This document shows positions 1 to 44,517 of a DNA stretch of 44,517 bases, piece after piece. The notes under the pieces were generated by a model. It had not been told where the DNA came from. It worked only from the letters and a program-made list of their open reading frames with translations, and did no database searches. A program made the translations under genes and the position numbers. The stretch is from Candidatus Uhrbacteria bacterium. Lineage in GTDB: Bacteria; Patescibacteriota; Patescibacteriia; UBA9934. Position 1 is the stretch's first letter. Each line of letters begins with the position of its first letter. The stretch spans positions 1 through 44,517 of the forward strand of contig CAINGB010000045.1 of assembly GCA_903848275.1 (NCBI GenBank), given 5' to 3'.

Positions 1-78
1 AGCTAAAAGTCAATCTTAAATGACATAAAAATACTGTGTTTATTCTGTTATTATTGAGTAAAATTAACTTTATAATTC

Positions 79-109
79 GTTTGTCAATGAGCTTTGACAC
101 AATTATAAG
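79..109 (+). promoter_or_regulatory. Candidate operator/promoter upstream of the TrmB-type gene
   Basis: An imperfect inverted repeat (TTTGTCAA, short spacer, TTTGACACAA) lies just before the first start codon. It also contains a plausible -35 TTGTCA at 81-86, a 17-nt spacer and -10 TATAAG at 104-109. A palindrome overlapping its own promoter would fit autoregulation by the TrmB protein, but that is inference. If this promoter is used, the ATG at 131 would be a better start than the ATG at 113. Confidence 0.35.
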
Positions 110-112
110 AAG

Positions 113-904
113 ATGGTACAGTATAGTTATATGGCCCAAGAGATAGCTCGAGCATTGCAAAAGATAGGTTTCAGCCCGAATGAAGCGGGGGTTTATGTCG
201 CATTGTTGGAACTCGGCAAAGGGACGGTGGCTAAGATTGCCGAGAGAGCCAAGATTAACCGGACTACCGGCTATAATGTGCTCAGTAATTTGGTACAACG
301 TGGCTTAGTCCGTAGTTTAGGACAAGGCGCGCGGCAAAATTACGTAGCCGAATCGCCAGATAGGCTGACGGCTTACATGAAAAGTGAGGCGGAGAATTTG
401 GTTAAGAATTTAACGGCGGCGAGTAGTTTAGTGCCGGAATTGAAGTCGATCCATAATGTTGGTGTACGTCCAAAGGTAATGTTTTATGAGGGTAAGGAGG
501 GTTTAGAGCAGGTTTATGAAGACACGTTGACGTCGCATGAGACGATTAGGGCTTACGCGTCGGTAGACATAATGCACAAAACGTTACCTGATTACTTTCC
601 GGAATATTATAAGCGGCGAGCTAAGGAAGGGATTGGGATTAGGGTAATTATTCCGGCTTCGGAGATTGGGAAACAGCGAGCCGACGTCGACAAGTTAGAG
701 TTGCGAGAAACGGCGCTGGTACCGCTTGATAAATATTCGTTCTCGCCGGAGATAAATATTTATGATAATAAGGTAATGATAGCTTCGTGGAATGAGCAAC
801 TCGGCATCATAATTGAAAGTGCAGAGATTGCGGAGGCGATGAAGAAGGCGTTTGAGCTGGCTTGGGTGGAGGCGAAGAGATTGGATGCCGAGTTAAGAAA
901 ATAA
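113..904 (+). CDS. TrmB-family transcriptional regulator
   Basis: Predicted cytoplasmic DNA-binding regulator of 263 residues. The N-terminal third (about 10-70) is a winged helix-turn-helix with the TrmB-type pattern GFSPNEAGVYVALLELG followed by a recognition-helix region RAKINRTTGYNVLSNL. The rest, from about 120 (PKVMFYEGKEGLEQVYED), matches the effector-domain start of the TrmB family, which in archaea senses sugars; in this lineage the ligand is unknown. A second in-frame ATG at 131 (MAQEIARAL) is an equally good start because homology begins there. nfo follows after 11 nt, so the two are probably co-transcribed. The family is clear; the regulated genes are not identifiable here. Confidence 0.85.
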   Translation: MVQYSYMAQEIARALQKIGFSPNEAGVYVALLELGKGTVAKIAERAKINRTTGYNVLSNLVQRGLVRSLGQGARQNYVAESPDRLTAYMKSEAENLVKNLTAASSLVPELKSIHNVGVRPKVMFYEGKEGLEQVYEDTLTSHETIRAYASVDIMHKTLPDYFPEYYKRRAKEGIGIRVIIPASEIGKQRADVDKLELRETALVPLDKYSFSPEINIYDNKVMIASWNEQLGIIIESAEIAEAMKKAFELAWVEAKRLDAELRK

Positions 905-915
905 CCAACTATTTT

Positions 916-1767
916 ATGCGCTTTGGGGCTCATGTGAGTGCGGCGGGAGGGTTGTGGAAGGCGGGGGAGAGAGGGGCGGAGTTGGGCTGCGAGGTGATAC
1001 AGATATTCAGCCGGAGCCCGCAGGCGTTTGCGGCTAAGGAGATAACGGAGGAGGAGGCTGAGATGTTTAAAAAGGCGATGAAGGAGAATGGGATTAAGGA
1101 CGTGTATATTCACGCGCCGTATATTGTGAATTTGGCGAGTGCCAAGAATACGACGAGGTTTGGGAGTGTGAAGATCTTAAGAGAAGAGCTGGAAAGAGGC
1201 TCGCAATTGGGGGCGAAGGCGATTATGTTTCACCCAGGGAGTGCTAAAGAAGTTGGTGAGGCGGAGGGGAGAGAGTTGGTGATTAAAGGATTAGACCGAA
1301 TTATGGATGGGTACACTGGCAGTTGTCAGTTGTTGATTGAGATTAGTGCAGGAGCGGGGGCGGTGATGGGTGATAGTTTTGAGGAGATAGCGGCGTTTAT
1401 TGAGGGTGCCAAGCGGGGCAAGGAGATTGGCGTGTGTTTTGACACGCAACATGCTTTTGCTAGTGGTTATGATTTGCGGACCAAGGCTGACGTCGACAAG
1501 ACTTTTAAGGATTTTGATAAGATAATTGGGCTCGACAAGCTAGTAGCGAGTCACTGTAATGACTCTAAAATCGAGTTTGCTGGCCATAAAGACAGGCATC
1601 AACATTTGGGACATGGGTTTATTGGAGCGGATGCTTTCAAATATCTGGTCGAGCATCCAAAGTTAAAGCATATCGATTTGATTCTCGAAACGCCGTTTGA
1701 TGATGAGGATGAACCGGGGAATCGGGAGGAGGACATGAGGTTGTTGAAGAAGTTTCGGGGCGTATGA
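916..1767 (+). CDS. nfo: Endonuclease IV (AP endonuclease)
   Basis: Base-excision-repair enzyme that nicks DNA 5' to abasic sites using a trinuclear zinc centre. The 283-residue product has the family length, and all metal ligands are visible in order: H66 (YIHAPY), H106 (MFHPGS), E142 (LIEISAG), D176 and H179 (CFDTQHAFASGYD), H213 (SHCNDSK), D226 and H228 (KDRHQHLGHG) and E258 (LETP). The start at 916 (MRFGAHVSAAGG) matches the conserved N-terminus; the frame stays open upstream but would overlap the TrmB gene. Its stop overlaps the start of the DUF167 gene by 4 nt, so translation is probably coupled. Confidence 0.96.
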   Translation: MRFGAHVSAAGGLWKAGERGAELGCEVIQIFSRSPQAFAAKEITEEEAEMFKKAMKENGIKDVYIHAPYIVNLASAKNTTRFGSVKILREELERGSQLGAKAIMFHPGSAKEVGEAEGRELVIKGLDRIMDGYTGSCQLLIEISAGAGAVMGDSFEEIAAFIEGAKRGKEIGVCFDTQHAFASGYDLRTKADVDKTFKDFDKIIGLDKLVASHCNDSKIEFAGHKDRHQHLGHGFIGADAFKYLVEHPKLKHIDLILETPFDDEDEPGNREEDMRLLKKFRGV

Positions 1768-2015
1768 TCCTGACTGTACATGTTAAACCGAATGCCAAGG
1801 AGACGAAGGTCACCGGTTGGCTCGATTCGGGCACGGTGGTGATAGCCATTCATGCGCCAGCCACGGAGGGGAAGGCTAATGAGGAGTTGGTGACGTTTGT
1901 GGCGAAGAGTCTCAAAATGGCAAAGATGTTTGTGATATTAAAAAGGGGACACTCGAGTAAGGTAAAACATTTAGAGTTACCGGATGGGACTTCTTTGAAA
2001 ACGTTGGGGCAGTGA
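1764..2015 (+). CDS. DUF167 / YggU-family protein
   Basis: Small 83-residue protein of the DUF167 family, recognisable from LTVHVKPNAKETKV near the N-terminus, the central HAPATEGKANEELVTFVAK stretch and the following lysine-rich LKRGHSSKVKHLEL segment. The family folds as a compact alpha/beta domain and has no assigned biochemical function. The ATGA overlap with nfo indicates an operon TrmB-nfo-DUF167. The gene ends just before a 32-bp perfect palindrome that separates it from convergent yidD. Confidence 0.88.
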   Translation: MILTVHVKPNAKETKVTGWLDSGTVVIAIHAPATEGKANEELVTFVAKSLKMAKMFVILKRGHSSKVKHLELPDGTSLKTLGQ

Positions 2016-2019
2016 TTTT

Positions 2020-2051
2020 GTATACGTTGAGCGTATACGCTCAACGTATAC
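2020..2051. repeat. 32-bp perfect palindrome between convergent genes
   Basis: The 32 bases read identically on both strands. GTATAC occurs three times, at both ends and in the centre, and the arms between are CGTTGAG/GC and its complement. It lies 4 nt after the DUF167 stop and 2 nt before the yidD stop on the other strand. It could serve as a bidirectional transcription stop or a dimeric protein site. There is no strong T-run, so a classical intrinsic terminator is doubtful. Confidence 0.8.
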
Positions 2052-2053
2052 AG

Positions 2054-2332
2054 CTATGGCAAATCCACACCTCCAGATGTGAAAGGGTGACAACGAAGAA
2101 TGCGCCAAGAGCCTTTGAGAATGCCTTTAACGAGACCATCGTGCATGATGGAGAGGCGACAGTACTCGGAACAGGAAGGATAGAAAGGACAGAAACCGTA
2201 AGGGTAGAGGCCTTTAAGCGGCCCGTGATCAAACGACAGGGTTTTTTGGTAGAGGAGGATTGGGGCTGTGGCTAGCAGTAAGTAACCCTGCCTTGCGGAG
2301 CGTGCGAAGGAGACCAGCTTCTTTTTGCGCAT
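2054..2332 (-). CDS. yidD: YidD membrane protein insertion efficiency factor
   Basis: A 92-residue member of the YidD family, a small membrane-associated protein that assists YidC-dependent insertion. The defining cysteine-rich motif is present (FCPFYPSCSEYC, about residues 47-58), followed by GSWRILRCHPFTSGG, the usual RCxPxxxGGxD ending. The N-terminal segment GYLLLATAPILLYQK looks like the amphipathic membrane helix. The open frame starts at 2332, giving a 104-nt overlap with the 3' end of rnpA. A shorter non-ATG start is possible, but no internal Met precedes the helix. The rpmH-rnpA-yidD order is the standard bacterial arrangement. Confidence 0.93.
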   Translation of the reverse strand: MRKKKLVSFARSARQGYLLLATAPILLYQKTLSFDHGPLKGLYPYGFCPFYPSCSEYCRLSIMHDGLVKGILKGSWRILRCHPFTSGGVDLP

Positions 2333-2615
2333 AGTCGAGTGTTAAGGCGGGCTTGGCCGTGAGGAAGAGAACGTCGTAACCAGTGGTGATACCAGGAATA
2401 CGCAAGCGGATGATTTCGCGGTACTGGCGGCGAATGCGGTTGCGGACGACGGCGCTTTTACTGACCTTCTTGCCAACGACCACGCTAAAGCGAGAGATGG
2501 TCAGGCCGTTGGGGGTCATTTTAATACCGCACGCCGAATCAAAGGCGCCCTTTTTGCTTTTCAGCACCCGGGCGACATCCTTTTCGTGGCGTAATCGATA
2601 AACGAGAGGGAACAT
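2229..2615 (-). CDS. rnpA: Ribonuclease P protein component
   Basis: Protein subunit of RNase P, which binds the RNA subunit and the 5' leader of pre-tRNA. The signature RNR region is clear: SAVVRNRIRRQYREIIR (about residues 53-69), preceded by RFSVVVGKKVSKS. The N-terminal FPLVYRLRHEKDVARVLK is typical. The product is 128 residues, with a C-terminal tail rich in Pro and Ser that overlaps the yidD coding region in another frame. It lies 65 nt downstream of rpmH in the same transcription unit. Confidence 0.95.
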   Translation of the reverse strand: MFPLVYRLRHEKDVARVLKSKKGAFDSACGIKMTPNGLTISRFSVVVGKKVSKSAVVRNRIRRQYREIIRLRIPGITTGYDVLFLTAKPALTLDYAQKEAGLLRTLRKAGLLTASHSPNPPLPKNPVV

Positions 2616-2680
2616 ACGAAGAGTATAGCTGATGCGGCTTAAAACATAAATCCGAGCCTTTGACAGCCCGGAATGTATGT

Positions 2681-2833
2681 TTAGCGTGGGCGGGCAGCAA
2701 CGACTAGGCGTTTGCGACCCTTAGCACGGCGTCGTTTGAGCGTTGCACGACCATCTTTGGTCAACATGCGCTTACGGAAACCATGCACGCGAGCTCGCGT
2801 CTTCTTCTTCGGTTGGTAAGTTCGCTTTGGCAT
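2681..2833 (-). CDS. rpmH: 50S ribosomal protein L34
   Basis: Short 50-residue basic protein. It begins [20 protein letters not shown] and continues with [20 protein letters not shown], which is the near-invariant L34 sequence of the large ribosomal subunit. The start ATG is at 2833-2831 and the TAA stop at 2683-2681. It is the first gene of the rpmH-rnpA-yidD operon, read away from dnaA. A promoter is visible about 160 nt upstream, so the mRNA carries a long leader that contains the family E repeat. Confidence 0.97.
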
Positions 2834-2845
2834 AACGGTGTAATG

Positions 2846-2968
2846 GGAACAGTCTAAATTGGCCTATTTTGAGCTTGTCACTGCGTCGACTTCTTCGCCT
2901 TAGCACGAACTAAGTCTCCAAAGCTCTCCTTGCTCCGCACTCAAACTAGTCGCAATTAAGCCAGTTCC
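2846..2968. repeat. Family E palindromic repeat, copy 1 (rpmH leader)
   Basis: A 123-nt element matching 12957-13079 over most of its length (for example GCTCTCCTTG and AAACTAGTCGCAA). Its ends form an imperfect terminal inverted repeat (GGAAC...CTAAATTG against CAATTAAG...GTTCC). Inside, TTTGAG pairs with CTCAAA and CTTAG with CTAAG. The second copy has TTTGGG and CCCAAA at the same places, a paired change. It sits in the 5' leader of rpmH, between promoter and start codon. Confidence 0.8.
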
Positions 2969-2994
2969 TTAAAATGATTCTAAAAGTCCTGGAG

Positions 2995-3023
2995 AGTATA
3001 GTTAAAACGGGGATAATTGTCAA
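2995..3023 (-). promoter_or_regulatory. Promoter of the rpmH-rnpA-yidD operon
   Basis: On the minus strand a consensus -35 TTGACA (3023-3018), a spacer of exactly 17 nt and -10 TATACT (3000-2995) face rpmH. Transcription would start near 2988, giving a leader of about 155 nt that includes the family E repeat. Confidence 0.7.
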
Positions 3024-3064
3024 AGCCGGGGCTCTAATGCCGCAATTTAGGAAGGTGCAAGACC

Positions 3065-3168
3065 CTGAATTGTGGATAACTCCACACTTTATCCACAGTT
3101 TTGGCTAAGTTATCCACAAATCTATCCCCTGTAAGGTCACAGACTGGCCGGTTGAAGCCTGTGGATAT
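3065..3168. other. Replication origin region, DnaA-box cluster upstream of dnaA
   Basis: At least three TTATCCACA-type boxes are visible: reverse orientation at 3071-3079, forward at 3089-3097 and forward at 3110-3118, plus a related TGTGGATAT at 3160-3168. The cluster sits between the divergent rpmH operon and dnaA, the classical bacterial oriC position. The AT-rich unwinding element cannot be pinned down by eye. The second cluster between dnaA and dnaN suggests a bipartite origin. Confidence 0.8.
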
Positions 3169-3180
3169 GTAGGCTATTAT
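3152..3180 (+). promoter_or_regulatory. dnaA promoter
   Basis: -35 TTGAAG (3152-3157), 17-nt spacer, -10 TATTAT (3175-3180). A DnaA-box-like TGTGGATAT lies inside the spacer, consistent with autoregulation by DnaA as known in other bacteria. Predicted transcription start is near 3187. Confidence 0.55.
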
Positions 3181-3209
3181 GTCGACAGTCGAGATAGGTG
3201 TCCTGGTTT

Positions 3210-4652
3210 ATGGGCACTAATAATGGTGAGAGCCGAGGCCTTATGAATACTCACGAGCTCTGGCAAGCAGTACTAGGCGAAGTTGAGCTCAAACTCAGCC
3301 GGGCTAATTTTACTACTTGGTTCCGTGACACCTTTATTAGTGAGTACCATAACGGTCAGGTGATTATTGGCGTGCCAAATAATTTTACTTTGACGTGGCT
3401 CGAGAAAAAGTATCATCGTGAAATTTTGGAGTCGCTGCAGAATGTGACGCAGGAGCCGGTGAGGACATTAACCTACCATATTGAAACCAAGGCCAAACCA
3501 GCAGCAGCAGTTGTTTTGAAAGAGGCGCCAGTGCTCGTAGTGCAGCAACCACCACGCCAACAAGAAGATTACGGTTTTATCCAAACTGACAGTGGCGCGA
3601 GTGCTAAGACAGATACGCCAACCAGCAATATCGCGATTAATGCTAATTATACTTTTAGCAATTTCGTCGTCGGCAAGCAGAATGAGTTGGCGCATGCCGC
3701 AGCTCAGGCAGTGGCCGCGCAACCAGGTGGCACATACAATCCACTGTTCATTTATGGTGGTGTCGGCCTTGGTAAAACGCATTTACTGCACGCTATTGCG
3801 AACGAGATGCGTCGCCAAAACCCTAACTGTCGTATTCTCTACGTAACTTGTGAGCATTTCACGAATGATTTTATTCATTCAGTGCGTTTAGGTAAGGGAA
3901 AGGAGTTTAAGGACCGCTATCGCAATGTCGATTTGTTCTTGGTTGACGATATTCAGTTCATTTCGGGGAAAGATGCTACGCAAGAAGAGTTCTTCCATAC
4001 TTTCAATGCGTTACACCAGGATAACCGACAGATTGTTATCACTTCTGACCGGGCGCCAAAGGCCATTCAACCGCTTGAGAAGCGCCTGCAGTCACGGTTG
4101 GAGTGGGGCATGTTGGTCGACATTGGGACGCCTGACTTAGAAACTAGAATTGCGATTCTGCAAAAGAAGTGTTTAGAGAAGGGGGTATTGCTTGATCGCG
4201 ACATTCTGCACTACGTCGCCAGCGTCATTTACTCCAACATTCGTGAGCTAGAAGGCGCGTTAACGAAAATAATCGCCTTTCACCAATTCAAAAACTTGGT
4301 GCCGTCGCTGGAAAGCGTCAAACCAATACTCGCCAGCTTTGAGAGTGAAAACGCGAAAAAAACCGTAACCGCTCGACAGTTGATAAGTGTGGTGGCTGAG
4401 TACTTTGACCTCCAGACTGATGATTTGCTGGGCAAGAGTAGAGAAAAGCGCCTGGCCTTCCCACGGCAGATCATCATGTACTTACTGCGTGAGGAGATGA
4501 AGAACTCCTATCCAGCGATTGGTAACGAGCTGGGGGGACGCGACCACACCACAGCGATGCACGCTTACACCAAGATTTCTGAGATGCTGAGTCATGACGA
4601 CAAGCTACAGAAGGACCTAGAGCTACTAAAACAGCGTCTCTATAGTGCATAA
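3210..4652 (+). CDS. dnaA: Chromosomal replication initiator DnaA
   Basis: AAA+ ATPase that binds DnaA boxes and opens the origin. Domain I begins at ELWQAVLGEVELKLS. A linker rich in Gln, Pro and Ala follows, then the ATPase core with Walker A GGVGLGKTHLL (about 183-193), Walker B LFLVDDIQF, and the C-terminal DNA-binding domain with the signature GGRDHTTAMHAYTKI near the end. Length is normal. Three starts are in frame: GTG 3198, ATG 3210 and ATG 3243. I chose 3210 because AGGTG lies 9 nt before it and the predicted transcription start is upstream; 3243 (MNTHELWQ) is where strong conservation starts. Confidence 0.96.
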   Translation: MGTNNGESRGLMNTHELWQAVLGEVELKLSRANFTTWFRDTFISEYHNGQVIIGVPNNFTLTWLEKKYHREILESLQNVTQEPVRTLTYHIETKAKPAAAVVLKEAPVLVVQQPPRQQEDYGFIQTDSGASAKTDTPTSNIAINANYTFSNFVVGKQNELAHAAAQAVAAQPGGTYNPLFIYGGVGLGKTHLLHAIANEMRRQNPNCRILYVTCEHFTNDFIHSVRLGKGKEFKDRYRNVDLFLVDDIQFISGKDATQEEFFHTFNALHQDNRQIVITSDRAPKAIQPLEKRLQSRLEWGMLVDIGTPDLETRIAILQKKCLEKGVLLDRDILHYVASVIYSNIRELEGALTKIIAFHQFKNLVPSLESVKPILASFESENAKKTVTARQLISVVAEYFDLQTDDLLGKSREKRLAFPRQIIMYLLREEMKNSYPAIGNELGGRDHTTAMHAYTKISEMLSHDDKLQKDLELLKQRLYSA

Positions 4653-4951
4653 TGGACTTTTCCCCCAGCTATACCGCGACTATCCACTAACTGTCCCCAA
4701 GGGCTACTGTGGATAGAATGGGGGATAACCCAGTGCACAAGTCTGTGGATAGGAGAGAGGATAAAGGGGTGATAAGATAGAATGGAGAAGTTTCACAAAG
4801 ATGTGCACATGATCGTCACACTGGAAGTCGCGTGTTATCCACATTGAGAAGTGAGAAACGAGCCTGTGAAACTTATGGATTGGGAGTTATCCCTGTTATC
4901 CACTGCCTTATAGAGTGGGTTACTATCTAAGATAAAAATTTAAGCACTCAC
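4653..4951. other. Second DnaA-box cluster between dnaA and dnaN (probable oriC part)
   Basis: About 300 nt without a gene. It holds an exact TTATCCACA at 4835-4843 and close variants at 4708-4716, 4744-4752 (both TGTGGATAG) and 4896-4904 (TTATCCACT), among many GGATAA-like words. Gene-free DNA with boxes on both sides of dnaA is typical of bipartite origins. The dnaN promoter must also lie here, but only a weak TAAGAT is visible near 4929. Confidence 0.75.
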
Positions 4952-6091
4952 ATGAAGTTATCTTGTACGAGAGAAAATCTGCATCAGGGATTAGCCATTA
5001 CTAGTCACATTGGCAGTAAGAGTGTGAACTTGCCAATATTGCAGAATGTTCTACTGAAGGCTGATGCTGGTGGCTTACATTTAACGTCGACGAATTTAGA
5101 GTTGGCGGTATCATGCTTAGTACGCGGAAAAGTTGATCAGACTGGTGAATATACAGTACCAGGTAAACTTTTTTACGATTATGTGAACTTGTTGCCGAAT
5201 GACCGGATTGATTTAGATTTGCTCGATCACGCGTTGGCGGTACAGTGTGGGACATCGAAGACTAAGATAAATGGAATTGCGGCTAATGAGTACCCGTTGA
5301 TTCCAGCGGTAACGGGTGGCGTTATTTTTGGCGTAAATGCAGCGGGCTTTGATGCGGCCCTGGGGCAAACGTTATTTTCGGTGGCCATGAATGAGGCCAG
5401 ACCGGAGTTAACTGGTGTGTACATGGTGTTTAGCGTGATTGAGGGGACGCCGGTGGTGACCATGGCGGCGACGGATAGCTATCGCTTGGGCGAGAAGGTG
5501 GTGCCGATTGTGGCGGGGCCAGATGACGAGAAGAAGGTGATTGTGCCGCAACGGACGTTGATTGAGGTGAGGCGCATTATTAGCGTCTTCCGTGATAGTG
5601 TGGATGCACCAGAAACAATTGAAATTGAATTGACGGAGAACCAGATTGCTTTCCGTTTTGGTAACGTGGAGCTGACGAGCCGCACACTTGAGGGCAAATA
5701 CCCGGATTATCGACAGATTATCCCCAAGACGGCGAATACAGAAGTAATTGTGAAAAGGGCCGACTTGGCGCAGGCGGTGAAACGGACGAGCTTGTTTAGC
5801 AAGGCTGGCTTGTTTGATGTGCGCTTAGAGGTGAACGTAGAGACTAAGATGTTGCAGCTTTCGGCGACCGATGCAGGACGTGGTGAGAATAGTGTAGCGA
5901 TTGAGGCTGAGATCTCGGGCCCAGTTAATAACATTGTGTTGAACTACCGTTATTTACTGGATGGTTTGAATGCGATTGGGACGGAAAAGGTAGCTGTACG
6001 TATGATTGATGGCGCCGCACCGTGTGTACTCATGCCGGTGGAAGCGCCGGAGGAGAAGTACTTGTATATTATTATGCCGATAAGGCAGTAA
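4952..6091 (+). CDS. dnaN: DNA polymerase III subunit beta (sliding clamp)
   Basis: Ring-forming processivity clamp of 379 residues, close to the family norm, with three tandem clamp domains. Recognisable stretches include MKLSCTRENLHQGLA at the N-terminus, LPILQNVLLKADAGGLHLTS in domain 1, ATDSYRL in domain 2, EGKYPDYRQIIPK before domain 3, and the C-terminal ALMPVEAP-like segment CVLMPVEAPEEKYLYIIMPI. The position directly after dnaA is the standard order. A hairpin 65 nt downstream probably ends the transcript. Confidence 0.97.
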   Translation: MKLSCTRENLHQGLAITSHIGSKSVNLPILQNVLLKADAGGLHLTSTNLELAVSCLVRGKVDQTGEYTVPGKLFYDYVNLLPNDRIDLDLLDHALAVQCGTSKTKINGIAANEYPLIPAVTGGVIFGVNAAGFDAALGQTLFSVAMNEARPELTGVYMVFSVIEGTPVVTMAATDSYRLGEKVVPIVAGPDDEKKVIVPQRTLIEVRRIISVFRDSVDAPETIEIELTENQIAFRFGNVELTSRTLEGKYPDYRQIIPKTANTEVIVKRADLAQAVKRTSLFSKAGLFDVRLEVNVETKMLQLSATDAGRGENSVAIEAEISGPVNNIVLNYRYLLDGLNAIGTEKVAVRMIDGAAPCVLMPVEAPEEKYLYIIMPIRQ

Positions 6092-6156
6092 CTGGGGATA
6101 TGTGTGGAAAGTGGGGATAAGATTGGAGTTGTACACAGGTTATTAAATAGGCAGAT

Positions 6157-6188
6157 AAACGGTTGGTGATTCAATTCGCCAACCGTTT
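6157..6188 (+). terminator. Hairpin downstream of dnaN
   Basis: AAACGGTTGG and CCAACCGTTT form a 10-bp stem with a 12-nt loop, followed by only a short T-run (TTTTATCC). It is a probable but not strong intrinsic terminator. It is immediately followed by TTATCCACA, another DnaA-box match (6188-6196). Confidence 0.5.
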
Positions 6189-6239
6189 TATCCACAGAAT
6201 AATTAGTCAGATAAAATATTTGGTGTAAGATTGTTTTGT

Positions 6240-6764
6240 ATGAATGAACGAAACATTGCTTTCATTGATGGCCAAAATCTTTACATGGGTACCATGACTA
6301 ATGGTAATTCTTGGAAAATTGATTTAGGTAAATTTAGAGTTTACTTACAATATAAATATTCCGTAGATAAGGCGTATTACTTTTTGGGTTATGTGAACGA
6401 GGCATACCAAGATCTCTATAGCGAGATACAAGAAGCTGGTTTCGTTTTAATTTTCAAACAGTATAATGCTGCTATGTTGGGGAAAAAGAAAGGTAATGTC
6501 GATACTGATATCGTTTTTCATGTGATGAAGAAGCTTTATAAAAATGAAGATTTCGATAGGATTGTTTTAGTTTCCGGAGACGGTGATTATAAGATTTTGG
6601 TTGATTTTTTAATTGAAGAAAATAAATTAAAGAAAATTCTTTTCCCTAATCGTTGTTTTGCCTCATCTTTGTATAAGAAACTAGGTTCAGAGCTGTTTGA
6701 TAGTCTGGATAGCCCAGAAGTAAAAAATAAAATACAAAAAGAAAAGGGCTCCTTAGGTATTTAG
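6240..6764 (+). CDS. NYN-domain (PIN-like) putative RNase
   Basis: A 174-residue NYN-domain protein, a PIN-fold group of predicted metal-dependent RNases. The acidic active-site pattern is present: FIDGQNLY near the N-terminus, KGNVDTDIVFHVM in the middle and VLVSGDGDYKILVDFL after it. The longer open frame starts with TTG at 6231, but ATG 6240 (MNERNIAFIDG) fits better. A TAAGAT -10 box lies 8 nt before that ATG, giving an apparently leaderless mRNA. The gene is clearly more AT-rich than its neighbours (many AAA, ATT and TTT codons), which hints at recent acquisition. Substrate unknown. Confidence 0.85.
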   Translation: MNERNIAFIDGQNLYMGTMTNGNSWKIDLGKFRVYLQYKYSVDKAYYFLGYVNEAYQDLYSEIQEAGFVLIFKQYNAAMLGKKKGNVDTDIVFHVMKKLYKNEDFDRIVLVSGDGDYKILVDFLIEENKLKKILFPNRCFASSLYKKLGSELFDSLDSPEVKNKIQKEKGSLGI

Positions 6765-6782
6765 CCGTTCGGATCCCTTTTC
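6741..6782. terminator. Possible hairpin terminator overlapping the end of the NYN gene
   Basis: GAAAAGGG and CCCTTTTC can pair across a 26-nt loop in which CTCC faces GGA. The stop codon of the NYN gene lies in the loop. No T-run follows beyond the stem, so this is a weak call. Confidence 0.35.
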
Positions 6783-6849
6783 GTATTGATATTGGAATTG
6801 TGCCAAGTTTTTGTCTATTTGTCAACCATCGATGGTGGATAAGAAAGTA

Positions 6850-9771
6850 TTAGGGCGTTATTATTGGTGGTTCAGTGATAGGAGGGGCGAGGGTGAGGGG
6901 GGTGGGGAGAACGGAAGCGTCCTGGAGGAGGACGTTGATGGCAGGGGAGTCCGAGGTAGTGCCGTCGGAGTAGACGGCCACGGCGACGAGGGAGTACTGG
7001 GCGGAAGAGGGAAGGTTCCAGACTAGGCTAGCGATGCTAGAAGGGGCTAGGAGCTCGCCCACGGTGGAGACGGCGCCAGTCCAGAGGTTCGTGGCGGTGA
7101 CGTGGAGGGAAGCGACGGTACTGGCGTCGGGGGTTTCGATGGAGATGGTGTAGGTTGGGTTGGTTTTGATGATTACTTGATTCGGGAAGGGGTTGGTGAT
7201 AGCCGGGCCGCGGTTGGCGCTGCCAGCTTCCGTCACGTTAATATTGGTGGTGGCACTGGCCTGGTTGTCGACGTCGTCAAAGACTGTGGCAGTTAAAAGA
7301 TGATTACCGATAGTGACCCAGCTCGGGAGAGTGACTGAGCTGCTACTCATGCTGCTTGAGCTACCGACATAGCTGCCGTCGATTAAGAATTCTACGCGAT
7401 TGAAGTTACGTTTTAACTCGACGGAGTATTGCAGGGAGAGATTGCGGCCGACGCTGTCATTATCGTGAGGTTGGATTAGGCTGATGACGGGCGTGTTGTG
7501 GACGGTGTGCACATCGTCATTCTCAGTTGGGACGGTACAGCTGGTATAGGCGACCTCACCTTCTTTGAGGTTGGTGTTGTGTTTGAGAATCCAAGCCTGG
7601 ATGCCGCTTTCCCAAGGGGTGTAATAAGGATCTGCGGTTGGGTTGGCAGGTACTGAACCGGTTGGGTTATTTTTGTCCACGTACTGCAGGATAGTGTGGT
7701 ATTCGCCGCAAGTGAGTTCTTGGCGGTAACGAGCTGGAGTGAGTGGGGTGGCTAATTTGCCGGAAGCGGTGTCGATGGTGACGGTGGTGCTTGGCATGAC
7801 GCCGTCGAGGACTGGTTTGCCGGTGGTAGGAATATTAGCAGCTGGGAAAGTTTCGATTGGTGAATTGGCCAGAGCAGCGCGCATGAAGGTGTTCCAGATT
7901 GGGGCGGCGACAACAGAACCATCAGCACCACGGCTCATTTGGGTGCCGTCCGTGTTGCCGACCCAGACGCCAGCGGCAAGGGAAGGAGTATAGCCGAGTG
8001 TCCAAGCGTCGTTGAAGTCGTTCGTGGTACCGGTTTTGGCAGCCACGGGGCGAGCACCGAGTTGGAGGTAGTTGCTGGCGCCGAAGACGTAGCTGCGAGC
8101 GGCGTTGTCCGAGAGGACATTGCTTAAAGTTGCAGTAATGTTGGAGTCGACTACTTGAGTGCCGACGTGTTCTTCTGGTTTCCATTCCTGTAAGGTGTTG
8201 CCTTTATTGTCGACAACTTTGAGGACACCGACGACGTCGTGGTGGAGGCCATTGTCGGCGAAAGTAGCGTAGGCGTTGGTGTGGTCAATGAGTTTGACCT
8301 CGGCGCCGCCAAGGACGATAGCGAGGCCGAATTGGCTGCGATCAGTAAAGGTGGAGTAGCCGAGTTTCTCGGCGAAGTTAAGAGCGTAATCGACGCCAGT
8401 TAAGTAAAGAAGTTTAACGGCGGGGACGTTAAGTGAGCCTTGGAGGGCTTTACGAAGAGTAACAGGGCCGTTTTCATCGAGGTGATAATTTTTTGGGCTA
8501 TAGTTACCAGTAGCGGTAGGGAAGTTGGTGTCGACGTCCCAGAGAATGGTATTAGGAGTATAGCCCTTCTCGAAAGCGGCAGCGTAAACGATGGGTTTAA
8601 TACTGGAGCCTGGCTGAAGGGGGCGGGTGGTGATGTTGACTTGGCCGTCGATAACATCGTTTTTATAGTCGACACTGCCGACCATGGCGAGGATTTGGCC
8701 GGTTTTTGGGTCGATAGCGGTGAGGCCGGAGTTATTGAAACCATAACGAGTGCCGAGAGCGGTGACACCGTCGGTGACGGCCTTTTCGGCCGCTAGTTGC
8801 TTGTCATAGTCGAGGGTGGTGGTGACGGTTAAGCCGCCTTGGTCGACGTCGTGAGCAGAATAGGTTTCTTCGAGGAGCTGCTTAACCCAAAAGACAAAGT
8901 GGGGAGCGGTGATGCCGTTGCTGAAGTCGACGGCGACTGGCGAATCTGTAGCTATGGCCGCGTCAGCGTCGGCCTGTGAGATGTAGCCTAAAGTGACCAT
9001 ACGACCAAGAATCCAATCGCGACGATCTTTAAGTTGGTCCGGATTGTTGAGATAGCGAGTAGGGGCTTGAGGTAAGCCGGCCAAGGTGGCAGATTCGGCG
9101 AGGGTTAAGTCTGTGACATGTTTGTGAAAGTAGGCTTGGCTGGCGGTTTCGACGCCGTAGATGGTGCCACCGTAAGGGATTTCGTTTAAGTACATTTGGA
9201 GGATTTGGTCTTTGGTGAAGTTGCGGTCGAGAGCGAGGGAGAGAATAATTTCTTTGAACTTGCGGGTGATAGTAGCTTCATTGGTGAGGATAGCGTTTTT
9301 TACGAGCTGTTGGGTGATAGTTGAACCGCCGCCACGATTGCCATGGAAAATAATGGCGCGCAAGATACCTTTGATGCTGATGCCGTGGTTAGTGTAGAAA
9401 TTTTCGTCTTCCGCGCTAATGGCGGCGTGCTGCAAATCGAGCGGGATTTGGTCTAAAGTGACGAGAGTGCGCTTTTCGTCGCCAGCAATTTCGTAAAGGA
9501 GGTGAGTGCCGGTGCGGTCGTAGATTTTGGTGGAAAGTGAGACGTCGCGAGTGAGAAGAGTGTTAGGATCAGGGAGATCTTTGGAAAACCAGGCGTAGGC
9601 GCCTAAGAAAAGGATGGCAAATAAGAGAAAACAGGCGATTAAGGCCAGGGCAATGTTTTTGGCCCAGGTCTTTTTGTCGGCCTTGGCAAAGAAGGGTGAA
9701 ACGTAGTGACGCCAGGCTCGGGCGAGGGGTGATTTGCCGAGTTTGTTTTGATAATTTGAGTAGGATTTCAT
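6850..9771 (-). CDS. Class A penicillin-binding protein (transglycosylase/transpeptidase)
   Basis: Bifunctional peptidoglycan synthase of 973 residues. A cytoplasmic N-terminus and one membrane helix (IALALIACFLLFAILFLGAY, about 40-59) precede a GT51 glycosyltransferase domain with EDENFYTNHGI and GGGSTITQQLVKN. The transpeptidase follows with the SxxK serine in QPGSSIKPIVYA, SLN in LQGSLNVPAVK, and the KTGT box in AAKTGTTNDF. The C-terminal 250 residues are Ser/Thr-rich and contain a bacterial Ig-like region (VEFLIDGSYVGSS...GNHLLTATVFDD), then a proline-rich tail. A promoter with a -10 box 9 nt before the ATG suggests a leaderless mRNA. Acts at the outer face of the cell membrane. Confidence 0.95.
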   Translation of the reverse strand: MKSYSNYQNKLGKSPLARAWRHYVSPFFAKADKKTWAKNIALALIACFLLFAILFLGAYAWFSKDLPDPNTLLTRDVSLSTKIYDRTGTHLLYEIAGDEKRTLVTLDQIPLDLQHAAISAEDENFYTNHGISIKGILRAIIFHGNRGGGSTITQQLVKNAILTNEATITRKFKEIILSLALDRNFTKDQILQMYLNEIPYGGTIYGVETASQAYFHKHVTDLTLAESATLAGLPQAPTRYLNNPDQLKDRRDWILGRMVTLGYISQADADAAIATDSPVAVDFSNGITAPHFVFWVKQLLEETYSAHDVDQGGLTVTTTLDYDKQLAAEKAVTDGVTALGTRYGFNNSGLTAIDPKTGQILAMVGSVDYKNDVIDGQVNITTRPLQPGSSIKPIVYAAAFEKGYTPNTILWDVDTNFPTATGNYSPKNYHLDENGPVTLRKALQGSLNVPAVKLLYLTGVDYALNFAEKLGYSTFTDRSQFGLAIVLGGAEVKLIDHTNAYATFADNGLHHDVVGVLKVVDNKGNTLQEWKPEEHVGTQVVDSNITATLSNVLSDNAARSYVFGASNYLQLGARPVAAKTGTTNDFNDAWTLGYTPSLAAGVWVGNTDGTQMSRGADGSVVAAPIWNTFMRAALANSPIETFPAANIPTTGKPVLDGVMPSTTVTIDTASGKLATPLTPARYRQELTCGEYHTILQYVDKNNPTGSVPANPTADPYYTPWESGIQAWILKHNTNLKEGEVAYTSCTVPTENDDVHTVHNTPVISLIQPHDNDSVGRNLSLQYSVELKRNFNRVEFLIDGSYVGSSSSMSSSSVTLPSWVTIGNHLLTATVFDDVDNQASATTNINVTEAGSANRGPAITNPFPNQVIIKTNPTYTISIETPDASTVASLHVTATNLWTGAVSTVGELLAPSSIASLVWNLPSSAQYSLVAVAVYSDGTTSDSPAINVLLQDASVLPTPLTLAPPITEPPIITP

Positions 9772-9780
9772 ATTGGTTTG

Positions 9781-9809
9781 AGTATACGGGAAACGGCTGA
9801 AAAGTGCAA
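9781..9809 (-). promoter_or_regulatory. Promoter of the penicillin-binding protein gene
   Basis: On the minus strand -35 TTGCAC (9809-9804), 17-nt spacer, -10 TATACT (9786-9781). The -10 ends 9 nt before the ATG, so the predicted mRNA has almost no leader. Confidence 0.65.
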
Positions 9810-9936
9810 CTGAAACAGGCCTATAATTTGGCTAAGGTTAGCAAAGTCAAGTACCCTTTTGCTGGACAGATTTGCCCAAAACTGGTATAGTGTTATTAAC
9901 ATCTCGATGGTTTTCGAGGTGATTTTATTTCCCCTT

Positions 9937-10458
9937 ATGACTAACTTCTCCTTCGCTAAGTTGCGCAAGCTGATCAAGAAGTCGCCCGCCGAGTTCACCA
10001 TGTTGGTGCTCATGACGGTTGTCCTTGGTTATGGTTTGTTGCCAGCTGCGGTTATGGCTGACGAGAAGCCAGGGGACACCTCCTATACTACCCTCCAGAT
10101 TGCGGCTATGACCAACGTACTTAAGCCATATGGTGCTTTGCCTAAGGCTGATGAACGTGGTCCTAGTTACACGATTACTGTGCCGGCCACTGCTTATAAC
10201 AGTGAGGTTGGTCAGTGTGATGATACCCCGTTTATTACGGCTTCTGGTACGCACGTGCGTCCTGGTGTGATTGCGGCTAACTTCTTGCCGATTGGTACCA
10301 AGATCAAGATTCCGAAGTATTATGGTAACCAGATCTTCGTCGTCGAAGACCGTATGAACGCTCGTTATAACAAGCGTATCGACATTTGGATGACCAAGCA
10401 TAGCGACGCGATTGCTTGGGGTATGAAGAATGTGGAGATTGAGGTTTACAAGAAATAA
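9937..10458 (+). CDS. Secreted 3D-domain protein
   Basis: Predicted exported protein of about 173 residues. After a basic N-terminus there is a hydrophobic segment (FTMLVLMTVVLGYGLLPAAV) and a probable signal-peptidase site near VMADE. The C-terminal half is a 3D domain: YTITVPATAYNSEV, then ITASGTHVRPGVIAA, VVEDRMNARYNKRIDIWM. This fold belongs to the MltA/RlpA-like double-psi barrels linked to cell-wall hydrolases. Starts at 9907 and 9859 are also open; 9937 gives the cleanest signal peptide. A -10 box TATAGT preceded by TGG lies at 9886-9891. The gene is divergent from the penicillin-binding protein, a plausible wall-related pairing. Confidence 0.82.
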   Translation: MTNFSFAKLRKLIKKSPAEFTMLVLMTVVLGYGLLPAAVMADEKPGDTSYTTLQIAAMTNVLKPYGALPKADERGPSYTITVPATAYNSEVGQCDDTPFITASGTHVRPGVIAANFLPIGTKIKIPKYYGNQIFVVEDRMNARYNKRIDIWMTKHSDAIAWGMKNVEIEVYKK

Positions 10459-10588
10459 GTGACAACAGCGTCGACGTTTTTGCTGCGTCGCCAAGTCGTC
10501 AACCGTAACGGCCGTCTCACCTCGTATGACTCGGGCGCCGTCACAGGGCCGACTTGCTCCTCGCGCAAACGTCAGACACTGTTGTCAC
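10459..10588 (+). other. Long structured 3' UTR element after the 3D-domain gene
   Basis: A 130-nt imperfect palindrome begins immediately after the stop codon. The ends GTGACAACAG (10459-10468) and CTGTTGTCAC (10579-10588) are perfectly complementary, ACGTTT pairs with AAACGT inside them, and an inner stem pairs CAAGTCG (10492-10498) with CGACTTG (10550-10556). An intrinsic terminator follows at once. No family is recognised; no second copy is seen in the window. Confidence 0.65.
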
Positions 10589-10594
10589 TGCCAG

Positions 10595-10620
10595 AGCCGG
10601 CCTGAAAGGGTCGGCTTTTG
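10595..10620 (+). terminator. Intrinsic terminator after the 3D-domain gene
   Basis: AGCCGGCC and GGGTCGGCT form a GC-rich stem with a 5-nt loop, followed by TTTTGG and further T-rich sequence. Confidence 0.7.
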
Positions 10621-10633
10621 GTTTGGTAATAGC

Positions 10634-10662
10634 TTGCTTGGGAGGGTGTTAAGTTGTAAGCT
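10634..10662 (+). promoter_or_regulatory. Promoter of the lipoprotein gene
   Basis: -35 TTGCTT (10634-10639), 17-nt spacer, -10 TAAGCT (10657-10662), then 8 nt to the ATG. Predicted leaderless. Confidence 0.45.
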
Positions 10663-10670
10663 AGTGGTAT

Positions 10671-11240
10671 ATGAAGAAATTATTGAGCTTGGGAGGCGTG
10701 GTGGCGGTGGGGTGCCTGATGTTGGGAGTTGGTTGTAAGCCAATTTCGCAAGTGGCGACGATTGATGATGTGGCTAATTCTGGTGTTAGCGTCGATAAGC
10801 CGACTACGGTAGTTACTGGGAGTTGGTATTTGAATTTTGATTTACCGAAGGATTGGGTGATGGTGGCTCCATATAATGAGGCGGTGCCGAACGACATTAC
10901 GAAAGTGCCAGTGACTAGTGACATGACGGATGTAGTGGTGCAGAGCACCAATAAGATTGTGGCGTTGACTGGTTCGTCAGATTTAGAGAAGGATACTTTT
11001 GTGACGGATGACTACAGTTATATTCGTACTTTCCGCTTGGATAAGCACTCAGTCATTCCAGCTGAGGCGACGGATATTGGTAATGGTTTCTTTAAGTTGG
11101 AAAAGGGAGTGAACGTAACTTATTATTTGAAGGGTAAAGGGAGCAATTATAAGTTTATTGTTTACTGGGATAATGCTGATTTGAAGGTGATAGAGAAGGT
11201 TGTTACATCAGCGAAAGAAGTGACCGCACTAGCTCAGTAG
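10671..11240 (+). CDS. Lipoprotein of unknown function
   Basis: A 189-residue predicted lipoprotein. The N-terminus MKKLLSLGGVVAVGCLMLGVGC has a hydrophobic core and a lipobox LGVGC whose Cys (residue 22) would be lipidated. The rest is a soluble domain with WYLNFDLPKDWVMVAPYNEA near residue 45, a pattern often seen in lipoproteins with a PsbP/DUF-like fold, and a stretch YYLKGKGSNYKFIVYWDN near the end. I do not recognise a specific family. The gene stands alone, with its own promoter, and is followed by a family D repeat. Confidence 0.75.
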   Translation: MKKLLSLGGVVAVGCLMLGVGCKPISQVATIDDVANSGVSVDKPTTVVTGSWYLNFDLPKDWVMVAPYNEAVPNDITKVPVTSDMTDVVVQSTNKIVALTGSSDLEKDTFVTDDYSYIRTFRLDKHSVIPAEATDIGNGFFKLEKGVNVTYYLKGKGSNYKFIVYWDNADLKVIEKVVTSAKEVTALAQ

Positions 11241-11247
11241 CTTAAAG

Positions 11248-11281
11248 CCCCCTCCTTACTCCCCCATACCTGGGGGAGAGC
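11248..11281. repeat. Family D hairpin repeat, copy 1
   Basis: CCCCCTC, a 4-nt variable stretch, then CTCCCCCA/TGGGGGAG as an 8-bp stem with a 4-nt loop, ending GAGC. The same arrangement recurs inside the SpoIID-domain gene at 37916-37948. This copy is intergenic, 7 nt after the lipoprotein stop, and is 34 nt long; the coding copy is 33. Confidence 0.75.
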
Positions 11282-11284
11282 AAT

Positions 11285-11318
11285 AAAAAATTCAACCTCG
11301 AGGCGAGGTTGAATTTTT
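11285..11318 (-). terminator. Terminator of tRNA-Cys
   Basis: AAAAATTCAACCTCG and its complement form a 14-15 bp stem with a short AGG loop, flanked by A- and T-runs on both sides. It directly follows the tRNA on the minus strand and may also stop transcription from the lipoprotein gene. Confidence 0.85.
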
Positions 11319-11394
11319 TGGAGGCCGCGGCCAGGTTCGAACCGGCGCATAGCGGTTTTGCAGACCGCCGCGTTAACCACTTCGCCACGCGGCC
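11319..11394 (-). tRNA. tRNA-Cys (GCA)
   Basis: 76 nt including an encoded CCA. Acceptor GGCCGCG pairs with CGCGGCC. The anticodon arm GCGGTCTGCAAAACCGC presents GCA, and the T arm contains GGTTCGAACC. Discriminator U, as expected for tRNA-Cys. Confidence 0.95.
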
Positions 11395-11458
11395 AGGATT
11401 GGTGTCGACGACAGGGACAGTAACAAAAAACTAGAGATTGGGCAATATTGAGGAGAGG

Positions 11459-11503
11459 CCAGCTCAGCTGGCTTGTCAGTTTGCGGCCAAAGCTGAGCTT
11501 TGG
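11459..11503. repeat. Family B double palindrome, copy 1
   Basis: 45 nt: CCAGCTCAGCTGG, a 15-nt spacer ending TTTGCGG, then CCAAAGCTGAGCTTTGG. It is intergenic, 10 nt beyond the stop of the minus-strand gene at 11514. On the minus strand it would encode PKLSFGRKLTSQLSW, the same peptide as the coding copies, but no gene reads through it here. Confidence 0.85.
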
Positions 11504-11513
11504 CTTGGCTGCG

Positions 11514-11921
11514 TTAGGCTTCAAAGAGGATGCGGATGACTTGGGTAAGTTCCATGGAAGCGAGATTCTTGGGGACGAGGGTTTTAATCCGCTTCTCGAG
11601 CTCTGGCGAGAAAGTGGCAAGAAGCTCGTTTTTGTTGGCTTCGGGGACGCAAAGGATAATGTCGACGATAGCTTCGTCGGCAACTACGCGTTTGAGCTCA
11701 AGGCTGAGCAGACGATAGAGTTCATTTCGGCGAATTTGTTTGGCGTGATCTAGGTCGCCAGAAGATGCGAGATCCGTGTCTGCAACTGGTTCGTCAGTCT
11801 CAACTATTGAGAGAGGCTCGATTTCGCGGTCGACCAAGGTGAAAAACTTAGCTAACTCGTTGTTAGTGAGAACGAGTAGGGTTTTCTCAGGAAAAGCGCC
11901 GTAGTGGTCAGAAAGCATCAT
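11514..11921 (-). CDS. Release-factor-like / host-attachment-type protein (tentative)
   Basis: A 135-residue protein. The first 20 residues include TLLVLTNNELAKFFTLVDREI, resembling the start of the bacterial eRF1-like (baeRF) and host attachment protein families, in which a short strand reading (DGARARVF) leads the domain. The second half VDIILCVPEANKNELLATFSPELEKRI resembles the conserved VAPPRFLGELR-L region of those families, followed by KNLASMELTQVIRIL. Function in this lineage is not established; a ribosome-related role is possible. It is divergent from the thioredoxin gene. Identification rests on motif resemblance only. Confidence 0.6.
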   Translation of the reverse strand: MMLSDHYGAFPEKTLLVLTNNELAKFFTLVDREIEPLSIVETDEPVADTDLASSGDLDHAKQIRRNELYRLLSLELKRVVADEAIVDIILCVPEANKNELLATFSPELEKRIKTLVPKNLASMELTQVIRILFEA

Positions 11922-11968
11922 ATGTATACATTCTACAAGTAATTGATAAAATTTGCTATACTGTAGTC

Positions 11969-12958
11969 ATGTTCTTACATCGTTTAGGAAAAGTACGAGC
12001 GCCAGAATTTCCAGCAGGGTTGGTGTGGTTGAATGGGAATAAGATGTCGCTCAAAAAATTAGCAGGAAAGCCCGTGTTGGTGGATTTTTGGACGTACTCA
12101 TGTGTTAATTGTTTACGAACGGTGCCGCACTTACAGAAGTTATATGAGCGGTATCACGATTTGGGTTTAGAAATAATTGGCGTGCATACGCCGGAATTCG
12201 CTTTTGAACACGATGAGGAGAATGTTAAGCGAGCGATCAAAGAGATAGGGATAACTTATTCGGTTGTCTTGGATAATGATTATGATATTTGGCATTTGTA
12301 CGCTAATAATTCGTGGCCACATTGCTTTTTGATTGGGCCAGATGGGGTGATTGTGTATGATCACGTGGGAGAGGGAAATTATGCGGAAACGGAAAAGGCG
12401 GTGCAAGAAGCATTGATTGCGGCTGGAGTTACGGCGTCGTTGCCGGCGGTTAGCGACGATGAAAACGGTGAAGGAGGGATATGTTATAGGACGACGCCAG
12501 AATTGTATTTGGGATATTTGCGGGGCAAGTATGGTAATAAAGAAGATTTTTTGCCGGATGCGCCAGAAGCTTTTACGGATCATGGGATAACTCTGGAGGA
12601 TACGCCATATTTGCATGGACACTGGCAGGTTTGTGGGGAGTATGTGATGCACGCTAAAGAGCTGGCAGTAGCGAGTGAGTATTTGGCTTTGAAATATAGC
12701 GCGTTTGGAGTCAATTTAGTGCTGGCGACTGACGAAGACGTGTCGATAGCTATCGAGCTTGATGGTTTGCCGCTGCCTGACGATATGTTAGGAAGTGATG
12801 TTAAACGGGCTAAAGATGGGGCGTCGGTGATTAAGGTGAAGGAGGCGAGAATGTATAATTTGGTGAAGGCTAGTGTTTATCACCAGGGGACGTTGAAGAT
12901 TTTGACGAAAGACGAAGGAATCAAATTTTATGCCTTCACCTTTGATGGTTGCGGATAA
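11969..12958 (+). CDS. Thioredoxin-fold protein with DipZ-like C-terminal domain
   Basis: A 329-residue redox protein. Residues about 10-145 form a TlpA/AhpC-like thioredoxin domain with the active site WTYSCVNCLRTVPHL (Cys45 and Cys48). The second half (WQVCGEYV... to VKASVYHQGTLKILTKDEGIKFYAFTFDGC) matches the C-terminal domain found in DipZ proteins. Classical DipZ has a CcdA-like membrane part; here there is neither a membrane segment nor a signal peptide, so the protein appears cytoplasmic unless exported by another route. A -10 box TATACT (11957-11962) ends 6 nt before the ATG. The stop codon touches the end of a family E repeat. Confidence 0.85.
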   Translation: MFLHRLGKVRAPEFPAGLVWLNGNKMSLKKLAGKPVLVDFWTYSCVNCLRTVPHLQKLYERYHDLGLEIIGVHTPEFAFEHDEENVKRAIKEIGITYSVVLDNDYDIWHLYANNSWPHCFLIGPDGVIVYDHVGEGNYAETEKAVQEALIAAGVTASLPAVSDDENGEGGICYRTTPELYLGYLRGKYGNKEDFLPDAPEAFTDHGITLEDTPYLHGHWQVCGEYVMHAKELAVASEYLALKYSAFGVNLVLATDEDVSIAIELDGLPLPDDMLGSDVKRAKDGASVIKVKEARMYNLVKASVYHQGTLKILTKDEGIKFYAFTFDGCG

Positions 12959-13079
12959 AACTTCCTCATTTGGCCTATTTTGGGTTTGTCACGGCGTCGA
13001 CTTCCTCATCTTAGCACTAACTAAGCCTCAGAAGCTCTCCTTGTTCCGCACCCAAACTAGTCGCAAATGAGAAAGTTTT
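12957..13079. repeat. Family E palindromic repeat, copy 2
   Basis: Exactly 123 nt, like copy 1. Terminal inverted repeat AAAACTTCCTCATTTG against CAAATGAGAAAGTTTT (15 of 16 positions). Internal pairs TTTGGG/CCCAAA and CTTAG/CTAAG. The outer arms differ from copy 1 in sequence but are still self-complementary. Its left end overlaps the last two bases of the thioredoxin stop codon, and its right end is 1 nt before the -35 box of the next gene. Confidence 0.8.
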
Positions 13080-13080
13080 A

Positions 13081-13109
13081 TTGCAGATAAGGACTATTTT
13101 CGCTACACT
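13081..13109 (+). promoter_or_regulatory. Promoter of the cysteine desulfurase operon
   Basis: -35 TTGCAG (13081-13086), 17-nt spacer, -10 TACACT (13104-13109), then 9 nt to the ATG at 13119. Predicted leaderless. Confidence 0.6.
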
Positions 13110-13118
13110 GGGGGCAGT

Positions 13119-14288
13119 ATGATGGGATTAGGGGCGGCTCAAAGAATATATTTTGATCATGCGGCCGCCACGCCGCTTGATTTGCGAGTGAGTAAAGTTA
13201 TGGCGCCGTATGCCAGTGTCGAGTTTGGCAATCCGTCGAGTGTTCATACTGAGGGAAGAAAGGCGAAAAAGGCTATTGAAGAAGCGAGAAAGCAAGTTGC
13301 GGAGGTGCTGAATGTGAGTGCAGAAGAGATTGTTTTTACTTCGGGGGCGACGGAGTCGATCAACTTGTGTTACAGAGGTTTGATTGAGGCAGCACCGCAA
13401 GATAAGCGACATGTGGTGACGTTGGCGACGGAACACATGGCGACGCTACGGGTTTTGCAGGATTTGGGTTGTGAAGTAACTTTTTTGCCGGTGGATAAGG
13501 ATGGTTTGGTGAGTGCGGACGCGGTGAGAGAGGCGATTAGACCGGATACGGTGTTGGTCACTATGATGTATGTGAATAACGAGATTGGCACGATTTTGCC
13601 GATTACGGAGGTAGGCAACATGATTGCGAAGATGAAGAGAACAAAGAAAGAGATTTACCCGATTTTTTACACGGATGCGGTGCAGGCAGTCAATAGTTTG
13701 TCACTCGATGTGAAGAAGCTTCATGTCGATGCGCTGTGTCTTTCCGGGAGTAAGATGTATGGGCCGAAGGGAAGTGGGTTGTTGTATATGAAAAAAGGAA
13801 CGCCGATGAAAGCGCGAATAATGGGTGGGACGCAAGAACATGGAATGAGGGCGGGAACTGAAAATGTCAGCGCGATCGTGGGGTTGGCGACGGCCTTGAA
13901 GATGGCGCAAACCGAACACGAGGATTACGAACGCAGATTGAGGCCGTTGCAAGAGATGTTGTTTGATGGGATTTTGACCAAAATACCGGGCTCGACAGTT
14001 AATGGTCATCGAACACAGCGAGTGTGCAATAATGTGAATGTGAGTTTGCCAAAGGTCGACGGCGAGGCGGTCGTCATGTATCTTGATAGCGTAGGAATAG
14101 CAGCAAGTACGGCTTCCTCCTGTACCTCGAGTGCTGGAGCAAGCCATGTGATTAAAGCGTTAGGAAAAAGCGTATCTGAGGCTGAGAGTAGTGTACGATT
14201 GACGTTAGGACGGAGCACGACCAAGCAACAAGTAAAAAAAGTAATTCAAGAACTAGTGCGGATTGTCGCGCTACTCAAAATTTCTTAA
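13119..14288 (+). CDS. Cysteine desulfurase (NifS/IscS-like)
   Basis: PLP enzyme that removes sulfur from cysteine for Fe-S clusters and thio-modified tRNA. 389 residues, normal for the family. Visible landmarks: YFDHAAATPL at the N-terminus, FTSGATESINL, the cofactor-adjacent TEHMATL, the PLP lysine K212 in LSGSKMYGPKGSG, GGTQEHGMRAGTEN, and catalytic Cys335 in TASSCTSSAG. The residue before the lysine is Ser rather than the common His, which also occurs in the family. The ATG at 13119 is supported by the promoter spacing; 13122 is also ATG. A ferredoxin gene starts 1 nt after the stop, so cluster assembly and a cluster protein are co-transcribed. Confidence 0.93.
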   Translation: MMGLGAAQRIYFDHAAATPLDLRVSKVMAPYASVEFGNPSSVHTEGRKAKKAIEEARKQVAEVLNVSAEEIVFTSGATESINLCYRGLIEAAPQDKRHVVTLATEHMATLRVLQDLGCEVTFLPVDKDGLVSADAVREAIRPDTVLVTMMYVNNEIGTILPITEVGNMIAKMKRTKKEIYPIFYTDAVQAVNSLSLDVKKLHVDALCLSGSKMYGPKGSGLLYMKKGTPMKARIMGGTQEHGMRAGTENVSAIVGLATALKMAQTEHEDYERRLRPLQEMLFDGILTKIPGSTVNGHRTQRVCNNVNVSLPKVDGEAVVMYLDSVGIAASTASSCTSSAGASHVIKALGKSVSEAESSVRLTLGRSTTKQQVKKVIQELVRIVALLKIS

Positions 14289-14289
14289 T

Positions 14290-14556
14290 ATGAAGTTACG
14301 GATAGTAGTTGACCCAGACTTGTGTATTGGCGCGGCCAGTTGTGTGACCATTGCGCCGGAAACTTTCCAGATGAACATGGAGAATAAGGCAGAGGTGATT
14401 GATCACGGAATAGCTGATGGCGGCCCGAGTTATGAACGGGTGTTAGAGGTGAATGAGGAAGAAAAAGACACGATTATTTTGGGTGCGCAGTCTTGTCCGA
14501 CGTTGGCGATTACGATTTTTGATGAAAGTGGTTTGCAGTTGTACCCGACGATTTAA
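14290..14556 (+). CDS. Small ferredoxin with three cysteine ligands
   Basis: An 88-residue ferredoxin-like protein. It begins KLRIVVDPDLCIGAASCVT, where single-cluster ferredoxins usually have CIGCGAC. Here the middle Cys is Ala, leaving Cys12 and Cys18, with a third Cys69 in AQSCPTLAI. Known ferredoxins with a CxGAxxC pattern carry a [3Fe-4S] cluster, so that is the likely cofactor. The gene lies between a cysteine desulfurase and, after a family A repeat, an FAD/NAD oxidoreductase, which is a natural electron partner. Confidence 0.88.
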   Translation: MKLRIVVDPDLCIGAASCVTIAPETFQMNMENKAEVIDHGIADGGPSYERVLEVNEEEKDTIILGAQSCPTLAITIFDESGLQLYPTI

Positions 14557-14579
14557 TCTGATGGTTTATCGCTCTTACA

Positions 14580-14724
14580 AGCCAAGGCTCGGGGTGCGAA
14601 AGTTCGTCGGGTCCTGCCGCTTGGCCACCCTCCTGGGTGCTCACTAGACGTTCCGCGCCCAGCAGGGGACCTGGCTCGCGTCACCCGACTAAAGGATGTT
14701 AGGCCTGCCCCTCGCTACTTGGCT
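14580..14724. repeat. Family A structured repeat, copy 1
   Basis: About 145 nt. The ends GCCAAGGCTCGGGG and CCCCTCGCTACTTGGC are inverted. Inside, GTCGGGT pairs with ACCCGAC, GTCCTGC with GCAGG-GGAC, and CTGGGTGC with GCGCCCAG, so the element folds as one long hairpin. It lies between the ferredoxin and oxidoreductase genes, ending 24 nt before the latter. Related copies at 29107, 35038, 36749 and a diverged one at 42094. Confidence 0.85.
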
Positions 14725-14748
14725 TTCAAGACAGATAAAATACTTTAT

Positions 14749-15924
14749 ATGCAGTACGTAATCATTGGTGGGGGCATTGCTGGTACGACAGCAGCGGAAG
14801 AGTTGCGTAAGACTGACGCCACGGCTGAGATTACGATTGTGGATGAAGAGGCCCATGCTTGCTACTCGAGGGTACTATTGCCGCATTATATTAATAGTAA
14901 GGTGCCAAGAGAGAAGGTTTTTTTACGGACGGAGAAGTGGTACGCCGAACAGAGGATTGAAAGATTGGCGGGAACGATTGTGACGGAGATTGATACAAAG
15001 AATAATTTTGTGACGATTCATAGCGGCCGAGAGTTGCCTTATGATAAGTTGTTGCTGGCGACCGGGGGACAGTTGAATTTGGCGCAAACGGACCCGAAGG
15101 GCGTGTGTTATTTGCAAACGCTCGACGATGCCGATGGGATTGTAGCCAGATTAGCTGAGGTGAAAAGATTATCAAAGGAGCAACAACAAGCGGTGATTAT
15201 TGGGGGCGGCTTTATTTGTTTGGAGTTTGTGAATATTTTTGCGCTGCATGAGATACCAACAACGGTGGTAGTGCGCGGTGATGGTTTTTGGTCCCGGGTG
15301 TTGAGTACGCAAGCTAAGATAGTGTTAGCCAGGCAAGCGGCAAGTAAAGGTGTGACGCTGTTGACGGGACAAGCTGAGGCGTTGCCAGTTGGTGAGACCG
15401 AGGTGAATGGTGTGCAGTTGGCGGATGGTACCGTGTTGTCAGCGTCGATGGTTGGGGTGGGGTTGGGAACGCATGCTGATAAGTCGCTATTTGTGGAGGC
15501 GGGCGTCGAGATTAAGTCCGGGATTTTGGCGAATAGTTATTTGGAAACGAATTTGCCGAATGTGTATACGGCGGGGGATGCGGCCGAGTTTAGTCATCCG
15601 TTGTTAGGACGGCAGATGCATATTGGCAACTGGTTGAACGCCCAAATGCAAGGCAAGACAGTGGCTAAAACGATGCATGGCGAGAGAACCGAGTTTAGTT
15701 TGGTGTCGTCGTATTCGACTAATTTGCTAGGCATGCATATTGTATTTATAGGCGACGCTAATCCGGAATTTGCCAGCGAAGTGAGGAGTCATAAGGTGAC
15801 GGAGACGAGCTGTGTCGACCTTTACCTCAGAAATGATAAGATAGTAGGGGCGGTGCTGATTGGGGACTTGGCTGACCGAGCCTTAATAACAAAAGCTATC
15901 CAAGAAGGAAAATCGACCCTATAA
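14749..15924 (+). CDS. FAD-dependent pyridine-nucleotide oxidoreductase
   Basis: Flavoprotein of 391 residues in the rubredoxin/ferredoxin reductase and NirB N-terminal group. FAD site: YVIIGGGIAGTTAAEELR at the very N-terminus. NAD(P) site: AVIIGGGFICLEFVNIF in the middle. A third FAD contact: VYTAGDAAEFSH near residue 280. There is no CxxC redox disulfide. The start ATG at 14749 places the first Rossmann motif at residue 4, as expected; the open frame upstream only reads into the family A repeat. Probably passes electrons between NAD(P)H and the adjacent ferredoxin. The next gene follows after 10 nt. Confidence 0.9.
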   Translation: MQYVIIGGGIAGTTAAEELRKTDATAEITIVDEEAHACYSRVLLPHYINSKVPREKVFLRTEKWYAEQRIERLAGTIVTEIDTKNNFVTIHSGRELPYDKLLLATGGQLNLAQTDPKGVCYLQTLDDADGIVARLAEVKRLSKEQQQAVIIGGGFICLEFVNIFALHEIPTTVVVRGDGFWSRVLSTQAKIVLARQAASKGVTLLTGQAEALPVGETEVNGVQLADGTVLSASMVGVGLGTHADKSLFVEAGVEIKSGILANSYLETNLPNVYTAGDAAEFSHPLLGRQMHIGNWLNAQMQGKTVAKTMHGERTEFSLVSSYSTNLLGMHIVFIGDANPEFASEVRSHKVTETSCVDLYLRNDKIVGAVLIGDLADRALITKAIQEGKSTL

Positions 15925-15934
15925 TTACGGCAAT

Positions 15935-17035
15935 ATGGCAAATATGTTGGACCAAGCGAAAGTTTACGCTGCTTACGACCCAGATGACATTGCTTACGGC
16001 ATTGATCATTTAGCGGAGCAGGTGAGATTAGCTTGGAGTGAGAGCCGTTTGGTGAAGTTTCCCGCATCGTATAAGACGTGTAGCAATATTGTGATTGCTG
16101 GCATGGGCGGTTCGGCGTTGGGGCCGGATATGCTGCAAAGCGTGTTTTTTAATAATTTGACGGTGCCGGTGACGATAGTACGCGGTTATGATTTGCCGGC
16201 GTTTGTGGATAATAAGACGCTGGTCTTGTTGTCGAGCTTTTCGGGGACGACGGAGGAAGTGCTCGAGGCAGCGGTGGTGGCTAAGAAGCGCAAGGCTAAG
16301 ATAATGGCGATCGCGGCTGCCACAGTCGGTCACGACCGACGTGGTGAAGTGGGTTTACAGGAGTTGGCGGCGAAGGAAGGCTGGCCAATGTATGTGTTTA
16401 CGCCGGGAGATTTGGCGAAGCAGCCACGGTTGGGAACTGGCTTTTCCTTGGCAGGCATTTTGGGCATGATGTCGACCTTGGAGTATGTGAAGTTTGGGGA
16501 GGCTGATGTGCGGCGCTTGCTGACGGCGATGGGCGATGTGCTCGATACTTGTGCGGTGGATGTACTAGTTAAAGATAACCCAGCTAAAACAGTAGCGCAG
16601 AGTTTGCACGGCCGCACGGTGTTTGTGATCGGGGCTGAGCATTTGCTCGGCAACGCGCACGTTTTGAGTAATCAGATTAATGAAACGAGTAAGCAGTTTG
16701 CGACTTATTTTGCTTTGCCTGAACTCAACCATCATCTGCTGGAAGGGTTGACGTTTCCGAAGGGCTTTATTAAAAATGTGACGGTGCTGATGCTGCGGTC
16801 GGCGCATTATCATGAACGAGTGCAAAAGAGGTTCAAGGTAACGGCGGATATTTTTGAGCGTATTGGGATTGAGGTGATTGAATATGATTGCGGCGGAAAA
16901 GATGCGATTGAGGAGTGTGGCGAGGTGCTGCAGTACGGCAGCTTTTTGAGTTATTACTTGGCGATGTTGAATTATGTGAACCCGACGCCGATTCCGTTTG
17001 TGGATGAGTTTAAAGAAAGGATGTCGGCCAGCTGA
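15935..17035 (+). CDS. SIS-domain phosphoglucose/phosphomannose isomerase
   Basis: A 366-residue sugar-phosphate isomerase of the bifunctional PGI/PMI type, converting glucose-6-P or mannose-6-P to fructose-6-P. SIS domain 1 has IVIAGMGGSALGPDML and VLLSSFSGTTEEVLEA. The later LPELNHHLLEGLTFP segment carries the catalytic-type Glu and His of this family. Two repeats affect the gene. A decayed family C palindrome lies at 16320-16344, where the protein reads TVGHDRRGEVG between strand and helix, a place where homologues I recall are shorter. The stop codon TGA (17033-17035) lies inside family B copy 2, so the repeat sets the C-terminus (MSAS). Confidence 0.88.
   Translation: MANMLDQAKVYAAYDPDDIAYGIDHLAEQVRLAWSESRLVKFPASYKTCSNIVIAGMGGSALGPDMLQSVFFNNLTVPVTIVRGYDLPAFVDNKTLVLLSSFSGTTEEVLEAAVVAKKRKAKIMAIAAATVGHDRRGEVGLQELAAKEGWPMYVFTPGDLAKQPRLGTGFSLAGILGMMSTLEYVKFGEADVRRLLTAMGDVLDTCAVDVLVKDNPAKTVAQSLHGRTVFVIGAEHLLGNAHVLSNQINETSKQFATYFALPELNHHLLEGLTFPKGFIKNVTVLMLRSAHYHERVQKRFKVTADIFERIGIEVIEYDCGGKDAIEECGEVLQYGSFLSYYLAMLNYVNPTPIPFVDEFKERMSAS
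16320..16344. repeat. Family C palindrome, decayed copy inside the isomerase gene
   Basis: 25 nt matching the 24-bp palindrome at 35166 and 37058 with one extra A and one G-to-A change: CCACAGTCGGTCACGACC followed by GACGTGG. It lies inside the isomerase coding region and is translated. Confidence 0.65.
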
Positions 17036-17072
17036 GCTGGCTTGGGGGTTTGCGAGGGAAGCTCAGCTTCCC
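17028..17072. repeat. Family B double palindrome, copy 2
   Basis: 45 nt: CCAGCTGAGCTGG, 15-nt spacer ending TTTGCGA, then GGGAAGCTCAGCTTCCC. Both outer arms of the second palindrome are changed from CCA/TGG to GGG/CCC together, so pairing is preserved. It supplies the stop codon of the isomerase gene. Confidence 0.85.
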
Positions 17073-17097
17073 TTTGGCTCGGAGATTTGGCTCGGTG

Positions 17098-17175
17098 AAA
17101 AAAAATAAAAAAGAAGAGAGCGGTGAGGCATACAGATCATATTCCATAATGGAAGTCTATATGCCCACCGCTCTC
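17098..17175 (-). terminator. Strong terminator of the 640-residue membrane protein gene
   Basis: GAGAGCGGTG plus GGCATA pairs with TATGCC plus CACCGCTCTC (16 bp with a 1-nt bulge), with a small inner hairpin TTCCATAATGGAA. On the minus strand the stem is followed by a T-rich run (17112-17098). It could also stop transcription from the isomerase side. Confidence 0.8.
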
Positions 17176-17213
17176 ACGAGTTTAGGGTCTCCTTTTTTGT
17201 TAGTTGTTGATGG

Positions 17214-19136
17214 TTATTCTGCCTTGACGGTCGGGGTGACCACGGGGCAGAGCTTGACCTGCTGGCACAGGTTGTTGGTGCGGGCCGCGCTGGCCGAGTC
17301 CGCAGCCATGTCGGCGGCTGCCAAGCACAGGAGAGCGTCACCGCTGTCCGTACTATCGTGCCGCTTGTTCCACTGAGCGGCCAGAGCGCTCAGGGTGGCG
17401 TTGGCCGCGGTGCAGGCTGTGGCCTGCTGATCCGTTGCTGCTTTGCTGATCTCCCGCGAATGAGCGGTGATGTAGCCATCGATGGGAATGGCCACGATGA
17501 AGACGAGCAGCGCGGCAGTCGAGAGGGCCAGACCGATCATGTAGCGCCACCAGGTGTCGTTCAACTTACGTTCGTCCCCGGTCAAGGGGTGATCACCGTG
17601 GCGCTCGTCAGGCCACTTGCTGCTCTTGAACCGCTTCAGCATTTCCCCCCAGAAGACCAGGTCCGCGATGATCAGGCAGGCCAGCATCGACGAATGAGCC
17701 GAGCCGCCGCCCCAGATGGTGAGACCACCGATACCGAGCATCAGCATGCACAGACCGCCAGAGACGGAAGTGATGAGAGTGCCGAGATCGAAGGCGGGGG
17801 TTGTCGGGGTATCCGATTCCTTCACCTTGAGCTTGTGAGCCAGCCAGCCGCCTCCTTGGAAGGGCAGATCGAGCAGTGGAGTGGTGAACAACCTGGTGAA
17901 CAGGATGAGCACGAGCCCGATGGTCTGCCATTTCATCGGGGTTTTGAGTTTGGTGGTGATGTCGGCGGCCACGGGGCCCGTTTGGTCGGCGGCGACCGAG
18001 AGGATTTCCATGGCTGACCAGCCGAAACCGACGATGCCGATGACGGGAACTGACAACACGATGGCTGCCAGCAGGACGACCGGCCACTTGATGTGCCGCC
18101 AGTGACTGGGACGCTCCTTGAGTACTGTCCCGGCCGTGTCCTTGATAACCACCACTTCAGTGCCGGCGATCCGCCGTCCCCACTTGGAAAGGCTGAGGGC
18201 CTTATCCGCGTGGTCGAAGAGGTTGGCGGCTGAGAACGGATCCTTCCGACCGACGATAGCCTTGATGGCCACTTTGGCATGAGAGAAGGGGTCCTGCTCG
18301 AGCTGCGCTGCCGTCACGTGGTTGGCGTGAAGGCGAACGAAGATCTTTTCCAGCCGCGCCAGGCCGTCCGGGGACGCGAGATTACGGTTGAGCCCGCGCA
18401 TGAAGCCGTCCGCCTGACCGAGCCAGGGGCGCTCTTCATCTTTTTTTGCGGTGCCATCCCGCTTCTTGGGGTTGCCGTTGTTTTCCTCCTCGGCACCGGC
18501 TTCCAGGACGTAGAACAACTTGGCGACTTCCGGGTTCCAGTCCGTGGCGATGACCAGGTAGGGGTCGAGCTTGACCGGGGTGGTGACGACAGCTGCATGG
18601 GCGTTGTGATCGCCCCCATGGCCTCCCGTGATCTCCTCCACCTTGTGCCTGATCTCATTGGCCTTGCCGGCCAGCCAGTCCTTGATTTCCTGCGGGTTCA
18701 CGCTGAACTTGTCGAGCAGTGCCGCCCGCATGTCCTCGGGCTGCAGACCAGCCTTGTCGAGGGTGGTCATGACGGTCACGTTGCCCTGGTCCAAGGCTTC
18801 GAGCAACAGGCCGGCGACCGTGTCATGGGCCGGGGACTTGCCGCCGAGGGCCTTCTTCACCTTGCGGGCGAAGAGGTTGGCCAGGTACTTGCGACCGACG
18901 CTCGGCACGGCCATGTAGAGCGCGAGGAAGAGGTCCGTGATGGTCTCGAGCTTCAGGATCTCCGCCGTGTCCAGGTTCTTGGCCACTTCGTGCATGGCGA
19001 CTTCCACGGCATCTTCGCCGATGGTGTCGAGGACGAGATTGCCGTCAGTGTCGGGAACGATGTTGGTGGTGGGGTCGAACCCCTTTTGCTCGAGGTGGGT
19101 GTCGAGGGCGCGAAAGAGTTCGTCGATTTTGGCCAT
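17214..19136 (-). CDS. Multi-spanning membrane protein of unknown function
   Basis: A 640-residue protein I do not recognise. Residues 1-345 look soluble and mostly helical (acidic and Ala/Leu-rich, with a Gly/His-rich patch near 171-180 and a Lys/Glu-rich patch near 215-235). About five membrane segments follow, near 350-372, 405-424, 454-475, 482-499 and 531-552. The C-terminal tail holds four cysteines (574, 604, 624, 630) that could form disulfides if outside the cell. AGGAG sits 5 nt before the ATG, and a promoter is visible at 19268-19296. Codons end overwhelmingly in G or C, with many C-ending ones, unlike the neighbouring ferredoxin and oxidoreductase genes. Divergent from two secreted-protein genes with the same codon style. 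Confidence 0.85.
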   Translation of the reverse strand: MAKIDELFRALDTHLEQKGFDPTTNIVPDTDGNLVLDTIGEDAVEVAMHEVAKNLDTAEILKLETITDLFLALYMAVPSVGRKYLANLFARKVKKALGGKSPAHDTVAGLLLEALDQGNVTVMTTLDKAGLQPEDMRAALLDKFSVNPQEIKDWLAGKANEIRHKVEEITGGHGGDHNAHAAVVTTPVKLDPYLVIATDWNPEVAKLFYVLEAGAEEENNGNPKKRDGTAKKDEERPWLGQADGFMRGLNRNLASPDGLARLEKIFVRLHANHVTAAQLEQDPFSHAKVAIKAIVGRKDPFSAANLFDHADKALSLSKWGRRIAGTEVVVIKDTAGTVLKERPSHWRHIKWPVVLLAAIVLSVPVIGIVGFGWSAMEILSVAADQTGPVAADITTKLKTPMKWQTIGLVLILFTRLFTTPLLDLPFQGGGWLAHKLKVKESDTPTTPAFDLGTLITSVSGGLCMLMLGIGGLTIWGGGSAHSSMLACLIIADLVFWGEMLKRFKSSKWPDERHGDHPLTGDERKLNDTWWRYMIGLALSTAALLVFIVAIPIDGYITAHSREISKAATDQQATACTAANATLSALAAQWNKRHDSTDSGDALLCLAAADMAADSASAARTNNLCQQVKLCPVVTPTVKAE

Positions 19137-19267
19137 GATAGCTCCTGTAGATGCCTTGTTAGGGCTGTGGGGTGTTTAACTAGCTTGAAGACGGTGGGCC
19201 CGGAATTGGGTTCGTCGTTGTGAAAAAGCAAGGAAATGGCAGCAAATTTAGAGATTGCTGACCGGGA

Positions 19268-19296
19268 AATGTAGCACGTTTTGGTGGTTTTGTCCA
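19268..19296 (-). promoter_or_regulatory. Promoter of the 640-residue membrane protein gene
   Basis: On the minus strand -35 TGGACA (19296-19291), 17-nt spacer, -10 TACATT (19273-19268), giving a leader of about 125 nt. The first base of the -35 box overlaps the edge of family B copy 3. Confidence 0.6.
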
Positions 19297-19339
19297 GCTC
19301 AGCTGGATTTTTAGGTTTGCGGCCAAAGCTTAGCTTTGG
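19294..19339. repeat. Family B double palindrome, copy 3 (between divergent promoters)
   Basis: CCAGCTCAGCTGG, 16-nt spacer ending TTTGCGG, CCAAAGCTTAGCTTTGG. At 46 nt it is the only copy not 45 nt long, and it is wholly non-coding. It occupies the space between two divergent promoters. Confidence 0.85.
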
Positions 19340-19360
19340 CGGAATTACGAGGTTATTAGA

Positions 19361-19389
19361 TTGACAAAAGTGCCATTTTCTGGTATAGT
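19361..19389 (+). promoter_or_regulatory. Consensus promoter of the secreted-protein genes
   Basis: -35 TTGACA (19361-19366), 17-nt spacer ending TGG, -10 TATAGT (19384-19389). The leader of about 80 nt contains two small hairpins, CCTCG/CGAGG and GGCC-ACTTT-GGCC, the latter just before the ribosome binding site. Confidence 0.85.
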
Positions 19390-19477
19390 AGAAGGTCCGT
19401 TGAAAGCCTCGATTCCCGAGGAAATAGACGGCGTAATCTCAAAAACAGGCCACTTTGGCCATTCACAAGGATCTCAG

Positions 19478-20140
19478 ATGATCACGATTCTCGCACTTGT
19501 TTCCTTCGTTTTCGCGGCCGAGTCCATCAGCCTCGTCGACGCCAATGTCAACGTCCACTCCCAGCCCTGCCGAGCCTTCGGGCACGTCGAGGTGGTGGTG
19601 GATGGGGTGACCGGCATCACGACCCCGCGGACCGACTGCATCGGTCGTGGGGCCCTGAACGACCTGACGGACGACAACGTGAAGACCACGCTGGCCAACG
19701 TCGAGGTGACCAAGGCCAACACCAATCAGTTGCTGGCGCTGAACGAACAGACGTTCGATCAGCAGCAGCAGCAGCTCCAGATCCAGGCTCATCTGGCGGC
19801 CTACAAGGCCTGCCTCAAGAGCATGGAGGGCGACGGCAACGTGACCTGCTCGATTGACGGCGACGTCATCAAGCGGGTGAGCGATCCGGTCGGCGAGGCG
19901 CAGGCGAATGGCGTCAACCGCTGGCCGACCAACGGCTACGGTGCTCTCAGCTACGGGAACGGCCCGATCTCCACCTCGCAGATCCTGGATCAGATGGCTG
20001 CGCAGGAGTGGGCCGACAATCACCCGGGTGGGCAGACCACCAGCGGCGGCAGGTCCACGGGGGACAAGAACCCGGACAAGCCGATGCCGCCGCCCCTGAC
20101 TCCCGAGCAGGAGTTTGAGAAGGAGCTGGGCGGTAGCTGA
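19478..20140 (+). CDS. Secreted protein of unknown function, GC-rich class
   Basis: A 220-residue protein. The start at 19478 is chosen because AAGGA precedes it and it begins a signal peptide (MITILALVSFVFAAES); the longer open frame reads through the promoter. The mature part has a cysteine pair in the N-terminal 60 residues (SQPCRAFGHVEVVVDG and TPRTDCIGRG), a Gln-rich helix (FDQQQQQLQIQAHLAAYKA), a second cysteine pair (KACLK, VTCSIDG), then a low-complexity Gly/Pro/Ser tail. I recognise no family. Base use is strongly GC-biased with C-ending codons, as in the divergent 640-residue protein. A second secreted protein follows after 146 nt. Confidence 0.75.
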   Translation: MITILALVSFVFAAESISLVDANVNVHSQPCRAFGHVEVVVDGVTGITTPRTDCIGRGALNDLTDDNVKTTLANVEVTKANTNQLLALNEQTFDQQQQQLQIQAHLAAYKACLKSMEGDGNVTCSIDGDVIKRVSDPVGEAQANGVNRWPTNGYGALSYGNGPISTSQILDQMAAQEWADNHPGGQTTSGGRSTGDKNPDKPMPPPLTPEQEFEKELGGS

Positions 20141-20286
20141 GCGCCGAGCGACAGTTACGTTGAGAGCCGAAAGAGGGACGTGGCTCACCCTCACCCATCG
20201 CGCTTAGTCCTTTCCCCATGGGTTGAAAGGAGCCAAGCAAAAAAGTTTCCATTCACAATCTTTGGCTGTGTGCCATGGAGTTCACA

Positions 20287-20823
20287 ATGATTCTCTCCCT
20301 GATTCTGTCTTTCCTCGTCGGTTTTGCTCCGGCTTCCGAGTTCAGCGGTCTTTCGACGCCGCAGGAGGTCGCGATTGACCTGCCGCGGTGCTGGCTCCTG
20401 CAGGTGGAGCCGTCCGACTTCCACGACCTCGGCCCTAGCCGCTTCATGCTGCGGGTGCCGAAGGAGGTGGGTGTGGTCGTGCCGCACTACACCGGCTGCG
20501 ACCAGGTCTCGGTCTACAAGTTGGATCACGGCCGGGCGGTCAGGATTGTCGCCCAGTTCAACATCGGTACGAAGGAAAAACCGATTTGGACTTTCAAGTC
20601 TGTGGTGGAGGCTGATCGCTACGGCGATAAGTACTACGTGGGCAACATGGACGGTCAGGCAGCCATCACGGTAACCGGCGAGCACTACGACAACGCTGGC
20701 CTTCCGCCGGTGATCGTCGGAGAGCACGCGGTCCTCGCCAAGGCCGACAAGCTGACCACGACCTGCTATTCGGCCACGACCAACCCGAGCTCGAGAAGCA
20801 TCTCCTTCATCTCCTGCCGTTGA
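20287..20823 (+). CDS. Secreted protein of unknown function, GC-rich class
   Basis: A 178-residue predicted exported protein. The chosen start (20287) follows GGAG by 6 nt and begins the signal peptide MILSLILSFLVGFAPASEF; an ATG at 20275 in the same frame is possible. The mature protein contains DLPRCWLLQVEPSDFHDLG, VVVPHYTGCDQVSVYKLD and TTTCYSATTNPSS, so four cysteines in all including the last C-terminal one (ISCR). No family recognised. It shares codon style with the upstream gene and ends at a strong terminator, so the two likely form one transcription unit from the promoter at 19361. Confidence 0.75.
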   Translation: MILSLILSFLVGFAPASEFSGLSTPQEVAIDLPRCWLLQVEPSDFHDLGPSRFMLRVPKEVGVVVPHYTGCDQVSVYKLDHGRAVRIVAQFNIGTKEKPIWTFKSVVEADRYGDKYYVGNMDGQAAITVTGEHYDNAGLPPVIVGEHAVLAKADKLTTTCYSATTNPSSRSISFISCR

Positions 20824-20843
20824 TGAAGTAGCAAGAACCGTAC

Positions 20844-20895
20844 GGCAGACGGCGGCGACTAGGGTTCTACTCCCTGGTCGCCGTATTGCCTTTTT
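20844..20895 (+). terminator. Terminator of the secreted-protein unit
   Basis: GGCGACTAGGG pairs with CCCTGGTCGCC (one mismatch), extended by flanking GGCA/TTGCC pairing, followed by TTTTT. Confidence 0.8.
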
Positions 20896-20906
20896 ATGAT
20901 GAAACG

Positions 20907-20930
20907 AAAAAGAGCCCGGAGGCTCTTTTT
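20907..20930. terminator. Bidirectional terminator between secreted-protein unit and pilin cluster
   Basis: AAAAAGAGCC and GGCTCTTTTT form a 10-bp stem with a 4-nt loop. A- and T-runs on both sides allow it to act on both converging transcripts. Confidence 0.8.
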
Positions 20931-20946
20931 GTGGGTGTATGTCAGT

Positions 20947-21336
20947 TTACTGAATGGAGCTTTGGATGTTGCTGATGACGAAGTAGCTGATAGCGTAGGC
21001 GGAGAGCAAGATGATGAGGCCAATGACGGAGCTCATGAGAATGCCCTGGGCCTTTTTGACTTTGTCTTCGTTACCAGCGGCGGTCATCCAGAGAAGACCA
21101 GCGTAGATGATGAGGATGAGGAAGACGACACCGAGGAAACCGAGAAGAGTTTGGATGAGGGTACCGATGGTGTTGGTGAGGGAGTCGGCAGATTGTTGTG
21201 AGTAACCAGCACCCGAACCGACAGTGCTGAGCTTAGTTGTAACGTCGATGCCAGTAGCATGGGCAGAAGATGCAAGCATTGGGGCGAAGGGCAGGGCGAA
21301 GAGCGCCGCAGCCACGAGAATGTTCTTTAACTTCAT
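20947..21336 (-). CDS. T4SS-pilin-like protein (sixth of six)
   Basis: A 129-residue two-helix membrane protein. Signal peptide MKLKNILVAAALFALPFAPMLA, short hydrophilic region, then two hydrophobic helices around FLGVVFLILIIYAGLLWMTA and VIGLIILLSAYAISYFVI, joined by the conserved loop AGNEDKVKKAQG. This is the architecture of VirB2/TrbC-type pilin subunits, as seen in the T4SS_pilin family common in CPR genomes. Its own extended -10 promoter lies at 21368-21373, so it may be expressed more strongly than the others. Confidence 0.85.
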   Translation of the reverse strand: MKLKNILVAAALFALPFAPMLASSAHATGIDVTTKLSTVGSGAGYSQQSADSLTNTIGTLIQTLLGFLGVVFLILIIYAGLLWMTAAGNEDKVKKAQGILMSSVIGLIILLSAYAISYFVISNIQSSIQ

Positions 21337-21367
21337 AGCGAAGGATTAAAATTTTTAAGACAGGGTT

Positions 21368-21373
21368 ATTATA
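21368..21373 (-). promoter_or_regulatory. -10 box upstream of pilin-like gene 6
   Basis: Minus-strand TATAAT preceded by TGT (extended -10 type). No good -35 seen. Leader about 25-30 nt. Confidence 0.5.
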
Positions 21374-21402
21374 ACATGAAGTGTGAGGGACGATAAGTGG
21401 GA

Positions 21403-21825
21403 CTAAGGAGTATAAACTGAAGAGCCGGTAATGGAGTTGGAAATATTTGTTAGGATGAAGTAGCTGATAGCGTAGGCAGCCATGGCGATGAAGATACCGA
21501 TAACAGCGTTCTTGAGAATGCCTTGGGCTTTTTTGACGCGGTCTTCGTTACCAGCAGCAGTGAGCCAGAGAATGCCAGCGTAGATGATGAGCACGAGGAA
21601 GACGACGCCGAGAAGACTGAGAACCGCTTTGATGAGTAGAGTGATGACGCCGAGGAGATCTGCATTGGGTAGAGCGTTGTCGTAAGCAGCGTTGGCGCCG
21701 GTGTTGAGGCCGGAACTGTAGATGCTAGTGTTGGTGGGCGATGGAGTAGCTGGTGGATCAGCGGCAAGAGTAAAAGATGGGAGTAAGAGTAAACTGGCCA
21801 GAAAAGCGTAGGCGATTTTTTTCAT
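21403..21825 (-). CDS. T4SS-pilin-like protein (fifth of six)
   Basis: 140 residues: signal peptide MKKIAYAFLASLLLLPSFTLA, a Pro/Ser/Thr/Asn-rich segment of about 30 residues, then LLGVVFLVLIIYAGILWLTA, the loop AGNEDRVKKAQG and the second helix VIGIFIAMAAYAISYFIL. The loop and helices are nearly identical to pilin-like gene 6, pointing to a recent duplication. It starts 9 nt after the stop of the preceding paralogue. Confidence 0.85.
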   Translation of the reverse strand: MKKIAYAFLASLLLLPSFTLAADPPATPSPTNTSIYSSGLNTGANAAYDNALPNADLLGVITLLIKAVLSLLGVVFLVLIIYAGILWLTAAGNEDRVKKAQGILKNAVIGIFIAMAAYAISYFILTNISNSITGSSVYTP

Positions 21826-21834
21826 ACTAAGTGC

Positions 21835-22227
21835 TTAACCAGTAATACTGCCAGCGGTGATAGCGTTGAGAACGGCATTGGTGAGGGCGTAAGCGGCAAT
21901 GATGATGATGGCGCCAATAACCGCGCTGGTAAGAATGCTTTGGGCTTTTTTAACGATGGTTTCGTTGCCACCGGCCATCATCCAGAGCACGCCGCCGTAA
22001 ATCATGAGAATGAAGAAGCCAAGACCGACTAGGCCGAGGATTGGTTTGATGATGAAAGAACCGATAAACTCAGTAATGTTGGTATTTTCAACGGAACCAG
22101 TAGCAAGGCCGGCGGCTTTCCCGCTTGATTCGAGGCCGTAGCTAGTAGCAGCGGAGTCGGCGGCTAAAGTAATCTTAGGAAGTAACAAAGAAACGGCCAG
22201 TAAACTGGCGAGGAGGAATTTTCGCAT
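21835..22227 (-). CDS. T4SS-pilin-like protein (fourth of six)
   Basis: 130 residues: signal peptide MRKFLLASLLAVSLLLPKITLA, a short extracellular part, helix LVGLGFFILMIYGGVLWMMA, loop GGNETIVKKAQS and helix VIGAIIIIAAYALTNAVL. Same fold as its neighbours. The small differences (GGNE for AGNE) show that the copies have diverged while keeping the Lys-rich loop. Lies 47 nt downstream of the third paralogue. Confidence 0.84.
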   Translation of the reverse strand: MRKFLLASLLAVSLLLPKITLAADSAATSYGLESSGKAAGLATGSVENTNITEFIGSFIIKPILGLVGLGFFILMIYGGVLWMMAGGNETIVKKAQSILTSAVIGAIIIIAAYALTNAVLNAITAGSITG

Positions 22228-22274
22228 AGTGGAGGCTCTGCACGATTGGTGCAGAGCGACCAGCAGGGGAAAAT

Positions 22275-22682
22275 TTACTGAGTAGCGCCGATGATGGAGC
22301 TGATGACGAAGCTGGCAATGGCGAAGGCGGAAAGAATGATGGCCAAACCGATGATACCAGCGATGATGAGGTTCTTAGCTTCTTGAACTTTCTCGTCGTT
22401 ACCACCAGCGGTCATCCACTTGAAACCACCGAGCAAGATGATGATAACAGCGACGACACCGAGGAAGCCTAGCATGACGCGGATGAGGTTGCCGATAGTG
22501 GTCTTGAGATCTGCTTGGCCGAGGCCGGCGGTGTCGCCGAAGTTGGAGTTAAGCAAATCGCTAGTTTGTAGTTGTTGAGCATGAGCAACGTGGACAAAGC
22601 CGACGTGGGAGAGGCCGAGTGGCAACACGAGAAGTGTAGCGAGACCAAGTCCCATAACGAGACGTGAAAGTGTTTTCGACAT
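22275..22682 (-). CDS. T4SS-pilin-like protein (third of six)
   Basis: 135 residues: basic start and signal peptide ending near VHVAHAQQ, then a region with LNSNFGDTAGLGQADL, helix FLGVVAVIIILLGGFKWMTA, loop GGNDEKVQEAKN and helix IIGLAIILSAFAIASFVI. The loop is the most divergent of the set (QEAKN for KKAQ). A separate extended -10 promoter (22713-22718) precedes it, so transcription can start inside the cluster. Confidence 0.84.
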   Translation of the reverse strand: MSKTLSRLVMGLGLATLLVLPLGLSHVGFVHVAHAQQLQTSDLLNSNFGDTAGLGQADLKTTIGNLIRVMLGFLGVVAVIIILLGGFKWMTAGGNDEKVQEAKNLIIAGIIGLAIILSAFAIASFVISSIIGATQ

Positions 22683-22712
22683 AGTAAAAGATTAGAGTGA
22701 ATGTATGAATTA

Positions 22713-22718
22713 ATTATA
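22713..22718 (-). promoter_or_regulatory. Extended -10 promoter inside the pilin-like cluster
   Basis: Minus-strand TATAAT preceded by TGC. A second TATAAT lies 10 nt further upstream. Leader about 24-30 nt before the third pilin-like gene. Confidence 0.55.
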
Positions 22719-22732
22719 GCACATTATAACTA

Positions 22733-23134
22733 TCAACTCACGGGGCCGGTGATAGTGCCAGAAGTGATGGCGTTTAGAATGGCATTGACGGCGGCGTAGC
22801 TGGCGAAAATGACACCAAGACCTAAGACTGTCCAGATTAAAATGCTTTGACCTTTTTTGACGCGATCGGCGTTGCCGGCACTGGTCATCCACATAACTCC
22901 GCCGTAAATGAACATGACGAAGGCGAGCGAACCGACAATACCGAGAATACCTTTAATGACGCGACCGATGATGACGCGGACGTCGGTTTCACCGAGGGGG
23001 TTGTAGAGGGTCACGGTGGTTGAGGCGGCTGGTTCTGTAGCGTGAGTGATATTAGGGATGAGTAAAGGTGATAATAGGATCAAGGTGTAAGCGGTAACGA
23101 TGAGACCAAACTTGATTGATGTTCTGTTTAACAT
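22733..23134 (-). CDS. T4SS-pilin-like protein (second of six)
   Basis: 133 residues from ATG 23134 (MLNRTSIKFGLIVTAY); the open frame continues upstream into the previous gene, but this start leaves a 1-nt gap after that stop. Signal peptide up to about THA, then NPLGETDVRVIIGRVIKGILG, helix IVGSLAFVMFIYGGVMWMTS, loop AGNADRVKKGQS and helix VLGLGVIFASYAAVNAIL. Confidence 0.82.
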   Translation of the reverse strand: MLNRTSIKFGLIVTAYTLILLSPLLIPNITHATEPAASTTVTLYNPLGETDVRVIIGRVIKGILGIVGSLAFVMFIYGGVMWMTSAGNADRVKKGQSILIWTVLGLGVIFASYAAVNAILNAITSGTITGPVS

Positions 23135-23135
23135 A

Positions 23136-23669
23136 TTAGGGAGTAGTTGAGGTATCAGTAGTAATGGTGGAATCGGCGCCGTTACCAATGGTGGTTTCGA
23201 GGTTGGTGGCTGGGATATTGCCGCTATTTAAAACGCTAATTAGCAGGTTGATGGCGACGTAAGCGCCGAAGACGATAGCTAGACCAATAGCAGCGCCACT
23301 TAAAGCGTCTTTGCCACGTTTGACGCGATCGGGATTACCAGCAGAAATGACCCATTCAAGGCCGCCGTAGACGAGAGCAATGAGAGCAGCTGAACCGCTC
23401 AAGGCGAGAATGAGATAGCTGACGTTGACGATAACCTGGAGAATGTTATCCACAGTACAGAGACCTTGGCCACGACAGGCGCAAGGATCGGTGCCGTTGT
23501 CTGGTCTAGCTACGGAACAGACGTTGGCGAAGATGAGGCCGAGTTGGGTGATTTTAGTGTATTCGGCGTCAATGGTGATAGCTTTGGCGGGTGGCGTGAA
23601 GCCGAGGATACCCGTAGCTAGAGTCAAGCCGAGAAGAAGGGTAATGAAAGATTTGCGAATGGCAATCAT
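23136..23669 (-). CDS. T4SS-pilin-like protein with cysteine-rich segment (first of six)
   Basis: 177 residues from ATG 23669 (MIAIRKSFITLLLGLTLA). The longest of the six: between the signal peptide and first helix it carries FANVCSVARPDNGTDPCACR and GQGLCTVDNI, four cysteines absent from the others. Helix ILALSGSAALIALVYGGLEW, loop AGNPDRVKRGKD and helix AIGLAIVFGAYVAINLLI follow, then a Thr-rich tail. A TATACT box 10 nt before the ATG (23680-23685) gives a nearly leaderless operon start. It may be a minor or adaptor-type subunit; that is inference. Confidence 0.8.
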   Translation of the reverse strand: MIAIRKSFITLLLGLTLATGILGFTPPAKAITIDAEYTKITQLGLIFANVCSVARPDNGTDPCACRGQGLCTVDNILQVIVNVSYLILALSGSAALIALVYGGLEWVISAGNPDRVKRGKDALSGAAIGLAIVFGAYVAINLLISVLNSGNIPATNLETTIGNGADSTITTDTSTTP

Positions 23670-23679
23670 ACTGGTGTGA

Positions 23680-23685
23680 AGTATA
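23680..23685 (-). promoter_or_regulatory. -10 box of the pilin-like cluster
   Basis: Minus-strand TATACT preceded by TGC, 10 nt before the first gene's ATG. No clear -35. Confidence 0.5.
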
Positions 23686-23730
23686 GCATGAAATGGCGAG
23701 GTAGCGGGGTAGTTGGTAGTGGGGTAGTGG

Positions 23731-23769
23731 ATAATAAACAAAAGAAGCAATTCGGGAATGAATTGCTTC
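23731..23769 (-). terminator. Intrinsic terminator after the solute-binding protein gene
   Basis: GAAGCAATTC and GAATTGCTTC form a perfect 10-bp stem with a 6-nt loop; on the minus strand TTTTGTTTATTAT follows. Confidence 0.85.
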
Positions 23770-23777
23770 GGGTTCCG

Positions 23778-23917
23778 GTCAACGCGAGACTCGGGGAGTC
23801 TCTTTCTTTCTCTGTCGGGCATTTTGACGATCGATATTTACTACTTGAGTGAAATATCGCCACCAAAATGCGCGTCCCTCGGTCGACGAAAGAGACATCC
23901 CGCTCGTCTTCGTTGAC
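23778..23917 (-). other. Structured 140-nt element in the 3' UTR of the solute-binding protein gene
   Basis: Nested complementary segments: GTCAACG (23778-23784) with CGTTGAC (23911-23917); GTCTCTTTC (23798-23806) with GAAAGAGAC (23888-23896); GCATTTTG (23819-23826) with CAAAATGC (23864-23871); GATATTT (23833-23839) with AAATATC (23852-23858). A competing hairpin GAGACTC-GGG-GAGTCTC (23786-23802) shares GTCTC with the second stem, so two folds exclude each other. It lies between the stop codon at 23920 and the terminator. A 21-nt piece of its left end recurs at 35014-35034. Confidence 0.7.
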
Positions 23918-23919
23918 TG

Positions 23920-25308
23920 CTACTCGTACGTTTGTGAGACGACGCGGGCGGTGGTTTCGATGGCAGAGGTTGGATCCGTGGTGCCGGCGAGAATGGCGTC
24001 GATGAAAGAGTTCATGGCTTTTTCCATGGCAGATGTGTCTTTGCCGTGATACCAGCTTTTGGCGAGAAGAAGTTGGGAAGCAAAAACGCCGAGGTCTTCG
24101 CTATCAAGTTGCGTGCTGATGAGTGAGCGGAGGGCGGTTGGTTTTTGAGCTTTAGTTAAATAGGAAGTGACATTTTCTTTTTTGGTGGCAAAGTTGATGA
24201 AGTCCCAAGCCCAGTCGGTGTTTTTGCTGTCTTTGGAGACGCCTTCGACCCAGTAATTAGGATAATTAACTTCCCGGCCGTTGGTGATTTGGGGGAGTTT
24301 GTTGATGGTGAAATTAAGTTTAGGAGCGGCGGTGCGGATGAGCGGCAGGTCGTAGCTGTAGCCAAGGTAGAAGGCGGTTTGGCCGGAAGTGAAGGCGTCG
24401 AAGGATGAGGGGAAACTGTCGTTCCAGGTGTAAGCGTCTTTGGTTGGATTGGCGAAGTCGGTGTAGAAAGTGGTGGCGTCAACGCTCGGGAAGAGGCCAT
24501 GTTGGGTGCCGGTGGGGACGGTTTGGAAAGCTACGCGACCCCGGTCGTCCGTCATGTTGGCCCCGTTTTGCATCATGAGGACGGAGAGAATGTCCACGGC
24601 GCGATTAACGTTCTGGCTGGTACCAAAGCCGGCGCCGGACTGGATGATTTTACCAGTGCTGTCGAGTTTGGTGAGTTTGACAACGTCGTCATGAAATTCT
24701 TGCCAGCTAGCGGGTGCGGCGGGAATACTGGCTGCGTTTAATAAATCTTTGTTGGCGTAGAGGGCGAGGGTGTCGACCGAGAGGGGAAGGCCGTAAATGC
24801 TATCCACAGCTGCGACCTTAGGGTCTGGTTGATAAGGGAAAATGACGTCGGTGGCGACGGTGTCGACGAAGTCACTTTTGAGAGCCTTAATACTTTCAGT
24901 TGGCAGGACCTTGGTGACGACGACGGTTTGTTTGCGGAGAGTACCTTGAATTTCGGCGTAGGGAATAGTGGTAGTAGCTGGTTCTGGAGAGAGGAGGCTT
25001 TGATATTGACCCATGGCGCTGTTGTGAACGGAGAAGATGTCAGGGCCAGTGCCGTCAGCGAAGGCGTGGAGGAGGGCGTTGTCGTATTCATCGCTGCGCA
25101 ATTTTTTGTAGTCGATGCTGACGTTCGGGTGCAGGGTGGTGTAAGCGGTGATTATGTCGTTCATGGTGTCGCTGTTGTCGAAGGTGCGCCAATAGGTGAG
25201 TTTGACCGTCGGCAAGCTGCTGACTGCGCTTTGACTGCTGCAACCGAGACCTAAAGTGAGAAGGAGACTCGACAACAAGAGGCTAGAGGCTAGACGACGG
25301 GTGTTCAT
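23920..25308 (-). CDS. Extracellular solute-binding lipoprotein (ABC sugar-binding type)
   Basis: 462-residue family 1 extracellular solute-binding protein. The lipobox LTLGLGCSSQS sets the lipidated Cys near residue 23. The mature protein has the MalE-like pattern: VKLTYWRTFDNSDTMNDIIT at the N-terminus, IFSVHNSAMGQY, GLPLSVDTLALYANKDLL, QTAFYLGYSYDLPLI and WAWDFINFATKKEN. No permease or ATPase gene lies next to it, so it is an orphan in this window and may act in scavenging or attachment rather than classical import. It starts 1 nt after the galU stop. Confidence 0.9.
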   Translation of the reverse strand: MNTRRLASSLLLSSLLLTLGLGCSSQSAVSSLPTVKLTYWRTFDNSDTMNDIITAYTTLHPNVSIDYKKLRSDEYDNALLHAFADGTGPDIFSVHNSAMGQYQSLLSPEPATTTIPYAEIQGTLRKQTVVVTKVLPTESIKALKSDFVDTVATDVIFPYQPDPKVAAVDSIYGLPLSVDTLALYANKDLLNAASIPAAPASWQEFHDDVVKLTKLDSTGKIIQSGAGFGTSQNVNRAVDILSVLMMQNGANMTDDRGRVAFQTVPTGTQHGLFPSVDATTFYTDFANPTKDAYTWNDSFPSSFDAFTSGQTAFYLGYSYDLPLIRTAAPKLNFTINKLPQITNGREVNYPNYWVEGVSKDSKNTDWAWDFINFATKKENVTSYLTKAQKPTALRSLISTQLDSEDLGVFASQLLLAKSWYHGKDTSAMEKAMNSFIDAILAGTTDPTSAIETTARVVSQTYE

Positions 25309-25309
25309 A

Positions 25310-26173
25310 TTAGAGCGACTTTAGATATTCCTTTAAGTCTGCGCTGACTTCGGGGTGGGTGAGGCCAAGCTCGATTTGGGCGATGATGAATTGGAGTTTG
25401 TTACCGCAGTCGTAGCGGCGGCCGGCGAATTTGCAGCCGTAGAGTGGGCGATTGTCGGCTAATTGCGCTTCGAAAGCGTCGGCTAAGCGGATCTCGCCAT
25501 CTTTGCCGGGGGTTTGGGTTTGCAAGCGGCGGAGGATTTCTGGAGTGATGATGTAGCGACCGACAGCGGCTAGGTTAGAAGGCGCTTCTTCGACCTTGGG
25601 CTTTTCCACAAAGCGGTCAATCTGCCAGGTGGACTTGTCGAGCTCGACGCCACCAATGACGCCGTAACGGGAAACTTGATCGCGAGGTATTTCCTGGATG
25701 GCAATGACTGGGTCGCCGTATTTTTCGTAGGTGGCGATTAACTGGCCGATAGCCGGGACCTTGCCCGTGATGATGTCGTCACCAAAGAGGACGGCGACGG
25801 CTTCGTCAGCGCCGACGAAAGGAGCGGCGGAGAGCAGGGCGTGACCGTCACCCATCGGTTTTTGTTGGCGAACAAAGGCGAACTTGGCGAGTTTGCCGAC
25901 TTCGCGAATGGCTTCGAGTTCTTTGAGTTTGCCTTTTTGTTCCAAGCGATACTCCAGCTCGAAGTTGCGGTCGAAGTGATTTTCTAAAGCCTGTTTGCCA
26001 ATAGCGGTGACGAAAATGATTTCCTCAATGCCAGCGGCCACGGCTTCTTCCACGATGTATTGAATAACGGGCTTATCCACGACAGGTAGCATTTCCTTAG
26101 GTTGAGCTTTGGTGGCTGGGAGGAAACGGGTGCCCATGCCGGCGACGGGAATGATAGCTTTTCTAATTTTCAT
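25310..26173 (-). CDS. galU: UTP-glucose-1-phosphate uridylyltransferase
   Basis: Makes UDP-glucose for surface polysaccharides. 287 residues from ATG 26173, matching the family length; the open frame upstream is not conserved. Nucleotide-binding start KAIIPVAGMGTRFLPATKAQ, then KEMLPVVDKPVIQYIVEEA, AVLFGDDIITG for the metal-binding Asp region, VEKP at about 190, GRYIITPEIL and YDCGNKLQFIIAQIE near the end. GGAGG lies 11 nt before the ATG, and a TATACT box lies further upstream at 26217-26212. Co-transcribed with the solute-binding protein gene. Confidence 0.95.
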   Translation of the reverse strand: MKIRKAIIPVAGMGTRFLPATKAQPKEMLPVVDKPVIQYIVEEAVAAGIEEIIFVTAIGKQALENHFDRNFELEYRLEQKGKLKELEAIREVGKLAKFAFVRQQKPMGDGHALLSAAPFVGADEAVAVLFGDDIITGKVPAIGQLIATYEKYGDPVIAIQEIPRDQVSRYGVIGGVELDKSTWQIDRFVEKPKVEEAPSNLAAVGRYIITPEILRRLQTQTPGKDGEIRLADAFEAQLADNRPLYGCKFAGRRYDCGNKLQFIIAQIELGLTHPEVSADLKEYLKSL

Positions 26174-26231
26174 AATCAAAACTTCCTCCATTAATAACAA
26201 CTTTCGAAGGTAGTATACCGCGGAGCTAGAA

Positions 26232-26260
26232 TTGACGAAAGTGGCGATTTTTGGTAGTCT
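26232..26260 (+). promoter_or_regulatory. Promoter of the GC-rich gene at 26310
   Basis: -35 TTGACG (26232-26237), 17-nt spacer ending TGG, -10 TAGTCT (26255-26260). Same -35/TGG arrangement as the promoter at 19361. Leader about 45 nt. Confidence 0.6.
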
Positions 26261-26309
26261 AAGTAGTTCCGCGATCTGGCGAACATGTTCTTTTACTTTA
26301 GGAGTTGCA

Positions 26310-26798
26310 ATGACTGAAAAACCCTTTGTTGTTGAGTTCTCTGCTACTTTCATGCCGCTGCTGCAGCTGCAGTTGGGAGCTGGTGTCAAGCCCAAGAAGT
26401 TCACCGTCGTGGCTTACTCGCAGATGGCCAAGCAGTGGTCGAGCTTTGAGAAGTTGGCGAATGGAGGCTGGATCCATGTGCTCAACCGGTCAGATGGGGC
26501 TGGCGAGAAGCCGGCGTTTGACGAGTCGGTCAAGCCGGACGTGGTGTTCATCGAGTACCTGCCGGAGTACGAGGCGCAACTGTTGGCTGAAGTGGCGCGC
26601 TGTACGTTGGCTCAGGTCGACTACGTGGTGGTGACGACAGCCATCAAGACGCCGCCTGGTGAAGCACGACGACAGCTGGAGCGCTTCCATGAACGGCAGC
26701 AGTTGTGTGACTTCTACATCTACTTGCTGAACGAACGTGGCGATCTGCGGTCTCTTGTTGATGAGCTGCGGCGCCAGATGTCGGTCAACAAGAACTGA
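26310..26798 (+). CDS. Hypothetical protein, GC-rich class
   Basis: 162 residues, start fixed by TTTAGGAG 5 nt before the ATG. No signal peptide and no membrane segment. There is an alternation of strands and helices (FTVVAYSQMAK, DVVFIEYLPEYEAQLLAEVA, VDYVVVTTAIKTPPGEARRQ, FYIYLLNERGDLRSLVDEL), which looks like a Rossmann-like alpha/beta protein. I recognise no family. Codons are GC-rich and C-ending, unlike galU next door. The terminator is nearly the same as that of the following methyltransferase gene, suggesting the two arrived or evolved together. Confidence 0.7.
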   Translation: MTEKPFVVEFSATFMPLLQLQLGAGVKPKKFTVVAYSQMAKQWSSFEKLANGGWIHVLNRSDGAGEKPAFDESVKPDVVFIEYLPEYEAQLLAEVARCTLAQVDYVVVTTAIKTPPGEARRQLERFHERQQLCDFYIYLLNERGDLRSLVDELRRQMSVNKN

Positions 26799-26802
26799 AC
26801 CT

Positions 26803-26850
26803 CAACCCCCAACCAGAAGGCCTCCAAGCTGTGATGGTGTGGGGGTTTTC
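26803..26850 (+). terminator. Terminator, duplicated type, copy 1
   Basis: AACCCCCA pairs with TGTGGGGGTT, with the inner AGGCCTCC stretch forming a second small palindrome; TTTTCTGTTT follows. Copy 2 at 27774 has the same outer arms and the same tail. Confidence 0.85.
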
Positions 26851-26934
26851 TGTTTGACTTTTGGCTAGGATTGTGCCAGTATTTGGGTCTTGCAGTTCAT
26901 GGTGAGCAGCAAGATTTCACTTGTGGAGTCGATA

Positions 26935-27762
26935 ATGAACGTTCTTTCTTCCGAAGCGAATTTGTTGCGCTTGCTCAACCTGGCGCGGCGGAACCCGCAG
27001 ACCATGCTCATGTTGGAGGACATGCTCTACAACGTATTCATCCATCTCGGCTGGACTGATGCCGATACTCACAGCTACTGTTGCCGACTGTTTGAGGATG
27101 AGGTGATCGAGTTGGCGAACTGGGAGGCGAGTCTGGTCCACCACTGTATGCCGCAGCCTGGCCTCAGCAACCTGAAGGTGGCCATGGCTGGGCGGGCGGA
27201 GCAGGTCTACGCCAAGTTCGCGGAATACCTTAAGCCTGACGTGCATGTGCTTGACTTGGGCGGTGGTAGTGGTGAGATTGCCGAGCTGATGATGACGGAT
27301 GGCCGGAAGGTGTCCGTGGCTGACGTGCGGGACTGGCGGCGGAGTTCGGCAGTGCGTTTTGTAAAGGTGCACGGTAACAGCATTGGTTGGCTTGATCGAA
27401 CTGCCGACCTGCTGACTGCCTTCCACACCTGGCATCACAGCTACAACCCAGAGGAGCTCGTCAAGGAGTCGTTCCGGGTGGTCAAGCCGGGCGGACGGGT
27501 CATCATCATCGAGACGGTGGCCGACACGCTTGAGGAGTACTTGTACACCTGCTTCATTGACTGGTTGTACAACCGGATCTTCCACTACGAGGCGAGGCCG
27601 GAGGACAAGGTGCCGGTGCCATGCCAGTTCCGTTCCGCAGTGGGTTGGGAGCAGCTCATCATGAGGCTCTACGGCCTGACGCCCACGGTGTCAACCAACC
27701 TCGGCATCTACCAGGACTTGGCGCCGCTCCATCACCACTTGCTCGTTTACGACTTGCCGTAA
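26935..27762 (+). CDS. SAM-dependent methyltransferase, GC-rich class
   Basis: 275 residues from ATG 26935, chosen because GTGGAG lies 6 nt upstream; ATG 26899 is in frame. Residues 1-95 are helical and unrecognised. A class I methyltransferase domain follows: motif I VHVLDLGGGSGEIAELM, the acidic motif II VSVADVRDW, motif IV-like ADLLTAFHTWHHSYNPEELV, and motif VI KPGGRVIIIETV. Substrate unknown; the FHTWHH segment resembles ubiquinone/menaquinone-type enzymes only loosely. A possible promoter is TTGACT (26854-26859), 17-nt spacer, CAGTAT. Own terminator follows. Confidence 0.85.
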   Translation: MNVLSSEANLLRLLNLARRNPQTMLMLEDMLYNVFIHLGWTDADTHSYCCRLFEDEVIELANWEASLVHHCMPQPGLSNLKVAMAGRAEQVYAKFAEYLKPDVHVLDLGGGSGEIAELMMTDGRKVSVADVRDWRRSSAVRFVKVHGNSIGWLDRTADLLTAFHTWHHSYNPEELVKESFRVVKPGGRVIIIETVADTLEEYLYTCFIDWLYNRIFHYEARPEDKVPVPCQFRSAVGWEQLIMRLYGLTPTVSTNLGIYQDLAPLHHHLLVYDLP

Positions 27763-27773
27763 GCGGGTTCAAC

Positions 27774-27820
27774 TAAACCCCCAACCAGGAGATCTCCATG
27801 ACTCCGGTGTGGGGGTTTTC
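27774..27820 (+). terminator. Terminator, duplicated type, copy 2
   Basis: AAACCCCCA/TGTGGGGGTTTT outer stem with an inner GGAGATCTCC palindrome, then TCTGTTTATT. Matches the terminator at 26803. Confidence 0.85.
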
Positions 27821-27823
27821 TGT

Positions 27824-28027
27824 TTATTGGTGGTTGTCGATACGAGCGACTACTAAGGTGTGGGCATCTGAAAAGAAGCAGAAGGCACGGAATTGATGAT
27901 TAATGCGAAATTGCCAGATGCCGCAGTCCTGAGGTTGACGTTCTTTGAATTGGGCCCGTTTGGTGTCACCGCCGAGAATAGCATATTTCATTTTTTCGTC
28001 CTCAATGATGGCTAGGATGAGGGGCAC
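27824..28027 (-). CDS. Putative RelE/ParE-type toxin
   Basis: 67 residues from a GTG start (ATG 27991 would give 55). The C-terminal half GIWQFRINHQFRAFCFF followed by VVARIDNHQ resembles the core strands of RelE/HigB-type toxins (LWELRIG..YRAFYF). It is shorter than typical family members by 20-30 residues, so it may be a minimal or N-terminally degraded form. It lies 3 nt after a 72-residue gene, the usual spacing of type II toxin-antitoxin pairs, although here the antitoxin-like gene comes first. Confidence 0.55.
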   Translation of the reverse strand: MPLILAIIEDEKMKYAILGGDTKRAQFKERQPQDCGIWQFRINHQFRAFCFFSDAHTLVVARIDNHQ

Positions 28028-28030
28028 AGG

Positions 28031-28249
28031 CTAGATATTGATTAGATCCTCGCGGGGGATTTTTTTGACACGTTCGATGTCTTGCCTGATTTCATCGGTT
28101 ATTTCGTCGTCACGGAGCTCGCGGAAGTCGATGAAGGCGAGAAAACGTTCGCGGCGCCAGTCTTTGTAGGTAGCGACAAGAGCACGCCATAAATCGCGGA
28201 GATTGGGTGAGGTTGAAACCTGAGGCAAGGTTTTGGCTTGGGTGTTCAT
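28031..28249 (-). CDS. Putative antitoxin partner
   Basis: 72-residue charged protein (SPNLRDLWRALVATYKDWRR, LRDDEITDEIRQDIERVKK) with two predicted helices and no recognisable DNA-binding motif. The call as antitoxin rests on its position before the RelE-like gene and on size. The upstream region contains a repeated GGGGTATT (two copies near 28313 and 28323) and GGTG-AATA-CACC that could be operators. Confidence 0.45.
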   Translation of the reverse strand: MNTQAKTLPQVSTSPNLRDLWRALVATYKDWRRERFLAFIDFRELRDDEITDEIRQDIERVKKIPREDLINI

Positions 28250-28350
28250 AGATGATTTGAGAATAGCATGATTAGGGCTGGTTTGCTAGTTAAGTGGTGA
28301 ATACACCTGGGGTATTCCAATTGGGGTATTTTAACTAAAAGGTAAATAAT

Positions 28351-28386
28351 AACTCACCTGTCTCGGAGTGAGACAGGTGAGTTTTT
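28351..28386. terminator. Bidirectional terminator after the secreted-protein gene
   Basis: AACTCACCTGTCTC and its complement form a perfect 14-bp stem with a 5-nt loop; T-rich sequence flanks both sides. Confidence 0.85.
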
Positions 28387-28396
28387 GCGAGTCAGA

Positions 28397-28942
28397 TTAT
28401 TTGGAGATGTCGTCCTTGAGATGTGAAGACATGGGGCCTTTGGCTAGGAGGTGACGAGGAAAAGCGGGGCCGCGGCGGCCGAGTTCGTTACGGAAGGCAA
28501 AGCCGGGTGGGATGCTGTTGTCCTTGGCCCAGGTTTTGAGGGAGTCCATTTCGGTTTTCATGGCTGCCTGACGGTCGGCTGGAGCCACGTCCTTCTGCGA
28601 TTGCATGAAAGTATTGAGCTCTGCTTGTTTGGCAGTTATAGCGTCGGCCTGAGCTTGGGTTAACTTACCGTTCTTAACGGCCTGATCCAAGTGGGCGGAC
28701 ATTTTAGCTTCCAGGTCGGCGTGAACTTGGTTGCGTTGTTCGTCGAAAACAGCTTGAACGTCGTCTTTGTTTAGATGAAATTTATCGGCGATGGCGGTGA
28801 CTAGACCGCTAACAGGATTGTCGTTAACAGCAGGGATGGTGGCGGCGTAGGTGGTGGTTACTGCAGCAAAGACGCTAGCGCCCAAAGTTGCCACGATGGC
28901 GGCTGTTACTATTGCGCGTTTAGTTTTAGAAAGTTTGGCCAT
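28397..28942 (-). CDS. Secreted DUF2680-like protein (tentative)
   Basis: 181 residues from ATG 28942 (MAKLSKTKRAIVTAAIVATL); the longer frame lacks support. The signal peptide ends near TYAATIP. The mature protein is helical with FHLNKDDVQAVFDEQRNQ and NGKLTQAQADAITAKQAEL, a pattern that resembles DUF2680/YckD-type exported proteins, where K-L-T-Q-x-Q-A-D-x-I is common. The C-terminus ends in a His/Pro-rich region. Function unknown. A strong terminator follows. Confidence 0.7.
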   Translation of the reverse strand: MAKLSKTKRAIVTAAIVATLGASVFAAVTTTYAATIPAVNDNPVSGLVTAIADKFHLNKDDVQAVFDEQRNQVHADLEAKMSAHLDQAVKNGKLTQAQADAITAKQAELNTFMQSQKDVAPADRQAAMKTEMDSLKTWAKDNSIPPGFAFRNELGRRGPAFPRHLLAKGPMSSHLKDDISK

Positions 28943-29106
28943 AGTTCGATTGATGAAGAATGAAGATATGGTTGAAGGGAAGAAACAGCACTGTCGCGCC
29001 TGGTCAGAAAGGGGGACGGTCATTTCCGAGGAGGCCGGTGTGCTGAGACTTATCGTAGTAGTAATGTAGCAGAGGGGTGGTGAAGTAATTATGAAGTTGT
29101 TATTTA

Positions 29107-29249
29107 GGCCAAGGCTTGGGGTAACCGATTTCGTCGGGTCCTGCCGCTTGGCCACCCTCCCAGGTGCTCACTGCGTTGCGCGCCCGGCAGGGGACCTGGC
29201 TCGCGTCACCCGACTACAAGAGGTTAGGCCTGCCCCTCGCTACTTGGCC
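29107..29249. repeat. Family A structured repeat, copy 2
   Basis: 143 nt with the GGCCAAGGCT and TACTTGGCC ends and the internal GTCGGGT/ACCCGAC pair intact. The central loop reads GTGCTCACTGCGTTGCGCGCCC, shorter than in copy 1. It lies between the secreted-protein gene and the histidine kinase gene, ending 20 nt beyond the kinase stop. Confidence 0.85.
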
Positions 29250-29268
29250 TTTCGGGCTGCTAAAAATT

Positions 29269-30306
29269 TTATGTCTTCGTACTTAAAGGGAGTTTGAGGG
29301 TGACCGTGGTGCCGTGACCGGGAGTGCTGATCATACTGACGGTGCCGCCCAAGTCGGCCATGATGGATTGCACGATGGCGAGACCGAGGCCAGAGCCGCC
29401 AGTGGCGCGAGAACGGCTTTGTTCAACACGCCAGAAACGGTCGAAGATGCGCTCGAGGTCCGCTGGTGCGATGCCGATGCCGGTGTCGATGACGGTGACG
29501 ATGGCTGATTGCTCGTCGACGCCGATCGATACGTCGACGCTGCCGTTATCTTTATTGTAAACGATGGCGTTGTTGATGATGTTGCTCAAAGCGACGTCGA
29601 GGAGGTCGCGATTGGCGTGGATGTTGATGAGGTGAGGAGAAGGTGAGAGATGAAGGGTGATGTGGTGTGATTCGGCGACGGATTTGAGGCGGTCGACGGC
29701 TGAGATGACGAGTTCGATGAGGTTTATGGCTGTGGCTGGGCGAGGTGGGGAGTTGTGTTCGTCGAGTTTGGAGAGTAGGAGGAGATCGGCAACTAGGCGG
29801 CGCATGCGTTCTATTTCTTCCAGGTGGCTGTCGATTTGAGCGAGGACTTCTTCATTAGTAGCGACCAGCCGTTCGTTTTCAAAGTCGGTTTTGAGGATGG
29901 CGAGAGGAGTGCGAAGTTCGTGGCTGGCGTCGCTTAAGAATTTCTTTTGAGCGCTGTAGGCGGCGCGGATTGGTTTGATAGTGGAACCAGCCACGAGGTA
30001 GCTGACAATGCCGGCAATGACAAGGAGAATGCCGTTGACGATGACCAGGGTTTGGATAAGATCCGAGCGGACGTCTTCGGCGGTTGGTACTGGAACGAGC
30101 TCGGAACGTTCGAGGTCAAAACGAAGGCCGTGAAAACGGTTTTGTAGTTGCTCATTAAAAACGCCACGCGTGACGGCACTCGAAATAATGAGAATGGCGG
30201 CGAGAACCACGATGTAGAGCATGGTCAGCCAGAAACGAGTGGCGCCTAGGCGTTCCTCAAACGAGACGGTAGCCTTTGCCCCAGACGGTTTGGATGCGTT
30301 TTGCAT
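29269..30306 (-). CDS. Sensor histidine kinase
   Basis: About 345 residues if started at 30306 (MQNASKPSGAKATV); the frame is open to 30372. Two membrane helices (FWLTMLYIVVLAAILIISSA and LVIVNGILLVIAGIVSYLV) flank a short extracellular loop of about 50 residues. The HisKA domain follows with the phospho-acceptor His in KKFLSDASHELRTPLAIL. Then HATPase boxes: N box LSNIINNAIVYNKD, G1 VIDTGIGIAP, F box IFDRFWR and G2 GGSGLGLAIV. All catalytic boxes are intact. Its start overlaps the end of the response regulator gene by 50 nt, so the pair is translated together. The signal sensed is unknown. Confidence 0.92.
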   Translation of the reverse strand: MQNASKPSGAKATVSFEERLGATRFWLTMLYIVVLAAILIISSAVTRGVFNEQLQNRFHGLRFDLERSELVPVPTAEDVRSDLIQTLVIVNGILLVIAGIVSYLVAGSTIKPIRAAYSAQKKFLSDASHELRTPLAILKTDFENERLVATNEEVLAQIDSHLEEIERMRRLVADLLLLSKLDEHNSPPRPATAINLIELVISAVDRLKSVAESHHITLHLSPSPHLINIHANRDLLDVALSNIINNAIVYNKDNGSVDVSIGVDEQSAIVTVIDTGIGIAPADLERIFDRFWRVEQSRSRATGGSGLGLAIVQSIMADLGGTVSMISTPGHGTTVTLKLPLSTKT

Positions 30307-30919
30307 AAGCTTTGGGTAATTTCTTGCGTAAGTTTTTGAGGTGGACGTCGACGACGTTGCTGAAGGAGTCAAAGAAACGGTCCCAAACGTGAGTTAGAAT
30401 ATCTTCGCGGGTGACGACAGCGCCCTGATTGCGGAGGAAGTACTCGAGGAGGCCGTATTCGCGGAGGGTTAATTCGATAGGCTTGTCGTCGACGGTGAGA
30501 GTTTGACTGCGAGTGTCGAGTTTAAGCGTACCGAGGGTGAGGACGTCGCTGACAACTTGGGGAGCGCGGCGGAGAATGGTGCGAATGCGGGCCACGAGCT
30601 CTTCGAACGAGAACGGCTTGACCAAGTAGTCGTCAGCACCGAGGTTGAGGCCTTCCACTTTGGCGTCGATGGCGTCTTTGGCGGTTAAGAAGAGGATGGG
30701 GACGTTATTGCCGGCTGTGCGGAGGTTTTGGCAAACTGTGAAGCCGTCACGGAGGGGCATCATGACATCTAAAATGACCAGATCGTAGTCGTTACCACGG
30801 GCCATATTTTCGCCCTCCACGCCGTCAAAGGCAAAATCGACCGCGTAACCGCGGGCCTGGAGGCCTAAAACTAGGCCCTTATTCAACTTTGGTTCGTCTT
30901 CTACCACCAATAGCTTCAT
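30257..30919 (-). CDS. OmpR-family response regulator
   Basis: 220 residues: receiver domain 1-120 with the acidic pair in LLVVEDEP, phospho-acceptor Asp in YDLVILDVMMPLRDG, Thr in ILFLTAKD and the Lys in YLVKPFSFEELVARI. A winged-helix DNA-binding domain follows with ELTLREYGLLEYFLRNQG, SNVVDVHLKNLRKKL and VWGKGYRLV. A TATAGT box preceded by TGG lies 8 nt before the ATG, giving a leaderless mRNA. Partner of the overlapping histidine kinase gene. Confidence 0.95.
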   Translation of the reverse strand: MKLLVVEDEPKLNKGLVLGLQARGYAVDFAFDGVEGENMARGNDYDLVILDVMMPLRDGFTVCQNLRTAGNNVPILFLTAKDAIDAKVEGLNLGADDYLVKPFSFEELVARIRTILRRAPQVVSDVLTLGTLKLDTRSQTLTVDDKPIELTLREYGLLEYFLRNQGAVVTREDILTHVWDRFFDSFSNVVDVHLKNLRKKLPKAYAKRIQTVWGKGYRLV

Positions 30920-30997
30920 ACCTAAGTACTATACCAGAGAGGTATGAAGCGGCAATGAAGTTGGGGTTGACAGGGCTATAGTGTAAAATCTAAATAT

Positions 30998-31171
30998 ATG
31001 AACAATGACAAAATATCAGAATGCCCGGTGTGCGGAGGTAAAGAAACGGCGACTGGGAAGAGTGAGATGAGGGAGAGCAAGACATGGTACGAGATGAAGT
31101 GTGAGGAGTGCGGGAGTGTTGGTTGGGAATGGGCGAAGGAGTGGGAGGAGAGTAATGAGGTTAGCGAGTAA
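30998..31171 (+). CDS. Small zinc-ribbon protein
   Basis: 57 residues. Four cysteines in two knuckles, ECPVCGGK near residue 8 and KCEECGSVGWEW near residue 35, form a zinc-ribbon. The rest is Lys/Glu-rich. Such small ribbons often bind nucleic acid or partner proteins; the role here is unknown. Its last 11 nt overlap the end of the convergent GH6 gene. No Shine-Dalgarno is seen; a TAAAAT box (30984-30989) lies 8 nt before the ATG, in line with other leaderless genes here. Confidence 0.75.
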   Translation: MNNDKISECPVCGGKETATGKSEMRESKTWYEMKCEECGSVGWEWAKEWEESNEVSE

Positions 31172-32564
31172 GGTCGAGGGCGTAGTCGAGCCACCAAGTG
31201 CCGGCGCTTGGGCCGCCGTTGCAGGTGCCGTCGGATTCGCCGGGTGGTTTGACCCAGAGATAGGAGTCGATGAGGGCATTACCGGTGTTGGTGGTGGGGT
31301 TTTGGCCGAGGTGGCGACCAGTTGGATTGCACCATTGTCCGTTCGAGCCATTGCCGTTACGACTGGTGTCGATGATGAAATGTTTGTTGCTCACGAGATT
31401 GCTGATAGTGGTGCCGTAGGTGGTGTTGGCCTCGGTGGTGTAAAAATTTGAGACGTTGAGAGAAAAGCCGTCGGCGGCAGCGATGTTGGCGGCGGTTAAA
31501 CGGCTGGCCATGATAGTGGCGTCGACCCAATCGGCGTGGCCGGCGTCGAGGTAGACGGTCGAGTTGGCAGAGGATTTGAGGATAGTGATGGCGCTGCTCA
31601 GTAAGGCGAGGCGAGCAGTTGTGACGCAAGAGGCGGAGGTGGCGTCGGGCTCGAGGATAATGACGGCTGGACGGTTGTTGAGGCCGGTAGCGAAATTGGT
31701 AATCCAGGTGAGATAGTTGGCGTCCGAGTCAGCGCCACCTGAGGAGTAACTGCCGCAGTCGCGGTTAGGAATGTTGTAGGTGACGAGGAGGGGAAGTTCG
31801 TTTGCGGCTGTGGCGGCGGTGACGTAAGAGTCGACGTCTGAGGTAATGTTGCTATTCCAGTCGCCGAACCATTTGGCGACGGGTTGCGAGGCGATGAGTT
31901 CGAGGGCGGTAGCATCGGTTGGGTTAGAACCAGCCCAGGCGGTGATTTGCTGCTGGGCGTTGGAGTTGGGGTCAATGTAAAATAATATGGATGAGCTTTG
32001 ACTTGGCTCGGAAGAGGTTTGATCTGGTGTGGAGACGAGTTGTGAACGAGTTTTTAGGACTGAGAGATTGGGAGAGTAGTCAAGAGAGGTGAGGTCGAGG
32101 CCGCGGGTGAAATGCGGGAAGATGGTTGGTGGGAGATCGATGACATAATTGGCCCAGTTGGCACCGTAGAGACTGGTGGCGAGAGCTTCGGTAGTGAGCC
32201 AGCGGAGTTGTTGGCTATTGTCGACGACGTAAGTGCGAGCGTCGCTTTGGATTTTGACGAGGACGACGTTGGGCTTGGGGAGGACTAAGGTTGATAAGGG
32301 GAGTGAAGCGAGGATGCTGTCGGAGACCGTGATGACGCGATCGAAATTATTTTGCCAGGTGAAGAAAATCTGTTCGTTAATGAATGCGTGGCGCTGTAGG
32401 TGGCCGTTTTGATCAAGGTCAACGTAATAGACGTCGGAAAAATTAGGGCCTTTAAGATAGCTGCCGGATTCGACTGTGCTGGCGGCGAGGGTTGGTGCGA
32501 ACGGTCCAAGAACGATTAGTGATAGCAGCAAGAAAGGTCTAAAGTAGTAGAGATAGAATTTCAT
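31161..32564 (-). CDS. GH6 glycoside hydrolase with CPR-type surface module
   Basis: 467 residues. Signal peptide ends near APTLAAST. Residues about 35-155 contain FSDVYYVDLDQNGHLQRHAF, FTWQNNFDRVITVSDSIL and LTTEALATSLYGANWANYV, a module I recall from many predicted CPR surface proteins. After a Ser-rich linker a GH6 domain begins near 205. It keeps the family's catalytic region (VTYNIPNRDCGSYSSGGA, Asp269), the second acidic site VIILEPD (Asp307), LDAGHADW, FIIDTSRNGNG, WCNPTGRHLGQNP and WVKPPGESDGTC. GH6 enzymes are inverting cellulases/endoglucanases. An exported cellulase-like enzyme is unusual for such a reduced cell. Confidence 0.92.
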   Translation of the reverse strand: MKFYLYYFRPFLLLSLIVLGPFAPTLAASTVESGSYLKGPNFSDVYYVDLDQNGHLQRHAFINEQIFFTWQNNFDRVITVSDSILASLPLSTLVLPKPNVVLVKIQSDARTYVVDNSQQLRWLTTEALATSLYGANWANYVIDLPPTIFPHFTRGLDLTSLDYSPNLSVLKTRSQLVSTPDQTSSEPSQSSSILFYIDPNSNAQQQITAWAGSNPTDATALELIASQPVAKWFGDWNSNITSDVDSYVTAATAANELPLLVTYNIPNRDCGSYSSGGADSDANYLTWITNFATGLNNRPAVIILEPDATSASCVTTARLALLSSAITILKSSANSTVYLDAGHADWVDATIMASRLTAANIAAADGFSLNVSNFYTTEANTTYGTTISNLVSNKHFIIDTSRNGNGSNGQWCNPTGRHLGQNPTTNTGNALIDSYLWVKPPGESDGTCNGGPSAGTWWLDYALDLTR

Positions 32565-32614
32565 ACATTAGGCGAGTATGGTAAGATAGGGGAACTGATG
32601 CTTTAAGTTATAGT

Positions 32615-33493
32615 ATGACTGATAATAAGACAGGTGAACAGACAGATCCAGGAATAGCGAAGAAGGTTGAGGTAGTTGACAATAGAGTTGCAAATGTTGA
32701 ATTAGCGAATGTGATGGAGCAGGAACAGGGGGTTAAAATTGAAACTTTGGCGCAGGCGTTGGAAAGTGGACGGCCATACATGGAAGACATGGTGACCAAA
32801 AGAAATGAGTTTAAAAGGCCGTATCGTGAAAGTTTACAAGAACGGGCGGAGAAGTTAGGAGAGGTTGAGACTTTGCGGGAATTACAGAAACAGGTAGAAG
32901 ACTTGCGGGCTCTATTACTGGCGCGAACTGGACCTAATCCGACGCCAGAGCAGATTATGTGGGCGCAAAATGAAGCGCGTGAGGGGCTGTTGAAGTTGGC
33001 ACACGTCGCGCGAGCTTTTACGAGACATCACCGCGTGCCGCCGTTTAGAGTCGGTGGAGCGATGTTGGCTTTGCGTAAGGTAAGTGAAGAAGATGGTAAT
33101 CCGTGGGCAGTAGCTTTTGCGGCTAATACAAAAGTTGATGATAATCACGACGCGACTCCGAAGGGGGAAAAATGGTGCGCCGAGCAGTATTTGATGGATT
33201 TAGTTGCAGAGCCAACCAGTCCTAGTGAAACTGGTATTTATAAAATTCTTTCTTTTGGGGTAGTGGCTGAACCGAGAAGCGATGACAAGAGTGGTAAGTT
33301 GCATGAGACATTGACTCCTTGTGCTATTTGTCGAGACAGAATGGTGTATGACCCTAAGTTAACTGGGCAGGCGGGAATTCTTTCACTCGAGACAGAGATT
33401 GTGACACAAAGTGTGGAGGATCCGGCCGCGAAGAGAATCGATCCGGTTGCACATTTGCATGGTATGCATGGTGAGAGTATTGAGGTTGACTAA
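32615..33493 (+). CDS. Cytidine-deaminase-fold protein with helical N-terminus
   Basis: 292 residues. The N-terminal half (30-135) is charged and helical, with a coiled-coil-like VETLRELQKQVEDLRALLLA. From about residue 150 it follows the cytidine deaminase fold: WAVAFAANTKVDD, then the zinc-site CAE (KWCAEQYLMD, Cys188 and Glu190) and PCAIC (LTPCAICRDRM, Cys236 and Cys239), as in tetrameric deaminases (CAE...PCxxC). A 45-residue stretch between the two zinc motifs has strands IYKILSFGVVAE. The usual substrate-binding N-terminal FExN motif is not obvious, so the substrate may not be cytidine. A terminator follows. Confidence 0.7.
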   Translation: MTDNKTGEQTDPGIAKKVEVVDNRVANVELANVMEQEQGVKIETLAQALESGRPYMEDMVTKRNEFKRPYRESLQERAEKLGEVETLRELQKQVEDLRALLLARTGPNPTPEQIMWAQNEAREGLLKLAHVARAFTRHHRVPPFRVGGAMLALRKVSEEDGNPWAVAFAANTKVDDNHDATPKGEKWCAEQYLMDLVAEPTSPSETGIYKILSFGVVAEPRSDDKSGKLHETLTPCAICRDRMVYDPKLTGQAGILSLETEIVTQSVEDPAAKRIDPVAHLHGMHGESIEVD

Positions 33494-33513
33494 AAAATGA
33501 GTTTTTGTGAACA

Positions 33514-33545
33514 AAAATACGGCAGCCGAGGCTGTCGTATTTTTT
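33514..33545. terminator. Bidirectional terminator between deaminase-like gene and tRNA-Ser
   Basis: AATACGGCAGCC and GGCTGTCGTATT form a long stem with one G-T pair; T-run on the plus strand, A-run on the other side. Serves the converging deaminase-like gene and tRNA-Ser. Confidence 0.85.
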
Positions 33546-33633
33546 GGCGGAAGGGGAGAGATTCGAACTCTCGAAACCTTGCGGCTTACGCGATTTCGAG
33601 TCGCGCGCACTAGACCAGCTATGCGACCCTTCC
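33545..33633 (-). tRNA. tRNA-Ser (CGA)
   Basis: 89 nt with encoded CCA. Acceptor GGAAGGG/CCCTTCC, discriminator G as required for Ser, anticodon arm CGCGACTCGAAATCGCG with anticodon CGA, a long variable arm (TAAGCCGCAAGGTTTC) typical of tRNA-Ser, and T arm GAGAGTTCGAATCTCTC. Confidence 0.95.
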
Positions 33634-33682
33634 TCCTTTACCCAGCGGTCTAATAAACCATGAGTATGGGGATAATAGCTGT

Positions 33683-35002
33683 TTATTTGGCCAAAGGCAA
33701 GACTTTGGTTTGTTGCGAATTAAGGTAAACCGTGGCGGATAGGAGTAAAGCTGTCAGCATAGCGAGGTCGTTTTTGAAGAAGGGGACGTCGACGAGGCCG
33801 TGGATAATGATGGTGAAGAAGGCTGCAAGCAGCATGAGGCGCCCGAGCTCAGCTCGGTTTTGAGTTTGCGACCAAAGCTGAGCTTTGGTTGGGAGGAGGG
33901 TTTTAAGAATAAAAAATGAGATGATCAAGAAGGCTAAGAGGCCGGGGAGGCCGAGTTCGACCCAGATGTTTAAGAAGATGTTGTGGGGGTATTGGAAGAT
34001 TTCGAAGTAGCTGGCGTCGTGATAAGGGGCGATGACCGTGGGGAAGCTAGAGAGGCCTGCGCCAAGGAGAGGATGGTCGCGGAGCATCGATAATGTTTCG
34101 TGCCACATTTGGGTACGGGCGGTGCCGCTGACGTCGTGAAGAAGGATTTTTGTGCGGATGGTGGGAATGGTGAGAGCGCCGATGAGGGCGAGGAGGACGA
34201 GGGCCGTGCTGACGAATTTTGTGGTGCGAGAGACTTTGGAAAGAAGGAGGGTGAGGAAGAGGGCGGCGGGGATGGCGAGGAAGGCGGCTTCGGTTTGAGC
34301 GAGGATGATGGCTCCGGAGATGAGAATTATTGAGATAATGAGCGTCGAGCTCAGCTCGATTTTTTGTTTGCGGCCAAAGCTCAGCTTTGGCAGGCTAAAG
34401 AGGAATACGAGAAGCATTGATAAAATTGGGGCGAGGAAGAGGCCGACGGCGTTCGGGAAGTCGAATACAGATGTTACTCGATGTTCGGCGAGCCAGGCGA
34501 GGGGGAAGCCGAGGCCGGTGAAGTATTGAGCGAAGCCGATAAGGGCAACGACGACGGCGCTGGCGGCGAGGGCGATGAAAGCAGAGGTCCAGTCGGTGGT
34601 TTTTTTGAAGGTTGATAAGGTGAGAATAAGAATGATGGCTGGTTCGAGATAGTAGGCTTTGAGGATGCCGAGAGCGGTGAAGATGTTAGGAGCGTGAAGA
34701 GTGGCGAGGATTAGTGTAATTAAAATGAGGATAAGAGCGGGCCAGCTCAGCTGGCTTGTTGGTTTGCGGCCAAAGCTCAGCTTTGGCAGAGAGGTCCACT
34801 GTTTTTTAAGGAGCCAAACCGAGAATAAAATGAGGGTGAAGATTTCTAAAGCTGTTGTTGGGAGAGGGCCTAAGGAGAAACGGAGGAGATAAGTTGGGAG
34901 AAGGCCGCAGAAGAGGACGAGAGATAAATGAAAATTACGCCAAGCGAGAATGGTGAAAGAGGTGAAGAGGATGATGAGAAAAGCAGCGTAGAACATATTC
35001 AC
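33683..35002 (-). CDS. O-antigen ligase/polymerase-like membrane protein with three inserted repeats
   Basis: 439 residues, about 10-12 hydrophobic segments. The C-terminal part carries the Wzy/WaaL-type loop region (WHETLSMLRDHPLLGAGLSS, then IFQYPHNIFLNIWVELGLPG), which is the characteristic ligase/polymerase signature, so the protein probably handles lipid-linked glycans at the outer membrane face. Three family B repeats are translated inside it: residues 73-87 (PKLSFGRKPTSQLSW), 205-219 (PKLSFGRKQKIELSS) and about 372-387 (TKAQLWSQTQNRAELG). Each adds 15 codons and sits in loops between membrane segments. The first two are read in one frame, the third in another. The flippase gene lies upstream. 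Confidence 0.88.
   Translation of the reverse strand: MNMFYAAFLIILFTSFTILAWRNFHLSLVLFCGLLPTYLLRFSLGPLPTTALEIFTLILFSVWLLKKQWTSLPKLSFGRKPTSQLSWPALILILITLILATLHAPNIFTALGILKAYYLEPAIILILTLSTFKKTTDWTSAFIALAASAVVVALIGFAQYFTGLGFPLAWLAEHRVTSVFDFPNAVGLFLAPILSMLLVFLFSLPKLSFGRKQKIELSSTLIISIILISGAIILAQTEAAFLAIPAALFLTLLLSKVSRTTKFVSTALVLLALIGALTIPTIRTKILLHDVSGTARTQMWHETLSMLRDHPLLGAGLSSFPTVIAPYHDASYFEIFQYPHNIFLNIWVELGLPGLLAFLIISFFILKTLLPTKAQLWSQTQNRAELGRLMLLAAFFTIIIHGLVDVPFFKNDLAMLTALLLSATVYLNSQQTKVLPLAK
33844..33888. repeat. Family B double palindrome, copy 4 (inside gene)
   Basis: 45 nt: CGAGCTCAGCTCG, spacer ending TTTGCGA, CCAAAGCTGAGCTTTGG. The first palindrome has CG...CG instead of CC...GG, a paired change. 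Translated in a different frame from copies 5 and 6 of the same gene. Confidence 0.9.
34346..34390. repeat. Family B double palindrome, copy 5 (inside gene)
   Basis: 45 nt: CGAGCTCAGCTCG, spacer ending TTTGCGG, CCAAAGCTCAGCTTTGG. Translated as 15 residues beginning PKLSFGR. Confidence 0.9.
34742..34786. repeat. Family B double palindrome, copy 6 (inside gene)
   Basis: 45 nt: CCAGCTCAGCTGG, spacer ending TTTGCGG, CCAAAGCTCAGCTTTGG. Translated as PKLSFGRKPTSQLSW. Confidence 0.9.
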
Positions 35003-35013
35003 TTGGGTTTAAA

Positions 35014-35034
35014 GGTCAACGCGAGACTCGGGGA
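35014..35034. repeat. Fragment of the structured element seen at 23778
   Basis: A 21-nt exact match to 23777-23797 (begins GGTCAACGCG, continues AGACTCGGGGA). Only this left edge is present; it abuts family A copy 3 three bases later. Confidence 0.6.
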
Positions 35035-35037
35035 TAG

Positions 35038-35210
35038 GGCCAAGGCTCGGGGTGCGAAAGTTCGTCGGGTCCTGCCGTTTGGCCACCCTCCCGGGTGCTC
35101 ACTAGGCGTTCCGCGCCCGGCAGGGGACCTGGCTCGCGTCACCCGACTAAAAGATGTTTGGCCTGCCACGTCGGTCGCGACCGACGTGGCCTGCCCCTCG
35201 CTACTTGGCC
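35038..35210. repeat. Family A structured repeat, copy 3, interrupted by a family C palindrome
   Basis: 173 nt. The same ends and internal pairs as the other copies, but 28 nt longer because the 24-bp palindrome (35166-35189) plus a duplicated CCTG interrupts its right arm within GGCCTGCCCC. Lies between the convergently ordered ends and starts of the ligase-like and flippase-like genes. Confidence 0.88.
35166..35189. repeat. Family C 24-bp perfect palindrome, copy 1 (nested in family A)
   Basis: Begins CCACGTCGGTCG and continues with its exact complement. Flanked on both sides by CCTG (35162-35165 and 35190-35193). Uninterrupted family A copies have a single CCTG here, so this looks like an insertion with a 4-bp target duplication. 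Confidence 0.88.
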
Positions 35211-35225
35211 TTAAAGACTCAGGCT

Positions 35226-36653
35226 CTACAGTTTACTTGGCGAAACAAGCTGGAGGAGTTGTTTGGGGCTCGGGCCACCGAAGAGAGGGAGGGTTAAGAG
35301 ATAGACGATGACGCCGAAGATAATGGAGAGAGTGACGTGTGGGAGAGGGATGAGAGTGACCGCGAAGTACATGACGAGACCAGAGAGGAGGGCGGCGAAG
35401 AGACGTGCGAGGGAGAGCTTTGTTTTGGTAGTGGTGAGAACGACGACGGCGGTGATGATAGCGATGAGAGTTTCCGAACCGAGGGTGACCCAGGCGGCCG
35501 CGATCATGCCGTAATGGGTGATACCGTAGATGTAACCGATAGTGGCGACAATGGCGACAAAGAGATAGCCGAGGATCATGGGACGCTGCTTGTGAATGGC
35601 GACGACGGTGTGGCCGAAGAGGGAGCTGATGAAGACGGCGGCCGTGGCTGGCCCGAGAATAGCGAGAATGCGGCCACCAGAGGCGAGGTCTGGATCGATG
35701 AGAGCGAGGAGTGGGCCGCCGAGGGCGATGGCACCGAGAGCGTAAGGTACGGCCAGGAGAACAAGGCCGTCAAAACCACGTTGGAGATGTTCGCGGAAGC
35801 TCGTGTGGTCGCGCTTAGCCCAAGCAAAAGTCATGAGGGGCAGCATGAGGCCCATGAACATGACAGGGACGGTCGTCACAACGTCGACAAATTTATAAGC
35901 GGCAGCGTAGAGACCAATGTCGTGATTGGCAATGTGGAGAAGTGACATGAAGAAAACGTCGCCTTTGAGGTAGACCAGGTTGAGGGCGCCGGAGAGACCG
36001 ACGGGCCAGGTGCGGAGAAACGCGAGGCGCCAAATAGCCAGGTCAACTTTAGGTTTTATGTGGCCGAATTTGAAAACGGCGAAGAGGGTGATGGTGAGCT
36101 GAATAATGCTGCCGACAATGAAAATGCTGGTGGCGATGACGATTGAAGGGGCGAAAAGGGGGAGTAAGGCGGCGAGAACGAAGACAAAAGTACGGTTGAG
36201 AGTTTCGGCGAGGACGACGTAGTGAATGGCTAAGCGTTTTTGGAAGACGCCGGCGAACATTGAAGCGACGGAGCCAAAGAAGAAGGAGGCGCAGGAGAGG
36301 ACGGCGGCGAGTTTTACTTCGGGGGAGTAGGGGAAAAAGAAGACCAGGGCGGCGCCGAAGCTGAGAAAGAGAAAGGCGGAGAGGAGGCGTAAAGTGAGAA
36401 CGCCGCCCAGGATGCGCTTTTCATCGGCTTCTGGTTCCGCGATCATCTGAGCGGTGGTGAGGGTGAGGCCGAAGTCGACGATGATGGCGAAAATGGAGCC
36501 GTAAGTGAGGGCGACGGAGAGAGCACCGAGGCCAGTGGTGTGCAAGTATTTGAGGAGTAAGACAAAGGTAATGAGGGAAAGTGCCGTGCCTAGGCCTTTG
36601 CCAATAATCTGGACGAGGGCGTTTTTGGCGAGTTTTTGGTTTAAGTCGGACAT
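35226..36653 (-). CDS. Polysaccharide flippase-like membrane protein (Wzx/MATE type)
   Basis: 475 residues with about 12-14 hydrophobic segments and the Wzx/RfbX N-terminal pattern LAKNALVQIIGKGLGTALSL followed by YLHTTGLGALSVALTYGSIF. Members flip lipid-linked oligosaccharides across the membrane. Together with the downstream ligase-like gene, and galU elsewhere in the window, it suggests a surface polysaccharide pathway. Family A repeats lie on both sides of the gene. No repeat lies within the coding sequence. The stop is 16 nt from the end of family A copy 3. Confidence 0.88.
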   Translation of the reverse strand: MSDLNQKLAKNALVQIIGKGLGTALSLITFVLLLKYLHTTGLGALSVALTYGSIFAIIVDFGLTLTTAQMIAEPEADEKRILGGVLTLRLLSAFLFLSFGAALVFFFPYSPEVKLAAVLSCASFFFGSVASMFAGVFQKRLAIHYVVLAETLNRTFVFVLAALLPLFAPSIVIATSIFIVGSIIQLTITLFAVFKFGHIKPKVDLAIWRLAFLRTWPVGLSGALNLVYLKGDVFFMSLLHIANHDIGLYAAAYKFVDVVTTVPVMFMGLMLPLMTFAWAKRDHTSFREHLQRGFDGLVLLAVPYALGAIALGGPLLALIDPDLASGGRILAILGPATAAVFISSLFGHTVVAIHKQRPMILGYLFVAIVATIGYIYGITHYGMIAAAWVTLGSETLIAIITAVVVLTTTKTKLSLARLFAALLSGLVMYFAVTLIPLPHVTLSIIFGVIVYLLTLPLFGGPSPKQLLQLVSPSKL

Positions 36654-36748
36654 AAGAATTATAGTGAGTATGCCAGTTAGAAAGCATTTTTACCAATTAC
36701 CGATAGATATTCCGTCTTTGCGAGCGTCAGCGAAGCAATCTTGCGTAT

Positions 36749-36893
36749 GGCCAAGGCTCGGGGTGCAGGAGTTCGTCGGGTCCTGCCGCTTGGCCACCCT
36801 ACCAGGTGCTCACTAGGCGTTCCGCGCCCGGCAGGGGACCTGGCTCGCGTCACCCGACTACAAGATATTTGGCCTGCCCCTCGCTACTTGGCC
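36749..36893. repeat. Family A structured repeat, copy 4
   Basis: 145 nt, closest to copy 3 (shared ACTAGGCGTTCCGCGCCCGG) but without the inserted palindrome. Lies in the 319-nt gap between the divergent flippase gene and SpoIID-domain gene; the rest of this gap holds the -10 box below and nothing else I can identify. Confidence 0.88.
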
Positions 36894-36957
36894 TTACAAA
36901 CTCTAAAAAATTTATTGTTCTTCATGATTAGTGGATAAGTTTGGGCTGAAAAAGTGT

Positions 36958-36963
36958 TATAAT
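36958..36963 (+). promoter_or_regulatory. Extended -10 promoter of the SpoIID-domain gene
   Basis: TATAAT preceded by TGT, ending 9 nt before the ATG at 36973. No good -35 at 17 nt. Predicted leaderless. Confidence 0.55.
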
Positions 36964-36972
36964 GAGAGTACT

Positions 36973-38862
36973 ATGCTGCAATGCTTGAGGCGAGTAGGTA
37001 TTTTAGGGCTCGGGTTAGCGATGACCTTGGGATTATTGTTGCCAGGAATGACGCAGGCCACGTCGGTCGCGACCGACGTGGCAGGCGGCCGGCAGTTAGC
37101 GGCGATGCGGGTGACGACTTCTGGTAATGGGACGTTGACGATGACGCCGGGGGAAACAAAAGATGTGACCGTGACCTGGCAAAATGCTGGAACGCAGACT
37201 TGGAGTAATACTGGGGCTGGCTATGTTTCGTTGTACACGCATGGCCCGAAGTACCGGGTAAGTCAGTTTGCGGCGTCGACGTGGGTGTCCGCAAGTCAGG
37301 TGCAGAAGATGAAGGAGGCGACCGTAAAAACGAAAGGTACGGCGACGGTGTCGTTTCAGTTGAAAGCACCGACGACCGAAGGGAAGTATAGCGAGACTTT
37401 TGCGTTGGCATCGGAAAGTACGGCTTGGATTACGGGCGGCGATTTTACTCTGGCTATTAATGTGGCTAAGCCGGTGGCCGTGACAGTCAAGACAACGACG
37501 CCAGCGATGACTGCGGTGCCAGTAGATTCGGGCCTGAAGGCGGCATTGGCAATGCAGTCGGCGAATAAGGTGAAGGCTAAGGCTGGTAAGACGGTATCGT
37601 TGACGGCTGGGTTTACGAATACTGGGAGTAAGACTTGGACTAGTTATGGTTTGCAGACGCCAGACGTGAGTGTGGCCTCGGCCAGCAATGTTTCGTTTAA
37701 TAACTCGACTTGGATAGGCAATAAGTTGGCTTATGTGAGTAAGGCAGCGGTGAAGCCAGGTGAAACGGCTTATGTTAATTTTGCGATTACGGCGCCGGGA
37801 GTGAATGGGACGCACTCAGCGAAGTTTCAGTTTACGGCGAATGATGTGACTGTGAATGATGCCGTGATTGAGATTCCGGTGACAGTGACGGATGGCCGGG
37901 ATGAGATCGTTACGACCCCCTCTAGCTCCCCCATGGCTGGGGGAGAGCCGTTAGTTAATCAGGATGATGCGATTACGGGTAATGAGATTACGGAGCCGAT
38001 GATTCGGATTGGGGTGTTGATTGTGGATGAGGAAACGGATAATCAGGTGGTGATTACGAGTAATGAGAGTGATTATACGGTGACTGATACGAATGGAAAT
38101 TTGTTAGCCGAGATGACCAAAGGTAAGAAGGTGACGGCGGCTTGGGACGGTACGCGCTATACTTTTGACCGCGGTAATGGATTAGAAAAGTCGACCTATC
38201 CTTTACGTTTTGTGCCGAAGACGGCGAACGCGGTGCTGACGGTGACGAATTTTGATCGCACGGTGACACGAGGATCTGCTAATGCTGACAATACTTTCCG
38301 CAACGTGTTGGAGTTGCGGCACAACGACGTGAAGTCGCGGAGTTGGTTGATTAATGAAGTACCGATGGAGTTTTATTTGAAGGGTTTAGGTGAGACATCG
38401 AATGCTTCACACTTGGAGTTCCAAAAAGCCTTGATTACGGCGGCGCGAACTTATGCTTTCTATCATTGGACACGGGATACGAAGCACGATGGCGAGGGTT
38501 TCCACGTCGACGCTTACTCCGACCAAGTTTATAAGGGTTATGGCCAAGAGGTGAGGACGCCACGCTTGAGTCAGGCGGTGGATGCGACCCGAGGTGAGAT
38601 TGTGACGTACAACGGCGAGACGGCGATTACGGCGTATTTCTCGAGGAGTGCTGGTAAGACGCTCGATTGGAGTGAGGTGTGGGGAGGGAGTGTGCCATGG
38701 AGTAAGAGTGTGCCGGTGCCGTGTGATGTCGGTAAGACATTGTGGGGGCATGGTGTTGGCATGTCGGCATCGGGAGCATTGTGTATGGCGAATGATGGCA
38801 AATTGTGGGAGGAGATTTTGAAGTATTTCTACACTGGTATCGCTCTGGACAAGCGGTGGTAG
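36973..38862 (+). CDS. Secreted SpoIID-domain protein with Ig-like repeats and inserted palindromes
   Basis: 629 residues from ATG 36973. Signal peptide MLQCLRRVGILGLGLAMTLG to about TQA. Two Ig-like domains of the NBR1 type follow: MTPGETKDVTVTWQNAGTQT (about 55) and AGKTVSLTAGFTNTGSKTWT (about 210). A SpoIID/LytB domain occupies the C-terminal 170 residues (NEVPMEFYLKGLGE, FQKALITAARTYAFYH, YFSRSAGKTLDWSEVW, WGHGVGMSASGAL); SpoIID proteins cleave denuded glycan strands. A family C palindrome is translated right after the signal peptide (ATSVATDVAG, about 28-37). A family D hairpin is translated between the Ig and C-terminal parts (TPSSSPMAGGE, about 315-326). Probably wall-associated. Confidence 0.9.
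   Translation: MLQCLRRVGILGLGLAMTLGLLLPGMTQATSVATDVAGGRQLAAMRVTTSGNGTLTMTPGETKDVTVTWQNAGTQTWSNTGAGYVSLYTHGPKYRVSQFAASTWVSASQVQKMKEATVKTKGTATVSFQLKAPTTEGKYSETFALASESTAWITGGDFTLAINVAKPVAVTVKTTTPAMTAVPVDSGLKAALAMQSANKVKAKAGKTVSLTAGFTNTGSKTWTSYGLQTPDVSVASASNVSFNNSTWIGNKLAYVSKAAVKPGETAYVNFAITAPGVNGTHSAKFQFTANDVTVNDAVIEIPVTVTDGRDEIVTTPSSSPMAGGEPLVNQDDAITGNEITEPMIRIGVLIVDEETDNQVVITSNESDYTVTDTNGNLLAEMTKGKKVTAAWDGTRYTFDRGNGLEKSTYPLRFVPKTANAVLTVTNFDRTVTRGSANADNTFRNVLELRHNDVKSRSWLINEVPMEFYLKGLGETSNASHLEFQKALITAARTYAFYHWTRDTKHDGEGFHVDAYSDQVYKGYGQEVRTPRLSQAVDATRGEIVTYNGETAITAYFSRSAGKTLDWSEVWGGSVPWSKSVPVPCDVGKTLWGHGVGMSASGALCMANDGKLWEEILKYFYTGIALDKRW
37058..37081. repeat. Family C 24-bp perfect palindrome, copy 2 (inside gene)
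   Basis: Identical to copy 1 and flanked by CAGG on both sides (37054-37057 and 37082-37085), the complement of the CCTG pair at copy 1. Translated in the SpoIID-domain protein just after the signal peptide. Confidence 0.9.
37916..37948. repeat. Family D hairpin repeat, copy 2 (inside gene)
   Basis: 33 nt: CCCCCTCTAG, then CTCCCCCA/TGGGGGAG stem with TGGC loop, ending AGC. Translated in the linker before the SpoIID domain as 11 codons. Confidence 0.8.
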
Positions 38863-38905
38863 TTTTTTGTGGTAGAATAGAGATATATTCGTCATGAAAT
38901 GAACT

Positions 38906-41170
38906 ATGTCAGATTCAGCGAAGGGAAGTCATGACGGAGCGCCAAGGCTGGTTAGCGATGATGAAGAAGATGAGAAGGTAGCAGCGGAAAAGGCTGTGGC
39001 TTGGTTGAAGGCGATTTTGCGGCAGACGGATGCGAGGATGATCACAGCGGAATCTTTAGAGCGGGCGTTGCAGGATGCGCCAGAAGCTGAGGTTTATAAT
39101 ATTTTGCAAAATAAAGTTAGAATGTTGGTGGCTAACTTGGGTAATTTTGAGAGTGGTGCTGAGCGCGTGAAGAATGTTGATGAGGCAATTGATGTGTACT
39201 TGGCTTTTGTGGAAGCTAGTACAGCAATGACGCCGCAGGAATTTAAGGCGGTTGAATATTTACATCATGAATTAATACATTATTTTGCTCAATTGGAAAT
39301 GTATAAGCCGAAGAATGGCCTTGATGATTTGACGTATACTCATATTACGTGGGTCAAACGAAAATTTACCGATGCTCAGCCTGATTTTGCATCAGCGAAG
39401 GAAAATGTAGCGGAAAATGATGAGATTAATGCGATAGAGATGATGGGTGGAAAGCAGGAAGAAGTTGAATCGAGACAGTTGACCGAGGAGGAAGCTGAGC
39501 AGGTTGAACTATACAAGCGAGATTTGGGGCATGCTTTCCGAGGTCAGCCGATAATGGAAGGCGAGATGACGATTGAAGAGATGATGGTGGAGTTAAAAAA
39601 AATGGGACAGGAACAGATAATTTTACAAAAATTACAGGATGAGGTAGAGGAGTTAGGTAGTTTATGGACTGGAGAACTAGTTGACCAAACTCACCATGAT
39701 GTAAGGTATTGGCATGAGTGCTTAGTGCGGCAAGAAGCCACTTTTAAGGCTTTGACGCATTTGAGTAGCGAGGAAAAAGTAGTGATTGATAGTTGGATTA
39801 AGAAGGCGACGGAAGTTAAGGCGGCGCTCGAAGAGAGAATGGCAGTGTTTGCGGCGGATCCGGAGATCCAGTTGATGGATAAGATGGATGAGTTAACGAG
39901 TGCGGTCGATAAGGCTTTGTATGAGCCGGAGACGTCGTCGTTAGCGGAGTTAGTGAAGGGGATACAGGGGTTGCATGAGATGGGTCGGGAGGATATTGTG
40001 GTGAATTTTTTTAAGGATGATATTGAGGACCTGGGTTATTCGGTTTATAAAGATTCGACTGTTGAGGAGCAGAAAAAGTGGTTGCAGAGAGCAGTTATAT
40101 TGAAAAGTTGGCTACCGAGCTTGAGAGAAATAGCCACGCCGGATGAATTAGTAACGTTGGGTAAATATGAGCGAGCGCTCCTGCTAAAGGAAGAGAGAGT
40201 GCAACAAATGTTAATCGAAACGGAGGGAAAACTAATAGGCAAAGAGTCGGTGGAGGAGGCTCATGGACAGTTGCTTGGAGTACTTGGCAAGCATGCTGAA
40301 AGACTTGAGAAAGATGAATTGACGACGGAGCATGAAAACAAGCTGGCGAAGAATCAAGCACCGAATGAAGCTTTTGTAAGAGAAGAAGAGGTACAGAAGT
40401 TAGAAGGTCGTTTGTATTTATATTTGGCACAGGTTGGTATACCGAGCGTTGGTGACGTGATTGGATTAGGGAAGACAATTAGGGCGTTGAATGCGCTAGG
40501 AAGAGGAGATGTGGTAATGGCCGAGATAATTAGGCGAAGAAAGCAGGATTATTCATATTTCCCAGAACGAAGTGCAGAACAGTTAAAGGCTTTGCATTTG
40601 CTGGCGGCGGAATTGACGCCCGAACAGCTGGATGAAGTTGATAAGTGGGACGAGATTATTAAAGAGGCTGTTGAGAAGGCGAAGCAGCCATACAAGTCGA
40701 CTGAGAAGGAGTTGGAAGAACATCGAAAGGAACAGGAAAGGGTTAAAAATGAAATGTTGGATAAATGGGCAAAGGCTTTGTATGATGAGAATGCGTTGGT
40801 TTATAAAGGACAGCTTGAGGCCAAGCATGATAAATTGTTAGGTATAGTAAAGAATCCAAAGAAACCGATTGTGAAGACATTAGAGAATAAAGAGAAAGAG
40901 CTGAGTGAAGAAGAACGTAGAGAGATTGTGAAGACTCAATTGAATTTAGGGAGTTTTGGTTATGCTGAGCAGTTGATGGCAAAATGGTGGCCGGATAAAG
41001 AGCGTTGGTTTACAGATCCAGAATTGAGACAGGCGGCGCAAGAAGGGATTCAGAAACAATGGAAAGAAAAACCGCTCATGAGGCCAATTTTGGAGAAATT
41101 TATTAAAAAGTTTGGGTTATATACGCCGGTGGAGCCGAAGGTGGTGAAGAAGAGTAAGAAGAATATTTAA
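38906..41170 (+). CDS. Large helical repeat protein of unknown function
   Basis: 754 residues, very rich in Glu, Lys and Leu, with no signal peptide or membrane segment, so probably cytoplasmic. I recognise no family. Four degenerate units of about 90 residues can be seen, near 47-133, 222-312, 345-437 and 515-592. Each starts with an amphipathic helix of the type MGREDIVVNFFKDDIEDLG (unit 3), KMGQEQIILQKLQDEVEELG (unit 2) or LGRGDVVMAEIIRRRKQDY (unit 4). A helix of the type HLSSEEKVVIDSWIKKATEV (unit 2) or ELTPEQLDEVDKWDEIIKEA (unit 4) follows. The last 90 residues are basic and end in a Lys-rich tail. It is the longest unknown gene in the window and ends 4 nt into the convergent PH-domain gene. 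Confidence 0.85.
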   Translation: MSDSAKGSHDGAPRLVSDDEEDEKVAAEKAVAWLKAILRQTDARMITAESLERALQDAPEAEVYNILQNKVRMLVANLGNFESGAERVKNVDEAIDVYLAFVEASTAMTPQEFKAVEYLHHELIHYFAQLEMYKPKNGLDDLTYTHITWVKRKFTDAQPDFASAKENVAENDEINAIEMMGGKQEEVESRQLTEEEAEQVELYKRDLGHAFRGQPIMEGEMTIEEMMVELKKMGQEQIILQKLQDEVEELGSLWTGELVDQTHHDVRYWHECLVRQEATFKALTHLSSEEKVVIDSWIKKATEVKAALEERMAVFAADPEIQLMDKMDELTSAVDKALYEPETSSLAELVKGIQGLHEMGREDIVVNFFKDDIEDLGYSVYKDSTVEEQKKWLQRAVILKSWLPSLREIATPDELVTLGKYERALLLKEERVQQMLIETEGKLIGKESVEEAHGQLLGVLGKHAERLEKDELTTEHENKLAKNQAPNEAFVREEEVQKLEGRLYLYLAQVGIPSVGDVIGLGKTIRALNALGRGDVVMAEIIRRRKQDYSYFPERSAEQLKALHLLAAELTPEQLDEVDKWDEIIKEAVEKAKQPYKSTEKELEEHRKEQERVKNEMLDKWAKALYDENALVYKGQLEAKHDKLLGIVKNPKKPIVKTLENKEKELSEEERREIVKTQLNLGSFGYAEQLMAKWWPDKERWFTDPELRQAAQEGIQKQWKEKPLMRPILEKFIKKFGLYTPVEPKVVKKSKKNI

Positions 41171-41781
41171 GTGAGGTGACTCGTGGGAGGTTCGGTTGGG
41201 ATAGCGTGCGATGGCTCGCGTTCTTCGTGTTCCAGGAGGGAGGCATCGCCGCGGCGGTGCTTGCAGTCGGCTACGAGTTTGGCGATGGTGAGTTTGACGT
41301 CGTCGGGGTTGTCGATGTCCTTGAATTGGAAGCGTTCGTGTTCGCCGGCAGTTTGAATGAAAACGTCGCCATAAGTTAGGAAGGTGCCAAGGAAGCCACT
41401 GGTTTCGCTTGTGATGTCCTGCACTTGGTTGAGGCGAAGTTCAGAGACAGTGCGGGAAAAGAGGCCGTGTTGTTCAATGTTGATGACGCGTTCCGTAGTG
41501 ACAATCCAAATGTCCAGGAAATAGTCGGTGATTTGGGCCATGGTGATGACAGCGACGACTAACATGTAGCAACCGAGGAGCAGAGTGAGGGCTGGGCCCC
41601 AAAAAGGCTGGCTCATGATGGTGAGATGGCCGAGTTTGATAGCGCCCCAGATGGCAAAGGGGACAATGGTCATGGCGAGCGTGAAGAAAAAGGCGCCGGC
41701 CAAGTCGAGCCAGTAACGCCTGAGGAAGAGCACAGTGACTTCACCGCTTTCTTGGTTGGGAAGGGCTTTTAAGCTGATCAT
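41167..41781 (-). CDS. Membrane protein with bacterial PH domain
   Basis: 204 residues. Two or three membrane segments at the N-terminus (WLDLAGAFFFTLAMTIVPFA, ALTLLLGCYMLVVAVITMAQ) are followed by a bPH2-type domain: IWIVTTERVINIEQHGLFSR, TVSELRLNQVQDITSETSG, TYGDVFIQTAG and FKDIDNPDDVKLTI, the common pattern of this family. The C-terminus is a hydrophilic His/Glu/Pro tail. Function of the family is not established; membrane-associated. It overlaps the upstream small membrane gene by 4 nt (ATGA), indicating translational coupling. Confidence 0.88.
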   Translation of the reverse strand: MISLKALPNQESGEVTVLFLRRYWLDLAGAFFFTLAMTIVPFAIWGAIKLGHLTIMSQPFWGPALTLLLGCYMLVVAVITMAQITDYFLDIWIVTTERVINIEQHGLFSRTVSELRLNQVQDITSETSGFLGTFLTYGDVFIQTAGEHERFQFKDIDNPDDVKLTIAKLVADCKHRRGDASLLEHEEREPSHAIPTEPPTSHLT

Positions 41782-42056
41782 AGGCCGAAGGTTGACGTGC
41801 TACTGCCAGTGAAGGGTAAGATTTCGATGACGGTAACGGTGTGGTGCCAGTCGATGTTGCTGACCATGACGCCAACAACGCCGAGCACGGCCAGATAACC
41901 GCCAAAGTAGAGAAGGAGAACTACAGTAGTACCGAAAGATTGCATGCCGAATTTGGCAATGTGGTAAATGTTGAAAAACATGTAAACCGTTGTGGCGAGC
42001 AGAACGATGGAGAAGGGTATGAGGAGATACCAGAGGGGGAAATGGAAGGCTGTCAT
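41778..42056 (-). CDS. Small two-helix membrane protein
   Basis: 92 residues from ATG 42056 (MTAFHFPLWYLLIPFSIVLL); the frame remains open upstream only through a family A-like repeat. Two membrane helices, YLLIPFSIVLLATTVYMFFN and TVVLLLYFGGYLAVLGVVGV, then a hydrophilic Thr/Ser-rich tail. I do not recognise a family. The ATGA overlap with the PH-domain gene and the same strand suggest the two proteins act together in the membrane. Confidence 0.75.
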   Translation of the reverse strand: MTAFHFPLWYLLIPFSIVLLATTVYMFFNIYHIAKFGMQSFGTTVVLLLYFGGYLAVLGVVGVMVSNIDWHHTVTVIEILPFTGSSTSTFGL

Positions 42057-42093
42057 AGGAGTTTTATCAAGCTGGCTATATTTGTCTTCGCGC

Positions 42094-42212
42094 TCAAGCC
42101 TTTGTTTGTGGGTCCTGCCACTGCGGACCCCACTGGGTGCTCGCAAGCTGCGCGCCCAGTAGGGACCTCCCTCCGTGTCACCCACTAAAGGATTTCGAGG
42201 TTAGCGGCTTGA
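42094..42212. repeat. Family A-related structured repeat, diverged copy 5
   Basis: Keeps GGGTCCTGCC, CTGGGTGCTC, GCGCGCCCAG, GGGACC and GTGTCACCCAC in the same order as family A. The outer pair has changed together from GTCGGGT/ACCCGAC to GTGGGT/ACCCAC, and flanking AAGCCTTT faces AAAGG and GGCTT. It separates the ruvB stop from the small membrane gene, and its right edge touches that stop. Confidence 0.7.
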
Positions 42213-43238
42213 TCATGTCTGAGGATAGTCAAATCCTAGGTGGGTGTAAGCACGTTCGGTGGCAGTGCGGCCACGGGGCGTGCGTTCGAGGAAGCCGATT
42301 TGCAGGAGGAAGGGCTCGTAGATTTCTTCGATGGTGGCCATTTCTTCTTGAGTAGCTGCGGCGAGAGTAGTGAGGCCGACGGGGCCACCAGCGAACTTCT
42401 CGATGATGGTGGTTAAGAGATGACGGTCGACGTTATCGAGGCCTAGTGGATCAATAGCTAGGAGATCGAGGGCGGCGTCGGCAACTTTTTCTGTGATGAG
42501 GCCGTCGTGAAGGATCTCGGCGTAGTCGCGAACACGTTTGAGTAGGCGGTTAGCAATGCGTGGCGTGCGTCTGGCGCGTGAAGCAATGCGGGCTGCTGCA
42601 CCTGAGGCTAATTGTACGCCTAAAATGCCGGCGCTGCGAGCCATGATGCGACCGATTTCTTCATCGGTATAAAAGTCGAGGTGATAGGTGGTGCCAAAGC
42701 GGTCGCGGAGTGGGGCAGAAAGCATGGAAAGGCGAGTAGTAGCGCCGATGATGGTAAAAGGGGCGAGGTCCAAGCGGAGCGTGCGGGCGCTTGGCCCTTT
42801 GCCGACGACGAGATCGAGCGCAAAGTCTTCCATGGCGGGGTAGAGGACTTCTTCAATAGCGTGATTCATGCGGTGGATTTCGTCGATGAAGAGAACATCG
42901 CCAGCTTCGAGGTTGGTGAGAATAGCGGCCAAGTCGCCGACGCGTTCCAAAGCGGGGCCGGAGGTGACCTTAACTTTGGCGCCCATTTCGCCGCCGATGA
43001 TGTGAGCTAAGGTGGTTTTGCCGAGGCCTGGGTTGCCGTAGAGGAGGACGTGTTCAAGCGGGGCGCCACGCTTTTTGGCGGCACCCATGAAGATAGTGAG
43101 GCTATTTTTGAGGTCTTCCTGGCCGACGAAGTCTTGTAAGGCGGCGGGGCGTAGGCCAATTTCAAAGCGGGCCTCGTCGTTTTTAGCTGCGGGGGCGACC
43201 AGGGCTTCATCGTCACTCATTTCGTCCGCTTCGATCAT
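42213..43238 (-). CDS. ruvB: Holliday junction branch migration helicase RuvB
   Basis: AAA+ motor of the RuvAB branch migration complex. 341 residues from ATG 43238 ([13 protein letters not shown]), the expected length; ATG 43220 is also in frame. Landmarks: [16 protein letters not shown] at the start of the ATPase, Walker [16 protein letters not shown], Walker [11 protein letters not shown], sensor 1 [10 protein letters not shown], arginine finger APLRDRFG, and the C-terminal winged helix [27 protein letters not shown] -10 box ends 9 nt before the ATG, so it appears leaderless. ruvA and ruvC are not in the window. Confidence 0.96.
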
Positions 43239-43247
43239 AGTGGTTAT

Positions 43248-43253
43248 ATTGTA
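43248..43253 (-). promoter_or_regulatory. -10 box of ruvB
   Basis: Minus-strand TACAAT, 9 nt before the ATG; no convincing -35. Confidence 0.5.
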
Positions 43254-43271
43254 CACTATTCCAGGAGCTCT

Positions 43272-43299
43272 TTGCCTTTTTTGGGAAAAATAGTACAGT
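43272..43299 (+). promoter_or_regulatory. Promoter of tRNA-Leu
   Basis: -35 TTGCCT (43272-43277), 16-nt spacer, -10 TACAGT (43294-43299), about 22 nt before the mature tRNA. Confidence 0.55.
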
Positions 43300-43321
43300 G
43301 TAGCTGTTCACGAGTTACCCA

Positions 43322-43407
43322 GCCGGGGTGGCGAAATGGTATACGCAAGACACTTAAAATGTCTGGATCGTAAGGTCGTGCGGGTTCGACTCCCGCCCCT
43401 GGCACCA
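43322..43407 (+). tRNA. tRNA-Leu (TAA)
   Basis: 86 nt with encoded CCA. Acceptor GCCGGGG pairs with CCCTGGC (one G-T). Anticodon arm GACACTTAAAATGTC gives anticodon TAA. A long variable arm (TGGATCGTAAGGTCGTG) is typical of tRNA-Leu, with T arm CGGGTTCGACTCCCG and discriminator A. All three tRNAs in the window encode CCA. Confidence 0.95.
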
Positions 43408-43420
43408 CGTTTTCAATAGT

Positions 43421-43888
43421 ATGAATAAACAATATCGACCGAATGCGGCAGTGCTAATTACTGACGGAGAAGGTCGTATTTTGTTATGTGAAAGAATCGA
43501 TGGGATTTATGCTCAGGTGCAAACGGTGCAGGGTGGCGTCGACCATGGTGAGACGGCGAGAGAGGCGGCGGTGAGGGAAGTCTATGAGGAGATTGGGTTA
43601 AGACCTGAGCAGTTTGAGATTATTGCCGAGCAGGAGGCGAAGTTTAGATACGAATGGCCTGAGGATTATAAAAATAAGTTTCCGCCGGGTGTATTGGATA
43701 AATTTATTGGTCAGGAACAGACGTTCTTTTTGGCACAGGTGGCGCCAGATGTTGAATTTAACTTGGAAACGCATCATCCGGAGTTTAGCCGAGTATGGTG
43801 GGGGAGTCCGCAGGATTTGGTGGAGCAGTGTTGGGTAGTGAAGCGGCCGGGGATTGAGAAGGCGCTCAAGGAGTTTGGTTTATTATAA
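43421..43888 (+). CDS. Nudix hydrolase (RppH-like)
   Basis: 155 residues. The Nudix box is complete: GGVDHGETAREAAVREVYEE followed by IGL, fitting GX5EX7REUXEEXGU. The N-terminus YRPNAAVLITDGEGRILLCE, the aromatic QTVQGGVDHGE and the internal FRYEWPEDYKNKFPPG with FIGQEQTFFLAQ resemble RppH-type dinucleoside polyphosphate or mRNA 5'-pyrophosphate hydrolases. The start lies 13 nt after the tRNA-Leu CCA, so the gene may be transcribed with the tRNA. Assignment to RppH rather than another Nudix branch is likely but not certain. Confidence 0.88.
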   Translation: MNKQYRPNAAVLITDGEGRILLCERIDGIYAQVQTVQGGVDHGETAREAAVREVYEEIGLRPEQFEIIAEQEAKFRYEWPEDYKNKFPPGVLDKFIGQEQTFFLAQVAPDVEFNLETHHPEFSRVWWGSPQDLVEQCWVVKRPGIEKALKEFGLL

Positions 43889-43925
43889 ATTAGGCTAGTT
43901 TCAGCTAAATAATCAGTATTAGGGC

Positions 43926-43954
43926 TTGACTTAAAGCTTATTTTATGGTATGAT
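43926..43954 (+). promoter_or_regulatory. Promoter of the truncated GC-rich gene
   Basis: -35 TTGACT (43926-43931), 17-nt spacer ending TGG, -10 TATGAT (43949-43954). The leader of about 90 nt contains CGTGGG/CCCACG and, just before the ribosome binding site, CCAGC-ATTTCC-GCTGG. Confidence 0.75.
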
Positions 43955-44052
43955 ATTATGTCGTGGGCCTTTAGAAATATGGGTCCCACGCATGTTCCTA
44001 GTTCCACTACAACCTCAGAAAGTCCAGCATTTCCGCTGGCAAGGAGCCTCTC

Positions 44053-44517
44053 ATGACCACTGACTCTTCCGTGCTTGTCCCCGCCGACGTCAACCTCGCC
44101 CTCGAAATCGAGGCCAAGGACGCCTTGTGGGCAGCCTTCAAGGCCGCTGGTGGGAGCGTGGCCAACGGCCTGGCCTTCGCCAAGAACCAAGGGCTGATCA
44201 ACCACTGCGTGGCCAAGCTCAACCCGCGGTTCATCAACTGCAACGAGCTGCCGGTCAAGCCTGACTGGGCCAAGGAGATGACCAAGAACGCGCCGGGCGG
44301 ACTGGTCGACTCGAGCACTGTGACGTATTTCCAGACCGACGCGATGAAGAGCGGCAACTGGACGGTCGGCACGGAGCTCGGAGCCGCGGCCAGGAACGAC
44401 GGGTTCAACCCCGCCAACGCCACGTTCGGCCAGAAGGTGCATGCCAGCCAGGACGAGCTCCTCAAGGACGTGCCGAAGGAGATCCAGGTGCTCATCTGCA
44501 CCGAGACGGAGTTCCTC
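44053..44517 (+). CDS. Unknown protein, GC-rich class, cut by the window end
   Basis: Open for 155 codons to the last base, so the C-terminus is missing. The ATG follows AAGGAG by 6 nt. The sequence begins TTDSSVLVPADVNLALEIEA with no signal peptide or membrane segment. It contains segments such as ALWAAFKAAGGSVANGLAFA, INHCVAKLNPRFINCNELPV and VHASQDELLKDVPKEIQVLI. I recognise no family. Codon use (almost all third positions G or C, many C) and the promoter match the genes at 17214-20823 and 26310-27762, and differ from the adjacent Nudix gene. Confidence 0.75.
   Translation, partial: MTTDSSVLVPADVNLALEIEAKDALWAAFKAAGGSVANGLAFAKNQGLINHCVAKLNPRFINCNELPVKPDWAKEMTKNAPGGLVDSSTVTYFQTDAMKSGNWTVGTELGAAARNDGFNPANATFGQKVHASQDELLKDVPKEIQVLICTETEFL

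Follow-up and report, generated by a model that had tools for sequence, protein, structure and literature searches.

Palindromic inserts in an O-antigen ligase gene

The 44,517-nt stretch analyzed here (the window) is part of the 985-kb genome G000 of Candidatus Uhrbacteria (Patescibacteria), for which G001 to G004 denote other genomes of the same genus. Within the window, a gene encoding an O-antigen ligase-like membrane protein contains three copies of a short element built from two palindromes, and three more copies lie elsewhere; all six had been listed in an initial annotation, and all six are present. The unit comprises two palindromes, pal1 of 13 nt (15 if its outer pair is counted) and pal2 of 17 nt (19 if its outer pair is counted). 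The spacer between them ends in TTTGCGR and measures 15 nt, or 16 nt in the 46-nt window copy. The core was found 6 times in the window, versus 0.26 expected by chance, and the full unit 5 times, versus 0.00 expected.

33683..35002, minus strand: gene for an O-antigen ligase-like membrane protein (Wzy_C, PF04932, E value 5.6e-23), 439 aa
33844..33888, plus strand: 45-nt element in the ligase ORF, frame b (pal1 33844-33856, spacer 33857-33871, pal2 33872-33888); antisense peptide TKAQLWSQTQNRAELG; site common to G001
34346..34390, plus strand: 45-nt element in the ligase ORF, frame a; antisense peptide PKLSFGRKQKIELSS; site common to G001
34742..34786, plus strand: 45-nt element in the ligase ORF, frame a; antisense peptide PKLSFGRKPTSQLSW; missing in G001 to G004
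11459..11503, plus strand: 45-nt intergenic copy, followed by the extension cttggctgcg; flanks resemble G004 L119:13160
17028..17072, plus strand: 45-nt copy overlapping the 3' end of the ORF at 15935-17035, pal1 providing its TGA stop (17033-17035)
19294..19339, plus strand: 46-nt intergenic copy upstream of a promoter-like TTGACA..TATAGT; flanks resemble G004 L119:5614, where the copy has 45 nt

The window holds other repeats as well. A second coding palindrome, GCCACGTCGGTCGCGACCGACGTGGC, occurs at 37057-37082 and 35165-35190, and also at L143:2578-2601; it is read as the peptide ATSVATDVA in two genes, is found intergenically too, and has related forms in G001 (L190) and near the tRNA-Trp of G030 (L195). 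Separately, a dispersed repeat of ~165 nt (families D2/D3/D5) is present in four copies (14580-14749, 29107-29274, 35038-35207, and 36749-36918), and four related 207-nt segments at 20953-22487, in adjacent minus-strand genes, probably reflect a duplicated gene family.

As initially proposed, each of the three ligase copies spans 15 codons without a stop, and two reading frames are used (offsets 1, 0, and 0 for the copies at 33844, 34346, and 34742), the peptide of the copy at 33844 being shifted relative to the two frame-a peptides. Their proposed location in loops between helices is likewise borne out by a predicted structure (AlphaFold2 model from 26 homologues; mean pLDDT, 88), in which inserts at residues 73-87, 205-219, and 372-387 are flanked by predicted helices 51-66 and 82-102, 183-202 and 211-235, and 342-369 and 382-404, the first of the three inserts having a pLDDT below 50. 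Homologues of the ligase are present in 56 of 60 relatives, and the aligned homologues lack the blocks, with the exception of that of G001, which has two of the three sites in common with G000; the third site is private to G000. The claim that each copy adds exactly 15 codons stands for the length of the element but not for the net gain, which, according to the alignments, is only ~3 to 10 residues relative to the nearest relatives, so native loop residues must have been lost too. Palindromic inserts of the CCCCCTCCTTACGAAGGAGGGGG type were seen in the same ligase loops of relatives (L077, L083, and L087).

Copies in the genome, the genus, and beyond

Using a covariance model built on 16 copies (R1), we found 30 full copies in G000, the weakest of which scored 51.5 bits and was followed by a next match at 24 bits. 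Many copies are also present in G001, G002, and G004, while R1 found none in G003 (94% complete). Targeted stretches from four congeneric genomes gave 74 copies, of which 50 were located in predicted genes, 4 spanned gene ends, 9 were at tRNA/tmRNA 3' ends, and 11 occupied other intergenic positions. Copies within one genome are not independent of each other, and the 50 genic ones correspond to ~35 distinct sites, 11 of them common to more than one species. All 50 lie in an open frame, as judged from genes predicted with a simple, home-made codon-bias caller (one 45-aa host, L140, is doubtful). The link that had been drawn between a length of 46 nt and a noncoding position holds in the window only, since 24 of the 26 46-nt copies over the four genomes are genic.

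A pattern scan of 84,980 GTDB species genomes returned 27 contigs, all of them Uhrbacteria or unclassified Patescibacteria/bacterium records, and among 381 genomes of the class, the element was confined to the order, apart from one unrelated repeat (a TCGAGCTCAGCTCGA pair in G296), which was rejected. Viral contigs gave no matches, and a viral origin was therefore rejected. Rfam families match the host RNAs (tRNA, tmRNA, and SAM riboswitch), but none explains the element, and the literature searched contained no description of it in Patescibacteria; the initial annotation had not recognized the sequence either.

Reading frames and host proteins

The two frames first recognized are correct for the ligase but incomplete for the genus, in which a third class occurs. 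In the antisense direction, the element is read as PKLSFGRK in frame a (7 genic copies), as PTKAQLWSQT or TKAQLWSQT in frame b (11 copies), and as EPSQSSALTANPTTELSS in frame c (27 copies), with junction peptides such as LPKLSFGR and EPSQSSALTANPTSELSS; another 5 genic copies, at four sites, are read on the sense strand. Counted by site, this is a bias of 31 antisense versus 4 sense (P = 3e-6). Frames a and b are associated with 45-nt units and frame c is mostly associated with 46-nt units carrying an extra GAGCCAAG (8 nt), so that the frame-c peptide would comprise 18 codons (54 nt), as deduced from the recurrent peptide. In class c, the unpaired center base of pal2 is a G in 25 of 27 copies, versus 8 of 24 outside genes (P = 2e-5), and most bases besides G would produce TAA or TGA in frame at this point.

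The host proteins include the ligase, TsaE, FtsZ, NDH-2, a subtilase, and a glycosyltransferase. One linker carries a frame-b copy in G000 (L144, position 379) and a frame-c copy in G002 (L115, position 397), a difference pointing to a hot spot at which copies either inserted separately or underwent conversion. TsaE has a class-b copy in G001 and, at that same place in G000, G002, and G004, a different palindromic insert, VPDSxSPG (in G000, GTCCCGGACTCCAGGAGTCCGGGAC; loci L319, L318, and L320), while TsaE homologues from outside the genus have a short loop.

Pairing within the stems

With a structure of fourteen pairs, 97.5% of the stem pairs summed over the 74 copies are intact, and doubly changed pairs number 135, versus 35 in shuffles. 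Where pairs differ between orthologous genic sites, 24 are double changes that keep the pairing, 8 lead to G-T, and 11 are broken. The compensatory pairs that were kept include some that change the amino acid, for example, P to Q and G to C (L116/L132 site). Since pairing is kept despite these residue changes, selection on the peptide does not fit; what does fit is that quasi-palindromes are corrected on a template, that copies convert one another, or that the hairpin is under selection.

A longer form at tRNA and tmRNA 3' ends

The initial annotation described the short unit but missed both a long-range structure and a form located at the 3' ends of tRNA and tmRNA genes. This full element is a hairpin of 85 to 110 nt that nearly always starts directly at the CCA end of the RNA gene, in the order CCA-CCGAGCTnAGCTCGG-spacer-pal2-spacer-AGCTnAGCGAGGTGA, followed by another palindrome. 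The short genic unit equals its 5' half and appears to be a short form of this longer element; L142 and L124, where a spacer of the genic type occurs next to a tRNA, resemble intermediates. Of the 73 genomes of the order, 18 match a model of the tRNA-type full element (R2). Outside this genus but within the order, 25 of 29 R1 matches begin at most 3 nt from a tRNA/tmRNA 3' end, with many isoacceptors represented, and among 13 loci found later (one of them previously seen), 12 are at an RNA 3' end and the thirteenth is 18 nt off. G000 itself has five copies at such ends, including that of the tmRNA (chance of at least five, ~2e-14).

Support for the long-range stem comes from its center base, on which the local palindromes place no constraint. 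This base forms a Watson-Crick pair in 18 of 25 cases, versus 7.2 upon permutation (0/50000), a test that is conservative, since the structure parser misreads a few sequences. In a later alignment of the full element, 94.3% is paired over both stems.

Filled and empty states can be compared at the syntenic tRNA-Val/tRNA-Ala site. In G003 it is empty, with ~9 nt between the genes; in G000 and G004, an element of ~110 nt stands right after the CCA, and in G001, a decayed remnant is found. No clear target-site duplication was readable at the tRNA-Val site. In G036, a SAM riboswitch (L168:365-563) that scores just under the Rfam gathering threshold harbors the full element in its P3 loop, and in G040, the element forms the 3' end of an ORF, including its stop codon. 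In G011 (L166:430-560), the tRNA-Leu 3' end GTTCCCGGTACCA is repeated ~110 nt downstream, directly before the element; by analogy, this duplicated end resembles one that site-specific integration might leave behind.

An intrinsic terminator was rejected as an explanation: by eye, no long T run follows the element, and terminators of the hairpin-plus-T-run kind lie further downstream at several loci.

Origin and spread of the element

In our judgment, the copies very probably represent a family of short palindromic mobile elements of Uhrbacteria, probably nonautonomous, with a tRNA-3'-end form and a genic short form; our best reading is that this is a new family among the protein-coding palindromic elements. 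The full-length form, an imperfect hairpin of ~85 nt plus a terminal hairpin, would insert, or be retained, right after the CCA of tRNA and tmRNA genes and, occasionally, in another structured RNA. In one genus, its 5' half (pal1, TTTGCGR spacer, and pal2; 45 nt, or 46 + 8 = 54 nt) may then have spread to protein genes, the short form thus being derived from the long one. Insertions surviving there would be only those that leave the frame intact, introduce no stop, and land in linkers or surface loops, which would explain why the ligase, TsaE, FtsZ, and NDH-2 hold inserts of 15 or 18 codons, presumably neutral to the host. Because the net gain is often below 15 residues, one must also assume that loop residues were replaced or were lost afterward. 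The arms could be kept perfect by templated quasi-palindrome correction, by copy-to-copy conversion, or by selection for a hairpin required for mobility. That hairpin would probably be moved by an enzyme acting in trans, and the sites now visible (RNA 3' ends, RNA helix tips, and open-frame protein loops) would be those left by selection.

A bolder version, to which we give little credence, would make the full form a bacterial counterpart of SINEs, i.e., a structured RNA with its mobility tied to tRNA/tmRNA 3' ends (with the CCA serving, for example, as primer or integration point) and its 5' half being domesticated as in-frame protein inserts.

The exact abutment on the CCA, the many tRNA species besides tmRNA, and the conserved long-range stem with its covarying center base are also what one would expect if the hairpin were a cellular RNA element, acting in 3'-trailer processing or protection and spread by conversion or duplication, with the genic copies as accidental by-products. 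We regard this as unlikely, given that only ~5 of the 49 tRNA/tmRNA genes of G000 carry the element, that the carrier RNAs vary between genomes (G003 being without any), and that a riboswitch and the 3' end of a protein ORF also harbor it. A REP-type system mobilized by a RAYT (Y1 tyrosine transposase) is rather improbable: although short palindromes are paired in a similar way and Y1_Tnp genes exist in the genus (9 in G000), the GTAG/CGTC tag is missing (1 and 7 of 74 copies, respectively), G003 combines 6 Y1 genes with zero copies, and G011 and G028 carry elements but lack a Y1 gene.

A homing-like unit, consisting of the element and a small GIY-YIG endonuclease gene just downstream, seems very unlikely. 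Such a gene does start 117 to 225 nt past the element start at 7 of 46 tRNA-type loci (L051, L060, L062, L162, L171, L308, and L309), and a likely remnant follows the tmRNA in G000; it is, however, missing in the other 39, also adjoins tRNAs without the element, and occurs in 3 of the 7 cases at tRNA-Trp, which in G030 has the GIY-YIG gene but no element, while GIY-YIG gene counts do not follow element copy number. Finally, a protein-level explanation, in which the repeats are linker peptides conserved for their function and the DNA palindromes are a by-product, is barely credible, even if the peptides recur at linkers of many proteins, since one DNA sequence is read in three frames and on both strands, compensatory double changes preserve pairing at the expense of residues, and one-third of the copies are noncoding.

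Comparison with known systems

The mobile family favored here behaves much like the Rickettsia palindromic elements (RPEs), as had been suggested from the outset: its frames, its in-frame tolerance, the loop positions, and the presence in RNA genes match those of published RPEs (PMC2229807). Neither of the two outcomes named at the outset as refuting this view was observed, as relatives lack the residues and the genome contains 30 copies. RPEs and Wolbachia palindromic elements (WPEs) are palindromic repeats that interrupt protein genes in frame, at places exposed to solvent and possibly at hot spots, and that occur in RNA genes too (PMC2229807 and PMC3767692); in the Uhrbacteria family, the palindromic inserts are likewise in frame in protein genes and absent from orthologues, and RNA genes carry copies as well, both at tRNA/tmRNA 3' ends and in SAM riboswitch P3. 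The two differ in size, with RPE genic repeats of 105 to 146 bp as opposed to units of 45 nt or 46 + 8 nt, in the separate form of ~85 to 110 nt that abuts tRNA/tmRNA 3' ends in Uhrbacteria, and in their hosts (Alphaproteobacteria versus Patescibacteria); the sequences also differ, to judge from the lineage of the pattern matches.

With REP/RAYT systems, the family shares short, perfect, paired palindromes that are partly intergenic and whose structure is kept by compensation, but it has no GTAG/CGTC tag and no evident tie to the presence of a Y1 transposase, and it is mostly genic, whereas REPs are extragenic (PMC3733652). MITEs (RUP, Correia/NEMIS, and ERIC) are similarly small stem-loop elements, probably moved in trans, but no target-site duplication or partner transposon was recognized for the Uhrbacteria element. 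To our knowledge, the machinery mobilizing RPEs is still unknown, and the tRNA-3' form, with its naturally occurring occupied and unoccupied sites, provides material in which to look for mobilizing machinery. Palindromic repeats with coding potential were also described in Methanocaldococcus jannaschii (Suyama 2005, as cited in PMC2229807); these are archaeal, and the likeness is one of description, as given in the citing paper. Coding palindromic inserts were previously known from Rickettsia, Wolbachia, and one Methanocaldococcus report, and an unrelated family in conserved genes (such as tsaE and ftsZ) of a reduced Patescibacteria lineage suggests that selfish DNA has come to lengthen proteins by this route more than once.
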